A DNA stretch of 64,000 nucleotides from an uncultured bacterium (GTDB lineage: Bacteria; Planctomycetota; UBA1135; GCA-002686595), in contig CALLKX010000013.1 in assembly GCA_938083085.1 (NCBI GenBank), positions 1 to 64,000 of the forward strand. Reading direction: 5' to 3'. The notes under the pieces were generated by a model. It saw nothing but the letters and a program-made list of their open reading frames with translations. It had not been told where the DNA came from and searched no databases. Numbering within the stretch: position 1 is the stretch's first letter; each line of letters begins with the position of its first letter. This document shows positions 1 to 64,000 of the stretch, piece after piece. The position numbers were made by a program, and so were the translations under genes.

Positions 1-1
1 C

Positions 2-247
2 GCTGCCAAGAAGGCTGCCGCCAAGAAGCCGGCGGCCAAGCAGACGCCCGCTGCCAAGAAGCCGACGGCCAAGAAGAAGGCCCCTGCGAAGAAGGCCCCT
101 GCGAAGAAGGCCCCTGCGAAGAAGGCCCCTGCGAAGAAGGCCGCCGCCAAGAAGAAGCCGGTGCCGAAGAAAAAGGCGGCCGCCAAGAAGCCGGCAGCCA
201 AGAAGAAGCCTGCCGCCAAGAAGAAGGCTTCTTCCCGTCGCCGCTGA
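2..247 (+). CDS. C-terminal part of a Lys/Ala/Pro-rich histone H1-like protein (5' truncated by window edge)
   Basis: Open frame from base 2 to TGA at 245-247 encodes AAKKAAAKKPAAKQ...KKAPAKKAPAKKAPAKKAPAKKAAAKKK...SSRRR; low-complexity KAPAK repeats. Confidence 0.75.
   Translation, partial: AAKKAAAKKPAAKQTPAAKKPTAKKKAPAKKAPAKKAPAKKAPAKKAAAKKKPVPKKKAAAKKPAAKKKPAAKKKASSRRR
80..139 (+). repeat. 4 perfect copies of 15-bp unit gcccctgcgaagaag (encodes APAKK)
   Basis: Direct reading of the sequence. Confidence 0.95.
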
Positions 248-250
248 GCC

Positions 251-898
251 GTGCCGGGAGGCGCACAGAGCTCACAGGGCGACCGGGAGTTGATCCTGGC
301 CTCGGCCTCGCCGCGCCGGCACCGTCTCTTGTCCGAGGCCGGATTGCCGTTCCGAATCGTCCCGGCGGACGTGGATGAGTCCATGAACCTCGCGCTGTCC
401 GGCGGTGGCGTGGCGGAGGATCTTGCCCTGCGTAAAGCGCTCGCCGTCGCCGGCCGTGAGGGGTGTCAAGACGCCCTCGTCCTGGGTTCGGACACGGTGG
501 TGGTGCTTGGCGAAGACGGCGCCGAGGAGCGCCGGTTCCTCGAGAAGGCGTCGGACGAGGCGGAGGCGACGCGGATGCTCCAGGCACTCTCCGGGTCCCG
601 CCACCGGGTGATCACCGGGGTCGCCCTTGTGGATGCCCGGTCAGGAGCGTCACAGTCGGTCCACGAGGTCACCTGGGTCACCATGCGTCTGCTGAGCCCC
701 GAGGAGGTCGCGGCCTATGTTTCCAGCGGTGAATGGGTCGGGAAGGCGGGCGCCTACGCCATCCAGGAGTCGGCGGACCAATTCGTGACCAGCCTGGAGG
801 GGGGCGGTTTCGACAACGTCGTGGGCCTACCTGTGGGGCTCACACTCGATCTGATTCTCCGGATGGATCCGACCTTGGTCGAAGGTTCCGGGCGCTGA
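251..898 (+). CDS. maf: Maf family nucleotide pyrophosphatase
   Basis: ILASASPRRHRLLSEAGLPFRIVPADVDE N-terminal motif, GSDTVV, YAIQ-E; GTG start. Confidence 0.9.
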   Translation: MPGGAQSSQGDRELILASASPRRHRLLSEAGLPFRIVPADVDESMNLALSGGGVAEDLALRKALAVAGREGCQDALVLGSDTVVVLGEDGAEERRFLEKASDEAEATRMLQALSGSRHRVITGVALVDARSGASQSVHEVTWVTMRLLSPEEVAAYVSSGEWVGKAGAYAIQESADQFVTSLEGGGFDNVVGLPVGLTLDLILRMDPTLVEGSGR

Positions 899-988
899 AG
901 CGTGCATGAAGCGGCCACGGAGACTATTCTTCTGGCCCGAATCCGGGCCGCGCCGCCACGACGGCGCGCCGAGACGGATCCCAATATC

Positions 989-1198
989 ATGAAGACCAGC
1001 ATCCATCCCAACTACGTCGACTGCTCCGTTCGCTGCGGTTGCGGAAACGAGTTCCAAACCCGCGCCACCGTGAAAGAGCTGAAGATCGAGATCTGCAGCG
1101 TCTGCCACCCTTTCTACACGGGCGATCAGAAGTTCGTCGACGCGGCGGGCCGCGTGGACCGCTTCAAGCGCAAGTTCGCCAAGAAGGGCCAGAAGTGA
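989..1198 (+). CDS. rpmE: 50S ribosomal protein L31 (bL31)
   Basis: [27 protein letters not shown]...[29 protein letters not shown]; start placed at internal ATG 989. Confidence 0.95.
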
Positions 1199-1258
1199 GC
1201 GTGGGGCGGCGGCCCCTGGCCGCTGCCTGATGCTCCCTTCGGTCCTCCAGGGGTCACC

Positions 1259-2350
1259 TTGGAGTTCGACGCCGCCCTCGTGGCGCAGCTCAAGCAGCGC
1301 GCCGACCGTTACGAGGAGATCACCGGGCTCCTCGGTGTTCCCGAGGTCGCTTCGGACGGCAAGCAGCTTGCCGGGCTCCTTCGTGAGCGCGGCGCCCTCG
1401 AGCGAGCCCACCAGATGTTTGGTGAGCTCAGCGCGCTCGGGGTCACCCGTGCGGAGGCTGAGGCCATCGTTCAAGATGGCGGCGACGACGAGCTTGTTGC
1501 CCTCGCGCTGGAGGAGCTCTCGGAGCTGACCGGCGCCGAAGAGCGCCTTGACGAGCAGGTCAAGCTGGCGCTGATCTCGGACCCCACCGACGAGCGCCGG
1601 AAGGTCATTGTGGAAATCCGTGCGGGGACCGGCGGCGACGAGGCAACCCTCTTCGCGGCGGATCTCTTTCGGATGTACAACCGCTTCTGCGACGGCGAGC
1701 GCCTGAAGGTCGAGTTGCTGGGCGCCAACGAGAGCGAGGTCGGCGGCTACAAGGAAGTGACCTTCGGCGTGGCGGGCGAGAACGCCTGGCGCCGCATGCG
1801 TTTCGAGTCCGGCGGCCACCGTGTGCAGCGCGTGCCCACGACGGAGACCCAGGGCCGGATTCACACGTCGGCGGCCACAGTCGCAGTGCTCCCCGAGGCG
1901 GAGGATGTGGAGGTGGAGATCGCCGATACTGATCTGCGGATCGACACCATGCGGGCCGGGGGCGCGGGCGGGCAGCACGTCAACAAGGTGGAGTCGGCCG
2001 TGCGCATCACCCACGAGCCCTCAGGGATCGTGGTGGTCTGTCAGGACGAGCGAAGCCAGTCCAAGAACAAGACCCGCGCCATGCGGATTCTGCGCAGCCG
2101 GCTCCTGGAGGCCGAGGAGGAGCGAATTGCGGCCGAGCGCTCCGAGGCCCGCCGCACCCTGGTGGGGACCGGGGATCGCAACGCCCGGGTCCGCACGTAC
2201 AACTTTCCTCAGAATCGGGTGACCGACCATCGGTTAGAGGACAGTGACAGGAAGAACTTCAACCTGGACGGGGTCATCGAGGGTCGTCTGACGCCCTTGC
2301 TGGAGGCGCTAGAGGACAAGGACCGCAGAACGCGGCTGGCGAATCTCTGA
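1259..2350 (+). CDS. prfA: Peptide chain release factor 1
   Basis: GGQ motif in [45 protein letters not shown] start; prmC downstream. Confidence 0.95.
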
Positions 2351-2438
2351 CCGTCTCCGCATCCTGTTCCACCCGTCGTCGGGACCGGAGCTCGTCATCC
2401 GGCCCGCACCCAAGCCAAGAAAGCCTCACAGAAGACCC

Positions 2439-3233
2439 ATGACCGACTCCAACGACGCCATCACCTCCTCCCGCGGAAGCGGTGCCAGCAAGAGCGGAGG
2501 GGAGCCCCCCAAGCGTGAGCTCGAACAGGCGCCGCTGCTGCTGAGGAAAGCCAGCGTCGTGCTGATGTGCGGCGCGGCGCTGCCGTGGATGACGGCGATC
2601 ATGACCAAGGGGCACATGCCGTGGGCATCTTGGTTCGGCTCCTGGGCCCTGACGTTCGTGGCTGGTTGGCTCCTCCTGGATGGCGCGAAGGCTCGCTTTG
2701 GCGCGAAGTGCAGCGGCATCAGCAAGGCCCTGTTCAAGGCCAACGCGCTCGCCCCGGCGGGGGCTGCGCTGGTCGTCTTCGTCGCGGCGGTCGTGATCTG
2801 CTTCTCGACGGGGGTCTATTTCAACGGAAGCGAGTTCCTCGGCTTCGTTGCGCCTACCGACGCCGACGTCGCCTACTCGAACGAGTACCTTCCGGCGGCC
2901 CTAGAGTTCGGGACGTTGTTCCTCGCGCTGGCCACCTTCGCACACCTCACCGCCTATGAATACGGCGGCAAATTCAGCCCGCTCTTCCCGCTGCTGTTCC
3001 TCGGCCCGGCCGTCGCGGGTCCGCTGAAGGCGCTAGACGCCGCGTCACAGATTTCTGATCTGGGTCCTCTCGGCTTCCTTGGCCTGATCGGATCGGTCGG
3101 GGTCGCCGCCGGCGGGATCATGGCCATGTACACGATGTACGTGACCATGAAGGAGGCCAAGGTGCAGGGCGATCTGAAGCAGGCCGCCGCCCGCGAGCGC
3201 AAGCGCGCCGAGCGTGAGGCGCGCCGAGGCTGA
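2439..3233 (+). CDS. Hypothetical membrane protein (several predicted TM segments)
   Basis: 264-aa ORF in an operon-like position between prfA and prmC; hydrophobic segments. Confidence 0.75.
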   Translation: MTDSNDAITSSRGSGASKSGGEPPKRELEQAPLLLRKASVVLMCGAALPWMTAIMTKGHMPWASWFGSWALTFVAGWLLLDGAKARFGAKCSGISKALFKANALAPAGAALVVFVAAVVICFSTGVYFNGSEFLGFVAPTDADVAYSNEYLPAALEFGTLFLALATFAHLTAYEYGGKFSPLFPLLFLGPAVAGPLKALDAASQISDLGPLGFLGLIGSVGVAAGGIMAMYTMYVTMKEAKVQGDLKQAAARERKRAEREARRG

Positions 3234-3262
3234 CCATCCAACCCCGCGGCGAGGACGGCCCT

Positions 3263-4192
3263 GTGAGCCATGACGGCGAGCCCGCAGAAAAGGGCGGTGC
3301 CGCTGCCCAGGGCGGGCGACCGCCCGCGCCGCGGACGGCGCGTGAAATGCTGTCCCTTGCCCGGGGATTTCTCGAGCGCAAGGGGTTGGGCGAGGCGCGG
3401 CTCGAGGCGGAGTTGCTCGTGGCCCACGCGCTCAAGGTGGATCGTCTCGGGCTCTTCATGCGGCTCGATGCGCCCATCCAAAGCGCGGAGGTGGACCTGG
3501 CCCGGGACGGCCTGGTTCGCCGTGGACGTCGCGAACCGACCGCGTACATCGTGGGGCAGAGAGAGTTCTTCGGCCGAGACTTCGCTGTCGGGCCAGGAGC
3601 GCTCGTTCCTCGCCCGGAGACCGAGCTGATTGTGGACCTGGCGCGCGAGCGAATCCCAACGGCCCAGAGGTCGGGGCTGCGGGTCGCGGACGTGGGGACG
3701 GGCTCAGGCTGCCTCGCAGTGACGCTCGCGCTGGAGCTCGAGGGCGCGGCTGTGGACGCCATTGACCTCTCGGAGGAGGCCCTCGTGTGGGCGTCTCGAA
3801 ACGCAGAGGCCCTTGGCGCCAGCGTGGCCATGCACTGCGGGGAGGGGCTGCAAAAGCTGGAGGAACTCCTGGGCGTGGGCGGTCCCTTCGACCTGATCGT
3901 GAGCAACCCGCCTTACGTGGAGCCGACGGAGAGGGAGCTGCTCTCCCCTGAGGTTCGGGAGCATGAGCCGCCTCTGGCGCTGTACGCGCCGGCGGAAGAT
4001 CCAGACTTCTGGGCTCGCGGACTGATCGAGCTCGCGCAGCGGGCGCTCAAGCCCGGAGGGCTGCTGCTGGTGGAGCTTGGGCACCTGCAGGGGCAGCGCG
4101 TCCACCGGCTGGCGGAAGAGAGCGGAGCGCAGTCCGCGGAGATCGTTGACGACCTCGGGGGCATCCCGCGCGTCCTCGCGCTGGTGCGCTGA
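3263..4192 (+). CDS. prmC: Release factor N5-glutamine methyltransferase (PrmC/HemK)
   Basis: VADVGTGSGCLAVTLALE (SAM motif I) and IVSNPPYVEP (NPPY motif); downstream of prfA. Confidence 0.93.
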   Translation: MSHDGEPAEKGGAAAQGGRPPAPRTAREMLSLARGFLERKGLGEARLEAELLVAHALKVDRLGLFMRLDAPIQSAEVDLARDGLVRRGRREPTAYIVGQREFFGRDFAVGPGALVPRPETELIVDLARERIPTAQRSGLRVADVGTGSGCLAVTLALELEGAAVDAIDLSEEALVWASRNAEALGASVAMHCGEGLQKLEELLGVGGPFDLIVSNPPYVEPTERELLSPEVREHEPPLALYAPAEDPDFWARGLIELAQRALKPGGLLLVELGHLQGQRVHRLAEESGAQSAEIVDDLGGIPRVLALVR

Positions 4193-4330
4193 GAGCGAGC
4201 CATCGCCCGGGAGATCGTCGGGGGCCCTGGGGCCGAGCGGTGTCGTGCGCGGCGCGGCCGCTTCAAGGACGCGCGTCGAGCCTGATCGCCGTCGCGCGTG
4301 TCGGTCCGCTGCGGAGAGCGTCGCCCCATC

Positions 4331-4480
4331 GTGGATCCTGGGGCTCAGTGGTGGATCCGGGGACTCAGTCGTGGATCCGGGGGCTCGGTCGCGGATCCGG
4401 GGGCTCAGTCGCGGATCCGGGGACTCAGTCGCGGGTCCGGGGACTCAGTCGTGGATCCGGGGACTCAGTCGCGGATGGAT
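4331..4480. repeat. Tandem array of 20-bp units gYggatccgggg(g/a)ctcagtc, 7 full copies plus a half copy
   Basis: Units at 4331, 4351, 4371, 4391, 4411, 4431, 4451, partial 4471; runs into the stop codon of the minus-strand PilZ gene. Confidence 0.95.
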
Positions 4481-4845
4481 GCCACGTACTGCTCGATCGT
4501 GTCCCGGTCGGGCGCGGCCATGTTCTGGACGAAGACCGCGATCTCGTAATGCTCGAGGGTGCGGCTGATCTTCTCGCACCGAACGACGGCGCCGTCTCCG
4601 GTGATCCGCCTCCGGCCATGCTCGGTCGGGAGTTCGAAATCGACGCGGAGGGCGGTCATCTCCGGGACGGGTCGGTCGAGAAAGAAGCACACGCCTCCCC
4701 GGCTCACGTCCCGGATCTTGGCCTCATGCTCGCCGTCGTCCAGGGAGATGGTGATGGGCAGGTCCAGGCGGGCCCGGCGGAACTTCCGGCGCTCTCGGCC
4801 GTCTCCGGGCTGCGGCTGGAACGCGTTGGGTGAGGGCTGGGTCAT
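4465..4845 (-). CDS. PilZ domain protein
   Basis: RRKFRRARLDLPITI ... KIRDVSRGGVCFFLD (RxxxR and DxSxxG PilZ signatures); start placed at MTQPSPNAF. Confidence 0.85.
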   Translation of the reverse strand: MTQPSPNAFQPQPGDGRERRKFRRARLDLPITISLDDGEHEAKIRDVSRGGVCFFLDRPVPEMTALRVDFELPTEHGRRRITGDGAVVRCEKISRTLEHYEIAVFVQNMAAPDRDTIEQYVASIRD

Positions 4846-5048
4846 AGCAGAAGTCGCCTCTGACGACTTCCCAATGGTAGGGGGGTGAAGGCGTCGGATC
4901 ACGGCTGCTCCTGCGCTACACTGTGAAATCTCATCCAGGCTCACGTCTGGACCGATCCGAACCCGCTCTGGGCCACCCGCGACCGCTTTTTCGCGCGCGG
5001 CCCTCATCTGCCGGCGCCCGCGCCGGCCAATGTCTACAAGAGGCTGAA

Positions 5049-5624
5049 ATGGCGTCCTTCAACAAGGTCATTCTCATGGGCAACCTGACCCGTGACCCCG
5101 AACTCCGGTACACCGCCAGCAACATGGCCATCTGCAAGGTCGGAATGGCCGTGAACCGACGGGTCAAGGACCAGCAGACGGACCAGTGGCGTGAGGAGGC
5201 CACGTTCGTGGACGTGACGATCTTCGGCAAGCGCGGCGAGGCCTTCGACAAGTTCCACAAGAAGGGCGCCTCAGCGTTCATTGACGGCGAGCTGCGCTTC
5301 GACCAGTGGGAGGACAAGGAGTCCGGCCAGAAGCGCTCCAAGCTGTACGTGGTGGCCAACAACTGGGAGTTCGTCGGCGGCGGTCGTGAGGCCGGCGCTG
5401 GCGGCGGCGGCGGCGGCGGACGCGATGGCGGCTTTGATGGCGGCTACGGCGGTCAGCAGGCCCAACCCCAGCAGCAGCCCGCGGCCGCGGGCGGCGGCTA
5501 CGGTGGTGACGGCGGCGGCGGCGGCGGCGGCGGCTACGGCGGCGGCGGCGGCGGCGGTGGCGGCCAGAGCCAGGGCGGGGACTCTGGTGCTGCGTTCCTT
5601 GGTGACGACGACACCCCCTTCTGA
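5049..5624 (+). CDS. ssb: Single-stranded DNA-binding protein
   Basis: MASFNKVILMGNLTRDPELRYT OB-fold, Gly-rich linker, acidic C-terminal tip DDDTPF. Confidence 0.95.
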   Translation: MASFNKVILMGNLTRDPELRYTASNMAICKVGMAVNRRVKDQQTDQWREEATFVDVTIFGKRGEAFDKFHKKGASAFIDGELRFDQWEDKESGQKRSKLYVVANNWEFVGGGREAGAGGGGGGGRDGGFDGGYGGQQAQPQQQPAAAGGGYGGDGGGGGGGGYGGGGGGGGGQSQGGDSGAAFLGDDDTPF

Positions 5625-5628
5625 GCCG

Positions 5629-6423
5629 ATGGGCGAAGCATCGGCGGCGTTTGACCTGGAGGTCCGGCTCTTCGCGGTTCTTCGTGAGCGCGCGGGGTCG
5701 GACTCGGTCCAGGTCCTTGGCGTCCCTGCGGGCACCAGCACAGAGGAGCTCAAGCGCAGGATGGAGGCGCAGATCCCTGCCCTTGGGGACCTGTCCTTCG
5801 CCTCTGTGGTGATCGGTGACGAGTACGCCGCCACGGCGCGCACGGTCCTCCCGGGCGACTCGGTAGCGATGCTCCCGCCCGTGAGCGGGGGTGCGCCGTC
5901 CTCCAAGGGTGGCGGGGGCGGCTCTCTAGAGGCGGGCGTCTTCGAGCTCGCCAAGGAGCCGGTGGATGCGGCGGCCCTCCAGCAGCGGGTGGCGAGTCCT
6001 AGCTGCGGGGCGATCGTGCTCTTCACCGGGACGACGCGCGAGGTGAACCGGGGTCAGGAAGTGTCCCAACTGGACTACGAGGCCTTCGAGGAGATGGCTG
6101 AGCCCGAGATGCGCCGCATCTTCGAGGATTGCCTGGCGGCCCACGGGCCTCAGGGAGCGCCTTCCGGCGGGGCTGAGAGTGGCGCCGAGCGCCTGGTTCA
6201 GGCCGAGGATGGAGTGGATCGGACCCTCCGGATGCTCTGCGTCCACCGGACCGGCGTGGTGGGCGTGGGGGAGCCGAGCGTGGTCATCGCAGTGGCCAGC
6301 CCGCACCGGGACGCGGCCTTCCTCGCGGCCAGATTCCTGATCGACACCCTGAAGGAGCGCCTCCCTGTCTGGAAGAAGGAGGTGTACCGCGCAGGACACC
6401 ACTGGATCGGGGATCGGTCCTGA
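5629..6423 (+). CDS. MoaD-MoaE fusion (molybdopterin synthase small plus large subunit)
   Basis: N-term MoaD-like VRLFAVLRERAG...LPGDSVAMLPPVSGG, linker APSSKGGGGGS, then MoaE-like CGAIVLFTGTTREVNRGQEVSQLDYEAFEEMAEPEM...HRTGVVGVGEPSVVIAVASPHRDAAF...KERLPVWKKE. Confidence 0.9.
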   Translation: MGEASAAFDLEVRLFAVLRERAGSDSVQVLGVPAGTSTEELKRRMEAQIPALGDLSFASVVIGDEYAATARTVLPGDSVAMLPPVSGGAPSSKGGGGGSLEAGVFELAKEPVDAAALQQRVASPSCGAIVLFTGTTREVNRGQEVSQLDYEAFEEMAEPEMRRIFEDCLAAHGPQGAPSGGAESGAERLVQAEDGVDRTLRMLCVHRTGVVGVGEPSVVIAVASPHRDAAFLAARFLIDTLKERLPVWKKEVYRAGHHWIGDRS

Positions 6424-6542
6424 GGCGCGAGTCCGTATACTTCTTGCCCCCATCCCCCCGCTAGGAGCTCGTCAGCTGAGTTCCGTGGGGTCGCCCATAG
6501 ACCCGTCCGCGGAGCGCCAGCGCGCGTTCCTCTCTATACTCG

Positions 6543-8225
6543 ATGAAGCCCAGGATCACGTCCCTCAACGTCAGCGACGTGGAGCGGGAAGAGCTCCCTG
6601 TCGATGTCTGCATCGTCGGCGCTGGCCCCGCGGGGCTGGCCTGCGCGGTTCACCTGTCGCGGCTGCTGAAGGAGGCGGGTGACGGGGATCGCACGATCCT
6701 TGTTCTCGACAAGGCCGAGGAGATCGGACACCACAGCCTCTCCGGGGCGGTCATGGATCCCAAGGGCATCTCGGAGCTCTTTCCCGACTGGAAGGAGCGC
6801 GGCTTCCCCGTGCTCTCCGAGGTGAAGGACGACTGGGCGGAGATGCTTCGCCCGGGCGGCGGGAGTCTGAAGCTGAAGGGCGTGCTGTGCCCTCCGCCGC
6901 TCAAGAACCACGGCAACTACATGGTGTCTCTCAACGAGGTCACCAAGTGGATGTCGAGTCAGGCTGAGGAGCTTGGCGTCGAGATCTACGCCGGGTTCCC
7001 CGTGGCCGAGGCTCGCTTCGAGGGGGATACCGACCGCGTGGTGGGCGTCCAGACCCGGGACAGCGGCGTGGGCAAGGACGGCTCACAGAAGGCGACCTTT
7101 GAGCCGGGCATGGATGTGTCCGCCGACGTCACGGTCTTCGCCGAGGGCGTGCGGGGCAACCTGGCCAAGGACCTCTTCCGTCGGCTCGACGTGATGGACG
7201 GCCGCAACCCTCAAACCTACGGCACAGGCATCAAGGAGATCTGGCAGGTCTCGCCTGAGATCGGGAAGGAGATGCACGGCAAGGTGATGCACACCGGCGG
7301 CTTCCCGCTCGATACGAAGAGCTACGGCGGCTCGTGGGTGTACGGCATCGCCGAGGACAAGATCTCCATCGGCTTCGTCGTGGGCCTCGACCACCCCGAC
7401 GCGCGGCTCGATCCCCACGCGCTCTTCGTGAAGTGGAAGCAGCACCCCAAGATCAAGCGCCTCCTCGAGGGAGGGAAGCCCATCAACTACGGCGCCAAGT
7501 GTGTGCCCGAGGGCGGCTACTTCTCCCAGCCGAGGCTCCACGGCGACGGGTTCGTCTTCGTCGGTGACACGGGCGGGTTCCTGAACGCCGCGACGCTCAA
7601 GGGCATCCACCTCGCGATCAAGTCCGGCATGCTCGCGGCCGAGGGGATCGCCAAGAGCCTCGCAGCGGGGGACACCTCAAGGGCGGGGTTGAAGTGCTAT
7701 CAGGAGGCCTACGAGGCCTCGTGGGCCCACGACGAGCTCCACCGCTATCGCAACTACCGTCAGGCCTTCTCCGGCGGTCTCTTCGCAGGGATGCTGGACT
7801 TCGGCATTCAGATGGTCACCAAGGGTCGCGGGCTCGTCGCCCGGCGGCCTGGCCACAGTGACCACGAGACCATGGAGCCGGAGTCTCGGTCGACCACGTC
7901 GTCGCCCGCGTACAACGACTCGGACTCCATGGACAAGCTCTCCGACGTCTACCTCTCGGGGACCATCCATGAGGAGGATCAGCCGGCGCATCTGCTCGTG
8001 AACGATCCGAGCATCTGCGTGGATCGCTGCACCGAGGAGTACGGGAACCCCTGCAAGCACTTCTGCCCTGCGGCCGTCTACGAGTGGCCGAAGGGCTCCG
8101 AGGCCGTCGTGATCAACGCGTCGAACTGCGTCCACTGCAAGACGTGCGACATCATGGACCCCTACGAGAACATCGAATGGGTCGTCCCTGAGGGCGGCGG
8201 CGGCCCGAAGTACCTGGGCATGTGA
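6543..8225 (+). CDS. Electron transfer flavoprotein-ubiquinone oxidoreductase
   Basis: VDVCIVGAGPAGLACAVHL FAD motif; C-terminal ferredoxin-like CVHCKTCDIMDPYENIEWVVPEGGGGPKY. Confidence 0.93.
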   Translation: MKPRITSLNVSDVEREELPVDVCIVGAGPAGLACAVHLSRLLKEAGDGDRTILVLDKAEEIGHHSLSGAVMDPKGISELFPDWKERGFPVLSEVKDDWAEMLRPGGGSLKLKGVLCPPPLKNHGNYMVSLNEVTKWMSSQAEELGVEIYAGFPVAEARFEGDTDRVVGVQTRDSGVGKDGSQKATFEPGMDVSADVTVFAEGVRGNLAKDLFRRLDVMDGRNPQTYGTGIKEIWQVSPEIGKEMHGKVMHTGGFPLDTKSYGGSWVYGIAEDKISIGFVVGLDHPDARLDPHALFVKWKQHPKIKRLLEGGKPINYGAKCVPEGGYFSQPRLHGDGFVFVGDTGGFLNAATLKGIHLAIKSGMLAAEGIAKSLAAGDTSRAGLKCYQEAYEASWAHDELHRYRNYRQAFSGGLFAGMLDFGIQMVTKGRGLVARRPGHSDHETMEPESRSTTSSPAYNDSDSMDKLSDVYLSGTIHEEDQPAHLLVNDPSICVDRCTEEYGNPCKHFCPAAVYEWPKGSEAVVINASNCVHCKTCDIMDPYENIEWVVPEGGGGPKYLGM

Positions 8226-8282
8226 TCTCGGCCTTTCGACGACTCCGCTTTCTTTCCATCCATCTCCCGCTCCGCTCGTCCC

Positions 8283-9746
8283 ATGAAACTCTCCATCAAG
8301 GACTCAGGTAAGGCCTCGCGCACTGACCTCCTCGCCCTGCTCGTCCCCGAGGGCGCAGCCGCCCGCGTCCCCGCGGGCGTCGAGGTCCCGGACGGGTTCC
8401 TCACCGGCTTCGACGGGGAGGCGCGCGCCACCCGCAGCACTTACACCAGCGGCGGAGCCGCGGGCGAGGTCCTGCTCGTCGGCATCGGCGCGGTCGACGC
8501 CGAGGCTCTCCGTCGCGCCGCGGCGGTGGCGGCCAAGGCGGCCCTGAAGCGCGCCTGCAAGAGCCTCCACATCGAGGTCTCCAGTGAGGCGTGCGACGCA
8601 GCGGGCGGACCGGCCTGCGCCGGGCGCGCCGCTGCCGAAGGGGCCCTCCTCGCGACCTATTCCTTCGATGATGCCAAGAGCAAGGCGAAGCCTTGCGCCC
8701 TCAAGGGAATCACGATCGGCGGCCCCGGCGCGGCCTTCAAGAAGGGCGCCCGGGAGGCGGAGATCCTGGCCGCAGCCAGCGCCTTCACCCGCGACCTTCA
8801 GAACGGTGCGGGGAACATGGTGACCCCGGTGGCGCTCGCCAAGGAAGCCCGCGGCATCGCCGGCCGCCACCCGCGCATGACCGCCAAGATCATGGACGAG
8901 GCGGCCATGAAGAAGGCCGGCATGGGGCTCCTGCTCGGGGTGTCGGCTGGATCCGTCGAGCCCGCCCGACTCATCCACCTGACTTACAAGCCCAAGGGGA
9001 AGTCCCTTGGGCGGATCGCCTTTGTCGGCAAGGGCCTGACCTTTGATGCTGGCGGCTACTCGCTCAAGCCGCCCGGCAAGATGGACGAGATGCGCTACGA
9101 CATGTCGGGCGGCGCCGCGGTGCTCGGAGCCATGCACGCGCTGGCGGGCGGGATCGAGGTGCCGTTCGAGGTGCACGGGATCGTGCCGGCCTCGGAGAAC
9201 CTGATCGACGGCAACGCCACGAAGCCCGGCGACGTCCACACGGGCATGAACGGCAAGACCGTCGAGATCCTGAACACGGACGCGGAGGGGCGGCTGATCC
9301 TGGCCGACGCCCTCTCCTACGTCGAGTCCAAGGTCAAGCCCGACACGATCATCGACCTGGCGACGTTGACCGGAGCGGTCATCGTCGGGCTCGGTCACGA
9401 GCTGACAGGGATGTTCGCCACCACCGACGCCTTGCGCGACGACCTGCTCGCCGCCGGCGGCGTGACGGGAGAGGAGGTCTGGCCGCTCCCTTTGCTCGAC
9501 GCTCACAAGGATGGGATGAAGGGCAAGTCCGCGGACCTCGCCAACATCGGCTCTCCCGCGATGGGCGCTGGCCCCAGCCAGGGCGCGGCGTTCCTCTCGC
9601 ACTTCGTCGCCGACGACCGCGAGTGGGCGCACCTTGATATCGCCGGGACCGCATGGAACACGCGCGAGCGCGACTGGGTCGGCGGATCCATGGGAACTGG
9701 CGTCGGCGCCAGGCTCCTCGTCGAATTCCTCAAGCAGCGAGCCTGA
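8283..9746 (+). CDS. pepA: Leucyl aminopeptidase (M17)
   Basis: VGKGLTFDAGGYSLKP and NTDAEGRLILADALSY (M17 signature). Confidence 0.95.
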   Translation: MKLSIKDSGKASRTDLLALLVPEGAAARVPAGVEVPDGFLTGFDGEARATRSTYTSGGAAGEVLLVGIGAVDAEALRRAAAVAAKAALKRACKSLHIEVSSEACDAAGGPACAGRAAAEGALLATYSFDDAKSKAKPCALKGITIGGPGAAFKKGAREAEILAAASAFTRDLQNGAGNMVTPVALAKEARGIAGRHPRMTAKIMDEAAMKKAGMGLLLGVSAGSVEPARLIHLTYKPKGKSLGRIAFVGKGLTFDAGGYSLKPPGKMDEMRYDMSGGAAVLGAMHALAGGIEVPFEVHGIVPASENLIDGNATKPGDVHTGMNGKTVEILNTDAEGRLILADALSYVESKVKPDTIIDLATLTGAVIVGLGHELTGMFATTDALRDDLLAAGGVTGEEVWPLPLLDAHKDGMKGKSADLANIGSPAMGAGPSQGAAFLSHFVADDREWAHLDIAGTAWNTRERDWVGGSMGTGVGARLLVEFLKQRA

Positions 9747-9794
9747 TCTCGCCGCACCTCCATCTCTCTGAACCCCCACCCACGGAGCCCTTTA

Positions 9795-10931
9795 GTGTCA
9801 TCCCCTGAGCTAGTCCCCGGTCTGGCCGGTATCCCGGCCGCAGAGTCTTCGGTGAGCTTCATCGACGGCCAAGCGGGCGTTCTGGAGTACCGCGGCTACC
9901 CCATCGAGGACCTCTCCGCTCACAGCACCTTCGAGGAGGTGGCGTGGCTTCTTCTCTACGGTGAGCTCCCCTCGAGCTCCGAGTTGGAGGCCTTCGAGGC
10001 GGACCTCGCGCGCCTGCGCGTGCTCCCGCCCGCGCTGGTGAAGATGGTGGAGGCGTTCCCGGTGACCGGGCACCCGATGCAGGCGCTCCAGGCCTCGCTC
10101 GCCGCGCTGGGAATGGTCAGCCCCAAGGTGGACCTGGGTGACGCCGCTTCCAAGGACGAGGCGGCGCGGCGGGTGATCGCGGTCACGCCGGTCCTCGTGG
10201 CACTCTTCGAGCGGGTCCGTGCAGGCAAGGACTACGTCGCACCCCGCGCCGAGCTCTCCACCGCCGCGAACTTCCTCTGGTGCCTCGACGGAGAGGAGCC
10301 CGCAGAGATCGCCATCAAGACGCTCGACTGCGCCCTCATCCTGCACGCCGAGCACACGATGAACGCGTCGACCTTCGCGTGCCGAGTCGTCGCGTCCACG
10401 GAGAACGACCCCTACACCTCGTGCAGTGGCGCGGTGGGCGCGCTCTTCGGTCCGCTCCACGGCGGAGCCAACGAGCGCGTGCTCAACCAGCTGTCGACGA
10501 TCGACGGCGTGGACGCGGTCGAGGGCTGGTACGAGGCCAAGTCGGAGTCCAAGAGCAAGGTCATGGGCTTTGGCCATCGGGTCTACAAGACCAAGGACCC
10601 GCGGGCGAAGAACCTGCAGATCCTCGCCGTGAAGCTCTTTGATGAGCTCGGCTCGACCCCGAAGTACGACGTGGCGCTCAAGCTCGAAGAGGTGGTCACC
10701 GCCAAGCTCGGCGGTCGTGGCATCTACCCGAACGTCGACTTCTTCAGCGGCCTCGTTTACGAGAAGCTGGGCCTCAACACCGATGTCTTCACCCCGATCT
10801 TCGCGATGGCGCGGGTCGCGGGCTACTGCGCTCACTGGCTGGAGCAGCACGAGGACAACAAGCTCTTCCGTCCGGCCCAGATCTATGTCGGTCATCGCCA
10901 GCGCGCCTACGCCCCCGTCGGCGAGCGCTGA
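9795..10931 (+). CDS. gltA: Citrate synthase
   Basis: GVLEYRGYPIEDL, HAEHTMNASTFACRVVAST, GPLHGGANERV, GFGHRVYKTKDPRAK; GTG start. Confidence 0.93.
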   Translation: MSSPELVPGLAGIPAAESSVSFIDGQAGVLEYRGYPIEDLSAHSTFEEVAWLLLYGELPSSSELEAFEADLARLRVLPPALVKMVEAFPVTGHPMQALQASLAALGMVSPKVDLGDAASKDEAARRVIAVTPVLVALFERVRAGKDYVAPRAELSTAANFLWCLDGEEPAEIAIKTLDCALILHAEHTMNASTFACRVVASTENDPYTSCSGAVGALFGPLHGGANERVLNQLSTIDGVDAVEGWYEAKSESKSKVMGFGHRVYKTKDPRAKNLQILAVKLFDELGSTPKYDVALKLEEVVTAKLGGRGIYPNVDFFSGLVYEKLGLNTDVFTPIFAMARVAGYCAHWLEQHEDNKLFRPAQIYVGHRQRAYAPVGER

Positions 10932-10932
10932 C

Positions 10933-12894
10933 TCAGCGACTCGCTGAGGCCTGAATGGCCCCACGGAGCGCCTCGCGCTCCGTGGGGTCATCGACGTTCT
11001 GGAGGACCTGCTCGAGTCGTGCGTGGACCCCGTGGAGGCCACGTCGGGCACGGATACCGAGGTCGATCCCCTGCCCACGGCGGACCGAGAGCCGCAGGTC
11101 AGCGGGGACGGCCGCGAGGGCCCGCGCGGTTCGCGCGACTTCGTCGGAGAAGGTCCGGCGGAGCGGGTAGGTCAGCGACATGCCCATGCCTTCGGCGACG
11201 TGCTCACGGTGCGTCGGATCTCGTAGCACCTGTGAGATGACTCCCCCGAGGCGCGGAGGGACGGATCCCTGCCGCGGGAGGGAGGCGCGGAGGAAGCAGC
11301 CGACGCCGCGCAGCAGGTGGACGGCGGCGTCCTCGGGGTACTCCTCCAGGAGCGCTCCGAGGTCGATGTTGCCCTCCTGGGCGAGGGTGCCATAGGCCAG
11401 GCTGTTCCCGGTGCTGACCAGGACGTCCTCCCGGCGCTCGCCGGCGAAGTCGTTGGCGATCCCCATGACCTCATCGGGAAGCAGGCTGAGCCTGCCGGTG
11501 TCGGGGTCCTTCACGGCGCTCCGCTGGATCAGGCTCCCGTAGTTGCGGAGGAAGGTCCCCGGATACCGGACCCCGTCTGCGGCTCGGGCGAACTGCGCGG
11601 TGGCGATGGGGAGAACGAAGAGCGTGGTCGTCGCTGCGCAGGCGACGAGGCCTGCGCCGACCCGTCGCCAGGTGCCCCGTCCGGACTCCAGCAGCTGACC
11701 GCTGGCCGCAGCGATGCCGAGCACTCCGAAGAAGTAGAACGACACGAGGTAGCGGACGCCGCCGATCTCGACCGGGGGCGGCATGCTGCTGATCTTGAGC
11801 ACGCCGATCGCGATGACGCCGAGGACGAGAGGCAGGTAGGCGGCGATGAGTAGCGCGGCGCCGCGGGCCGCGCGGTCCTGCTTGCCTGCCTCCTCGCCCA
11901 AGTGGCCACCCGTTTGGCGCCAGGCGCGGGCGACGAGCGTGATCCACGCTGCCGCCAGCGAGAAGAGCAACAGCCACTCTCCGACGAGGGCTGGGATCGG
12001 CCCGAGGGCCTCGTAGCACGCCCCACCTGGGAGCGTCTCGAAGACCAGGGAGCGGGCCTCGCTCCACATCCCGCCGGCGTCCAGCTGGGGGTCGACGGAG
12101 GTGAACTTGTTGGCGAAGCGGCCCGCGCGGCCGCCGGTCATCCACTGCAGCCCGGCGAGGGGGAGCAGCCCGAGCGCCGCGGAGGGGAGCAGGAGGCGGA
12201 GGTCGGAGAGGGTCCCTCGGACGCCGCGCAGGCGAAGCTGAACCGGCCCGAGCAGGGAGAGCGCGAGGAGCGAGCCGTAGTAGACGACCACAGAGAAGCC
12301 GGCCGTGAGCCCGGCGCCAATCAGCCAGGGAGCGCGCCGCTCCCTGCGGTTCGCCTCAAAGATCAGGACCACCGGCAGGAACAGGAACAGCAGGCCCTCG
12401 AAGTGATTCCCTTTTGCGAGGAGGGAGTACTTGGTCAGCGTGGGCGGGGCGAGTGCGAAGAGGAACACCCCGACGATGGCAGCGCTACGGTTGACGTTCT
12501 GGCTCAGGAACCGCCAGACGAGGGCCATGATGGCGAGCCCCATGAGGAACGGGACCAGCTTCAGGGTCAGGTAGCTGGAGCCGAAGAGGAAGTACAGGGG
12601 CGCCGCGAGCACCGCGGTCAGGAGTTGTCCGCCCGCGTTGTCGTAGTAGTAGCTCCACGGGACCCCCCGGAAGCCGTCCTGGAGCAGCCAGGCCTGGTTG
12701 CCCATGTTGGGCACCTCGTACACCGGGATGGCGACCGCGTCGAACGCGGTGGCGACGACCCAGGCCCGAAAGAGGACGTAGAGGCCTGCGGCGAGGAGGA
12801 GCGGGCGAGGAAAGCGGTGCACGATATGGGGTCCCTGTCGCATCCTACGGAAGTCGAGCCTCGAGTCCTCGCTCCTTTGGGCGCGTGGCTCCAC
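10933..12894 (-). CDS. Multi-pass membrane protein, possibly GT-C-type glycosyltransferase-like
   Basis: 653-aa ORF with about 10 hydrophobic segments; start uncertain (MRQGPHIVHR alternative). Confidence 0.7.
   Translation of the reverse strand: MEPRAQRSEDSRLDFRRMRQGPHIVHRFPRPLLLAAGLYVLFRAWVVATAFDAVAIPVYEVPNMGNQAWLLQDGFRGVPWSYYYDNAGGQLLTAVLAAPLYFLFGSSYLTLKLVPFLMGLAIMALVWRFLSQNVNRSAAIVGVFLFALAPPTLTKYSLLAKGNHFEGLLFLFLPVVLIFEANRRERRAPWLIGAGLTAGFSVVVYYGSLLALSLLGPVQLRLRGVRGTLSDLRLLLPSAALGLLPLAGLQWMTGGRAGRFANKFTSVDPQLDAGGMWSEARSLVFETLPGGACYEALGPIPALVGEWLLLFSLAAAWITLVARAWRQTGGHLGEEAGKQDRAARGAALLIAAYLPLVLGVIAIGVLKISSMPPPVEIGGVRYLVSFYFFGVLGIAAASGQLLESGRGTWRRVGAGLVACAATTTLFVLPIATAQFARAADGVRYPGTFLRNYGSLIQRSAVKDPDTGRLSLLPDEVMGIANDFAGERREDVLVSTGNSLAYGTLAQEGNIDLGALLEEYPEDAAVHLLRGVGCFLRASLPRQGSVPPRLGGVISQVLRDPTHREHVAEGMGMSLTYPLRRTFSDEVARTARALAAVPADLRLSVRRGQGIDLGIRARRGLHGVHARLEQVLQNVDDPTEREALRGAIQASASR
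10959..10987. terminator. Perfect 12-bp stem, 5-nt loop hairpin
   Basis: CCCCACGGAGCG-CCTCG-CGCTCCGTGGGG, just past the gltA stop and inside the 3' end of the convergent gene; no clear T-tract. Confidence 0.55.
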
Positions 12895-12947
12895 GGCAGG
12901 CGCCCATCTTCCGGATCCGCCGTCCCGCTCCTCTCTGCTGACCTCCC

Positions 12948-13718
12948 ATGGCCCGCTCCGAACTGCTCTGTACTGATCTGGCCTCCGTCGAGCTGGCGCT
13001 CGACCTCGGGGCGGATCGGATCGAGCTGTGTGCTGCCCTCGAGGTGGGCGGCGTGACCCCTGGCCCCGGGCTCCTCCGGCGGGCCCTGCAGGCCCGAGAT
13101 CGCGCGGCGGCGGCAGGGCGAGAGACCGAGGTGGTGGTCCTCACCCGGCCCAGACGCGGCGACTTCGCCCTCGATGCCGGTGACTTCGGAGCGCTGCTGG
13201 CTGACGTCGTGGCCGCGCGCGAGGCGGGCGCCGACGGCGTGGCCCTGGGTGTCCTGACCCAGCAGGGGGAGGTGGATGTCTCCAGGACAGCGGAGCTGAT
13301 GGCGGCGGCGGGAGCCATGAGGGTGACCTTCCACCGTGCCTTTGATCAGCTCCGCGACCGCGCGGCTGGCGTGGAGGCGCTGCTCGGGCTGGGGGTGCAC
13401 CGGCTGTTGACCTCCGGCGGAGCTTCGTCCGCCTGGGAGGGTCGAGTCGAGCTGCGGGCGCTGGTCGAGGGACTCGGGGGGCGGATTGAGGTGGTCGCCG
13501 CAGGCGGCGTGTCCGGGGATTCGGCAGCGCGGGTGCTGGAGGCCACGGGGGTCCCCGCCATTCATGGCTCTTGCAGTGCCCCCGTCGGATCGCCACAGAC
13601 CGGGGCTGCGGCGGTGGCCCTCGGGAAGCCCGGCGCGGCGCCAGAGGAGTTGAGGCTCACCCTGGATGCGGAGAGCGCCGGGCGATTCGTCCGTGCGGCG
13701 ACGGGCACCTCTTCGTGA
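12948..13718 (+). CDS. cutC: CutC family protein
   Basis: ELLCTDLASVELALDLGADRIELCAALEVGGVTPGPGLL and MRVTFHRAFDQ, LLTSGG. Confidence 0.9.
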   Translation: MARSELLCTDLASVELALDLGADRIELCAALEVGGVTPGPGLLRRALQARDRAAAAGRETEVVVLTRPRRGDFALDAGDFGALLADVVAAREAGADGVALGVLTQQGEVDVSRTAELMAAAGAMRVTFHRAFDQLRDRAAGVEALLGLGVHRLLTSGGASSAWEGRVELRALVEGLGGRIEVVAAGGVSGDSAARVLEATGVPAIHGSCSAPVGSPQTGAAAVALGKPGAAPEELRLTLDAESAGRFVRAATGTSS

Positions 13719-13748
13719 CCGCCGGGTTCGTCGCTAGACTGGAACCTC

Positions 13749-14570
13749 TTGAAGCAGCGGCAGCATGAGATGGAACCGGGCGCGCCGGATGGCGGAAAGC
13801 AGGGGACGAGTTCGTCCTCGCGTTTGCCGGTGACCGTCCACACCACGGCCGCGGCGGCCTGTGGCGCCATCGCATCGGAGGTGGCGGAGCTGGTGCAAGC
13901 GCAACCGGCGGCGGCCCTCGGGCTCGCGACGGGCTCCACCATGGTGGGTGTTTACGCGGCGCTTCTTCGGGTCGCCGCGGAGCGTGACGTCTCGCTGAGC
14001 CAGGTCCGGACGTTCAACCTCGACGAGTACCTGGGTCTCCCGCCGGAGAGTCCGGCGAGCTTCCGAGCCTTCATGGAGGCCCACCTCTTTGAAGCCGCGG
14101 GCCTCTCAGGCGAGCAGGTGGCGTTCCCGGTCTCTCCCTATGCCGACGCGAACGGCTCGAGTGCGCGCTCTGCGCGTGCCTTTGAGGCGGCGATCGAGGG
14201 GGCCGGCGGGGTTGAGCTACAGCTGCTGGGACTCGGGGGGAACGGGCACATCGCGTTCAACGAGCCGGGGTCTCGGTTCGACTCGAGGACCCGCGAGGTC
14301 GAGCTCGCTCCAAGGACGCGCGCCGACGCAGCAGCCAGCTTCGGCTCGCTCGAGGCCGTGCCTCGGCGAGCGGTGACCATGGGCGTGGGGACCATCCTCG
14401 AGGCCCGGCGGATTCGAATCGTGGCGCTCGGGGAGCACAAGGCGGAGATCGTCGCGCGGCTCGTCGCCGGCGCCGCCGGTGACGAGGTCCCCGCCTCGTT
14501 CCTCGCCGGCCATGCGGACGTCCAGCTGCACGTGGACGCCGCCGCGGCTTCGCGGCTGAGCGCAGGTTGA
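13749..14570 (+). CDS. nagB: Glucosamine-6-phosphate deaminase
   Basis: LGLATGSTMVGVYAAL, TFNLDEYLGLPPESPASFRAFMEAHLF, LGLGGNGHIAFNEPGSRFDSRTREVEL. Confidence 0.93.
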   Translation: MKQRQHEMEPGAPDGGKQGTSSSSRLPVTVHTTAAAACGAIASEVAELVQAQPAAALGLATGSTMVGVYAALLRVAAERDVSLSQVRTFNLDEYLGLPPESPASFRAFMEAHLFEAAGLSGEQVAFPVSPYADANGSSARSARAFEAAIEGAGGVELQLLGLGGNGHIAFNEPGSRFDSRTREVELAPRTRADAAASFGSLEAVPRRAVTMGVGTILEARRIRIVALGEHKAEIVARLVAGAAGDEVPASFLAGHADVQLHVDAAAASRLSAG

Positions 14571-15661
14571 ACACGGCGGCCGAGGGTCTCCTCGTCGGCG
14601 TGGTCAGCTCCGCCGGGAGGGTCGAAGCGCGGCTGGTGGAGCGCACGCCGTTTGGTCGCCTGCGCGTGTCGCGGCGGCGGCTCGTGGAGGACGTGATGTC
14701 CCCCTCAGGCTTCAGGCCTGCATCTGTCCAGAGGCAGCTGGCTCGCTCGGCGCTCCTGCCCGGGGAGGATCAGGCGGGAGAGTCCTGGATTCAATCGGTG
14801 GCGAGCGCCGTTGAGCAGCTGCTCTTCGGACTGAGGGCTCCCGGTGTCCGCGTCGGGGTGGCCCTCGACGCCTGGCTGGATGCTCGCGGGCAGGAGGTCC
14901 TCGCCGCGCGCGGCGGTCCCAGGACCCAAGGGTGGCCCGATCGGCTCACGAACACCCTGCGGGCCCGCGGCGTTCCGCTGGTCGAGCCCATTCGGTCGAC
15001 GGCGTCCATTGCGGTGGCTGCCGCGCTGGGGGAGGTGTGGTCCCCGCTTGGTGGTATGGCAGGGGGAGTCGGGGGACTCGTGACCTGCTGGGACGAGGAG
15101 GTGTCCTGGGCGGAGCTGGCCGACGGCCAGGTCGTCCGCGAGGGCAGGGAATTGCCCGGTGGCCCCCTTGATCGAGGGGAGGCCGCTCTACGGGACCACT
15201 GGAGGGCAGCGGGGCACCCGCGCTCGGGGCTAGGCAAGGCGCTGAAGCAAGGTGGGGGCTTCGCGCAGCCGTGGCTGGTCGCCGCCGCCCATGATCTCGG
15301 GCGGGCTTCGGGGCGACGGCTCCTCGAGCGCCTCCATCGCGCCACGGGCCAGCCACCGGGCGGGTCCGTACCGTTGGGGTCGGATGGTCTGGTGATCACC
15401 GGTTCGGTGAGCCCGTGCCTGGGGGCCGCCGCCATCGCGGGTTCCCTGGACGAGGGGCTGGCTCTTCGGCTCTCCGAGCGAGAGGATGCCTCCATGGGAG
15501 CCGGTTGGATCGAACGTGAGGGGGAACGGTTGGTGCCGTGTCGGGGGCTCGTGCGGCTCGGGCAAGGGGCACAGGGGCTACTGGTCGGCGCCGCGGCGGC
15601 CAGCCTCCAGGGCCGGTTGCCCGTGGACGCCAAGCACCGTGACGGCGGGGGGTGGACGTGA
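14567..15661 (+). CDS. Hypothetical protein, possibly a degenerate ROK/ASKHA sugar-kinase-like protein
   Basis: TTG start overlapping nagB stop; segment VPLVEPIRSTASIAVAAALGEVW...GGVGGLVTCW...ADGQVVREGRELPGG resembles ROK architecture without canonical motifs. Confidence 0.5.
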   Translation: MNTAAEGLLVGVVSSAGRVEARLVERTPFGRLRVSRRRLVEDVMSPSGFRPASVQRQLARSALLPGEDQAGESWIQSVASAVEQLLFGLRAPGVRVGVALDAWLDARGQEVLAARGGPRTQGWPDRLTNTLRARGVPLVEPIRSTASIAVAAALGEVWSPLGGMAGGVGGLVTCWDEEVSWAELADGQVVREGRELPGGPLDRGEAALRDHWRAAGHPRSGLGKALKQGGGFAQPWLVAAAHDLGRASGRRLLERLHRATGQPPGGSVPLGSDGLVITGSVSPCLGAAAIAGSLDEGLALRLSEREDASMGAGWIEREGERLVPCRGLVRLGQGAQGLLVGAAAASLQGRLPVDAKHRDGGGWT

Positions 15662-17481
15662 TGGGCCGAGAGGACCTTGGAGCCCTCGGCGTGCTCCTCG
15701 CGCCCCTCGAACAGGAGCCCCAGCTCGGCGGCGGCTTCACGGGGCTGGACTGGCTGATCGTCGGGTTGGCGCTGCTGGCGATCACGGTCATCGGTGAGCG
15801 CCTCACCGGCAAGCAGGAGTCCCTCCGCGACTTCTACCTGGGCGGGCGGAGCCTGCCCTGGTTCGCCGTATCAGCCTCGATCATCGCCACGGAGATCTCT
15901 GCCGTGACGTTCTTCGCGGTGCCGTCCATGGTCTGGCGTGAGGGCGGGTCGCTCCTCTACCTGCAGATCGGCCTGTTCAGCGCGCTGGTGGCCCGCCTCG
16001 TGGTGGCGACCGTGCTCGTGCCCGCCTACTACGAGCGCGAGGTCTACAGCCCCTACGAGTTCATGGGCAACCGGCTTGGGCCGGCAGTCCGGCGCATGAC
16101 CACCGGGCTCTTCATGATCGGCGGGGCGCTGGCTCAGGCCTCGCGGGTCTACATCACGGCGGTGGTGATCGAGGTGTTGGCCCAAGAGGAGCTCGCGGCG
16201 GCCTCGGCGTTGACTGGCTTCTCACCGCTCGCGTGCGCCATTGTGGCGATCGCGATGGTCGCCTTGCTCTGGACCTGGATCGGTGGGGTGGCGACCGTGG
16301 TTTGGACCGACGCCATGCTCTTCCTGCTCTTCGTGGGCGGGATGCTGGGGATGCTCGTCGCGCTCCACGCCGGGGTCGACGGCGGACTGGGGGAGGCCTG
16401 GCGACTCGCCATGGACTCAGGGCGACTCGGCCTGGTCGATACGGACTTCGCCTTCACCAAGCCGTACACACTTTGGGCGGTGCTCTTCGCCGCGAGCTGG
16501 GGGCTGATCGGACCGTACGGGACGGATCAGCTCATCGTGCAGCGCTTGCTCTGCTGCCGGTCCAAGCGCGACGCCCAGCTCGCAATGGTGGGGAGCTATG
16601 CGGCGGTGGTCGTGATCGCCCTTGCCTTCTTGATCGGCATCGGGCTCCATGGCTACTACCTGGAGCACGCCATGTCGGAGGGGGCGCTCGCGCTGGTGGG
16701 CGACAAGCCCGAACGGATCCTGCCGGTCTTTGTGCGGGAGGAACTCCCCGCCGGCGTTCGGGGTCTGGTCCTCGCCGCGGCCTTCGCCGCCGCGATCTCC
16801 AGTCTGGACTCCATCCTCGCGGCGCTAGGTCAGGCCTCGCAGGCGACCCTGTGGCCGCTCCTGCGGCGGGCGATGGGGAGGCCTGCTGAAGGCGCGGGGG
16901 GGGGCTCCATCCGCGCGGGGCGCGCCTTCGTCGTCTTCTGGGCGGCGGCGCTCGCGGCGCTCGCCGTGGCCATGCCGGTGATCGAGGCGCAGTACGACGA
17001 CCTGCTGGGGTTGGCGCTTGGAATGTCCGGTCTGGTCGGCGGCCCGCTGCTCGCTGGCTTCGTGCTCTCCTGGCTGCCGGGGCAACGCGGCGCTGCCGGG
17101 TACCTCTGGGCTGCGCCCCTCGGTCTCCTCACGGTCCTCTTCGGGATCTGGCACGGGGAGGTGGCGTACGCCGCGAGCTGGTGGGCGGTCGCGGCATTCC
17201 TCGGCCTCTGGCTCTTCCTCGGGCTGCCGCGGCGCCGCCAGCCCCATGGCTCCATCCAGACCCTGTGGCTGGCCTTCACCCTGTTCCTCCTCACGCGGCT
17301 CGCAGAGGTCGGGGCCTTCGACGATGGTCGCTCGATCGCCTGGCCGTGGTACGTCCCCGTGGGGAGCACCATGACCCTCCTTTACGCTTACTTGCTCGAC
17401 CGGCCCTCGTCCGATCGCGCCTCCGCCGCGGGGTCGTCCGCGGGAAGTTCGCCCGTGGTTCCCTCAAGGCCGTCGAGGTAG
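15652..17481 (+). CDS. Sodium:solute symporter (SSS family)
   Basis: DFYLGGRSLPWFAVSASIIATEISAVTFFAVPSM; about 13 TM segments; GTYG-DQLIVQR. Confidence 0.9.
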   Translation: MDVMGREDLGALGVLLAPLEQEPQLGGGFTGLDWLIVGLALLAITVIGERLTGKQESLRDFYLGGRSLPWFAVSASIIATEISAVTFFAVPSMVWREGGSLLYLQIGLFSALVARLVVATVLVPAYYEREVYSPYEFMGNRLGPAVRRMTTGLFMIGGALAQASRVYITAVVIEVLAQEELAAASALTGFSPLACAIVAIAMVALLWTWIGGVATVVWTDAMLFLLFVGGMLGMLVALHAGVDGGLGEAWRLAMDSGRLGLVDTDFAFTKPYTLWAVLFAASWGLIGPYGTDQLIVQRLLCCRSKRDAQLAMVGSYAAVVVIALAFLIGIGLHGYYLEHAMSEGALALVGDKPERILPVFVREELPAGVRGLVLAAAFAAAISSLDSILAALGQASQATLWPLLRRAMGRPAEGAGGGSIRAGRAFVVFWAAALAALAVAMPVIEAQYDDLLGLALGMSGLVGGPLLAGFVLSWLPGQRGAAGYLWAAPLGLLTVLFGIWHGEVAYAASWWAVAAFLGLWLFLGLPRRRQPHGSIQTLWLAFTLFLLTRLAEVGAFDDGRSIAWPWYVPVGSTMTLLYAYLLDRPSSDRASAAGSSAGSSPVVPSRPSR

Positions 17482-18908
17482 TCCGTCACGGCGAGGAGGC
17501 CCACGCGGGCGCACCAGCCCATGTTCTCCGGCTCCCTGTCCGTCGTGTTCTCCGGGAGGTCCCCGGCGGAGTGGTAGTGCTCGTCGTAGTCGATGGCCAC
17601 GCGGTCGCGGTCACTCCATGACTCGCCGGGCATCCCGGCGGTCCGCGGCTGCTCGTCGGGCTTCCCCCAGGCGCTGGTGTAGAGGGTGACCGCGGGCAGG
17701 CCCTCGTCGCGGAAGCGCCGGGAGCCGCTGAAGACGTAGCTGTCCGTTCCGCCAAGGCTCTTGTTGGTGGCCCAGCGCGCGGGAAAGCCCGCCTCGCCGG
17801 CGCGGTCGGTGAGCACGCGCCCTGCCGAGGCGATGAAGCCGGCGTTCGCCTTCAGGTCGTCAGGTTCGACGTGGAGTCGCTGCCCCTTGGCGCCGTACCC
17901 GGCCTGATCGAAGTTCATCACCCCGATGACCCCGACGCCCAGATCGGACTCGAGGTAGGCGCGTGTCGATGCGATCTCCGTGCCCCAGATGGCAAAGCGC
18001 ACCTCGCGGCAGGGCGGCTCCAGGGCGCCGCTGGCCACCGCTGCGCTCCACGCCGCGGCGATCTCGAGGACGATGGCGACGCCGCTGGCGTTGTCATTGG
18101 CGCCCGGCCCACCGCTGTCCGAGTCCCCGTGGGCGCAGATGAGGAAGTGGCCCGCGGGCGCGTCCTTTGCGGCGGGCAGGGTCGCGACGACGGTCACGGG
18201 CTGCGCCTGTTGGATCACGGTCTCGAGGGCCCAGTCGAGCTCGACGGTCTTGCCGGCCGCGATGGCCGCGCGGAGCCTCGCGCCTTCGGGCGCAGAGATC
18301 CCGAACGTGGTGGCCTGCTCGCCGCGCCGCCGCAAGGATCGGCAGACCGGCCAGGCGCCGTCGATGGTGTTGGCGTCGTCCACGAGCACCACGTTGGACG
18401 GCGTGCCCTTGCGCCGGACACCCATGTAGGTGTCGGTGAGCAAAGCTGAGCCGCGCCCCGGTTCGGTCCGGGCGTCGCCCACTTGAAGGGGGATGCCGCT
18501 CCCGGCCCCGGCGGGAGAGAAGCCCCAGGGCCAGATCCGCTGGAGCGGGAGGGGCTCGTCGCCCTCGATGTTCGCGACCAGGCTCCAGGAGAGCTCCTCG
18601 TGACACCACTGCTCCCGCCCCAGCTGGCGCACGGTGGCGAGGCCCATGGCCTTGAAGCGCTTCTCGAGGAGCTTGGCGGCCCGCTCTCCCGAGGTGGTGC
18701 CGCCCATGCGCGCGCCCAGGGCCACGAGGTCTCGCACCGTTGCGGCGGCCCGCTCGCTGGAGACCCCTGCCACCAGCGGATGAGCGGGCGGCGTGGCCGG
18801 TTCTTGCGCCACAGGGGGCTGCGCCGGCTCCTGGACGAGGGCCGTGACGCTGGGGCGGGGCGAGGGCAGTACCGTCAGGGTGAGGAGGAGTGCGACGGGG
18901 TAGGGCAT
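17388..18908 (-). CDS. M28 family metallopeptidase, exported
   Basis: LICAHGDSDSGGPGANDNASGVAIVLEIAAAW; N-terminal signal-like segment. Confidence 0.87.
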   Translation of the reverse strand: MPYPVALLLTLTVLPSPRPSVTALVQEPAQPPVAQEPATPPAHPLVAGVSSERAAATVRDLVALGARMGGTTSGERAAKLLEKRFKAMGLATVRQLGREQWCHEELSWSLVANIEGDEPLPLQRIWPWGFSPAGAGSGIPLQVGDARTEPGRGSALLTDTYMGVRRKGTPSNVVLVDDANTIDGAWPVCRSLRRRGEQATTFGISAPEGARLRAAIAAGKTVELDWALETVIQQAQPVTVVATLPAAKDAPAGHFLICAHGDSDSGGPGANDNASGVAIVLEIAAAWSAAVASGALEPPCREVRFAIWGTEIASTRAYLESDLGVGVIGVMNFDQAGYGAKGQRLHVEPDDLKANAGFIASAGRVLTDRAGEAGFPARWATNKSLGGTDSYVFSGSRRFRDEGLPAVTLYTSAWGKPDEQPRTAGMPGESWSDRDRVAIDYDEHYHSAGDLPENTTDREPENMGWCARVGLLAVTDYLDGLEGTTGELPADDPAAEARSDEGRSSK

Positions 18909-19016
18909 GGGGGTCCGGATAATCGGGTGGCGAGGCCGGGAGGGATGGGGCGCCCGATCCTAAACTCCCCGTGCACGGGAGGCCCCGGATGGTCCGCCTC
19001 GCGCACCCAAACGATC

Positions 19017-20489
19017 ATGCCTACACTCCCCGGCCCCCTCATCGCAGCCCTCCTCCTCACCGCCGGCTGCGCTGGACCCAACGCGGCGGAGGCGCGCCCT
19101 GACCTCTCCTCGCTCCTGCGGGGTGACCTCCCGGAGGCCTGGACCCCAGCCGGTGCGAGCGGGGGCGGCTCGATGGCGAGCGATGAGGACGCCCGGCCGT
19201 TCTGGGAGACCTTCGAGGACCCGCTCCTGGACGGCCTCGTTGAGGAGGCGCTGATCCACAACCGTGACCTGCTGGCGAGCGCCGAGCGACTGAGGGGGGC
19301 GGCGGCCCGCTCGATGGTGGCTCGGTCGGCCCGTCGGCCTCAGGTGCAGGGGCGCGTCGATGGGTCGAGGCAGGATCAGGCCTTCGTCGGGTTCCCGTTC
19401 CCCGGCGGCCCCCTTCAGTCGGAGTACAGCCAGTGGTCGGCGGCCATCGACCTGTCCTGGGAGCTGGACCTTTGGGGCAAGCTCGCGGCTGGCGTGGACG
19501 CCGCCGAGGCGGAGGTCCAGGCGGTCATGGCGGACCTCGCGGCGGCGCGGCTGAGCGTGGCGGCGCAGGTGACGATCGCGTGGTTCGGGCTGCGCGAGGC
19601 GGCGCAGCAGGTGGCGTTGAGCGAGGCGACGGTGGCGACGTACGAGCGGAGCCTCAAGGCCATCGAGGACCGACATGAGGCGGGCCTCACGGGGACGTTG
19701 GACCTGCGCCTCTCCCAGGCCAACGTCGCGGGGAGCCGGGCGCAACTGGCGGGGGCGGAGCGAGCGCGCGAGGTCGTGGCGAGGCAGATCGAGGTTCTCC
19801 TTGGGCGCTTCCCCGACGCCGAACTCCGCAGCGAGGGGGCCTTCTCGGGCTTGCCCCCTGCGGTGCCTGCCGGGGTCCCGGCGGACGTGCTGTCGCGTCG
19901 GCCGGACATGGTGGCGATCGAGCGTCGCATGAGCGCCGCCGAGGCCAGCGCGCGGCAGGCGCGGCTGGACCGGTGGCCCTCCATCGCCCTGACCTCGAGC
20001 GGGGGCCTCACAAGCAATGACTTCAAGAGCCTCCTGGATGGTGACTTCGGGGTGTGGTCGTTGGCGGGGCGCGTGACGGCGCCCATCTTCGACGGCGGCA
20101 GGCGCGAGGCGCGGATCGACGAGTCGATGGCGGCGCTGCTCGAGGTGCGCGCGCTCTTCGCGTCGGCGGCCCTGCGGGCCTTCTTCGAGGTGGAGAATGC
20201 CCTCGCGGCGGAGACACTCCTGCTGGAGCGGCTCGGCCACCTTGAGGAGGCGGCTCGCCGTTCGAGGGAGGCCACCGCCCTTGCCGATGACCAGTACGAC
20301 CAGGGTCTCGTCGGCATCGACCTGGTGCTGGAGGCGCAGCGCCGGGAGCTGCAGGCGGAGTCCACCTTCCTGGAGGCCCGCCGAGAGCTCTACCAGAACC
20401 GGGTGGACCTCCACGTGGCGCTCGGGGGCGGCTTCATGGGAGCTGGGAGCGGCGATCCCATCGACGTGTCCGCGGCGACGGTCGACTGA
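19017..20489 (+). CDS. RND efflux outer-membrane lipoprotein (TolC/OprM/NodT family)
   Basis: Lipobox LLLTAGC; WETFEDPLLDGLVEEALIHNRDLLASAERL; SWELDLWGKLAAGVDAA; RRPDMVAIERRMSAAEASARQARLDRWPSIAL. Confidence 0.92.
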   Translation: MPTLPGPLIAALLLTAGCAGPNAAEARPDLSSLLRGDLPEAWTPAGASGGGSMASDEDARPFWETFEDPLLDGLVEEALIHNRDLLASAERLRGAAARSMVARSARRPQVQGRVDGSRQDQAFVGFPFPGGPLQSEYSQWSAAIDLSWELDLWGKLAAGVDAAEAEVQAVMADLAAARLSVAAQVTIAWFGLREAAQQVALSEATVATYERSLKAIEDRHEAGLTGTLDLRLSQANVAGSRAQLAGAERAREVVARQIEVLLGRFPDAELRSEGAFSGLPPAVPAGVPADVLSRRPDMVAIERRMSAAEASARQARLDRWPSIALTSSGGLTSNDFKSLLDGDFGVWSLAGRVTAPIFDGGRREARIDESMAALLEVRALFASAALRAFFEVENALAAETLLLERLGHLEEAARRSREATALADDQYDQGLVGIDLVLEAQRRELQAESTFLEARRELYQNRVDLHVALGGGFMGAGSGDPIDVSAATVD

Positions 20490-20582
20490 CCCGGACGGGG
20501 CGCCGGGTTCGTGCTGGGTTGGCGCAGCCTTCTCGTCGCCCTTGAAGCATCGCGGAGGATGCGCCGCTCGAACAGGTACAGC

Positions 20583-21488
20583 ATGAGCGCCCGTAGCACC
20601 GTCACCCCCGTCCGGATCGCGGTCACGGTCATGTGCCTCGTCTGGGGCTCCACATGGTTCGTGGTGCGTGAGGGGCTGAGCGAGATGCAACCCTTCGGGA
20701 GCGGGGGGATGCGCTTCTTCCTCGCCTGGCTGGTGATGGCGCTCATCGCGCCCGGGATCGCGGCCAGAGAGGGCGGCGGGCGGCCCACCTGGCGGCTGGT
20801 GGCGGTGATGGCGACGGGCAACTTCGCCATCAGCTACGGCATCGTCTACTGGGCCGAGCAGACCCTCCCGTCGGGCTTGACGGCGGTGCTGTGGGCGGTG
20901 TTTCCGCTGATGACGGCGGGGGTGTCCCAGCTCCAGGGGACCGAGGCGCGCCTCCATGGCGCCCAGTGGTGGGGCCTCGTGGTCGGCTTTGTGGGGGTGG
21001 TGCTGCTCTTCCTCACGGACGTCCGGTCCGTGGGCGGTGACGCGGTCGAGCGGGGCCTCGTGCTGCTCCTGAGCCCGTTGGTCTCGGCCCTCTGCACCGC
21101 GTATATCAAGCGCCACGGCGCTCACGTGAGCGCCGCGCTGCTCAACCGCTCTGCTCTCCTGCTGGGGAGCCTGATGTTGCTCGCGGCCGCCCTGCTCTTT
21201 GAAGGGGGCATCTCACCGCCCTCCACGGCCAAGGGGGCGCTGGGGGTCATGTACCTCGCGGTCTTTGGCACCGTGCTGACCTTCACCCTCTACTTCTGGG
21301 TGCTGCGCCAGGCGAGCACCGTGGCCCTCTCGCTGATTGCATACGTCACCCCGGCCATCGCGCTGGTGGTCGGCGCCAGCCTCGGGGAAGAGACCGTCAC
21401 GGGCTGGACGCTCGGCGGACTCGCCTTTGTGCTCATGGGCTGTGCGCTCGTCCTGCGGAGGCCCGCGGGCGCGGGCGCCAGAGCCTGA
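20583..21488 (+). CDS. EamA/DMT family transporter
   Basis: CLVWGSTWFVVREGL N-terminus, ten TM segments; start placed at ATG 20583. Confidence 0.88.
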   Translation: MSARSTVTPVRIAVTVMCLVWGSTWFVVREGLSEMQPFGSGGMRFFLAWLVMALIAPGIAAREGGGRPTWRLVAVMATGNFAISYGIVYWAEQTLPSGLTAVLWAVFPLMTAGVSQLQGTEARLHGAQWWGLVVGFVGVVLLFLTDVRSVGGDAVERGLVLLLSPLVSALCTAYIKRHGAHVSAALLNRSALLLGSLMLLAAALLFEGGISPPSTAKGALGVMYLAVFGTVLTFTLYFWVLRQASTVALSLIAYVTPAIALVVGASLGEETVTGWTLGGLAFVLMGCALVLRRPAGAGARA

Positions 21489-21525
21489 GGCGCCGATCGA
21501 CCCTGCGTTTGCCTAGACTGGCGGC

Positions 21526-22155
21526 GTGGCAAGTCCAACCTCGACGCTGCCCCTCGCGGCCTGTCCGTGCTGTGGCCGAGTCTCGAAGCTGCCGGCGACG
21601 GTGGCGGAGGCGACCTTCAGCTGTGGCCGGTGCGGTGAGCCGCTCCCGCAGGCGAGCGGGGGCAGGCGTGGGCGAGAGGTGTCCTCGCGCGTGGCGTTGC
21701 TCAGCGCCACGGCCCTGACGCTGTTTCCCGCGGCGGTGCTCTTGCCGGTCTTCAAGGTCGAGCAGTTTGGCCGCGTGGTGGAGGCGAGCCTGTGGTCCGG
21801 CAGCCTCGGGCTACTCGGTCGCGGCGAGATCCTGGTTGGGCTGGTCGTGCTGGTTTGCTCCCTGTGCCTCCCGGTCCTGAAGCTCTCCTCGCTGCTCCTC
21901 GTGACGGCAGGCCGGCGCTGGCTCGCGGCTCATCATCGCCGCCTTGGATGGCGCCTGGTGGAATGGACCGGTCGCTGGGGCATGCTCGACGTGCTGCTCG
22001 TCGCGGTGCTCGTGGCCTGGATGAAGATGGGCGACCTGGTGGAGTTCACCGTGGGTCCCGGCCTCTGGGTCTTCGCTGCGGTGGTCCTCCTGAGCCTCAC
22101 AGCCTCCGCGCAATACGACCCCCACGCCCTGTGGGAAGACCCCGATTCCGCATGA
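21526..22155 (+). CDS. PqiA-like integral membrane protein (single PqiA module)
   Basis: Zinc-ribbon ACPCCGRVSKLP...FSCGRCG; TM segments; overlaps MCE gene by ATGA. Confidence 0.8.
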   Translation: MASPTSTLPLAACPCCGRVSKLPATVAEATFSCGRCGEPLPQASGGRRGREVSSRVALLSATALTLFPAAVLLPVFKVEQFGRVVEASLWSGSLGLLGRGEILVGLVVLVCSLCLPVLKLSSLLLVTAGRRWLAAHHRRLGWRLVEWTGRWGMLDVLLVAVLVAWMKMGDLVEFTVGPGLWVFAAVVLLSLTASAQYDPHALWEDPDSA

Positions 22156-23633
22156 AGACTCCCGACGATCGAGCTCTCGAAGCCTCACTCCCCGACGCGG
22201 TGATCTCGCAGCCTGCAGGGTCTGCGGTGAGCGGGCGCTGGTGGATTCTCGGAGCGCTGGTGGGCGCGGGCATCTCGCTCTTCCTCTTGCTGCAGGGGGC
22301 GGGTCCGTCTGTGACCCTGGTCGCCCCCCACGGGCATGGGATCGGTCCGGGTGACCCCATTCGCTTTCAAGGGCTGGACGTGGGAGAGGTGGTGGACGTG
22401 CGCCTCGCCCAGGGCACTGGCGTTGAGCTTCAGCTGCGCTTTCGGCCAGAGGCTCAGGGGCTCGCGCGGGCCGGCACACGGCTCTGGATCGTCCGACCGC
22501 TCCTCTCGCTGGATGCTGTCACCGGGCTCGACACGCTTCTGGGGTCTCGTTACGTCAGCCTCGACCCTGGGCCCGAGGGTGCGGAGCGTCGCGACCGCTT
22601 CATGGCGCTGGCGGCGCCGCCGGTGGATGCGCTGAGCGGCGGTCTTCCTGGCCTGGACCTCGTGCTCGAATCACCCCGGCGCAATGGGATTCAACCCGGG
22701 GCCGCCCTCACCTTTCGCGGGGTCCCGATCGGCGCCGTGACGGCCGTTCAGCTCTCCAGTGATGCCACCTCCGTGGAGATTCACGTGACGGTGCGGAGCG
22801 GGTTTGCGAGGTTGATCCGGGAGCGGAGCCTGTTCTGGGAGATGGGCGGGGTCGAGGTGGACCTCACGCTCACGCGCGGGGTGGAGCTGGGCCTTGACTC
22901 CCTTCGCTCGGCGCTGGTGGGCGCCATCGCCGTCGCCACTCCACCGAATGGCGGAGAGGCCGCACCGGGAGGCTCTCGCTTCAAGCTCCACGAGGACGCG
23001 GAGCGAGAGTGGATGGAGTGGACCACGCCGCTTCCCATCGGAGACGATCTCCTACCGCGGAACGCGCGGGCGGGGGAGTCCTATGGCGGTGTCCTGAAGT
23101 GGAAGGAGGGCCGCATCCTCCGGACGATCGAGGTCCGCGAGGGCTGGTGCTGTGCGAGCCAGGCGGGGCTCATCGGGCCGCGGGATCTGCTGACCGTCCC
23201 CGAAGGCTCGACGCCCGAGAGTGCCATCCTCGAGGTGGCTGGGCAGCGCTTTGGGCTCGCCGAGCTCGAGGGGCAGGGGTTGGTCGCAGACCTCGCGCCC
23301 GGCCTGCGCCGCATCGCTCCGGCGGCCTTCGGGGATCACTGGGGCCTCCTCGCCGCCCGGGCGATCGGGGCGTCCCGCGAGCTCAGCGGACCAGAGGACG
23401 TCCTGGTGTTCGGGGCCCCGGGTTCGTCCCCGCTCGCCATCGACGCGTCGCGGATCCGGGAGGGGCCCGGAGGGGGGATGGTCGTGGCCGGTGGGCCCCC
23501 GGTGCCGGAGGGATGGCACGGTGGTCAGGTGCTCTCCAGAAAGGATGGCGCGCTCCTCGGGCTAATGCTGACCTCACCGGACGGAGGCGCGGCGCAGATC
23601 GCCCCGGTGCAGGTCGTGACCTCAGGGCGCTGA
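22152..23633 (+). CDS. PqiB/MlaD-like MCE-domain protein
   Basis: N-terminal TM then VTLVAPHGHGIGPGDPIRFQGLDVGEVVDV and a second copy LVLESPRRNGIQPGAALTFRGVPIGAVTAVQL. Confidence 0.85.
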   Translation: MKTPDDRALEASLPDAVISQPAGSAVSGRWWILGALVGAGISLFLLLQGAGPSVTLVAPHGHGIGPGDPIRFQGLDVGEVVDVRLAQGTGVELQLRFRPEAQGLARAGTRLWIVRPLLSLDAVTGLDTLLGSRYVSLDPGPEGAERRDRFMALAAPPVDALSGGLPGLDLVLESPRRNGIQPGAALTFRGVPIGAVTAVQLSSDATSVEIHVTVRSGFARLIRERSLFWEMGGVEVDLTLTRGVELGLDSLRSALVGAIAVATPPNGGEAAPGGSRFKLHEDAEREWMEWTTPLPIGDDLLPRNARAGESYGGVLKWKEGRILRTIEVREGWCCASQAGLIGPRDLLTVPEGSTPESAILEVAGQRFGLAELEGQGLVADLAPGLRRIAPAAFGDHWGLLAARAIGASRELSGPEDVLVFGAPGSSPLAIDASRIREGPGGGMVVAGGPPVPEGWHGGQVLSRKDGALLGLMLTSPDGGAAQIAPVQVVTSGR

Positions 23634-23905
23634 CGGGGCCCTGCCGGTCTTCTGGCCTCCTTCTGCACCGTCTGAGGAGGTCCCCATGGCCTCGGCAGAG
23701 GTTTTCGAGGCCCGCTGGTCCAGCGCGGCGAGGAAGCCCCCGATGGCAGTTGTGGAAGGAAGCAGGGAGCTCAGGCGCGCAGCGTCAGCGGCTCCAGGGT
23801 TGTCCCAGGACGCCGTCGGCCACGGGTGAAGAGAGTCTTTGGCCGACCGAGTGTCGCAGTCTTGTGCAGGGATTGCTCTCACCACTGGTGGGCTGGACAG
23901 CCTGT

Positions 23906-23931
23906 GGGCCCCGTGCATCAGCGCGGGGCCC
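23906..23931. terminator. Hairpin GGGCCCCG-N10-CGGGGCCC
   Basis: Inverted repeat in the convergent intergenic gap 23634-24015. Confidence 0.4.
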
Positions 23932-24015
23932 CTTCATTGGCGGCCGGCGCCGCGTGGGCTCCATCTCCGCCGCGACTGGGGGGGGCCTTCTCGTCGGACG
24001 GGCCCCGCAGTCCCC

Positions 24016-26292
24016 TCAGCGGTTCATCCTGAGGTCGACCTCTGCCGCCGGGCGATGAGGAGCAACTTCTGGCACCTCGGGAGGGTCCTGCAGGAGGAGG
24101 GCGGAGAGCGCGTGGTCGCCGTTGAGGAGGAGGACCGTGAGCCGTCCCTGCTCATCCCGGTCGAGGCAATGGATGCCGTCCAGGGCGCGGGTCTCCAGGA
24201 TCAGGTTCTGGAGGGCACTGCGCTGGACACGGCCGCCCGGCCCGGCGGTCTCCATGGCGTACCTGGCATCGGACAGCAGCGAGATCCCCTCGGCATCTTC
24301 CAGCTTCGTTCCGAGGGGGATGACGTCCTCGGCCTCCAGGCTCTCCGCATAGGCCATGGCCGGGCCGGTGAGCGACAGGTCGTCGGGTTGGGCGAGAAGC
24401 AGGATCCGCGACCCGGCAGCGACCCGATGATCGGCGGGGAGCGCCATCATGGAGCCAGCCGGGCCGACCGTGGGCCGCGCGGCCCCTTCGGCAGCGACAT
24501 CGAAGGCTGCGGAGAGGCGCTCATGGTCGGCAGCAGCGCTGCGGTTGCGCTGGTCCTGGTCACGTGCCGTCATCAGGCCCGCGACGATGGCCGCCACCAC
24601 CGCGCAGGTGGCGAAGCCCCGGAGGGCCGCGCGACGACGGAGCCGTCTCGCGTCGCCGACCTCAGCGCGGGCATCGGCCCGCGCCTGCGCCTCCTCATGG
24701 CGTTGCTCGCTGGCGGTCGCGCGCTTCGACGCGAGGCCCGCGCGCTTTCTCGCGAGGGCCTCGCGGGTCCCCGCGATCTTCTCGGAGGCAGCTCCCAGGC
24801 CGCTGATCTCTGCCGTCAGGCCGAAGGCTCTGAAGCGTCGTACGTCCGGTTCGACGGACCGTCCGGCGGGCTCGCCACCCCGGGTGAAGCCGCTCTCCGC
24901 AGTGCCCACGTCGGGGGTGGACGCGGCTCTCTCGGAGGGCGTGGCGCCGGAGACCGACGGGAGCGCGGCGAGGGGGACCTTGTAGGGATCGGGCGCCCCG
25001 AGAAGCGCTTCTACATCGAGGAGCATTTCGTGCGCAGAGCCGTAGCGCTTGTCCACGTCAGCCATCGAGCGGCGCACGATCCAGCGCAGGCCCTCGGGGG
25101 CCTCCTTGCTGATGGACGAGAGGGAGCCGTGGGCGGGGAAGCTGTTCTCGACCATGGAGTACAGGACGGCCCCGGCGCTGTAGAGGTCGAACTTGACGCC
25201 GTCCACGTCCTGCACGCGTTTACCCGCGAGAGCGAGGCGGACGAGCTCGGGGTCACGGAAGAACTCCGTCCCGTGGGTGGTCAGGGTGAGCGCAGACTCC
25301 AGGGGAGTCACGAGCCCGAAGTCGACGACCCTCAGCCGGCCCTCTGAGACGAGGAGGTTCGAGGGCTTGATGTCCTTGTGCCAGAGGCCGCCTTGGTGGA
25401 AGCGCGTCAGGTGATGGCAGAGGTCACGGACGTAGCCGAGCACGAGAGACAGCTCGTCGTGTCCAAGCCCCTTGTCGCTGGAGCGCTGATGCAGGCGCGT
25501 GGTCTCGACGTCGAGGTCATGGCCGGGAACGAACGGCATGACGTAGTGGAAGGTCTCCTCGGTCGTCATGTGCTCGACCACGAGCCCCAGCCCACGGGCG
25601 GCCTCCAGGGCCCGGCTCTCGCGGACGATCTGAGGCACCGTCGAGCCGAAGCGTCGATCGAAGGCCTTGATCACGACCTGGCCGGGGACCTCGACGCCGC
25701 GTGCCGCCAGCTCGCTGATCTTGCCGCGGGTCGGGCGGGCGAGGAAGAGTCGTGCCCCCGACCCGCCCGCCCGGAGTTCATCCTCCACCTTGTAGCCGTC
25801 GAATCGCGCTGCAGCGGTCGCGGCCTCCTTGCTCCGGACCTGCGGCACCGCGGGCGCGGTCCGCGGCTCCTCCGCGAAGAGGGTGGGCGCCGCGACCTCG
25901 AGGCTCTCGGTCAACGCTCCGAGCCCAACGAGTCTGAGCGGGTGCCCGATGGCGACGCGGTACACACTGATCGTGAAGCCGTAGAAGGCGTCCTCGAATG
26001 CGCGGAAGTAGTGGCCGGCGGCGCGAAACCGAAGCAGCACGACGTTGGCCAGCATGAGGGGCAGCATGAACACGGCCGTCACGAGGTGTCCGACGGCCTG
26101 GGCCGAGTCGGTGATGACACCGCCGACGAAGCGGAAGGCGCTGCTGACCAGCCATCCGACTCCGGAGAACAGTCCCGAGAGCGCCCAGGTCAGTCCTCGC
26201 ACCACGTGGATCGCCAGCCAGACTCCCGCCACGGGGAGGATGAGCGCGACCCCGATGGCCAGGGCGAAGAGGATGAGGGCGGAGAAGGTCAT
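24016..26292 (-). CDS. Membrane-anchored Ser/Thr protein kinase
   Basis: VVIKAFD (Lys), WHKDIKPSNLLVSEGRLRVVDFGLVTP (catalytic loop and DFG); N-terminal hydrophobic segments and another hydrophobic segment. Confidence 0.9.
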   Translation of the reverse strand: MTFSALILFALAIGVALILPVAGVWLAIHVVRGLTWALSGLFSGVGWLVSSAFRFVGGVITDSAQAVGHLVTAVFMLPLMLANVVLLRFRAAGHYFRAFEDAFYGFTISVYRVAIGHPLRLVGLGALTESLEVAAPTLFAEEPRTAPAVPQVRSKEAATAAARFDGYKVEDELRAGGSGARLFLARPTRGKISELAARGVEVPGQVVIKAFDRRFGSTVPQIVRESRALEAARGLGLVVEHMTTEETFHYVMPFVPGHDLDVETTRLHQRSSDKGLGHDELSLVLGYVRDLCHHLTRFHQGGLWHKDIKPSNLLVSEGRLRVVDFGLVTPLESALTLTTHGTEFFRDPELVRLALAGKRVQDVDGVKFDLYSAGAVLYSMVENSFPAHGSLSSISKEAPEGLRWIVRRSMADVDKRYGSAHEMLLDVEALLGAPDPYKVPLAALPSVSGATPSERAASTPDVGTAESGFTRGGEPAGRSVEPDVRRFRAFGLTAEISGLGAASEKIAGTREALARKRAGLASKRATASEQRHEEAQARADARAEVGDARRLRRRAALRGFATCAVVAAIVAGLMTARDQDQRNRSAAADHERLSAAFDVAAEGAARPTVGPAGSMMALPADHRVAAGSRILLLAQPDDLSLTGPAMAYAESLEAEDVIPLGTKLEDAEGISLLSDARYAMETAGPGGRVQRSALQNLILETRALDGIHCLDRDEQGRLTVLLLNGDHALSALLLQDPPEVPEVAPHRPAAEVDLRMNR

Positions 26293-26325
26293 GGTGGAGC
26301 GCGTCGGTGGAGCCTCGAGTTCGCC

Positions 26326-27177
26326 TCAGCGATCCTCCCCTCGGGCGTCATGGGTCGTACGACGGGCCATGATGCGGGCGTAGATCTCGGCGATGGACTC
26401 GTCGAAGGACGCGTCCTCCGTCTTGTTGGGAGAGCGGTCAATGCCGTTTCGCTCGAGCTCTGCGATCTCCTCCTCGGTGAAGGAGAAGGTGGCGAAGACC
26501 TCGGCCAGGAGCTCCTGGAGGCGTCTTCGAGAGCGTGCGAGGCGGCGGCTCACGGTGGGCTCGCTCGTCCCGAGTGCGGCGGCCACATCCTTGCCGCTGC
26601 GGCCCTCCAGGGTTCGCATTCTGAAGGTCTCGAAGTCCATGAGGTCGCAGTCGCGCTCAAGGCGGCGGAGGGCGGCTTCGACCTTGGCGTCGAACACCTC
26701 CAGCTCGTACGCCGCGTCAGGCTGGAGATCCCCGGAGTCCGGCTCTCGCATCCCCTCGGCATCCAGAGGGAGCGGTCGGACGCCTGAGCCCCGCTTGAGG
26801 GCCCCGCGCCGGTCCATCTCGTCGCTCAGGGTGTACTTGGCGATGGCCAGGAGCCAGGTGGAGAACCTCGCCCCGCGGGTGGGGTCGTGTTGATCGATGG
26901 CCCGGGAGAGGGCGACCATGGTGTCCTGGGACAGGTCCTGGACGGTCTCGAACCCGATCCGGCCGCGACCCCACTTGGCCAGTTGAGCACGCAGCACGGG
27001 GCCGAAGATCTCCCAGAGCTCGAACCAGGCGTCGCCGTCCCGGGACCGGAGTCGGCCAATGAATCCAGTGGTGAGGTCGTGCAAGGGGGTGGGGAGGGGC
27101 GGGTTCGTGGGAAGGAGAGCGGCCGGCAGGAGGCCCGGGACGTGCATGTCTACGCCCTGATGTTCATTCCATTCCAT
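26326..27177 (-). CDS. RNA polymerase sigma-70/ECF-type sigma factor
   Basis: FETVQDLSQDTMVALSRAIDQHDPTRGARFSTWLLAIAKYTLSDEMDRR (region 2) and KDVAAALGTSEPTVSRRLARSRRRLQELL (region 4); start may be 27147. Confidence 0.87.
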   Translation of the reverse strand: MEWNEHQGVDMHVPGLLPAALLPTNPPLPTPLHDLTTGFIGRLRSRDGDAWFELWEIFGPVLRAQLAKWGRGRIGFETVQDLSQDTMVALSRAIDQHDPTRGARFSTWLLAIAKYTLSDEMDRRGALKRGSGVRPLPLDAEGMREPDSGDLQPDAAYELEVFDAKVEAALRRLERDCDLMDFETFRMRTLEGRSGKDVAAALGTSEPTVSRRLARSRRRLQELLAEVFATFSFTEEEIAELERNGIDRSPNKTEDASFDESIAEIYARIMARRTTHDARGEDR

Positions 27178-27327
27178 CTAGGGGCCTCGGAACAGAAAAA
27201 CGGCCCGGACCCAGGGAATCGTGAAAGGCCGGCAACGGAATGGCCAAGAAGGGGGTGTAGGCGCCGCTTCCGTGCCCCCTGCCCTCCTGCGCCAGTCGGC
27301 GCATTGACCCTCAACCGGACCTGTCTC

Positions 27328-28254
27328 ATGCGATTCCTGTTCAAGACCCTCTTCCGCACCGCCGTGATCGGCACCGCGCTCGCTGCGGCCGTCGTCGGCG
27401 GGACCGCCATGCTCGTTGGCCCTGAGCGCGTCGGCGCCATGGCGGACCAGGTGCAAGGCCAGCTTCAGTTGCACTTCGACCACAACATCGACGATCCCGT
27501 GGCCATGCGCCGCCAGATCGCTGAGGTGGCCAAGGAGTACCCCGAGCGTATCCGCGCCGTGCGGGGCGACCTCCACACCCTCCAGGAGGAGGTCGCGCGT
27601 CTCGAGCGTGAGCGCGCTGTGTCCCAGCGAGTGGTGGCCCTTGTGGACCGCGATCTCGCCCTGCTGGTCCCGGCGGTTCACGAAGCTGCTGCCTCCGGCG
27701 TCCCCAAGGCGCAGCTCGCTGCGGTTCGGTTTGGAGAGGAGGTCATCAGCTTCCGCCGGGCGACCGCGAAGATGCGCGAGATCGAGCGGACCCGCAGCGC
27801 ACACGAGGCCCGGTCGGCCGACGCTGCCCACAACCTGAAGTACCTGCGAACTCAGGAGGAGCGCTTCGTCGAACTCCTCGACGAACTGGAGGGCGAGCAC
27901 GCCCAGTTCCAGGCCCAGCTGGTTCAGCTCAACAACGAGGTTGAGTCCATCGCCCGGAACGAGCGCCTGATCGACATGCTCGGTCAACGCCAACAGACTT
28001 TGGATGAGGCCGGGCGCTACGACGCGGTGAGCTTCGAACACATCACCGGTACCCTCGAGCGCAAGCGCGCCGAGCAGGAGGCCGAGCTCGATCAACTCGC
28101 CGCGGGTGCCAGGGCCCAGGACTACCTCGAGATCGCCGCCTCGCAGATTCGTAGTGAGGTCGGGCAGCAGCCGGCGGCCGATTTCGCCCCGCAGAGCCTT
28201 GCGGACCAGCAGGTGGGCTACGAGCTCGCACCGGTTGGGTACACCCAGCGCTGA
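27328..28254 (+). CDS. Coiled-coil membrane protein, hypothetical
   Basis: N-terminal TM (FRTAVIGTALAAAVVGGTAMLV) then long Glu/Arg/Leu-rich helices; start placed at ATG 27328. Confidence 0.8.
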   Translation: MRFLFKTLFRTAVIGTALAAAVVGGTAMLVGPERVGAMADQVQGQLQLHFDHNIDDPVAMRRQIAEVAKEYPERIRAVRGDLHTLQEEVARLERERAVSQRVVALVDRDLALLVPAVHEAAASGVPKAQLAAVRFGEEVISFRRATAKMREIERTRSAHEARSADAAHNLKYLRTQEERFVELLDELEGEHAQFQAQLVQLNNEVESIARNERLIDMLGQRQQTLDEAGRYDAVSFEHITGTLERKRAEQEAELDQLAAGARAQDYLEIAASQIRSEVGQQPAADFAPQSLADQQVGYELAPVGYTQR

Positions 28255-28311
28255 GCGAGGATCGTCAAAGGAGACGCGGTCCTGACCGCGCGCTCCGCGC
28301 GGAAGCAAAGT

Positions 28312-28339
28312 GAGCCCGGCCGTCTAGACGGCCGGGCTC
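28312..28339. terminator. Bidirectional intrinsic terminator
   Basis: Perfect 28-bp palindrome GAGCCCGGCCGTCTAGACGGCCGGGCTC followed by TTTGTTGGTTT on +. Confidence 0.9.
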
Positions 28340-28390
28340 TTTGTTGGTTTCGGGAACACGCACGCGGGTACGCACCCGTCGGGCATACGC

Positions 28391-28426
28391 CTAGCGGCGC
28401 GCTCCCTTGGTAACGTCACTCATCAT
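28391..28426 (-). CDS. Putative 11-aa micropeptide ORF MMSDVTKGARR (in-frame extensions to 28453 = 20 aa or 28519 = 42 aa)
   Basis: TGGAGGTGATCAGC-ATG: 10-nt match (GGAGGTGATC) to the conserved anti-SD; 8-nt spacing from GGAGG; TAG at 28391-28393. Confidence 0.45.
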   Translation of the reverse strand: MMSDVTKGARR

Positions 28427-28570
28427 GCTGATCACCTCCAGTTTCAAAACCATCCCGGCCCCGCGGTGACGATGCGGGGGTAGGGCTCCAGTGATGGCCC
28501 GGGCGTCCCGGGGCCTCATGCCTTGATGATGGGCCGCCGAGGCGGCAGATTCAAATGGGTGGTATGAGAG

Positions 28571-28611
28571 AGGCCCCGCGTGGCACCACAGGGGTGCGAC
28601 GCGGGGCCTCG
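28571..28611 (-). terminator. Intrinsic terminator downstream of the 1174-aa secreted-protein ORF
   Basis: Inverted repeat gaggccccgcgtggcacc / gggtgcgacgcggggcctc; coordinates approximate. Confidence 0.75.
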
Positions 28612-28666
28612 CTGCGTGGGTTCCCGCCTCAGGGCGGGACAGGATCCACTCAGGACGGGTGCGAGC

Positions 28667-31600
28667 TCACTCGAGCCAGGAGAGTCCCAGGGCGGCGACC
28701 TCGGGGACGAGACCGGTGCTCGCGTTGCTGATGAAGGACATGCGGACCTGCAGGAAGCGGGCGCCGGTCACATTGAGGACGTCCGTCTTCCAGCTGTCGT
28801 CGTTGTTGAGGAAGCCGGTCAGACCGTTCTGGTCGGCGACCTCGTAGCTGAAGGAACCGTCCCAGCAGGACGCGTTGCCGCGCAGCTCGATGGTGGGGTC
28901 CTCCATCGGGCTCGCCGTGTAGTTGATGGGCTTCGTCTGGTAGAAGTCGCCGTAGGCGTCCTGACGGCTCGCGTCCTCGCCTGCGATGGCGATGATGGTG
29001 ACCGCGCCGCGGTAAGCGAACTCGACGCTCGTGCCCTGGGGCTGGAGCTCGGGGAAGATCACCGGCTCGGCGAAGGTCGGGGCCGAGAAGGCTCCGATCC
29101 CGAGCGGGTCGAGCGCCTCGTAGAACAGCGAGTGAGCCCGGCTCACCCGGACCACAAGGTCAAGGGCGCCGAAGTACAGGGCGTTGTCGACGCCGGGGAG
29201 CGGGGCGCCCGCCGGTGTGGACGTCGGATCGAAGCCGCCGTTGGCCAGGTTCTCGGAGTCCGGGTTCACCAGGTTGAGCGTGCCCGTCTCGTCCCGGCCG
29301 CCCGCGGAGTAGGCGCGGAAGCCCGGGAGGGTCGAGGTGTGCGCCAGCTGATGGGCGAAGATGTTGCTCGAGGTCGCGTTCCCCGTGGGGTAGCAGCGGA
29401 ACTCGACCAGCAGCGGGAGGGCCGCGGTGCGGACCTCTTCGCCGAGGTAGAAGGGGTTGGCGAGGCCCGGCTGGTTGCAGTCGGGGCCCATCATGGTCTC
29501 GAGCTCGGCCACCGGGCCGAGGCCCGTGATCTGCGCCTGGCGGGCGACGGGCGCGCCGGCGCCGCTGAAGCCGCCGCGTGTGCGGATTCCCGTGTCGCGC
29601 CAGGTGTAGTACTCCTTCTGGCTCGCCGGGACGCCCTGGTTCATGGGCGTCGGAATCAGCGAGGTCCCGTCCGGCGCAAGCGTCTGGTCCCCGGGGTTGA
29701 TGGTGTAGCCAGCCGCTCGGGGGTGGACGACCTTCAGCGGGTCGTTGGCGCCGTCGACGATGTTGGTGTTGAACGTGTTGCCGAGGCCCGAGTTGGGCAG
29801 GATCAGCGCGCCGGACAGCGGGTCGATGACCTCGTCGGGGAGGTTCTCCGAGTGAGCCATGGACATCTGGAACTCGGGATAGCTCTCGAAGACCGGGTTG
29901 CCGCCGAGGGGGCTCAGGGAGACACCCTCGATGTCCAGGTTGATCTGGGCGTAGTTCAGGTCCTGAGCGACGTCGTTGTCCCGGGTGAGCGGCAGGTCAT
30001 CGCCGAAGTCGATGTAGCGCCAGAGGATCTGGGTCCGGGCGCCGTAGGGACTCAGCGGGAGTGTCGTACCGACGCCAGGCTGCATGGCCGCGACGACCTC
30101 GTTGTTCTGGCTGCAGACCACCTGCGTGCGGACCACCGGACGGCCACGGACGCGGCCGCGCTCAAGGTCGAAGACGATCTGCCCGAACCACTCGGGCTTC
30201 TCGAAGGTGTCGATCACGTTGGCCGAGTTCGGGTCGCCGAAGGGCGCTTCGTCGTCGGTGGACTCGAAGCGGATGACGCGGCCGCCAGTGGGAGCGTCAG
30301 GCGCCGAGGGGTCCACGGTGATCTCAAGGGGCGAGAGCAGCCCGGTCACGGGGTTGCCAGCGAGGTCCTTGGGGGTGCGGTCGCCGCCGGGGAAGTCCAG
30401 GAAGTACGACTCGCCGTCGCCCTGGCTGTGGGAGAGCGGCAGCTCGGGCTCGAAGCGGAACTCCTGGAACGAGGTGCTGTTCCGCACCACGCCGGGGATG
30501 AAGTCGCCAGCCGGGATCGGGGTGGTCGAGAAGGGGTCGGGCACGTTCCGGAGCAGCCGGAACGACTCATAGGGCTCGAACAGGTTCGGGTCGATCGCCT
30601 CGCTGAAGCGGAAGCGGAAGGTCGCGCCGGGCGCCACGTTGCTGACCGGGGCGTTCGCGTCCGGGGGAGCAGGCGAGACGCTGATGAAGCACTGGGAGCG
30701 TGAGCTGTCCTCGGCCGGAATGAACGGGACGACATACTGGACCGGGCCAAGGATCGTCGTGAACTGCGCGGGGTCGAAGGCCGGGGGGAAGGCCAAGAGC
30801 CGCACGAGGACGTTCTGGGCGAGGCCGCCCGGCGACACCGAGGTGCTGTTGAGGACCTCTGCGAAGTAGGGCCCCTGGCTGATCAGGTCGCCGGGTGCCG
30901 GCGCCTGGGCGCAGGCGGACGAGACGAACTGGACGCGGCTGAGGTTGAAGATCAGGGGATCAACGCCCGGGGCCGTGGCGGGCGAGTCGAGCAGCACCGC
31001 CGAGAGGCTGCCGATGAGGGTCGGCGCGGTCTCGTCCGGGAGGAAGCCGTTGGACGGATCGTTGGTGACCGCGGTCTCACCGCCGGAGCGGAACGCGCGG
31101 ACGAGCTCGCGGCCAGGCGAGCCGAAGTCGAAGGTTCCGTTGGAGCTGGTCGTGAGCGCGTGCGCCGTCGGGTTCTGGAGCAGGGGCTGCTGCTGCCCGG
31201 CGAGGGCCAAGGTCGGGAAGCGAAGCTCCACGTTGGCGAGGTCAGCCTCGTTGCTGGCGGGGAAGCCGATCGTGTTCACGGACACCGCCGGGTCGCTGTT
31301 GAAGGACTCCACCTCGCTCACGGCGGGATCGACGAGCAGGCGCGTCGAGTAAAACTCCACGCCCGGCTGGCCGTCGTAGTCCGCGACGCCACCGTGGTTG
31401 GGGTCGGGCAGGAAGCGCGCCTCGAAGGGAATGATGGTGGGCTCGCCCACCAGCAGTCGCACCGATGCTGAGTTGATCGTGGCGGGGTCGACGAGGTCGT
31501 CGAAGACCACGACGATCGTGGCGTTGCGGGGCACCATGGAGTACGTGCCCGCGCCGACGAAGCCGTTGTCGGCGATGGGGCGGACGCCAGACTCTGCCAG

Positions 31601-32059
31601 GGACAGGAGCGACAGGAATTGGTCGCGGCCCCCGTTCCGCGTCTCGTCCGAGAAGTCGCGATAGATCACCAGCGTCTGAACGCCCGTGACCTGATTGGTC
31701 TCAAGCTCGAAGTCCGGCAGCGCCCAGCCGCTCTGGGACTTCGGGTTCACGACATAGTCCTGGAAGACGGTCGTGCGCTGCGTGAGCGCAGCGTCCTCGA
31801 AGGCGACGATGTTCACGAGGCGTCCGTAGAACTGGCGCGTGATGCGAAGTTCCGTCGCGGCGCCACCGAAGTTGTCGTCGACCAGGTACTGGCCTCCGTT
31901 CGGCTTGGTCTCCAGTGACCCTGCGGGAGTGGTCTGCTGGTCGGGTGAGGACGTGGAGTTGCAGCCCGCGAAGGCCAGAACAGCGACCGTGGCCAACGCC
32001 TGGGTGAGGCGGAGAGGGGTCGCAGGCTGGAGTCGGGGGAGAATGGTCCGTGCAGTCAT
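28667..32059 (-). CDS. Large secreted lipoprotein with Ig-like (SbsA/Big_5-like) segments
   Basis: Signal LTQALATVAVLAFAGCNS lipobox; repeated PxxGATFRFRFSEAIDPNLF-like and TIVVVFDDLVDPATINSASV segments; start placed at MTARTIL. Confidence 0.8.
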   Translation of the reverse strand: MTARTILPRLQPATPLRLTQALATVAVLAFAGCNSTSSPDQQTTPAGSLETKPNGGQYLVDDNFGGAATELRITRQFYGRLVNIVAFEDAALTQRTTVFQDYVVNPKSQSGWALPDFELETNQVTGVQTLVIYRDFSDETRNGGRDQFLSLLSLAESGVRPIADNGFVGAGTYSMVPRNATIVVVFDDLVDPATINSASVRLLVGEPTIIPFEARFLPDPNHGGVADYDGQPGVEFYSTRLLVDPAVSEVESFNSDPAVSVNTIGFPASNEADLANVELRFPTLALAGQQQPLLQNPTAHALTTSSNGTFDFGSPGRELVRAFRSGGETAVTNDPSNGFLPDETAPTLIGSLSAVLLDSPATAPGVDPLIFNLSRVQFVSSACAQAPAPGDLISQGPYFAEVLNSTSVSPGGLAQNVLVRLLAFPPAFDPAQFTTILGPVQYVVPFIPAEDSSRSQCFISVSPAPPDANAPVSNVAPGATFRFRFSEAIDPNLFEPYESFRLLRNVPDPFSTTPIPAGDFIPGVVRNSTSFQEFRFEPELPLSHSQGDGESYFLDFPGGDRTPKDLAGNPVTGLLSPLEITVDPSAPDAPTGGRVIRFESTDDEAPFGDPNSANVIDTFEKPEWFGQIVFDLERGRVRGRPVVRTQVVCSQNNEVVAAMQPGVGTTLPLSPYGARTQILWRYIDFGDDLPLTRDNDVAQDLNYAQINLDIEGVSLSPLGGNPVFESYPEFQMSMAHSENLPDEVIDPLSGALILPNSGLGNTFNTNIVDGANDPLKVVHPRAAGYTINPGDQTLAPDGTSLIPTPMNQGVPASQKEYYTWRDTGIRTRGGFSGAGAPVARQAQITGLGPVAELETMMGPDCNQPGLANPFYLGEEVRTAALPLLVEFRCYPTGNATSSNIFAHQLAHTSTLPGFRAYSAGGRDETGTLNLVNPDSENLANGGFDPTSTPAGAPLPGVDNALYFGALDLVVRVSRAHSLFYEALDPLGIGAFSAPTFAEPVIFPELQPQGTSVEFAYRGAVTIIAIAGEDASRQDAYGDFYQTKPINYTASPMEDPTIELRGNASCWDGSFSYEVADQNGLTGFLNNDDSWKTDVLNVTGARFLQVRMSFISNASTGLVPEVAALGLSWLE

Positions 32060-32404
32060 CGAAGATCGAGATCGGATTGAAGGTGGCGTCTGAGGCTCCA
32101 TGGCTGCCTTTGGGGGCCAAGGCAGCGTTCCTGGGCTCAGGCGCTGGTACCAACCGGGAGCAAACCCCGTTCCAAAGTGAACTGGGGCCACAGTTCGGCC
32201 AGCGGCACCTACAGGTTAGGTGGATGGACCAACGGAGGCAACGCCGAGGGGCCTGACTCCCCGGGGGATTGGGCGGTTCGGCGTCCTGGGGACGCGCGGC
32301 TCGTGCGGAATCGCACACCTCGTAGGGCGGGCGCGGAGGCGGGCGGGTCCGCTTCTGGCCCCGCGCTGGGTCCGAGGCGGCCGGGAGCGCAGAATGAACG
32401 CGAG

Positions 32405-34168
32405 ATGGAAGGCGGAACAGAGCACGGGCGGAGAGACCCCGACGGGCTGGGCTTGGGCATGAGCCTGGGCCTTGGGCTCGCGGTGACCCTCGTCGGGGTC
32501 ATTGTGCTGGCCCTCGCCCCAGCCGCAGGCAGCCTCGACGACGTCTTCGTGGTCCTGACCGAGGCTCGAAGGCTGTTGTCCGGCTCGACCGCAGGCCTCC
32601 CAGGGGCCGGCTTCCCGGGATCCGGGCTTCCCGGCCCGACGGTCGAATCCTGGACCAGTCCGGCGGACCTCCTCATGAAGATGGTCCTGCTGGGCGGGTG
32701 GCCGGGGGCAGACCCCTTGCGCGCGGCCGGGTGGCTGGCCCTGATGGAGCTGCTGGTTCTTGTCGGGGCGAGCGTTGCGGTGCTGCGGGCGCTGAGCGAC
32801 GACCGGGCCCGGTGGGCCGTCGCCGCTTTCGGGCTGGTGCTGGCGCCTGGACTTCTCGAGAGCGCAGCCTATCGGCTGGAGGGGCCGCTGTTTGCGCTGG
32901 TCTGGATGCTGGCCGTCGCGGCGGCGATGAAGGGCGAGGCCCGCCATACGCTGGTCTGGGCGGTGCTGCTCGGTTGGATTCGACCCGAGGGAATGGCGCT
33001 TGGGCTGGCCGCGTGCTGGCTCGCGAGGGGGACCGGGGCGAGGTCAGCGGAGGATCGCGGGGCGGCGGCGCCTCGACCCGAGGATCTCGGCACGGCCCAG
33101 GCCGTCCGCGGACCGGGCGGAGGGGGCCGCGGGCTCTTCTTCCTCAGCGCCATCTTGATCGTCGTTCCTGTGACGGCCTTCAGGCGGGTGACCTATGGCG
33201 CATGGCTTCCAAACACCTATCACGCCAAGCGCTCCGATAGCTTCCTCCATGAATGGATGGATGGGGCCGAGTATGCGACGCAGCTGGCCATGGGGTCGGG
33301 GGGCCTCGCGCTCGTCTTGCTGGTCGGCCTCGCCGCGGCTCGGATGCGGGTCGCGCGAGGTGATGGCGGAGGTGCGGCGCATCACGGTCAGCGTGTCGCC
33401 CTGATCCTCGCCGGGCTGGCCCTCGCGATCCTCGTGGGGTCTGGGGGGGACAGCTACGAGGGGGCTCGGCTGGCCTTGCCGATCGGAATTCCGCTCTGGC
33501 TTGGCTTTGCCGCGTGTCGCTCCAGCGGGGAAGGTGCGCTGGCCGGCCGCGTTCTCACCGGTCTTGGAGCCGTGGCGGTGCTCTTGCAGGCGATGGCGTT
33601 GGTGGGCGGCACGGTCTCCGAGGGATCGGTGCGCGAGCGCCTGGCGGGGGCGCGTTCAGGGCCTGCGGGGATGGAGGTCTTTGCTTCGGAGCGGGAGGCT
33701 TTTAGGGCGGCGAGTCGCGCCCTGGCGGGGGAGACCTTTGCGCACCGACACCTGCAGCGGCTGCGTTGGTTTTGCCCCGAGACCTCGGTCCTGGATCTCA
33801 CGGGCCTGACCGATCGAGACATCGCCGCGCTTCCCGCGCCCGGGCAGGTGAAGTTCGGGCGGGACGCGGTGGGTGAGGGCGTGCGGCGGAAGGTGGGTGC
33901 GCTGCATCTCGACCCGGTGGGCGTGAGGTCCGCCTCCCTCGTGGGGACGCCCTTGATTCCAGCCCTGGCCACCCCTGCGATTGCAGCTCACTTCGGAGGC
34001 CCACCGTTCCTCGATCAAGCCCTCGCGCAGCAGGTAGACGCAGCCTATTTGGGGGCCAGCTTTCCGGTCCGTGGAGGCTTCGTGAACCTCTTGGTTCGCC
34101 GGGACCTCGGCGCGCGCTTTGCGGCCGAGGGGTTCCTGGTGACGGGCGTCGGGACGGTAGGCCGTTAG
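32405..34168 (+). CDS. Multi-pass membrane protein, GT-C glycosyltransferase-like
   Basis: Many TM segments and motif AFRRVTYGAWLPNTYHAKRSD; start placed at MEGGTEHG. Confidence 0.65.
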   Translation: MEGGTEHGRRDPDGLGLGMSLGLGLAVTLVGVIVLALAPAAGSLDDVFVVLTEARRLLSGSTAGLPGAGFPGSGLPGPTVESWTSPADLLMKMVLLGGWPGADPLRAAGWLALMELLVLVGASVAVLRALSDDRARWAVAAFGLVLAPGLLESAAYRLEGPLFALVWMLAVAAAMKGEARHTLVWAVLLGWIRPEGMALGLAACWLARGTGARSAEDRGAAAPRPEDLGTAQAVRGPGGGGRGLFFLSAILIVVPVTAFRRVTYGAWLPNTYHAKRSDSFLHEWMDGAEYATQLAMGSGGLALVLLVGLAAARMRVARGDGGGAAHHGQRVALILAGLALAILVGSGGDSYEGARLALPIGIPLWLGFAACRSSGEGALAGRVLTGLGAVAVLLQAMALVGGTVSEGSVRERLAGARSGPAGMEVFASEREAFRAASRALAGETFAHRHLQRLRWFCPETSVLDLTGLTDRDIAALPAPGQVKFGRDAVGEGVRRKVGALHLDPVGVRSASLVGTPLIPALATPAIAAHFGGPPFLDQALAQQVDAAYLGASFPVRGGFVNLLVRRDLGARFAAEGFLVTGVGTVGR

Positions 34169-36981
34169 CCTTCGCCGTAGATCGCCTCTGCGGCCCAATC
34201 CAGGGCTTCTTGCAGGCCTGGGAGCGCGACGAACTCCGGTCGTCGTGCGAGCTCCTGAGCCTGACTGAGCGTCTGACGTGCCAAGCGCTGGGTCGCGCGA
34301 GTTTGATGGAGGGCGATCGCCTGCATGGCGAGCGTGAGGGGGTGACCACCCCGGACCCCGCTGGAGCGCTCGAACTCATCGAGCAGTGAGATCATCTGCT
34401 TGAACTCACCGGTGCGGGCGGCGAGGACGAGGCGCGTCTCGAGGAGATTCCGGTTGCCAGGAAAGTAGGGCGCCGCCAGCTCCGCGGCCCGGTGGGCAGC
34501 ACGGTAGTCGACCAGTGCCAGTCCTCCCTGTCTGCGAACCGCATCCGCGCGGTTGAGGAGCTCCTCGGCGAGCGTCTTGCGGGCCCGTTGCGTGGACTCC
34601 GCCAGCTCGTTCTCGCCGGTGACCGTCTCGAAGCGTTTGAAGCGCTCGTTCAGTAGCTCAGTGGAGCGCCCCACCTCCCCGAGTCGCTGGAAGTCATCGG
34701 CGCACCGGGCCAGCGCGCCCAAGAATTCTGTCGCCTCGGGAGAAAAGCGTCTCCGGGCCACCTCGAGCTCGCGCTCGAGGCTCGCCCTGGCCTCGCGGTC
34801 GGTGGTGAGAGATGGCTCCTGTGCGTAGACGCGGTTCAGTGCAGCCAGCGTGTCGTAGAGCAACTCCAGGGGTGGCGCCGCGGTTCGGTCGAGCGAATCC
34901 AGGGCCACGTCGAGTGGCAGGGACGCCTCCTCCGCGAGCCCCACGCTTGCGAGCCACGAGGCGTACTCGACCTGGCGGCGGACGAGAAAGGCGCTGTCCT
35001 CGGAGTGCCGGAGGGCGTACTGCTCGAAGAGGCGCTCGAACACGCGGCGGGTTGCGGCGGAATCTCCGCGCCCCTGCACCAGGGGCAGGAGGGCTTGGAG
35101 AGCCTCGGTGCGCAGGCTCCCGTCGCCCTCCTCAACGGTGGCCGCAATCTGATCGGCCTCCTCGAGGAGCTCGATCGCCGCGTCCCGGGCGCCCGACTCC
35201 TCAAGCAGCTTGGCGAGCTCGAGGCGCGCCTGGTGGAGCACACTGGCGGTGGGCCCCGGGGTCTCGCGGTCGAGGGCCAGGGCAGCCTCGAGCTCGTCTC
35301 GTGCGACGAGGCGGCTCCCGCGCCGTGCATGGAGGAGGCCGAGCGCAGCGCGTTGTCTTGCCGCCTGGGATGAGCGCCCCCCATGAATCTCCGACGCAGC
35401 GGCCAGCGCCGCCATCTGCGCCTCGAGCGCCGCCCCGAGTTGTCCCGCGCTGACGAGTCGGTCTGCGAGGGTCCCGAGCGCATCCACGCGGATGGCGTCC
35501 TGGACCCCGAAGGCCCGGATGACCATCCGGTCGAGCTCCGCGGGCTGCATCGCGCGAGGTCGAGAGTCCTCGGGGCTCGGGCCATCCGCGTATCGGGTGG
35601 CGGAGAAGATCTCTCGCAAGACTCCCGCCTGCTCCTGTCGCGCGCTGAGGGCCTGGATGGCAATGCTCAGGCCTGTGATGAGGGCGGCGAGGACAGCGAT
35701 GCTCGCCACGGCCGCCACGCGGTGGCGGCGAAGGAACTTGGTGGCCCGGTAGACCGCGGACGGGGGCGCGGCCTCGATGGGGCGGTTGGTGAGCACGCGG
35801 CTGACGTCGCGGGCGAAGGCCGCGGCCGACTCGTAGCGGCGATCTCGCTCGGGTGACAGGGCGCAGTGGAGGATGTTCTCCAGGTCCCCGCTCAGGAACC
35901 TCCGCAGCTCGGACGGTGTGCTCCGTCGCATCTTGGCCACGGTCCTGGAGTTCGGCTGGTCCGCTGCGACGCGTGCGGTCATGGGGCTCGGAGTGCTCCG
36001 CGAGAGAAACTCCGCGATGTCCCCGCTGCTTGCGTGCTCCCGGAGCACCTCAGCCGTGAAGGGCGGCTCTCCAGTGAGCACCTCATGGAGCACGACGCCG
36101 AGGCTGTAGACGTCCGTGCGTGTGTCGATGTCCGCGCTGCCCGAGGCCTGCTCCGGGCTCATATATACGGGGGTGCCGATCACCTGCCCCATCTCGGTGA
36201 ACAGCGTCCCCGCGCCCCGCTCCGCGCTCGTCGCCTTGGCGATACCGAAGTCGATGACCTTGGGGACGGGGAGACCCTCAAGCTCCGTGACGAGCACATT
36301 GCTTGGCTTGATGTCACGGTGGATGACCCCGCGCTGATGGGCGTGTTGAATCGCCCCGCAGAGATCCAGGAACACCGCGAGTCGCTCGCGAATGCTCAGC
36401 CGGTGGTTGTCGCAGTAGGTCGTGATCGCCAGTCCCGGGACGAGGTCCATCACGAAGAACGGGCGTCCGCGCTCGGTCGCGCCGGCGTCGAGGACGCGGG
36501 CGATCGAGGGGTGGTCGAGGAGTGAGAGGGCATGGCGCTCTGCCTCGAAGCGGGCGATGACCTGGCGGGTGTCCATGCCAAGCTTGATGACCTTCAGCGC
36601 CACCTCTCGCCGCAGGGGCACCTCCTGGGTGGCGCGGAAGACGACCCCGAAGCCGCCCTCCCCGAGCTCCTCCACGAGGGTGTAGGGCCCCACGCTAGAG
36701 CCAGCCTTCACCTCCTCCAAGTCCACGTTTCCGCGACTCTCGACCACGGCTCCGGTCTCGAGGAATCCGCTCGATGCATCGTGGGCCTCGAGGAGCCCCG
36801 ACACCTCAGAGACAAGGGCGGTATCGCCGCCCGCGGCATTGTGGAGCCATCGCTTGCGGCTCGGACCGTCTGGGCGCTGGAGTGCGCCGGCGAAGAGTCG
36901 CTCGAGGAGCGACATCTTTGCACCCGGTCTGGCTTTCTCCTCGGAGGCGGGTTCTTGGCCTGAGCTCGGCGTCGTGCTCAA
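34165..36981 (-). CDS. Ser/Thr protein kinase with C-terminal TPR-like region
   Basis: LGEGGFGVVFRATQEVPLRREVALKVIK, GVIHRDIKPSNVLV, VIDFGIAKA, GTPVYMSPEQA; TM then helical repeats. Confidence 0.95.
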   Translation of the reverse strand: MSTTPSSGQEPASEEKARPGAKMSLLERLFAGALQRPDGPSRKRWLHNAAGGDTALVSEVSGLLEAHDASSGFLETGAVVESRGNVDLEEVKAGSSVGPYTLVEELGEGGFGVVFRATQEVPLRREVALKVIKLGMDTRQVIARFEAERHALSLLDHPSIARVLDAGATERGRPFFVMDLVPGLAITTYCDNHRLSIRERLAVFLDLCGAIQHAHQRGVIHRDIKPSNVLVTELEGLPVPKVIDFGIAKATSAERGAGTLFTEMGQVIGTPVYMSPEQASGSADIDTRTDVYSLGVVLHEVLTGEPPFTAEVLREHASSGDIAEFLSRSTPSPMTARVAADQPNSRTVAKMRRSTPSELRRFLSGDLENILHCALSPERDRRYESAAAFARDVSRVLTNRPIEAAPPSAVYRATKFLRRHRVAAVASIAVLAALITGLSIAIQALSARQEQAGVLREIFSATRYADGPSPEDSRPRAMQPAELDRMVIRAFGVQDAIRVDALGTLADRLVSAGQLGAALEAQMAALAAASEIHGGRSSQAARQRAALGLLHARRGSRLVARDELEAALALDRETPGPTASVLHQARLELAKLLEESGARDAAIELLEEADQIAATVEEGDGSLRTEALQALLPLVQGRGDSAATRRVFERLFEQYALRHSEDSAFLVRRQVEYASWLASVGLAEEASLPLDVALDSLDRTAAPPLELLYDTLAALNRVYAQEPSLTTDREARASLERELEVARRRFSPEATEFLGALARCADDFQRLGEVGRSTELLNERFKRFETVTGENELAESTQRARKTLAEELLNRADAVRRQGGLALVDYRAAHRAAELAAPYFPGNRNLLETRLVLAARTGEFKQMISLLDEFERSSGVRGGHPLTLAMQAIALHQTRATQRLARQTLSQAQELARRPEFVALPGLQEALDWAAEAIYGEG

Positions 36982-37595
36982 GCGGTCACTCCCGACTCAT
37001 CTTCTCCGGTCGCTCCGGGCTCAGCGGTCCCGTCGCTGCGGAGCTCCTTGAAGAGCCAGGCTCGGGCGAAGGCCCAGTTGCGGTCCGCCGTCGCTCGCGA
37101 GATCCCGAGGACGTCAGCGGCCTCCACGATCGAGAGGCCAGCGAAGAAGCGGAGTTCCACCAGCCGGCCATGGGATGCATCCATGGCCGTGAGCCGCTGC
37201 AGAGCCTCGTCGAGGGCCAGCAGGTCCGTGCTCGGAGGCAACTCCACGAGGGCATCTGGCTCGAGCTCCACGTGTCCGTGCCCGCCGCCGTGGCGGAGGC
37301 TCTGGCGGCGCCGGGCACGCTCGATCAGGATGCGCCGCATCGCCTCGGCGGCGGCACCGAGAAAGTGCGCTCGATTCTCGAAGCGCAACTGTGGCGCACC
37401 TGTGCCCTGGGGCGGCTCAGCGATCCTCATCCACGCTTCGTGGACGAGGGCGGTGGCCTGGAGGGACTGACCCCGCTCGCGCGCCAACTTCGTGGCTGCG
37501 AGGCGCCGCAGTTCACCATAGACCGCCTCGATCAGCTCATCGCTGGCGTCGTCTCCGGCCTTGAGGGCCTTCAGTAGCTGGGTGACTTCTGCCAT
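36978..37595 (-). CDS. ECF-type RNA polymerase sigma factor (planctomycete STK-associated type)
   Basis: MAEVTQLLKALKAGDDASDELIEAVYGELRRLAATKLARE...LQATALVHEAWMRI...LRFFAGLSIVEAADVLGISRATADRNWAFARAWL; ATGA overlap with kinase. Confidence 0.93.
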   Translation of the reverse strand: MAEVTQLLKALKAGDDASDELIEAVYGELRRLAATKLARERGQSLQATALVHEAWMRIAEPPQGTGAPQLRFENRAHFLGAAAEAMRRILIERARRRQSLRHGGGHGHVELEPDALVELPPSTDLLALDEALQRLTAMDASHGRLVELRFFAGLSIVEAADVLGISRATADRNWAFARAWLFKELRSDGTAEPGATGEDESGVTA

Positions 37596-37639
37596 GTCTG
37601 AAAGGTCGTTGCCGTGGAGGGCGCCGGGGCCATGCTAAG

Positions 37640-37676
37640 CGAGCGAGCCCAGTCCCGGAGGGGCTGGGCTCGCTCG
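37640..37676 (-). terminator. Terminator hairpin downstream of the secreted-protein gene at 37712
   Basis: CGAGCGAGCCCAG-N11-CTGGGCTCGCTCG, 13-bp perfect stem. Confidence 0.75.
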
Positions 37677-37711
37677 TTAGCAAAGGGGCGGCCTGCGCCC
37701 ACGGCCAGGGG

Positions 37712-38725
37712 TCACTGGAAGGTCACTTCCAGGCCGCGGCTGAAGTTCGACGTGGTGCCGCCGCTGAGCGTGACGTCGCGGTGCCAGAACTGGAAGTTCC
37801 AGGTCTCCCCGGCGAGGGTTCCCTGCGACCCGGTGGGCTGCGGGATGGCGGCGAGGTTGAGGGCCATTGAGATCTCTCCCGCTGCGTCTGCGCTGAGGAC
37901 ATCTCCGAGGTACCGTCCGATGTTCGCTCCGAGGCAAACATTGCCCGTGCTTCCGCCTGGATTGGGGAAGAAGAACTGGGTCCTCGCCACCGCGAAGTAG
38001 CCCACGGAGTTCTGGGGGAGCTCGAACCCGTGGAGGGTGACGTCGTTGCGCGCGGCGACGGGTGAACCGATGGCCTCTAGAGTGGAGACAACACCCGTGC
38101 TGTTCGCCACGGTCGTGCAGTAGGACGTGCCGAAGCGCTGCGGCGACTCGGGCGTGTTGATGCTGGTCCCGCCCACGGACGAGGGGTAGATGTGCACCCG
38201 ATCCATCTTGAAGCCGTTGGAGCGGCCAGAGAATTCCACCCGGTGAAGGCCCGGGGTCAAGCTGAAGGTGAGCTGCCCACCCCCAGGAGAGATGCGGGTC
38301 TCCCAGGTCCAGTTGCCGACGCTGGTGGGCATGTTGGAGAAGGCCTTCTTCCAGGCGCCGCCATCCATGCGGATCCAGGTGTCGTTGGCCTCCGTCGGGT
38401 CCGGGTCCTCATGACGGTTGTAGATCGAGACCTTGTGCGTCCCAGACGTTGAGACCTCGAAGTCGAAGCCGAACGTGCCGATGCCTCCATTGAAGAAGTT
38501 GTTGGACCCGATCCATTGAAAGTAAGCATCCCCCGTGTAGCCCGCGGTGGCGGTGCTGCGTGACCAGCCCGTGGGCGCCGTGGTCGACTCCATCTGGATG
38601 GCGACAACACCGTTCGACTGCTGCAGGAAGACCCCCTGGGCGAGCGCTGAGCTGGCTGAGGAGAAGAAGGCGAGGGTGACGAAGCCGACGGACTTCGCGG
38701 CGGCGGTCGGCATAGAAAACTTCAT
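37712..38725 (-). CDS. Secreted protein with carbohydrate-binding/malectin-like N-terminal region
   Basis: Signal peptide ...SSASSALAQG; IRMDGGAWKKAF...TPGLHRVEFSGRSNGFKMDRVHIYP. Confidence 0.7.
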   Translation of the reverse strand: MKFSMPTAAAKSVGFVTLAFFSSASSALAQGVFLQQSNGVVAIQMESTTAPTGWSRSTATAGYTGDAYFQWIGSNNFFNGGIGTFGFDFEVSTSGTHKVSIYNRHEDPDPTEANDTWIRMDGGAWKKAFSNMPTSVGNWTWETRISPGGGQLTFSLTPGLHRVEFSGRSNGFKMDRVHIYPSSVGGTSINTPESPQRFGTSYCTTVANSTGVVSTLEAIGSPVAARNDVTLHGFELPQNSVGYFAVARTQFFFPNPGGSTGNVCLGANIGRYLGDVLSADAAGEISMALNLAAIPQPTGSQGTLAGETWNFQFWHRDVTLSGGTTSNFSRGLEVTFQ

Positions 38726-38957
38726 GTCCGAAGGTCGATTGAGGGAGCGGTGGGCCTGGGAACCATGCGACGGGTGCGGCCAGTCGAATGGGCGAACGGC
38801 GGACGTTCTACGCCTTGCCGCACATGATTCATACCCTGTGGAGGCAGGTTCAGGACCGGGGCAGCCCCGGGCTCTAGCGGATGAATCTCATCCTGAGTCA
38901 AGCCTGGCGCGGGGGGGCCGAAGGGGGCACCCTTGGGGTCCTTTGCGGGATTTAACG

Positions 38958-39359
38958 ATGACCAAGCGCAGGAAAAATCTAGGGGGAGAGAGTGCCGAGG
39001 GGCTCACGCACAACCCGTTTGCGTCGCTTCAGCGTGGATCCCGAGAGTCGCTCGTTCCGCAGGATGGAGGGGCCTCGTCCGGCTCTCCTGCGCCGGTCGA
39101 GGGCGCGCGGCAGGGCCCTGCCGCCCACTGGCTGGTCCGGAAGGAGCGCAAGGGCCGGGGCGGAAAGGTCGTGACCATCGTCTCGTCGCTCGACGGGGAC
39201 GAGAGGGGGGATCTGGGCGCTCTCGCCAGGTCACTGGGTCAGGGGCTGGGAACCGGTGCGAGGGCGAAGGATGGGGCCATCGTGGTTCAGGGGGAGCTCT
39301 CGGAGCGCGTTGCTGAATTCCTTAGGGCCACCGGGGCGAGGGTGACCGTTGGGTCCTGA
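38958..39359 (+). CDS. SUI1/YciH-type translation initiation factor eIF1 homologue
   Basis: LVRKERKGRGGKVVTIVSSLDGDERGDLGALARSLGQGLGTGARAKDGAIVVQGELSERVAEFLRATGARV. Confidence 0.9.
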   Translation: MTKRRKNLGGESAEGLTHNPFASLQRGSRESLVPQDGGASSGSPAPVEGARQGPAAHWLVRKERKGRGGKVVTIVSSLDGDERGDLGALARSLGQGLGTGARAKDGAIVVQGELSERVAEFLRATGARVTVGS

Positions 39360-40248
39360 ACCCGAAGGAGCCTCCGCACCGTCGGGGCAGGGGCCGCGCC
39401 ATGCGAGCTTCCCCGGCTCGGAGGGCCCGGGAGCCAGTGACCGCGAGGCGTGGATCCGAGCCTACATCGAGTCCCGAGACCTTCGTCAAAAGCTCGAGCT
39501 GCCGCCGGGGTCCCTCGTCGCCCGGCAACCGACGCCAAGCCCCTTGAGACTCGCCGGGCCGGGCAGAGATCCCGTGCTCCGGGTGAGCCCTCGCGCGGAC
39601 CGGATCCCCCGGCCGGGGGCGCTTCGGGAAGCCTCGGCGGTGGCGCGGCTACTGCATGTCTTCACCCACCACGAGGTGCAGGCTGCCGAGCTCTGCGGGT
39701 GGGCCATTCTCGCCTTCCCCGAGACCGCCGCGGCCTTCCGCAGCGAACTCTTCGCCGTCATGCTGGACGAGGTGCGCCATGCGGCCTCCTACGCCGCCCG
39801 GCTGGAGGAACTGGGTGCTCCCTACGGGACCCACGCGGTTCGGGATTGGTTCTGGGAGCGGACCCTCGGCTGCCAGCGACCGATGCAGTACGTGGCGCTC
39901 ATGGGGCTTGGTTTCGAGGGGGGCAATCTTGAGCACGCACATCGCTTCGAGGCCCTGCTGCGAGGGGCGGGCGATGAGCGGAGCGCTGCGCTGGTCGCGC
40001 GAGTCGGGAGGGAAGAGGTCGCCCACGTGCACTTCGCGGCTCGCTGGTTCTCGGCGTGGTCAGGATCCGCCCCTGGGGTTGGGCCCGACTTTGACCGCTG
40101 GGTCGCGGAGCTCCCTCCGCCGCTCACCCCCGCCGTGTTGCGGGGCGACCCGCTGGACCGGGATCGTCGCGGTCGCGCGGGGTTGTCGGAGGCCTTCCTG
40201 GACCGGCTCGAGGCGACCGGTGACACCCGCTCGTCCTCGCCCCGGTGA
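39349..40248 (+). CDS. DUF455 ferritin-like protein
   Basis: LHVFTHHEVQAAELCGWAILAFPET...FAVMLDEVRHAASYAARLEELG...GLGFEGGNLEHAHRFEALL...VGREEVAHVHFAARWF; TTG start overlapping upstream stop. Confidence 0.85.
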   Translation: MGPEPEGASAPSGQGPRHASFPGSEGPGASDREAWIRAYIESRDLRQKLELPPGSLVARQPTPSPLRLAGPGRDPVLRVSPRADRIPRPGALREASAVARLLHVFTHHEVQAAELCGWAILAFPETAAAFRSELFAVMLDEVRHAASYAARLEELGAPYGTHAVRDWFWERTLGCQRPMQYVALMGLGFEGGNLEHAHRFEALLRGAGDERSAALVARVGREEVAHVHFAARWFSAWSGSAPGVGPDFDRWVAELPPPLTPAVLRGDPLDRDRRGRAGLSEAFLDRLEATGDTRSSSPR

Positions 40249-41168
40249 CCACCGCCTGGCTCTTCAACCTCGACGCCGAGCGAGAGCTCGCGGCGTACAG
40301 GACCGGGGCCCCGCCGCGGGGCCCTGGCGCCCCCGCACGGCGGCGGATGCAGGAGGCCGTGGAGCGGCTCCGCCGGCCGGTCGACGAGGGAGGGCTGCTC
40401 GGCCCGGAGGACGTCGTCCTCGGCGATGATCCTGGTGGGCGCGGCGGGCTTCCCGAGGGCTCGAGGGCGCGCGCTTGGTGCCCCACGCCCCAGGCCCGAG
40501 AGGCGTTCGCTGGCCGCGGGCTGGAGCTTGCGGGGCCACCCGTTGAGGTCCTGATTGCCGCGAATGCCCGCGAGACCTTCGCCAGGCTGGACCCCCTGCC
40601 AGGGGCCATGGTGGCCTCTTCACTCACGGAGCTCCGGGAGGCCGTGGAGCGGCCCGGGCTACCACGGAGCGGGCTCGGGAGCAGCGACCGTGCAGCCTGG
40701 GTGCTCCGGAGCTCTCTTTGCTGCGCCGGGGGCAGCCGAATGATCGCCGAGGCGTGGGGAGGGCACGTGCTGCGCTGGGGCGCGGCTGCCCTGCTGGAGG
40801 GGCCTGTGGAGATCCAGCCCTTCGTCGACGTCCTCGACGAGTACTCGCTTCACGGTCGGATCGATGAGCAGGGCGGCGTCCTCTGCGGGGCACCGCTCCG
40901 GTGGAAGTCGGGGTCCAGCGGCGACGGGCCGGGGGAGGTGCCGGCGCTCACGGAACAAGGCCTCGGGAGGCTGATCGAGTGTGGCGCCGAGGTCGGAAGC
41001 AGCCTGGCGGACCTCGGCTACTTCGGCCCCTTCGGAGTCGACGCCTTCCGGTGGTCGGGGCCCGATGGGGCTCAGACCCTCCAGGTGGCGACGGACATCA
41101 ACGCGAGACTGACTCTTCAGTTCTCGAGGGGGGCGCCGGGGCTCTTGGGCGGAGCCTTCAGCTCATAG
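40245..41168 (+). CDS. ATP-grasp-like protein
   Basis: AAWVLRSSLCCAGGSR, EIQPFVDVLDEYSLHG, LGYFGPFGVDAFRW...TDINARLTLQ resemble ATP-grasp; GTGA overlap with DUF455 gene. Confidence 0.6.
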   Translation: MTTAWLFNLDAERELAAYRTGAPPRGPGAPARRRMQEAVERLRRPVDEGGLLGPEDVVLGDDPGGRGGLPEGSRARAWCPTPQAREAFAGRGLELAGPPVEVLIAANARETFARLDPLPGAMVASSLTELREAVERPGLPRSGLGSSDRAAWVLRSSLCCAGGSRMIAEAWGGHVLRWGAAALLEGPVEIQPFVDVLDEYSLHGRIDEQGGVLCGAPLRWKSGSSGDGPGEVPALTEQGLGRLIECGAEVGSSLADLGYFGPFGVDAFRWSGPDGAQTLQVATDINARLTLQFSRGAPGLLGGAFSS

Positions 41169-41318
41169 GGGCGGAGCCTTCAGCTCCAAAGGACGGAGCC
41201 TTCAGCTCATACGGAAGGAGCCTTCAGCTCATAGGGAAGGAGCCTTCAGCTCACAGGGAGAGAGCCTTCAGCTCATTGGGGGAGAGCCTGCAGCTGGCCC
41301 AAGAAGCCTTCAGCCCAT
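41151..41318. repeat. Tandem array of 22-bp units ggagccttcagctcatagggaa, about 8 copies
   Basis: Units at 41151, 41173, 41195, 41217, 41239, 41261, 41283 and a degenerate copy at about 41303; spans the 3' ends of both convergent genes. Confidence 0.95.
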
Positions 41319-42608
41319 GAGGAACATCTCGCCGAGGGCGGAGACCATCCAAGCGGGGTCCTTCACGCCGCAGAGCTCCCTCGCGCTGTGCATGGAGAGC
41401 TGGGCGCAACCCACGTCGACGGTTCGCATCCCGTGCTTCGCGGCGGTGAGCGGTCCGATGGTGGAGCCGCAGGCCATGTTGGTCTTCATGACCCACTTCT
41501 GGAAGGGCACCCCGGCGCGCTCGCAAGCCATCTGGAAGAGGGCTTCGGTCTCGGCCTCCGTGGCGTAGCGCTGGTTGGCGTTGACCTTGATCACGGGACC
41601 ACCGTTCAGGTGGATGTGGTGGTCCGGCTCGTGACGGTCCACGTAGTTGGGGTGCACGGCGTGGGCCATGTCAGCCGACACGCAGATCGAGTCCTGGATG
41701 TTTCGCAGGTAGCTGTCACGGTCGCCCCCTCGGGCGAGGATGAGCCGCTCGGTGACGTCCCCGAGCAGCGGGCCATCGGCGCCGCCGCGGCTCGCGCTGC
41801 CCACCTCCTCATGGTCGAACAGGGTGACGGCCAGGGGGTGAGAGGGCCCCTTGTCTGCGGCCTCGATGAGCGCTGTGAGCGCGCAATAGGAGCTGCAGAG
41901 GTTGTCCAGCCGCGGCGCCGCGAGCATGTCCTTCTCGGTGCCGAGGAGACCCGAGGGGGTCAGGTCGTGGACCATCGCGTCGTAGCTCTTGATCGCTCCG
42001 GGTGCGATGCCCATCTCCTGTGCGAGGAACTCTGCGAAGGCGCCCTCCTTGCTGTCTCCAACGGCCATGACCGGCGCCATGTGCTGCTGCTTATCCAGCT
42101 TGAGGCCCTTCTCGCCGATGGTGCGATCCAGGTGGATGGCGAGCTGAGGGACCCGAAGGATCGGCCGATCCACCCTGAAGTGACGCTCTACAAGGTGCGG
42201 GCCGTCGGACACGAAGGCGCGGCCGCTGATCCCCAGGTCTCGGTCCAGCCAGGAGTTGAGCAGCACCCCTCCGTAGACCTCGACGCCGAGTTGGCGGAAC
42301 CCCGCCGCCCCGGTGTCTGGACGAGGCTTGATCCGCAGGTTGGGGCTGTCGGTGTGGGCTCCAGCGATCCGGAACCCCGTGGTCGTGTCGATGCCTGCCG
42401 GGTAGTACCACGCGAAGAGCGAGCCGCCCCTGCGAACGAACCCGCGCTCTGGAACCTCGCTCCAGGCGTCGAGTTCATTGATCTCGGTGAAGCCGCCCGC
42501 GACGAGGCGTTCGGCCGAGGTGTCGCAGGCGTGATACGGCGACGGGGAGGCGTCGATGTAGGACGCCATGTCGAGCGCAACGCGCTCGGGGAATTCGATG
42601 ATCGACAT
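41310..42608 (-). CDS. M18 family aminopeptidase
   Basis: YHACDTSAERLVAGGFTEI, GAHTDSPNLRIKPRPD, LFDHEEVGSASRGGADGP, MACGSTIGPLTAAKHGMRTVDVG. Confidence 0.93.
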   Translation of the reverse strand: MSIIEFPERVALDMASYIDASPSPYHACDTSAERLVAGGFTEINELDAWSEVPERGFVRRGGSLFAWYYPAGIDTTTGFRIAGAHTDSPNLRIKPRPDTGAAGFRQLGVEVYGGVLLNSWLDRDLGISGRAFVSDGPHLVERHFRVDRPILRVPQLAIHLDRTIGEKGLKLDKQQHMAPVMAVGDSKEGAFAEFLAQEMGIAPGAIKSYDAMVHDLTPSGLLGTEKDMLAAPRLDNLCSSYCALTALIEAADKGPSHPLAVTLFDHEEVGSASRGGADGPLLGDVTERLILARGGDRDSYLRNIQDSICVSADMAHAVHPNYVDRHEPDHHIHLNGGPVIKVNANQRYATEAETEALFQMACERAGVPFQKWVMKTNMACGSTIGPLTAAKHGMRTVDVGCAQLSMHSARELCGVKDPAWMVSALGEMFLMG

Positions 42609-42634
42609 GGGAGTGGTCTGGGAGGCCGGCAGGT

Positions 42635-43408
42635 CTAGGTGTGCTGGACGCGCGTCACGCCGAGGAGGCGTTCGATGGACTTCATGCGCTTACCGAGGAA
42701 CGGGACGTGCTGGATCCGCGCGACTACTTGTCCCTCTCGCTTGATGGCGAGGGTGCCCCCGCCGAAGGTCAGGATCAGCTCGAGCACGTCCGGGACCTCG
42801 CGGCTCACGGTGCTCCCCTGGCGTGGGATGCTCTGGTCTCGGCCCCAGGGCTGGACGTAGTGAACGAACTCGTTGGGCTCAAGGCGCCAGTAGTTCAGCC
42901 GCGGCTGCAGCATGCCGAGCAGGAAGAAGAACAGGAGCGAGCAGCCGACGACGAGGTAGGCAGCGGTGCTGTAGCTCACCTGAAGTCCTGCGAGCCAGTG
43001 CCCCGCGTCGCCGAGGATCGCCCAGCCCTTCAGGCGGCCGACGTAGAGTCCAGCGCAAGCGAGCAGCACGAGGAGCAGGACGATGGCGAACTTCTTCTGG
43101 TCGAGGTCCGTGACGATCACCATCAGGTTGAAGGTCAAGGCTCCGGTGGCCCACCAGCCCAGGGTGACCGATTGCTGTGCACCGTCACCAAAGGACTGGG
43201 CGACGCCGCAGACCAAGAAGGCGAGCAGCGTGGGCCAGAAGTAGATGATCATCGGGAACGAGGCGATGGGAACCGCGTCCTTGTCCCTGTCCGAGTTGAA
43301 GGGGTAGTAGACCTCCCAGACGGACTCCTTCTCGATCTTGGCGGGTGCGGTACCGCCGTGGCTGGGGGCCTCGGACGGCTCCGGGGTGGGGGGCGTGGCT
43401 TCGGTCAT
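42635..43408 (-). CDS. Hypothetical membrane protein
   Basis: Several TM segments, cytoplasmic tail; start placed at MTEATPPTPEPSE. Confidence 0.75.
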   Translation of the reverse strand: MTEATPPTPEPSEAPSHGGTAPAKIEKESVWEVYYPFNSDRDKDAVPIASFPMIIYFWPTLLAFLVCGVAQSFGDGAQQSVTLGWWATGALTFNLMVIVTDLDQKKFAIVLLLVLLACAGLYVGRLKGWAILGDAGHWLAGLQVSYSTAAYLVVGCSLLFFFLLGMLQPRLNYWRLEPNEFVHYVQPWGRDQSIPRQGSTVSREVPDVLELILTFGGGTLAIKREGQVVARIQHVPFLGKRMKSIERLLGVTRVQHT

Positions 43409-43576
43409 GGCGGTGTCGCGCAGGGGGCGGGGTGGGCGGGAGATGCCCAGTGGAGACGATGGTACCAACGCCTTACTGGCGAACGATGAACCCTATTTCA
43501 CCCGAGCCGTGATCTTCGCGACGCGGCGAGGCGGGGCCTCGCTGGGCTCGCTCGCAGGCGAGGCTCGGCTGCTCGG

Positions 43577-46500
43577 ATGCCACCCGACGAGCTGGCCCCA
43601 CGGGCCCATTCCAGGGGGGCCACCCCTGCGTCAGCCTCGAGGGCTGTCAGGGAGGCCCCAGCGGGATCGCGGGGGACCGGTCGGGGCCACGTGCTGGTGG
43701 CAGTAGACTGGCGCGTCCTCCGCCAGCCCGTGACTCCTACTCCCCAGCAAGAACCTGACCGGCCCAGCGCAGCCCGGCCCCTGCCGTCGGCCGGGGACGA
43801 TTCGGCTGGGGACGATTCGGGCGGCCGAGCCGCCCGCGAGTCCGTGCTCGCCCTTGAGGCCTTGCGGTTGGAGGAGGCGACGCTCAGGGCGGACTGGGGC
43901 GCGCTGAGCCATGGGCGGCGCGCAGCTGCGCTCGCGGAGCTGGAGGGGCGGCTCTTCCTGCTGGAGGAGAGCTCGAACGGCTCCCCAAGCGGGGGGGACC
44001 CGGCCCGGCATGCACGGTCCGTCGCCGCCGGGTGGCTCGGGCGCCTGAAGCGCAGCGGGCGGGCCCACGCCTCCGGGCGACTGGATGACGCCTTGAGGGT
44101 GAATCGTTCCAGCTGGTTGGCCGCACGCCGAGCCGAATCGGCGCTCGGCCCCATGGAGGTCTTCGTGGCGCTCATGCGGGTCGAAGAGCTCGTCCTTGCC
44201 GGTGCGGACGTGGCGGTCCTCCCTGATGGCGGCGGGGCCGGGCGGCAAGAGCCCCTGAAGGGGCCCCAGAAAAAGCCCCAGAAGAAGCCCCAGGGGGAGC
44301 CCCTGGGGGAGCCCCTCGAGGGAGCGGGCCAGGGCGCCGAGCCGACAGGCATGGGTGCGGACGGCAGCGAGGACCCGGCGGCCGGCGACGCTGGCACCGC
44401 GCGCGCTGAGTTGAGGCGTGCGCTTGGCGCTCATCGGGTCAGTGGAGGGGTGAGCCCTGCCCTGCGCACGGCCATGGCCGGGCGGATGGTCGATCATGCG
44501 GACGACGCCATTCTGCTCACCGGAGAGGCGAGCGCCGCCGTCTGCGCTTGGGTGCTGAGCGAGGCGGAGGGCGCGCTGCTCTGGCACCTGGCTGAGATCG
44601 AAACGGAGCCTGGCCGGGACCGCGCGCGGCTCACCCGTCGCCTCCGCCGGGTCGAGCGGGAGCTTGTGGAGCAGCGCCTGCAGAGGAAGCTGGAGGTGCG
44701 CTTCGGCGAGAAGCGCGTGGCGCTCTGGGAGCGGGCGGTGGTGGCCTCGATCCTCGGTGTGCTGGGCCTCCTTTGCCTGGAGCTCACCAGGGCTGTGGGT
44801 TTGGTCGAGGTGGGCCTCCCTGACGCGGCCGTGACGGTGATCGACACCCTCATCTGCGGGTTCCTGCTCGTGGACTTCTCCGTCAAGCTCGCCTTCGTGA
44901 GCCGGCGCCGGCTATGGCTGCGCCGCCACCTGTGGACCGACCTCCTACCGGCGATCCCCTTCGGCCTGATCAGCAGCTTGAATGGCCTCGTGGGTGAGGC
45001 GGGCCAGGCCAGCCGCTTGCTGCGGCTGCTGCGCCTGGCGAGGCTCGGTGCCTACCTCCGTGCCTTGCGCCCCGTCATCTGGCTCGTACGGGGCTTGGGG
45101 TTCCTCCTGCGCGGGCTGGACCGCGTCGTCCGTCGGCATGCCGCGGCGCTCGAGATGGAGGTCATCCTGTTTCCAACGCCTGCGGAGCAGCGAGAGGCAT
45201 GGCGCCGGGATGTTGAGCTGCGTCGAGGGCTGTCGTCTCTGCGTCGCTTGGTGGACGCGCGGTTCTTCGAGGTCCACGAGGGCGCGGCGTCTGACGAGCG
45301 GGCCTCCCTTGAGGAGGCGCGCGCCGAGGTCCTTGAGGCCGCCTTGCGGCGGACCGCGGAGGGGCGCTCTGAGGACCACGGTCGTCGCCGTCGTCGGCTG
45401 CCTGTGGCGGAAGACCTGCTCCGGCAGTTGTCCGAGGTCAGCGGGGAGGAGCTGGTGGAACAGCTAGGGGCGACCACGGTGGACCGGCTTGCGCGGGCGG
45501 CCCGGCTCGTGGCCCTCTCGCCCCTCAGGTGGCTCCCCGGTCTGGGCTCCTGGGCGGCCCCCGACGCGGTCGGGTCCAGCGCCGCTGAGCACGTCTCTCG
45601 TTGTGTCCATGTCATCGCCGGGGCCCTCCATCAAGCCCTGGGGCGGATCCTCTGGTGGGCTGATCTCCACGGCACCCTGACCCCGGGCGAGGTTGTCGGG
45701 CGAATCGGAGCGGCGCTGGTAGCGCGGACCTCGCGGCCGGCGGTTCGCCTCCTCCTGTTCGGGATCCCCTTTCTCGGCGTGCAGCTCGCGTTCGTGGCGC
45801 TGGACCCCGAGGGGGACGCCGAGCTCAAGAGCTTCGCGGTGATCCGGCTGATCAGCGGGGTGGTCGGGACGGCGTTCTACGTACTCGGCGGCATCTGCCT
45901 CGTGCTCCTCGCCATCGGGTCCTGGCTCCAGCGCATGGCACGGGACACCACGACGTTCCACGAGAAGGTCGCGCGGGCGCAATTCCTCTACCTCATGGAC
46001 AGCCTCAAGGCGCGGCGCCATCAGGAGGATGCGACGTTCCTCAGGGACCGTGTCTTCTGGCCAGAGCGCGCCCTTCGCGGGGAGGGCGGCGCGCAGGCGG
46101 CGTCCGACGGCGAGCGGTTTCACGCCGGGCTCCAGGAGTTTCTCCGGAGCGGAGAGCCGCTGCGATCCGACGGGCTGGGCTTTGATCCCGTGGCGCGGAC
46201 CTTGCTCCTCTATCGGGATCAGCTGGATGGGGCCCTGCTCGTTCACACCGACACGCGGGCCACGAGCCAGCTTCTCGGGAACCTGGCCGTACGCCGGTTT
46301 ACGACCTCCTCCGGCCGCGTGGCGCCCTCGCGCTTGCGGTGGATGCAGCGCCTCGATTTGGAGCGGCGGCGCACGCTCATTCGAGGCCCCTATCTCTGGT
46401 TCCATGCGATCACCCGCTCCCTGGAGACGCGCGCTGCGCGCCTGATCGTCGAGTACAACGCGAACGCCATTCCGGTTCGGGACTGGGAGCGGGCGAGCGA

Positions 46501-47953
46501 GGCGGAGCGCGCGCTTCATCTCCGTTGGCTCGACGGGGCGGCTTTGGCGGACGAGCTTGCCGCCCCAGAGAGCGGGGCTCCTGAGGCGACGCCGGCGGAG
46601 GGGCGGCGGGGCATGCGGGAGGAGCGAGCCAGCGAACTGACCACCGCCTTCACCGTGCTGCACTTCCTGGATCAACACGCCGGCCGGGACCTTGAGATCG
46701 AGACACGGTTTGGCGCGGCGGTGGCAGAGAAAATGCGGCGAGACCGCCGAGCCCTTGTCCGGTCGGTCTTTGGGACCTACCCGCTCCACATGCTGCCTCT
46801 AGAGTCCCGGGTGCTGAACCTGCGCAGCCTCTACGAGGACTGGCTCCAGGGTGGCCGGGTGGTCGTGCTCCCCCTGCGGGTCGGCCTGGTGATGTCGCGA
46901 ATGGCCGCAAGTGGGTTCGGGAGGCTCGTCAAGGCCGTCCGGGTCATCCGCCGGCCCGGGGTCGCGTTGGAGTCCGGCCCGGACCACGAGGCCGGCTTCG
47001 ACGTCGCTGCTCGAAAGGTCTTTCGGATGCGCGGACCCGCCGCCCTCGCGGCGATGGAGCTGCGAGCGATCCTTGATCCCGAGTACCACGGCGTGGGGCT
47101 GCCCGGTGTCCGCACGGGCGCGCAGGTTGAGCCGGGCGAATGTACGGGGTCCAGGGCCCCTTCGCGGGCGCTCTCACCTACAGCCCTCTCGGATGCCCGC
47201 TTCCTTGACGCCGCCCCGGCGTCGCTGCGGCTGCTGGGGGCCCTGCGGCGGCGAGCCGCGAGGGACGTCACGCGGGTCGAGCGGGCGCTTCAGGGTGGCC
47301 TCCAGGCGCGCTTGGCGGGCCTGCTCGAAGCGGACCCGGCGGGGGACCCCGAGGCCCTGCGGAGCCTCTATCTCCTGATCCTGGCGGACGCGGATGGGGT
47401 GCGCTCGGCGCTCTTTGGGGGCGAGGTCCTCGTCGACTCCGTGGTGGATGCGCTGCTCCACGGGGCCCGGCGGGCCTCGTCGCGCCCGAGACTTCGACTC
47501 CGGCTGGCGTTCCACCGCTGGTGGAGGCTCGGGGGGGAGGAGCAGGCGATGCACGCGGCGCTGGGCAGCGGCGCGCTGGATCGCGGCGCGGAGCGTGCAG
47601 GGGAGGGGCCTGAGGTCGCCGCGGCTCCCGACGAGGCCTGGCTCCGCCGCCAGGAGCGAAGGCGGCTCCGTCGGTCCGCCTGGCGGGTGGTAGCGGCGGA
47701 CGTCGACGGCGCTCAGGCTTGCCTTCGGAGCGCCTTGGCGGGTCCCGGAGACCCAGGGCGCGAGGCGGCCGAGGTGCAGCTCGCGGGCGCGCTGCGACAC
47801 CCCTCGCGGATCACGGAGCAGCTTGTGGCCCTGCGCGCCACGCAATCACTGACCCTGCTCGATCTCCGGAACTACCTGCAGCAGGTCTGGACGCTCGGCG
47901 GCTACGGGGCGGACGGCGACCGTGAGCCAGCGCCCCTGCCCGGCAGCGATTAG
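43577..47953 (+). CDS. Very large membrane protein with voltage-sensor/ion-channel-like domain
   Basis: 1458-aa ORF; S4-like helix ASRLLRLLRLARLGAYLRALRPVI preceded by three hydrophobic segments; start uncertain. Confidence 0.75.
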   Translation: MPPDELAPRAHSRGATPASASRAVREAPAGSRGTGRGHVLVAVDWRVLRQPVTPTPQQEPDRPSAARPLPSAGDDSAGDDSGGRAARESVLALEALRLEEATLRADWGALSHGRRAAALAELEGRLFLLEESSNGSPSGGDPARHARSVAAGWLGRLKRSGRAHASGRLDDALRVNRSSWLAARRAESALGPMEVFVALMRVEELVLAGADVAVLPDGGGAGRQEPLKGPQKKPQKKPQGEPLGEPLEGAGQGAEPTGMGADGSEDPAAGDAGTARAELRRALGAHRVSGGVSPALRTAMAGRMVDHADDAILLTGEASAAVCAWVLSEAEGALLWHLAEIETEPGRDRARLTRRLRRVERELVEQRLQRKLEVRFGEKRVALWERAVVASILGVLGLLCLELTRAVGLVEVGLPDAAVTVIDTLICGFLLVDFSVKLAFVSRRRLWLRRHLWTDLLPAIPFGLISSLNGLVGEAGQASRLLRLLRLARLGAYLRALRPVIWLVRGLGFLLRGLDRVVRRHAAALEMEVILFPTPAEQREAWRRDVELRRGLSSLRRLVDARFFEVHEGAASDERASLEEARAEVLEAALRRTAEGRSEDHGRRRRRLPVAEDLLRQLSEVSGEELVEQLGATTVDRLARAARLVALSPLRWLPGLGSWAAPDAVGSSAAEHVSRCVHVIAGALHQALGRILWWADLHGTLTPGEVVGRIGAALVARTSRPAVRLLLFGIPFLGVQLAFVALDPEGDAELKSFAVIRLISGVVGTAFYVLGGICLVLLAIGSWLQRMARDTTTFHEKVARAQFLYLMDSLKARRHQEDATFLRDRVFWPERALRGEGGAQAASDGERFHAGLQEFLRSGEPLRSDGLGFDPVARTLLLYRDQLDGALLVHTDTRATSQLLGNLAVRRFTTSSGRVAPSRLRWMQRLDLERRRTLIRGPYLWFHAITRSLETRAARLIVEYNANAIPVRDWERASEAERALHLRWLDGAALADELAAPESGAPEATPAEGRRGMREERASELTTAFTVLHFLDQHAGRDLEIETRFGAAVAEKMRRDRRALVRSVFGTYPLHMLPLESRVLNLRSLYEDWLQGGRVVVLPLRVGLVMSRMAASGFGRLVKAVRVIRRPGVALESGPDHEAGFDVAARKVFRMRGPAALAAMELRAILDPEYHGVGLPGVRTGAQVEPGECTGSRAPSRALSPTALSDARFLDAAPASLRLLGALRRRAARDVTRVERALQGGLQARLAGLLEADPAGDPEALRSLYLLILADADGVRSALFGGEVLVDSVVDALLHGARRASSRPRLRLRLAFHRWWRLGGEEQAMHAALGSGALDRGAERAGEGPEVAAAPDEAWLRRQERRRLRRSAWRVVAADVDGAQACLRSALAGPGDPGREAAEVQLAGALRHPSRITEQLVALRATQSLTLLDLRNYLQQVWTLGGYGADGDREPAPLPGSD

Positions 47954-48810
47954 CGTCCGCCGAGCAGGCCCTTGCCCAGGTCGAGGAGCTCACCCGCTTG
48001 CTCGCCCAGTTCCCCCTGGAGTGCCTCGGTGGCCTGGTCCAGGATCTGGTCCATGCCTCCCTGGAGTCCCTTCTCCACAAGGTCGATGACCTCATCGGGG
48101 ACCTGGCCCCGAAGCCCGTCCAGGGCGCTGATCTCCAGGTCCTCCAGGAGGCGTGCGCCCAGGTCGGCCACGGTGAAGCCATCCTCACCCGACGCGTCCG
48201 TCCAGTCCCGCTGGAGCGCCGGGAGTTCGACGGTCTCGTCCACCGGTTTCACTCCCGGAATCCCATCCACCTTGAGGCGCGCGCGGATGCCGGAGATGTT
48301 GACGCGACCGACGCGGATGCGGGGCCCGGGGCCGCCGGCGGATTCCGATGAGCCGGGCTCCGACGCTTGCTCATCGCTGCCGGTTTGACCTGACCGCGCT
48401 GCGAGGCTGCGGATCTGCTCGATCACGGGCGCCAGGTTGCTCCGAAGGCCGTCCTGGAGAATGGTCAGCTCCACGTCCTGGATCTCGAGGACGCCGAGGT
48501 CCTTGACCGGGCCGACCAATGAGCGGGTCCCGACGCCGACCTCGAAGCGACCGAAGGTGAGGAGGGGCGCCTCGAAGCCTTCGGGGCTCTGAACCTCATA
48601 ATCGGAGAAGCCGAGCGTGGTCGTGCTCAGTCCGGGTGAGGCGTTGATGGAGCCGAGGGTGGCGGGCACGCCGAAGGCAAAGGCCGACCCCCTCTCGATG
48701 GCCGACTTCGCGGCGGGGGGGACGCTGAAGATCCCAGCGACGAAGAGTGCGAGCACGCCGAGACCGACGATGACCAGGGGCTTGAGGAGGAGCTTGAAGG
48801 GGGACTTCAT
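47950..48810 (-). CDS. AsmA-like membrane-anchored protein
   Basis: N-terminal TM; ERGSAFAFGVPATLGSINASPGLSTTTLGFSDYEVQSPEGF. Confidence 0.6.
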   Translation of the reverse strand: MKSPFKLLLKPLVIVGLGVLALFVAGIFSVPPAAKSAIERGSAFAFGVPATLGSINASPGLSTTTLGFSDYEVQSPEGFEAPLLTFGRFEVGVGTRSLVGPVKDLGVLEIQDVELTILQDGLRSNLAPVIEQIRSLAARSGQTGSDEQASEPGSSESAGGPGPRIRVGRVNISGIRARLKVDGIPGVKPVDETVELPALQRDWTDASGEDGFTVADLGARLLEDLEISALDGLRGQVPDEVIDLVEKGLQGGMDQILDQATEALQGELGEQAGELLDLGKGLLGGR

Positions 48811-48868
48811 GGGGTGCGGTGGAGTCGAGGGAGTGTGTGGCAGGAACGGTCGGGGCGGGAGCGGGCGG

Positions 48869-50458
48869 TCACTCGGACCAGCGGCCCATGGAGATCATGA
48901 TCCGCTCGCAGCCGTCGACCTCGCAGCGGCCCCGCCGCTCCGCCCGGACCCCGGTGTGCTCGGGGCAAGTCCACCACCAGTCGCCGCTGCCTTCCACGTC
49001 GGCGGCGGAGTAGCCGAGTGAACTCAGAGCGTCGGCGCCCGCTCCCGAGTCGCCAGCCCCCGTGACGGGGAACGGCGCGGTCACCCAGGGGTTGCGCTCC
49101 GCGAGGTCCGAGAGGAGGTCCTTCACGACCTCGGGGTTGGACGCGATCACGTTGCGCTCCTCCAGCGGATCGATGCCCACGTGAAAGAGCTCGCTCTCGG
49201 ACGGCATGTGGGGCTTGTAGATCAGCTTCCACTCCCCGTCCGACACCATGTAGAGGAACGCCGCGTCGGGCCGGAACTTCCGCATCCCGGCGTTGTGGTC
49301 GTAGCCGTTGATCTGCTCCCCGTAGGCTGTGAGGTCGCCTCGGCCGCCTCCATCGATCCAGGGTCGCAGGCTGACGCCGTCCACCGGCTCGGTGAACCCG
49401 CCGAGGCCCGCGTAATCGAGCAGCGTGGGGGCGAGATCCGCCGTCCGGACCTGATCCCTGACGCGGGCGCCTGCCGGGACGCCGGGTCCGCGGACGATGA
49501 GGGGGACGTGGGTCTGCTCGCGGTACAGCATGCGGTGCATGCCCCAGCGGTGCTTGCGCATGCCGTCGGCGAGGCCCTGGCCGTGATCCGCTGTCAGGGC
49601 GACGAGGGTCTCATCGGCGAGGCCCGCCTCGTCGATGGCGTCGAGGAGCGCCTTGAGGTTCTCATCCTGGTAGCGCACCTCGACGGCGTACTCCACGGTC
49701 TGCTGGTCCTGCAGTTCTCCGGTGCCCGGGTCATAGCGAAGGCGCTCGAAGTCCTCCGTATCGGGGAGCTTCACCGGGTCGTGTGGGTCCCAGTAGTGGA
49801 GCCAAAGAAAGAACGGCTGGTCGCTGTCGGCGGCGGCCGCCAGCCACTGCTTTGCCATCCGGGTCGTCTCGTCGGAGCGGCGCTGATAGCTGCGCACGTC
49901 CCAGCCCACCTTGGTGTCGTTCTTCTTCTTCTTGAGCGTGGCGTCGAAGGACTCGAAGGTGTCGAAGCCCTCGTCGAAGCCGAAGAAGGCGGAGACGGGG
50001 AAGGCGCTGTGGATTGCCGCGGTGCGGTAGCCGGCCGCCTTGAAGGCGGTCGTGAGCGTCTCGTTGTCGGGGTCAAGCTTGTACCCGCTCCCCGCCGCCA
50101 GGACGCGCAGACCGTGGTTGTACTGGAACTTGCCCGTGAGAATCGTGGCGTGGGATGCGGGGGTGAGCCCGGAGGAGCTGGCCGCGTCCTCGAAGAGGGT
50201 CCCTGCGGCCGCGAGTTGGTCGACCGCAGGAGTCGCGCCGTTCGTGGACCCGTAGCAGGAGAGAAAGTCTGCGCGGACCGTGTCCAGGGTGATCAGGATC
50301 ACGTTCGGCCGCGAGGCCGGCTGCGCTTCGCCGCACCCGGTCAGGCCAGCGAGCCCGAGGAGGATGGCCGCGGCGGTGATCGAGGGCGGGCGCGCGAGGC
50401 GTACGGTGGAGGCCATTCGGCCTGGCTGGTAGGGCTGGATCATCACTGCTGGGAGCAT
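48869..50458 (-). CDS. Sulfatase-family lipoprotein with C-terminal zinc-ribbon/HMBD-like extension
   Basis: NVILITLDTVRADFLSCYG...ASSSGLTPASHATILTG, TADHGQGL; lipobox LAGLTGC; C-term WWTCPEHTGVRAERRGRCEVDGCERI; start probably 50416. Confidence 0.87.
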   Translation of the reverse strand: MLPAVMIQPYQPGRMASTVRLARPPSITAAAILLGLAGLTGCGEAQPASRPNVILITLDTVRADFLSCYGSTNGATPAVDQLAAAGTLFEDAASSSGLTPASHATILTGKFQYNHGLRVLAAGSGYKLDPDNETLTTAFKAAGYRTAAIHSAFPVSAFFGFDEGFDTFESFDATLKKKKNDTKVGWDVRSYQRRSDETTRMAKQWLAAAADSDQPFFLWLHYWDPHDPVKLPDTEDFERLRYDPGTGELQDQQTVEYAVEVRYQDENLKALLDAIDEAGLADETLVALTADHGQGLADGMRKHRWGMHRMLYREQTHVPLIVRGPGVPAGARVRDQVRTADLAPTLLDYAGLGGFTEPVDGVSLRPWIDGGGRGDLTAYGEQINGYDHNAGMRKFRPDAAFLYMVSDGEWKLIYKPHMPSESELFHVGIDPLEERNVIASNPEVVKDLLSDLAERNPWVTAPFPVTGAGDSGAGADALSSLGYSAADVEGSGDWWWTCPEHTGVRAERRGRCEVDGCERIMISMGRWSE

Positions 50459-50614
50459 AGCTCCGAGGGGTCCCTACGCGATGCACCCTTCTCCGTGAGA
50501 GCGAAGGGCGAGCCGGCCTCCGCGGTGGGGCCGGGAGCTGCTCGGGCCTGGTCGATGTCGGGACAGTGGCGGCATATGCTTCTGACTGGCGCTCCAGCGG
50601 GCTAGGATTCCGAC

Positions 50615-51904
50615 ATGAAGCGCTCCGCACACGCCTCGGTCTCACTCCTCCGCGCCGGCGCCTGGGCCGGTCTTGCCCTCACGGGAGCCCTGCTCAGCTC
50701 CTGTTCAGGGGGTGGCGAGGCCGTCCCGGCCGCGGGCACGGTGGTCGTCGAATGGCACGACCCTCAGTTCAAGCGAGCGAAGAAGTCAGAGGGGACGACC
50801 CTCTACGGCCAGTACGTGGGGCCGCGGACGTGGTGGTACAAGTCCGGGAAGGTCGAGAAGGAGGGCCAGTACGACGAGCAGGGGCGGGAGACCGGCGAGT
50901 GGGTCGAGTTCCATAACAACGACCTCGAAGCGGCTCGCTACCAGTACGCGGAGGGCGCCCTGACCGGGCCTTACCTGGCCTGGTTCGCCAACGGGGACAA
51001 GAAGGAGCAGGGCGCGCACGTCTCCGGCGAGAAGTCCGGGGAATGGCTTCGCTGGCACGAGGGGACCAAGGAAGCCTTCAAGGGATCCTTCGCTGAGGGC
51101 CGCCCCGTCGGGGTCCACGTGAGCTGGCACGCAAACGGCGAGGTCTTTGAGACCGGCGAGTACGTCGACGGCGCACCGGTGGGGCTCCATCAGGGGTTCA
51201 GCCCGAGCGGTCAGCTGGTCGGTTCGGGAGAGTACTCGGCGACGGGCCAGGCCCTCGCGCTCTCGATGTGGCACGAGGACGGCTCGGACGCCCACGTGGT
51301 GCCGTTTGTGGCCGGCAAGCCGCACGGCACCGAGCGGATGTGGTGGGAGAACGGTCAGCTTCGGTACGAGAAGACCTGGGAGAACGGCGCGCAGATCGGT
51401 GAGGGGCGCCACTGGCACAGCGACGGGGCACGGCACCTTGTGACGAACTGGGAGGCTGGGCGGCTCTCGGGCGTGGTCCGAGAATGGCACCCCAACGGAC
51501 GACTCGCCGTGATGGTCGCGCACGACGCGGGCTCGCGCACGGGGGTCTTGCGGCGGTGGTACGCCGACGGGGCCCCATCGGTCATCGGCGTGGTCGAGGG
51601 AGAGCTCTCCAACGGGCTCCAGCAGCAGTGGTGGCCCGGCGGCAGTCGCAAGCAGATTGGCGTCTCCAAAGACGGACTCCGGGAGGGCCCCTGGGCCATC
51701 TGGGATGAGAGCGGCGCGCTGGTCGCGGAGCTCTCGGGGGTGTACGCCGCGGATCGCCGGGTGAGCGGCCTCGACGAGGCGGGCCTGGCTCAGGCGGCCG
51801 CGTGGGCGGCCGATACCTCGCCTCAACCGGCCGCCACAGGGGGCGTTGCCCTGGTGGATCCGCTCGAGCAGTACGACGCCGAGGGCGAGCCCCTCGACGG
51901 GTGA
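50615..51904 (+). CDS. MORN-repeat (YwqK-like) lipoprotein
   Basis: LLSSCSGG lipobox; many units of WY-x-G-x(3)-G-x-Y/W e.g. TWWYKSGKVEKEGQYDEQGRETGEWVEF. Confidence 0.85.
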   Translation: MKRSAHASVSLLRAGAWAGLALTGALLSSCSGGGEAVPAAGTVVVEWHDPQFKRAKKSEGTTLYGQYVGPRTWWYKSGKVEKEGQYDEQGRETGEWVEFHNNDLEAARYQYAEGALTGPYLAWFANGDKKEQGAHVSGEKSGEWLRWHEGTKEAFKGSFAEGRPVGVHVSWHANGEVFETGEYVDGAPVGLHQGFSPSGQLVGSGEYSATGQALALSMWHEDGSDAHVVPFVAGKPHGTERMWWENGQLRYEKTWENGAQIGEGRHWHSDGARHLVTNWEAGRLSGVVREWHPNGRLAVMVAHDAGSRTGVLRRWYADGAPSVIGVVEGELSNGLQQQWWPGGSRKQIGVSKDGLREGPWAIWDESGALVAELSGVYAADRRVSGLDEAGLAQAAAWAADTSPQPAATGGVALVDPLEQYDAEGEPLDG

Positions 51905-51933
51905 CCCCTCCTGGGGACGCCGGAGCATCGCAG

Positions 51934-51974
51934 GGGCGCTCGGTTGCCCTGCGACCGAGCGCCCTCCGCTTTTT
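51934..51974 (+). terminator. Intrinsic terminator downstream of MORN-repeat gene
   Basis: GGGCGCTCGGT-N9-ACCGAGCGCCC then TCCGCTTTTT. Confidence 0.9.
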
Positions 51975-52078
51975 GGGATGAACCGGCCCATGGGGCGCGC
52001 ATCGTCGGAATCGGTGAGGAATCGGCGCGTCGAGCGGCCTATGCTGCCGCCCCGCTCCTAACCCCCGAGTCTTCACCG

Positions 52079-53332
52079 ATGACCCTCTACAGCCCCGCTC
52101 CCAACACCACCAAGACCGACGATTCCATCTGGGCCTCCATCGCCCGAGAGGAGGAGCGGCAGGAGCTTCAGCTGGAGCTGATCGCCTCGGAGAACCACGC
52201 CTCAGCAGAGGTGATGGCCGCCATGGGGACGGCGCTGACGAACAAGTACGCCGAGGGGTATCCCGGTCGTCGGTACTACGGCGGCTGCGAGTTCGTCGAC
52301 GAGGTGGAGGATCTGGCTCGGAACCGCGCCAGGGAGCTCTTCGGGTCGGAGCGCGCGAACGTCCAGCCCCACAGCGGCACCCAGGCCAACATGGCTGCGT
52401 TCATGTCCATGCTGGACCCAGGGGACAAGGTGCTCGCCATGTCCCTGGACCACGGCGGGCACCTCTCGCACGGGCACACGAAGAACTTCAGCGGCGTCTT
52501 CTACGACTTCCACAGCTACGGGGTAGAGCCGGACTCCGAGCGCCTCGACCTCGACAAGGTCCGTGAGCAGGCGCTCGCGCTGCGCCCGAAGCTCCTCATC
52601 GCGGGCGCGTCCGCCTACTCGCGGCCCATCGATTTCGAGGCCTTCGCGGCCATCGCTCGTGAGGTGGACGCGCTCTTCATGGTGGACATGGCCCACATCG
52701 CCGGGCTCGTGGCGGGTGGCGCCCACGCCAGCCCCATACCCCACGCCGATGTGGTGACCCTCACCACGCACAAGACGTTGCGCGGGCCTCGCGGCGGGAT
52801 GATCCTTTGTCCGAAGGAGCGCATCGTGAAGATCAACAGCGCCCTCTTCCCCGGGGGCCAGGGGGGGCCGCTCATGCACGTCATCGCGGCCAAGGCGATC
52901 GCCTTCCGCGAGGCACAGCAGGACTCCTTCAAGACCTACGCCGCGCAGGTGGTGGCGAACGCGTCCGCCCTCGCGGAGGGCCTCGTCGGAGCCGGGATCC
53001 GGATCGTCTCCGGGGGGACGGACAATCACGTCATGCTCGTGGACGTCGGGAGCGTCGGGCTCTCTGGTGCGGCCGCTGAGGACGCGCTGCACCGGGTGAA
53101 CATCACCTGCAACAAGAACCTGATCCCGTTCGACAAGCGGCCGCCCATGGAGGCCTCTGGTGTGAGGCTCGGGACCGCCGCGATCACCACCCGAGGCCTG
53201 GACGTGGCCGACATGGGGCACCTCGCCGGCTGGATCGGGGAGATCCTGCGGGCGCCCGAGGATGAGGCGACCATCAAGCGAGTCGCAGGGGCCGTGGCCG
53301 AGCTCACCTCGCGGAAGCCGATCTACGCCTAG
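52079..53332 (+). CDS. glyA: Serine hydroxymethyltransferase
   Basis: LELIASENHASAEVMAAMGTALTNKYAEGYPGRRYYGG; DVVTLTTHKTLRGPRGGMIL. Confidence 0.97.
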   Translation: MTLYSPAPNTTKTDDSIWASIAREEERQELQLELIASENHASAEVMAAMGTALTNKYAEGYPGRRYYGGCEFVDEVEDLARNRARELFGSERANVQPHSGTQANMAAFMSMLDPGDKVLAMSLDHGGHLSHGHTKNFSGVFYDFHSYGVEPDSERLDLDKVREQALALRPKLLIAGASAYSRPIDFEAFAAIAREVDALFMVDMAHIAGLVAGGAHASPIPHADVVTLTTHKTLRGPRGGMILCPKERIVKINSALFPGGQGGPLMHVIAAKAIAFREAQQDSFKTYAAQVVANASALAEGLVGAGIRIVSGGTDNHVMLVDVGSVGLSGAAAEDALHRVNITCNKNLIPFDKRPPMEASGVRLGTAAITTRGLDVADMGHLAGWIGEILRAPEDEATIKRVAGAVAELTSRKPIYA

Positions 53333-53359
53333 GCGAAGCTCAGGACCGCCTCGTCGCCG

Positions 53360-53587
53360 TCAGGCCTCGGTGCGCTCGTAGCCGAGGTTGCGGATGATCT
53401 CCAGGACCTCGGTCCAGGACGGGAACGGTCGCCCGTGGATGCGCTTGTAGTCGTCGATGGCCTGGATGAACTCGAGGACCGCGGGCTCCATCTGGTCCGG
53501 CTTGGAGGTCGCGGGCTTCGAGGCCTTGGCGGGCGTGTCGCCTGCGTCGTCGTTGTTCTTGGGGCTCATGGGCTCCTGGGGGCTCAT
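53360..53587 (-). CDS. Small hypothetical protein
   Basis: LEFIQAIDDYKRIHGRPFPSWTEVLEIIRNLGYER; start placed at MSPQEPMSPKNND. Confidence 0.65.
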   Translation of the reverse strand: MSPQEPMSPKNNDDAGDTPAKASKPATSKPDQMEPAVLEFIQAIDDYKRIHGRPFPSWTEVLEIIRNLGYERTEA

Positions 53588-53758
53588 GGATGGGCGGGAT
53601 CGGTGGGAACGGGGAGGGGCACCGCTGGGCGGGCGCTCCAATGCCTTCCTTCGAACTTCGCACCCCGTCCGCTTGAGAGGGTCTGATCCCAGGATCAGGC
53701 CGCTCGCCGCTGACCCGCGTTGGGCCCACCTCGGGCCCGCTCCGAGTTCACTCGTGCC

Positions 53759-54832
53759 TCAGAAGGACACGCCGCCTTCCCTGAGCGCCCGTTCCATCTT
53801 GGCGGTGTCAGGCGCGTGGACGATGCCGACCTCGGTGATGATCGATGTGACCAGCGACGCCGGCGTCACGTCAAAGGCGGGGGCATAGACCTCGACTTCC
53901 AGCGGCGCGGTCCGCTTGCCGAAGCCCTCTGTGATCTCCATCGCGGGGCGCTCCTCGATGGGAATGAGATCTCCGCTGGCGAGCGAGGGGTCGACGGTGG
54001 AGAGCGGGGCGACCACGTGGAAGGGGATGTTGTGGTGATGGGCCGAGATCGCCACGCCGTAGGTCCCGATCTTGTTGCACACGTCGCCGTTGCGAGCGAT
54101 GCGGTCGGATCCGACGAACACCGCGTCGATCTTGCCCTCGCCCATCACGCGCGCCGCCATGCCGTCGGTGATCAGCCGGACCTCGACGCCAGCCTTCATC
54201 AGCTCCCACGAGGTGATCCGTGCCCCCTGCAGGAGCGGGCGGGTCTCATCGGCGAAGACCGCCACCCGCTTGCCCTGCGCGTGGGCGGTGTAGATCGGGG
54301 CCAGGGCGGTGCCGATTCCGGCGGTCGCAAGGGCTCCTGCGTTGCAGTGGGTCAGCAGGGTGGACCCGTCGCTGATCAGCGCCGCGCCGTGCTCGCCCAT
54401 CCGCCGGCAGGTGTCCTTGTCCCCCTCCTGGATGGCGATGGCCTCATCGAGGGTCGCCTGCTTGAGCTCTTCGTCACTGAGGCCCTCCATGCCCTCGAGG
54501 TGCCTGAGGATGCGGGCCGTCGCCCAGCTCAGATTGACCGCGGTGGGCCTCGCGGCATCGAGGGTGACCTTGGTGGCGCGGGCGGCCTCGAGGACCTTCC
54601 CCGCCTCGGCGGAGCGTATGCCAAGCACCATGCCGTAACCCGCCGCGACGCCAATGGCGGGGGCGCCCCGGACCGCGAGCCGGTAGATGGCGTCCACCAT
54701 CCCGGGGACCGTCTTGACCTCGAGCTGCACCTCCTCAAGGGGGAGCAGGGTCTGTTCGAGCATCTGGACGTGACCGTCCAGAGCCCCGATCCACGACAGG
54801 GTCTCGAAGGGGAGTTCGATCTTGGCGTTCAT
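53759..54832 (-). CDS. mtnA: S-methyl-5-thioribose-1-phosphate isomerase
   Basis: VRGAPAIGVAAGYG, LTHCNAGALATAGIGTALAPI, VFADETRPLLQGARITSWEL, GSDRIARNGDVCNKIGTY. Confidence 0.95.
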   Translation of the reverse strand: MNAKIELPFETLSWIGALDGHVQMLEQTLLPLEEVQLEVKTVPGMVDAIYRLAVRGAPAIGVAAGYGMVLGIRSAEAGKVLEAARATKVTLDAARPTAVNLSWATARILRHLEGMEGLSDEELKQATLDEAIAIQEGDKDTCRRMGEHGAALISDGSTLLTHCNAGALATAGIGTALAPIYTAHAQGKRVAVFADETRPLLQGARITSWELMKAGVEVRLITDGMAARVMGEGKIDAVFVGSDRIARNGDVCNKIGTYGVAISAHHHNIPFHVVAPLSTVDPSLASGDLIPIEERPAMEITEGFGKRTAPLEVEVYAPAFDVTPASLVTSIITEVGIVHAPDTAKMERALREGGVSF

Positions 54833-54938
54833 GCAGAGAGCCTATCCCGTTGGAGGGACCCATGCCCCCAGGCGCTGGCGTCATCTGATGAACCGGGAGG
54901 ACGCCTACGGCGAACTGGGATCGCGCCCCGCCCGGGGC

Positions 54939-55859
54939 TCAGGCCGTGACGAGACCCGTCCCCGTGATCCGCTCACAGACCTCGAGGTAGCGGGCGGTGA
55001 CCCGGGCCACGATGGCCGGATCCAGGGGAGGCGCGGGGTACTCCTTGTCCCAGTCCAGCGTCTCGAGCCAGTCCCTGAGGATCTGCTTGTCGAAGCTGGG
55101 GGGGCTGATCCCCACCCGGTAGTCGTTCTCATCCCACATGCGGGAGGAGTCCGGCGTCAGGGCCTCGTCGATCAGCAGGACCTCGCCGTCCCGGACCCCG
55201 AGTTCGAACTTGGTGTCGGCGAGGCGGAGACCGAGCGGGGCCAGCTGCTCGCGGCCCCTCTCGAAGAGCGCGAGGCAGAGGGCCTTGCCGTGCTCCCAGC
55301 GCTCCTCGCCCACGAGGTCTCGGGCCTCGTCCGGGGTGAGCGGCCGGTCATGGACCTCGTGCTTGGTGGTGGGCGTCACGATGGGCTCGGGCAGCTCGTC
55401 GGCGAGGAGGAGTCCGGCCGGGAGCGGGATGCCGCAGATGGTCTGAGACTGCTGATACTCCTTCCAGCCTGACCCGGCGATGTGGCCCCGCACGACCCAC
55501 TCGATGGGGTCGGGTTCGGCGCGGCGCACAATCATGACCCGGCCGCGCAGGCGCTCACGCCAGGCCTCGTCGAGGCCCTCCGCGTCGTCCACGCAGGTGC
55601 TCACAAGATGGTTCGGCGTCAAATCACGGGTCCGCTCGAACCAGTGGGCGGCGATGGCGGTGAGGACCTTGCCCTTCATGGGGACGCCCTCGTCCATGAC
55701 CACGTCGAAGGCGGACACGCGGTCGGTCGTCACGAAGAGGAGGTGGTCAGGATCGAGACCGTAGATGTCTCGCACCTTGCCCGAGGCGATCTGCTCGAGG
55801 CCCGTTGGCCGATCCTCACGGCCCAGATAGACGTCAGTCATGGCCAGAACGATAGGCAA
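54939..55859 (-). CDS. purC: Phosphoribosylaminoimidazole-succinocarboxamide synthase
   Basis: ASGKVRDIYGLDPDHLLFVTTDRVSAFDVVM; EWVVRGHIAGSGWKEYQ; start may be MTDVYLG (55841). Confidence 0.95.
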   Translation of the reverse strand: MPIVLAMTDVYLGREDRPTGLEQIASGKVRDIYGLDPDHLLFVTTDRVSAFDVVMDEGVPMKGKVLTAIAAHWFERTRDLTPNHLVSTCVDDAEGLDEAWRERLRGRVMIVRRAEPDPIEWVVRGHIAGSGWKEYQQSQTICGIPLPAGLLLADELPEPIVTPTTKHEVHDRPLTPDEARDLVGEERWEHGKALCLALFERGREQLAPLGLRLADTKFELGVRDGEVLLIDEALTPDSSRMWDENDYRVGISPPSFDKQILRDWLETLDWDKEYPAPPLDPAIVARVTARYLEVCERITGTGLVTA

Positions 55860-55933
55860 GCCGGAGCCTCACCGCGAACCCCCGGTGCGGGAACGTTAGC
55901 CTTGGGGCCGCCGCCCCGCCCCGCGGTCGCACC

Positions 55934-57364
55934 ATGAACCCTGATCGCACCGACCCGCTTCGCGCCCGCTCCGCAGGCTTCCAGGAGGGCTCCTCCGTGG
56001 GAGGGGCCGTACGGGTGCCTGGCTCCAAGTCCATGGCCCAGAGGATCCTGGCCGCGGCCTCAATCGCACGCGGGCAGACCCGTCTCGTGGGGCTCCCGTC
56101 ATCGGAGGACGTGGTGGGGGCGCTGCGTTGCGCGAGGGCCCTTGGCGCCCGATTTCCCGGGGGCCAGCGGCCTGATGATCCCCTCGCGCTCGCCCTGCTG
56201 CGGAGCGGCGCGGCTGGCGTGGTGGTTGGCGACCCGCCGACTCCCCGCGGGGCGCCTCGGCCATGGGCCCGGCTCGAGCCTGGCGAGTCGGGGACCTGCG
56301 CTCGACTCTTCTCTGCCCTCGGCGCCTTGGGGCGGCCCGAAGGCAGCGGCTCCGAGGTGGTCCCGGCGGGCACCCTGAGGTCCAGAGCGAGCGGGCCCCT
56401 GTTCGACGCCTTGCGCGAAGCCGGCGCCGGGGTCGAGCCAGCGGGCGCCCTGGATGGGTGGCCGGCGCTCTTCACGGCGGCGACCCCCCCCAAGTCCCTC
56501 GAGCTTCGCCACCCCCTCTCCAGCCAGGAGGTCAGCGGCCTCCTGCTGGCCATCGCCTCCCACGCGGGCGAGCGGCACCTGCGGGTGGTCGGCCCGATTC
56601 CCAGCCGTGGCTACGTGGACATGACGGTCCAGGTCCTCGGACGGTTCGGAGGCTCGGTACGGTCCGAGGAGCTGGTCAGTGACTCCCCCGATGAATCGGG
56701 GACACTGTTCACGATTCGTGGCCCGCTCAGCGCGCCGTCGGAGGCCATTGCCTGTGAGCCGGATGCGAGCGCCGCAGCGGTTGCCCTGGTCGCAGGGGCG
56801 CTCTCCGGAGGTCGGCGGACCTGGGTGGAGGGGGTCGGGACAGGATCGCTTCAGCCGGATGTGGCCATCACGGCTTGCCTTCAGGCGTTCGGATGCTCGG
56901 TCGAGGGCAGCGGCCCTGATCGTCTCGTCGTGACGGGAGCGCCGAGCCGCGGGGCGCAGATTGACTGTGTGGGGTTCCCCGACCTCGCACCCGTGCTCGC
57001 CGCCGTCGCGGGGTTCGTGGCTTGCCGGGGTCTCGGAGAGTCCACGTTGACCGGCCTGGGGACCTTGCCGGGGAAGGAGTGCGATCGGATCTCCGTTCTC
57101 GCGAGGGGGCTGCGAGCCCTGGGCCTTGAGGTGTTGCAGGGGGACTCCTCGCTGACGGTCAGCGGCGACTCGCGCGGCCGGGGCATGGAGAGGGAGGCGC
57201 TCTCGTTGGATCCCGAGTCGGATCATCGCATGGTCTTCTTCGGCGCCCTGCTCTCTCTCTTTGAGCCTGGAATCCAGTGCCTCGAACCGGGGTGCGTCGG
57301 CAAGTCATGGCCTGGGTTCTGGCAGGATCTGGCCGCCGCCGGGGGTACGCTGTTCACGTCATGA
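55934..57364 (+). CDS. aroA: 3-phosphoshikimate 1-carboxyvinyltransferase
   Basis: VRVPGSKSMAQRILAAASIA, LEPGESGTCARLFSALGAL, KECDRISVLARGLRALG, DHRMVFF. Confidence 0.93.
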   Translation: MNPDRTDPLRARSAGFQEGSSVGGAVRVPGSKSMAQRILAAASIARGQTRLVGLPSSEDVVGALRCARALGARFPGGQRPDDPLALALLRSGAAGVVVGDPPTPRGAPRPWARLEPGESGTCARLFSALGALGRPEGSGSEVVPAGTLRSRASGPLFDALREAGAGVEPAGALDGWPALFTAATPPKSLELRHPLSSQEVSGLLLAIASHAGERHLRVVGPIPSRGYVDMTVQVLGRFGGSVRSEELVSDSPDESGTLFTIRGPLSAPSEAIACEPDASAAAVALVAGALSGGRRTWVEGVGTGSLQPDVAITACLQAFGCSVEGSGPDRLVVTGAPSRGAQIDCVGFPDLAPVLAAVAGFVACRGLGESTLTGLGTLPGKECDRISVLARGLRALGLEVLQGDSSLTVSGDSRGRGMEREALSLDPESDHRMVFFGALLSLFEPGIQCLEPGCVGKSWPGFWQDLAAAGGTLFTS

Positions 57365-58389
57365 CCTCTGAAGCGAACTCGATTGATCTCACCCAGCCCC
57401 AGGGTCCCGTGCTCGTCGTGGGGGGCGCCGGCTACATCGGCAGCCACTGCGTCGCGCTACTCCAGCGACGAGGAGTCGAGGTGGCGGTGTTTGACGACTT
57501 GTCGACCGGACACGCCGAGGCGATCAGCGCGCCGCTGGTGGTCGGGAGCCTGGGAGACCGCGAGGCGATCGCAGCGGCGCTCGAGGCCCACCGCCCGTCG
57601 GCGGTGATTCACTTCGCGGCGAAGTGCTACGTGGGCGAATCGGTGACGGACCCGGCGATCTACTACAGGGAGAACGTCCACTACACGTGGAACCTGTTGG
57701 AGGAGATGCGCGCGGCCTCTGTGAGCGACATCGTGTTCTCCTCGACCTGCGCCACCTACGGGGAGCCCCGGGAGGTCCCCATCCCGGACGACCACCCCCA
57801 GGATCCGATCAACCCCTATGGCCGCACCAAGCTTCATATGGAGCACATGATGCGGGACTATTCGCGGGCATATGGGATGCGTTACGCGGCGCTCCGTTAC
57901 TTCAACGCGGCAGGAGCAGCGACCGCTGGAGGCATCGGCGAGGACCACAGCCCCGAGACCCACCTCATCCCGCTGGTGCTGGAGGTGGCGCTTGGCCAGC
58001 GCGAGAAGATCATGGTCTTCGGTGACGACTACGAGACCCGCGACGGCACCTGCATCCGGGACTACATCCACGTGGACGATCTCGGGGACGCGCACCTGAG
58101 GGCGCTCGCCCACCTGCAGGCCGGCCGAGGCGATCTCGAGTGCCACCTCGGCACGGGGAACGGCTTCACGGTGATGGAGATCATCGAGGCCGCCCGGGAG
58201 ATCACCGGTCAGGCGATTCCGGCGGAGGTCGTCGCGCGGCGGGAAGGCGACCCCGCCATGCTCGTGGCCGGCGGTTCGCGGGCCTTCGATGTCCTGGGCT
58301 GGCGCCCGGCTCGGGGGGACGTGCGCGACGTCATCCGTGATGCGTGGGCCTTCCACTCGGCCCACCCGAGCGGCTATGCCGCGGGCTGA
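57361..58389 (+). CDS. galE: UDP-glucose 4-epimerase
   Basis: VLVVGGAGYIGSHCVALL, FDDLSTGH, SSTCATYGEP, NPYGRTKLHMEHMMRDY; ATGA overlap with aroA. Confidence 0.94.
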   Translation: MTSEANSIDLTQPQGPVLVVGGAGYIGSHCVALLQRRGVEVAVFDDLSTGHAEAISAPLVVGSLGDREAIAAALEAHRPSAVIHFAAKCYVGESVTDPAIYYRENVHYTWNLLEEMRAASVSDIVFSSTCATYGEPREVPIPDDHPQDPINPYGRTKLHMEHMMRDYSRAYGMRYAALRYFNAAGAATAGGIGEDHSPETHLIPLVLEVALGQREKIMVFGDDYETRDGTCIRDYIHVDDLGDAHLRALAHLQAGRGDLECHLGTGNGFTVMEIIEAAREITGQAIPAEVVARREGDPAMLVAGGSRAFDVLGWRPARGDVRDVIRDAWAFHSAHPSGYAAG

Positions 58390-60016
58390 GCGGGCGCTTC
58401 GGGTCGGTGGTCCCCTTCGCTGGTGGATCGCCGGTCTGGCCGTCCTCCTCGGAGCGACGTCCTGCCGCTCGCTGGACGAGAACGTCCTCGATGAGCGGAT
58501 GCGGGTGGCTACTGTGGACGCCTATCTCGGCTTCATAGAGGACGAGTTCGGTGGCCTTTCGGCAGCGGGAACGACGGTCGAGGTGCTCCGGGATCGTCAC
58601 CGCTCGGCGGCCGTCGCGGCGACTCGCCCCGAGGACTTCTACGCTGCGCTTCGCCGCATCGTCGTGGACCTGGATGACCCGCATGCCTCGCTCGTCGCCT
58701 CGGAACGATTCTGGACGGGCCCCGTGGCCATCCCGGAGCAGGCGGCGCCCATGTTCGCCGGACAGGACGTCTGGCTGGCGCTCCCCAGCGAGTCCGTGAG
58801 GACCCCCGCCCAGCTCAGCGCAGCGCTCGAGGGTTGGCTCGAGGGGATCGGTGACGCGGTGGCTGCCGGAGACCCCGCAGCGAGCGCGCGACTCCTCGTT
58901 CGGAGCGCCGTCGCGCAGACCGGATCGGGGGCTCCCATTCGGTGGATGATCCTGGAGGCGGTGGACGATGTACCCGTGCGCTCACCCCATGGCGCCCTGC
59001 TGCTGCTGGAGGGTGCGCTCGGCTCCACCGTCGAGATCTCGGTGGTCCTGGGCGGTCACCGCCTCACCCTGGAGCTCTTTCGCAACACAGGGAAGGTCCG
59101 GAGGCCTGGCGAGGACGAATTCGAGGGGCCGTTCGGGCCGCGGAGGCTCGCGCGCATCCTGGATCCGGGGGTCCCCCTGCCGCGCCGCCCCTGGTCCGTG
59201 GACATCGAGTACGAGGCGCAGCGTTTCCGGCAGCGAGGATTGCTCACCTCCGCGGCAGCGGTCGGGGGGATCGCGCGGGAGCTGGCCCGGGAGTACGGGT
59301 TGGAGGCAAGGGTGCTCACTTCCCCGGGAGGCCGCGAGGTTGGGTACCTGCGGATCGAGGACTTCGACCGCTCAGATTGGCCGGACGACACGGTCCCGGT
59401 GAAACGGGACGCGCAGCTCCTGGAGGGGCTGCGAACCGTGATGGCGGCGCTCGCGCCTTACGACTACTGGGTGGTGGACCTGACCCAAAATCACGGGGGC
59501 CGTTGGCTCGACCTCGGGTCGCTCCTGAGCTTCTTCCTGCCCGAGGACGCCGAGGTGGTGCCCCATGAGGTCCGGGGGTGGAGGGAGGGCACACGCTTTG
59601 GCTTTCTTCCCACCATGGAGCGGCTGATCGCGCATCAGGGTCGGGTCGAGGTCTCCTGCGTCCTCCCTCGAGAGCTCTTCGTGCTCGTGGATCAAGGGAC
59701 CGCCAGCTCGGCTGAGATCTTTGCGTGCGCCACGAGGGACATCTCTGGAGCCAGCCTCGTGGGTGAGCGGACCGCCGGGGCCGAGCTCGCGGTCACCACC
59801 CTTCGCGGTCCAGACGGGTCCCGCTTCACGGTCGGCGGGATGGGGGGCATGCTCGAGCCGTGCGAGCACTTCCAGGCTCGGGGACTCGAGCCCGACCTGT
59901 TGGTCCGGCTGGCTGCCCCTGATGAGGCGGGGCTTGGGCTCGTGGCGAGGCGCGAAGCGCTGCAGTTCCGGGCGTTGCAGGCGGCGCTGATGGCCATTGA
60001 CCAGGCGCGGCCTTGA
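58376..60016 (+). CDS. S41 family peptidase lipoprotein
   Basis: Lipobox LGATSC; YWVVDLTQNHGGRW; VLVDQGTASSAEIFACATRD...LVGERTAG. Confidence 0.85.
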   Translation: MPRAERALRVGGPLRWWIAGLAVLLGATSCRSLDENVLDERMRVATVDAYLGFIEDEFGGLSAAGTTVEVLRDRHRSAAVAATRPEDFYAALRRIVVDLDDPHASLVASERFWTGPVAIPEQAAPMFAGQDVWLALPSESVRTPAQLSAALEGWLEGIGDAVAAGDPAASARLLVRSAVAQTGSGAPIRWMILEAVDDVPVRSPHGALLLLEGALGSTVEISVVLGGHRLTLELFRNTGKVRRPGEDEFEGPFGPRRLARILDPGVPLPRRPWSVDIEYEAQRFRQRGLLTSAAAVGGIARELAREYGLEARVLTSPGGREVGYLRIEDFDRSDWPDDTVPVKRDAQLLEGLRTVMAALAPYDYWVVDLTQNHGGRWLDLGSLLSFFLPEDAEVVPHEVRGWREGTRFGFLPTMERLIAHQGRVEVSCVLPRELFVLVDQGTASSAEIFACATRDISGASLVGERTAGAELAVTTLRGPDGSRFTVGGMGGMLEPCEHFQARGLEPDLLVRLAAPDEAGLGLVARREALQFRALQAALMAIDQARP

Positions 60017-60103
60017 GGAGCCCCGGGGTGGTGAGCGTGGGTTGACCAGCGGGGATGCTTGGTGGGCGATTCCCGCGGCCGGGTTCGGCACAATGGGGGG
60101 CCG

Positions 60104-61873
60104 ATGCGCCTCCAATACCCCTCCCTCGCTGCAACGCTGGCGCTCTGTTTCCTCGCGGGAACGCTGGCGGGCAGCTGCGCTGATCGAGCGCCCGAAGCCG
60201 CGGCTGACTCCGCTGATGGCGGGGCGAACCCCCACGACCTCGCCCCGGTCTCTTTTGACGCGCTGACCCCGCGCAAGGGGGCGGCCGAGCCGAAGGCGGG
60301 CGCCAGGGGTGACGAGAGGCGGGCGGAGGGTGCCGCCGGGGCTACTGTGGCGGTGGCCACGGAGGCCTCCGCCATCGGGGCGGCGCTGCCTGCCCTGGGT
60401 GGCGCCAACCAGGTGACCGCGGGCGAGGCCACATCGCTCGACGCCGGGCTGACCCGTGCGGTCGAGGTCGCGGTGGCCGAGGCGCTCGCGCGGGCGCGCA
60501 AGGCGACCAAGGGCAAGGTGCACGGGGGGAACACCGTCGTGTCCGTCATGGCGATCGACGCCCGAACGGGACGGATCCTCGTCCAGCGGCTGTCCGAGTT
60601 CCCACTGGTCCCCGCCTCCAACCTCAAGCTCATGACGGCAGCGGCGGCGCTCGTTGAACTGGGCGCCGATGGCGCCTTCGTGACGGAGTTTGTCACCGAG
60701 GCGAAGATCGTGGACGGCGTGCTGGAGGGAGATCTCGTCGTGCGGGCCGGGGGGGATCCGCTCCACGTGAGAGAGGGCGACGGGTCGCTCGGTCGCTGGC
60801 TCGATCCCCTGGCAGAGTCGCTCAGCGCCGCCGGGATCACGAGGATCAAGGGGGCTCTGGTGCTTGACGAGGGCGAGTGGCTGGAGCCGGGACCGGGGCC
60901 CATGTGGCCTGCTCCGGCGCAGCACTGGCGCGACTATTGCGGGCTGGCCGGCGGCTTCAGCGCCAATGGGGGCTGCTACCGGGCGACCGTGTCTCCGGGC
61001 GCTCCCGGTGGGAAGGCCGGGGTGGTGCTGCGGCCCCGACACCACGGGCTGACGCGCAAGGGGAGCGTCTCGACGAGCGGGTCAAGGGTGGCCGTCAACG
61101 TCGGGGCGAATCGGAGCGGCGTGACCGTGCGGGGCAAGATCAAGGCCGGGTCCAGGCCCTACGTCGCTGAATTCAGTCACCCCGATCCGGTGGAGCTCTT
61201 CGGGCACGTGGTGGTGGGGGGCCTCGCCGACCGCGGGATCACCATCGGTGAGGGCTATCGCCGCGAGCGTGGCGTCGTGCTGGAGGAGCCAGTGAGGCGC
61301 GTGGCCGAGCTCCGGACGCCGATCACGTCGGTGATGGAGGCCATCCTTCTGGACTCGAACAACCCGGTCGCCGACCAGCTCTTTCTCGCCACCGGCGCCG
61401 CTGTGGCCGGGAGCGGGACCAGGGAGGCAGGCGCAGAAGCGGTCCGTACCGCCTTGTCGCGCCTGGGCCTGAACATACGTCCCCTGGTCCAGGTGGACGG
61501 ATCGGGGCTCTCCAAGGCTAACCGCGCCACGGCGCAGCAGTTGGCCGCGCTCGTGGCGGCCGTGATTCATCAGGGCGGCGCCATGCGGGCTGCAATCCTG
61601 GACTCGCTTCCCGTGGCGGGTCGGACGGGCAAGCTGGCCAGCCGGATGCGGGATACGGCCGCTGAGGGCCGTGTGCGCGCGAAGACCGGCTGGGTCAAGG
61701 GTGCCAGCGGCCTCTCCGGCGTCGCGGAGACGGCGGGTGGAGACGAGGTGGTGTTCTCCATCCTCGTCGGGTATCCGCTCGTGGATGGACTGAACACGGC
61801 GGCGTGGAAGCCCATGCAAGACGAGATCTGCGTTGCCCTCGCGAGTTGGGCGGGCGAGGGAGACGAGCGTTGA
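60104..61873 (+). CDS. dacB: D-alanyl-D-alanine carboxypeptidase/endopeptidase (PBP4/DacB type)
   Basis: VPASNLKLMTAAAAL (SxxK), DSNNPVADQLF (SxN), RAKTGWVKGASGLSG (KTG). Confidence 0.92.
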   Translation: MRLQYPSLAATLALCFLAGTLAGSCADRAPEAAADSADGGANPHDLAPVSFDALTPRKGAAEPKAGARGDERRAEGAAGATVAVATEASAIGAALPALGGANQVTAGEATSLDAGLTRAVEVAVAEALARARKATKGKVHGGNTVVSVMAIDARTGRILVQRLSEFPLVPASNLKLMTAAAALVELGADGAFVTEFVTEAKIVDGVLEGDLVVRAGGDPLHVREGDGSLGRWLDPLAESLSAAGITRIKGALVLDEGEWLEPGPGPMWPAPAQHWRDYCGLAGGFSANGGCYRATVSPGAPGGKAGVVLRPRHHGLTRKGSVSTSGSRVAVNVGANRSGVTVRGKIKAGSRPYVAEFSHPDPVELFGHVVVGGLADRGITIGEGYRRERGVVLEEPVRRVAELRTPITSVMEAILLDSNNPVADQLFLATGAAVAGSGTREAGAEAVRTALSRLGLNIRPLVQVDGSGLSKANRATAQQLAALVAAVIHQGGAMRAAILDSLPVAGRTGKLASRMRDTAAEGRVRAKTGWVKGASGLSGVAETAGGDEVVFSILVGYPLVDGLNTAAWKPMQDEICVALASWAGEGDER

Positions 61874-62733
61874 CCGATGGTCTGGACCTCGCCGAGACCG
61901 CCTCGGTGATCCTTCGGGGCGCCGTCGATCCGGCCGCGGACGAGGCGACGGTCCGTGCCGCGGTGGCCGCTGTGGTCAGTGCGGGGGAGCTTCACCTGGA
62001 CCTCCTCGGTCAGATCCCGCCCGCGGAGGTTGGGCGGAAGTCGTCCCGCCGGGACCTGGTGACAGCGGCGGACGTCGGCGCGGAGCGGCTGGTGGTGGAG
62101 CGGCTGAGGGCCCTCGGCGACGGGGCCGCGATTGAGGCCGAGGAGGAGACGTCGGACGAGGTGGCGGATGGGCTGCGGTGGTTCCTGGATCCCCTGGACG
62201 GCACCGTCAACTTCGTCCACGGCATCCCGATGTTCAGCGTCTCGTTGGCGCTCTATCGTGGGCCGGAGCCGCTCTTCGGAGTCGTCCATGCGCCCAGGCT
62301 GGGTGAGACGTTCGTGGCAGCCCGAGGGGCGGGTTGCTGGCTACTGGAGACACCGGGGGGACCCTCTCGCCTCTCGGTCAGCGCGACCTCCGAGCTGTCG
62401 GAGTCCATCCTCGCCACCGGGTTCCCGTACCGCCGCGGCGAGCTCGCAAACTCGAACCTCGAGAACTTCGGCCGCTTCTTCAACGACGTTCGGGGCCTGC
62501 GGCGTCTCGGCTCCGCGGCCCTCGACCTTGCCTATGTGGCCGCAGGGCGGCTGGATGGCTTCTGGGAACTGCACCTCTCGCCCTTTGATGTGGCGGCTGG
62601 GGCGCTGCTCGTCAGGGAGGCTGGGGGCGTCGTGGAGGACTTCCGCGGTGGAGGGCGCTGGCTGCGGGGGGGAGAAATTCTCGCTTGCGCGCCAGGCCTG
62701 CGGGCGCCGATGGCGTCCCGCCTCCAGGGCTGA
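61870..62733 (+). CDS. Inositol-monophosphatase family protein
   Basis: SRRDLVTAADVGAERLVVERL, EAEEETSDE, WFLDPLDGTVNFVHGIPMFSVSLAL; TTG start overlapping dacB stop. Confidence 0.92.
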   Translation: MTDGLDLAETASVILRGAVDPAADEATVRAAVAAVVSAGELHLDLLGQIPPAEVGRKSSRRDLVTAADVGAERLVVERLRALGDGAAIEAEEETSDEVADGLRWFLDPLDGTVNFVHGIPMFSVSLALYRGPEPLFGVVHAPRLGETFVAARGAGCWLLETPGGPSRLSVSATSELSESILATGFPYRRGELANSNLENFGRFFNDVRGLRRLGSAALDLAYVAAGRLDGFWELHLSPFDVAAGALLVREAGGVVEDFRGGGRWLRGGEILACAPGLRAPMASRLQG

Positions 62734-62800
62734 GGGTACAGGGCTCTAGGCGGGGGGCTCTGCGCTGGAGGCTCTGCGCTGAGGGCTGGGCGCGGCCCGT
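62727..62800. repeat. Short degenerate direct repeats (ggctctgcgctg, ggctga/ggctct) starting at the IMPase stop codon
   Basis: cagggctgagggtacagggctctaggcggggggctctgcgctggaggctctgcgctgagggctgggc. Confidence 0.6.
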
Positions 62801-62963
62801 GGCCCATGACAGCGATAACCAGCGGCTCTCGCCGGGGACATTCCCGCTCCATGAGCCTTGAGCCCGGGTCGTTGTGCCGCAGAATACTGCGCCTCGTGCT
62901 TCCGCGGGGACCCTCCGTGGCCCTGTTCGGAGGAGGCCCTACGATCCAACCCAGAGACAAGTC

Positions 62964-63563
62964 ATGGCTTCGCTCATCAACCAGAAAGCTCCCGCGTTCA
63001 CCGCGCCCGCCGTCATGCCCGACGGCACCACCAAGGAGATCAGCCTCTCCGACTACGCCGGCAAGTACGTCGCGCTCGTCTTCTACCCGAAGGACTTCAC
63101 CTTCGTGTGCCCCTCAGAGCTCATCGCCCTTGATCACAAGTGCGCCGAGCTCGCGGACAAGAACACCGTCATCCTTGGCGTCAGCATGGACGACGCCGAG
63201 ACCCACGCCAAGTGGCGCGAGACGGCGATCGACGACGGCGGCATTGGCGCCCTCCAGTACGCCTTGATCGCCGACGACGCCAAGAAGCTCTCCGATTCGT
63301 ACGACGTGGTCCACGAGGCCTCTGGCTTCAGCTATCGCGCGACGTTCCTGATCGACAAGGACGGTGTCGTGCAGAGCGCGACCCATAACAACCTGCCCCT
63401 CGGTCGCAGCATGGACGAGCTCGTCCGCATGGTCGACGCCCTCCAGTTCCACGAGGAGAACGGCGAGGTCTGCCCCGCCAACTGGCAGCCCGGCAAGGCC
63501 GGCATGCAGGCGACCGCCGAGGGCGTCAAGTCTTACCTCAAGGAGCACGCCTCCTCGCTCTGA
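62964..63563 (+). CDS. Typical 2-Cys peroxiredoxin
   Basis: VALVFYPKDFTFVCPSEL (peroxidatic Cys) and GEVCPANWQPG (resolving Cys). Confidence 0.96.
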   Translation: MASLINQKAPAFTAPAVMPDGTTKEISLSDYAGKYVALVFYPKDFTFVCPSELIALDHKCAELADKNTVILGVSMDDAETHAKWRETAIDDGGIGALQYALIADDAKKLSDSYDVVHEASGFSYRATFLIDKDGVVQSATHNNLPLGRSMDELVRMVDALQFHEENGEVCPANWQPGKAGMQATAEGVKSYLKEHASSL

Positions 63564-63578
63564 TCGAGGCACAGGATG

Positions 63579-63600
63579 CTCGGGCCCACAAGGGCCCGAG
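63579..63600 (+). terminator. Hairpin 1 downstream of peroxiredoxin
   Basis: CTCGGGCCC-ACAA-GGGCCCGAG. Confidence 0.6.
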
Positions 63601-63610
63601 TGGACCCTCT

Positions 63611-63660
63611 GGACGGGTCCTGGCGCCCTCCAAGGGGTGCCGGGACCCGTCCATTTTGTT
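63611..63660 (+). terminator. Intrinsic terminator downstream of peroxiredoxin
   Basis: GGACGGGTCC...GGACCCGTCC followed by ATTTTGTT. Confidence 0.85.
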
Positions 63661-63834
63661 CCCCCAGCTGCAGATGGGGGGCCTGCGGCATTTCGCCGGC
63701 TTCGCGTGACTGGTGCGTGGGATCTCCGCTGTTATCCTGATCGGCTTGAGGGTGCCCCTTGGAAGTCTCCAGGGGCCGTACCACTCGATGCCCGGGGCCG
63801 AAACGTCTGCCCCGCTCATCCGCCCAGCCCGGCC

Positions 63835-63886
63835 CCACCACCGGCCACCACCACCGGCCACCACCGCCCGGCCACACCGCCCGCCA
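63835..63886. repeat. C-rich 13-bp direct repeats (ccaccaccggcca x2 perfect, 2 degenerate) upstream of uvrA
   Basis: Direct reading. Confidence 0.85.
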
Positions 63887-63894
63887 ACGAACCG

Positions 63895-64000
63895 ATGTCT
63901 TCTCGATCGAAAGCCACCGCGACTCCGGGCTCCGATGCTGGCGAAATCGTGATTCGGGGTGCGAGACAGAACAACCTCCGCTCGGTGGATGTGAGCATGC
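63895..64000 (+). CDS. uvrA: Excinuclease ABC subunit A, N-terminal fragment (truncated by window end)
   Basis: MSSRSKATATPGSDAGEIVIRGARQNNLRSVDVSM. Confidence 0.85.
   Translation, partial: MSSRSKATATPGSDAGEIVIRGARQNNLRSVDVSM

Follow-up and report, generated by a model that had tools for sequence, protein, structure and literature searches.

A predicted single-copy structured RNA in Planctomycetota that carries a long Shine-Dalgarno sequence and a short ORF within its fold

The RNA described here resembles SgrS and RNAIII, which are dual-function sRNAs, in being a stand-alone sRNA with a terminator and an ORF. VcdRP is a further system of this type (PMC8672173). Leader peptide attenuators and uORF motifs such as ilvB and fthC (PMC11109978) also have a strong Shine-Dalgarno (SD) sequence, a structured short ORF and a terminator after it, and in both cases the position of the ribosome could set the fold. 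tmRNA (RF00023) is a housekeeping RNA, partly mRNA, with a short ORF and a pseudoknot. The Downstream-peptide or yfr6 RNA of cyanobacteria (RF01704, PMC2864571) is a structured RNA with a conserved short ORF, and extended SD initiation in Staphylococcus aureus (PMC13009471) involves pairing along the 16S tail towards the start codon. Planctomycetes are reported to be one of the phyla in which few genes have an SD sequence (PMC5397173).

The locus lies in the window, meaning the whole 64-kb stretch of DNA that was analysed. It lies within the intergenic stretch 28255-28666, flanked by an ORF on the plus strand that ends at 28254 and one on the minus strand that ends at 28667. Its parts are the following.

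28526-28554, minus strand: sigma-70-like promoter candidate TTGAAT-N17-CATCAT, read directly from the alignment and below the promoter-consensus threshold
About 28519-28312, minus strand: predicted transcript of roughly 208 nt, with putative ends
28330-28518, minus strand: conserved RNA, the extent matched by covariance models R2 and R3
28496-28515, minus strand: hairpin H1, an inverted repeat GGCCCCGGGACGCCCGGGCC with a GACG loop (GUCG in families f6 and f7); 8 of 8 pairs have two-sided changes that keep the pairing
28454-28485, minus strand: hairpin H2, from RNAalifold on the 9 genus sequences, with two-sided changes
28466-28471, minus strand: H2 loop CGUCAC, a pseudoknot strand with its partner at 28419-28414, supported by compensatory changes and a swap test
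28439-28430, minus strand: SD sequence GGAGGTGATC / GGAGGUGAUC; the window's copy matches 10 nt of the 16S tail
28391-28426, minus strand: SD-spaced ORF of 11 codons, MMSDVTKGARR, with ATG at 28426 and TAG at 28393-28391
28414-28419, minus strand: GUGACG in ORF codons 3-5, partner of the H2 loop, with compensatory changes
28352-28406, minus strand: H3; its outer stem (28406-28397 paired to 28361-28352) takes up the ORF's 3' half and has two-sided changes in 8 of its 10 pairs
28368-28388, minus strand: inner hairpin of H3 with conserved CCGACGGG, from alignment and covariation
28312-28339, minus strand: downstream terminator, common to the RNA and the convergent gene, scoring as a terminator on both strands

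The minimum free energy fold of 28560-28310 is more stable than 200 of 200 shuffles (z = -4.2). The initial annotation had proposed a micropeptide gene here, with letters and coordinates that are correct, and its 10-nt SD match and the 8-nt gap between GGAGG and the ATG hold up against the 16S 3' end of genus mates. The 11-codon ORF is found with SD, start and stop in 9 of 9 genus genomes. The longer in-frame versions of 20 and 42 amino acids do not survive comparison: the upstream frame is shifted in four relatives (L050, L052, L053 and L058), and stops interrupt it in L050. The gene had been placed between two terminators, of which the one at 28339-28312 stands, on both strands, and the one at 28611-28571 turns out to be a GC-rich hairpin without a T tract. 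Similarly, one of the GC-rich inverted repeats pointed out in the leader is the conserved H1, and the other, GCCGCC-TC-GGCGGC upstream of H1, is unconserved.

The spread of the RNA was followed outward from the genus. Among 41 genomes searched at the DNA level, all 9 of the genus have the stretch and no genome of another genus does; the core 28541-28368 is kept among the genus genomes, and the flanks are not. A covariance model built from the nine genus sequences (R1) matched 26 of 81 family genomes, once in each. One of these (L043) was judged a false match, as was L208, and every remaining R1 match, read by eye, had an SD, a short ORF and hairpins. The model R2 matched 33 of 154 genomes of the order with one match each, families f6 and f7 included; here the order is the whole class in the genome collection used. 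A DNA pattern scan of one genome per species over 84,980 species returned 41 loci, 27 of which were confirmed by R2. All 27 are in Planctomycetota or in MAGs, and they include Phycisphaerales and Poly30, which we take to be Saltatorellus ferox. The Poly30 copy is on the minus strand of CP036434.1, at about 3,497,901-3,498,086. Four Aeromonas species (L086, L093, L103 and L115) gave one DNA-pattern match each, with covariance-model E values of 0.17 or worse where reported; these are probably unrelated conserved sequence.

R3, a covariance model made from 37 sequences, matched 57 genomes in a sample of 392 from the phylum Planctomycetota, always once each, a copy count that is a first look with few candidates scored per genome and many assemblies that are MAGs. 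The weak R3 matches, read by eye, have the same anatomy in different letters, and the SD and short ORF are still present in L206 and L207 (E = 4e-4 and 0.04). The search models contain the SD and ORF letters, so their matches are biased towards keeping them. When 25 class members were retested, 22 gave no match at E <= 0.1; in such genomes absence and divergence look the same. In 21 further genomes, nearly all of them without a model match, exact copies of the 12-nt SD were antisense to 16S or lay in coding-type contexts, and none marked a new member of the family. Judged from sequence, the window's copy is a member of a single-copy structured RNA family across many families of Planctomycetota. 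The anatomy common to nearly all detected members is H1, H2 with its loop-ORF pairing, a long SD, an ORF of 10-13 codons and a stem that takes in the ORF's 3' half, often with a terminator after it.

The fold is supported by covariation. In the alignment of 37 sequences, 24 of 30 pairs have compensatory two-sided changes, and the covariation score is 0.403, compared with 0.167 when shuffled and <= 0.095 with partners slid; the structure was also examined on an earlier 23-sequence alignment. The H2 loop pairs with ORF codons 2-5 across members, again with compensatory changes. This pseudoknot is absent from every alignment model, yet 95% of its cells pair. A UA pair becomes AU in L063 and L064, and GC becomes AU in members of f6 and f7 (AUCAC/GUGAU). 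Divergent members re-pair with new letters: GGACUUC/GAAGUCC in L158, GGGAUUU/AAGUCCC in L156, CAGGUA/UACCUG in L151 and AAUCACG/CGUGGUU in L126.

Two partner-swap tests were run on this pairing. With contiguous pairing restricted to the apical loop, the native total was reached in 1 of 20000 permutations, with the loop chosen automatically (wrongly in some members) and not all members showing the pairing. A duplex-energy version that allowed long gapped duplexes gave no signal (native -14.0, swapped -13.2). Of the two, only the loop-restricted contiguous version is informative. The mini-ORF is engaged in two structures, its 5' part in the pairing with the H2 loop and its 3' part in the H3 stem; an alternative fold is hypothetical.

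Two further elements were seen upstream of H1. In one lineage (L085, L110 and L117) a hairpin loop there has CACCUCC, the complement of GGAGGUG in the SD of the same RNA. This hairpin may mask the SD, or the 5' end of the RNA may lie further upstream. In several Phycisphaerae-type members a conserved GCGACGACCG precedes H1.

The mini-ORF was surveyed in 58 representative groups. Taking the first correctly spaced start codon, 57 of 58 groups have an ORF of 9-14 codons, where shuffles give an expectation of 2.6; the SD locator used in this survey favoured an SD with a short ORF after it. Lengths are 10-13 codons with a single exception of 6, which is the divergent Phycisphaerales member L080 (MSGDKQ, with a 12/12 SD); L059, a non-representative member, has 14. 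Starts are ATG in 33 groups, GTG in 19 and TTG in 6, and stops are TAG in 23, TGA in 18 and TAA in 17. Indels within the ORF are multiples of three, whether they fall after the pseudoknot strand and ahead of the stem strand (+3 or +12) or add codons before the pseudoknot. Short ORFs are common, and an SD could meet one by chance in a GC-rich intergenic hairpin region, but in the face of phylum-wide conservation, covariation and frame preservation we find this scarcely credible.

The peptide behaves differently from the ORF. Within the genus, 9 of 9 genomes keep SD, start, stop and 11 codons, with the peptide reading MMSD[V/A/G/D][T/N][K/R]G[A/T/M]RR and the stop TAG or TAA. Over the phylum it drifts through MMSDVTKGARR, MSDRTDGGLHT, VTYFRDCVKGLHA, LMIVRGSIRRWVR and VGSPNRRPSS, and between families it differs almost wholly, with the SD, the reading frame, the ORF length, the pairing of loop and ORF, and the stems all retained. 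Codon differences in close clusters are mildly biased to the third position (86, versus 53 and 27), and 67 are nonsynonymous and 72 synonymous, in pairwise counts that are non-independent and uncorrected for stems and kinship. The support for coding therefore comes from frame, start, stop and length. Residue composition is mixed (R 13%, G 12%, S 11%, L 9%), and the mini-ORFs of the 58 groups are not enriched in codons of one sensed amino acid.

As a small-protein gene would have it, SD, start, frame and stop are all conserved, and the micropeptide might be the product: a secreted or ribosome-active peptide of 10-13 amino acids, with a fold that merely tunes its translation. The conserved SD-ORF favours this idea, as do residues that recur near the peptide end (K/R-G-L-H or R-R-W/P) and T-K/R codons that vary at third positions within family f1. 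The recurring residues lie in the H3 stem strand, so pairing can explain them. Length and RNA stems stay where the sequence turns over almost completely between families, and nonsynonymous changes are about as frequent as synonymous ones. No conserved functional peptide emerges from sequences that drift in this way, and we regard a peptide product as unlikely. Selection seems to act more on translation and the stems than on the peptide, which is probably a by-product.

More broadly, the initial annotation had also allowed for a small structured RNA that is partly coding, and the conserved fold and the frame-kept ORF support this. Conservation of SD plus ORF in relatives, whose absence it would have counted against the gene, was found in the genus and over the phylum. 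A micropeptide as the conserved product was not borne out.

The SD sequence is unusually strong. The 16S 3' end was taken from relatives, as the stretch is missing in the window's own assembly; it reads ...CTGGATCACCTCCTT in genus mates, so the 10-nt match of the window's SD stands, and ...CTGCGGCTGGATCACCTCCTT in eight related genomes. In most relatives the SD is AAGGAGGUGAUC, the complement of the free 16S tail. The contiguous match to the 16S tail is 9-16 nt long in 56 of 58 groups and at least 12 nt in 38 of 58. In three genomes (G487, G463 and G405) the 12-mer AAGGAGGTGATC occurs twice per genome, once as 16S-tail antisense and once in the RNA family member; other genomes have small numbers of further 12-mer full-tail SD copies. 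In 46 of 58 groups there is a second, G-rich and SD-like tract whose 3' end lies 9-10 nt ahead of the stop codon, an initiation-like spacing to the last sense codon. Since the tract doubles as a stem strand, an SD role for it is no more than a possibility.

These matches would suit an RNA that works as a decoy, pairing with the 16S tail to hold or titrate small subunits while the mini-ORF lets ribosomes cycle. A tail match of up to 16 nt, the near absence of equal SDs elsewhere and the second G-rich tract all fit. A pure decoy would have no need for a covarying loop-ORF pseudoknot, a frame-kept ORF or the H1 and H3 loops, however, and the G-rich tract is explained as a stem strand without any SD role. 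We consider a decoy unlikely, about as much so as a peptide product.

The neighbourhood is not conserved. The next gene after the window's RNA is convergent, and other members lie beside genes for an amidohydrolase and an MFS protein (L084), PPK2 (L095), a molybdopterin oxidoreductase (L078) or MatE (L113). FtsK is upstream in L085 and L083, and a T2SSE-type ATPase is convergent in L085, L081 and L106. The RNA had been called a stand-alone unit, and neighbours that differ among members support this. By a crude test, 37 of 58 groups have a terminator-like hairpin plus T tract after the RNA. Directly upstream of H1, the promoter candidates of the window and of other genus members are of the type TTGNAT-N17/18-CATNAT; support for a promoter, in the genus and over the phylum, is weak.

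The order of SD, mini-ORF, hairpin and terminator is attenuator-like, and in L084 a same-strand MFS gene begins 38 nt past the RNA match, as would be expected of a cis-acting leader. No conserved same-strand downstream gene, the mark of an attenuator, was found among the members examined. With a convergent next gene in the window and widely differing neighbours elsewhere, regulation of a downstream gene in cis seems very unlikely.

Other features around the window's copy were noted. The plus-strand ORF at about 27300-28254, which converges on the RNA and uses the same terminator, appears to have a PspA-type coiled coil in its C-terminal part and an N-terminal membrane segment. On the minus strand, 28667-32191 encodes a protein of 1174 amino acids that begins like a lipoprotein and matches no Pfam family. 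Also on the minus strand, in the 24016-27177 region, a 283-amino-acid ORF (26326-27177) resembling an ECF-type sigma factor is followed by a kinase-like ORF of 758 amino acids (24016-26292).

The RNA was compared with known classes. No Rfam 15 family reached its gathering score at gathering and relaxed thresholds, and the weak sub-threshold matches were judged to be chance. The region has no tmRNA (RF00023) covariance-model match and no match to 6S RNA (RF00013), and ARAGORN found no tmRNA in the window. A tmRNA was found elsewhere in 10 of 10 genomes tested (G000 and nine others), and 6S candidates elsewhere in 7 of the 10, the G000 copy lying at C8:95207-95372. Identity as tmRNA or 6S was rejected, since neither has an Rfam match here and both are present elsewhere in genomes tested. 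From the letters of the H1 and H3 loops alone, guanidine-II-like ACGR hairpins and CsrA-like GGA loops came into question, but the register of the loops and the second hairpin speak against both. Were the RNA a divergent form of a known class, whether tmRNA, 6S, SRP or a ribosomal leader, this would account for the housekeeping-like, single-copy distribution; the missing Rfam score and the separate tmRNA and 6S genes make it highly improbable. No earlier description of the RNA was found among the open-access papers searched.

What is conserved is the position of the ORF and not its peptide, which points to an RNA that may function through its own translation, and there is no particular gene downstream, so its output would have to be in trans. 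The reading that we favour, and give about an even chance, is that this is a stand-alone structured RNA of about 190-210 nt that may act via ribosome engagement, with an output in trans. The RNA would be transcribed as one unit, and a 30S subunit would land on the unusually strong SD beside a closed start region. The start of translation would pull codons 2-5 from the pseudoknot, and a ribosome at the stop codon would melt the outer H3 stem, so that ribosome availability or elongation might switch the RNA between folds. The output could come from conserved H1 and H3 loops exposed to an RNA or protein partner, or ribosomes might simply be held on the RNA. A narrower proposal, which we consider doubtful, is an RNA that monitors translation status or ribosome quality: it would recognise 30S subunits with a complete free 16S tail, use the throw-away mini-ORF as a test, and then report in trans through a change of fold or retain ribosomes at the stop codon via the internal SD-like tract.

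Planctomycetota, reportedly a low-SD phylum, keep the 16S anti-SD tail, and in several of the genomes studied it is this one undescribed RNA that has the strongest SD possible. A single-copy RNA that is kept across families of a whole phylum likely does basic work, and its reach is perhaps comparable to that of tmRNA or 6S RNA. As the ORF seems to be conserved for its translation and not for its peptide, culturable strains such as Saltatorellus ferox Poly30 and Phycisphaera-type isolates offer a direct way to test whether a trans-acting RNA senses ribosomes.

The family is new to Rfam, and it is without the tested membership features of tmRNA, 6S RNA, attenuator leaders and dual-function sRNAs. 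Attenuators and uORF motifs have a conserved downstream gene or an enrichment in a single amino acid, whereas the planctomycete RNA has neither and is stand-alone, single-copy and phylum-wide. Compared with dual-function sRNAs, the peptide here is unconserved, but ORF length, ORF position and loop-ORF pairing are conserved. Unlike tmRNA, it has no tRNA-like domain, and its ORF has its own SD and start codon. RF01704 is found in other taxa, gives no Rfam match here, and has an ORF that follows a conserved 5' UTR, whereas the planctomycete ORF lies within the fold. In S. aureus, extended SD pairing is a genome-wide feature of initiation, whereas here it is one RNA with an extreme match in a low-SD phylum.
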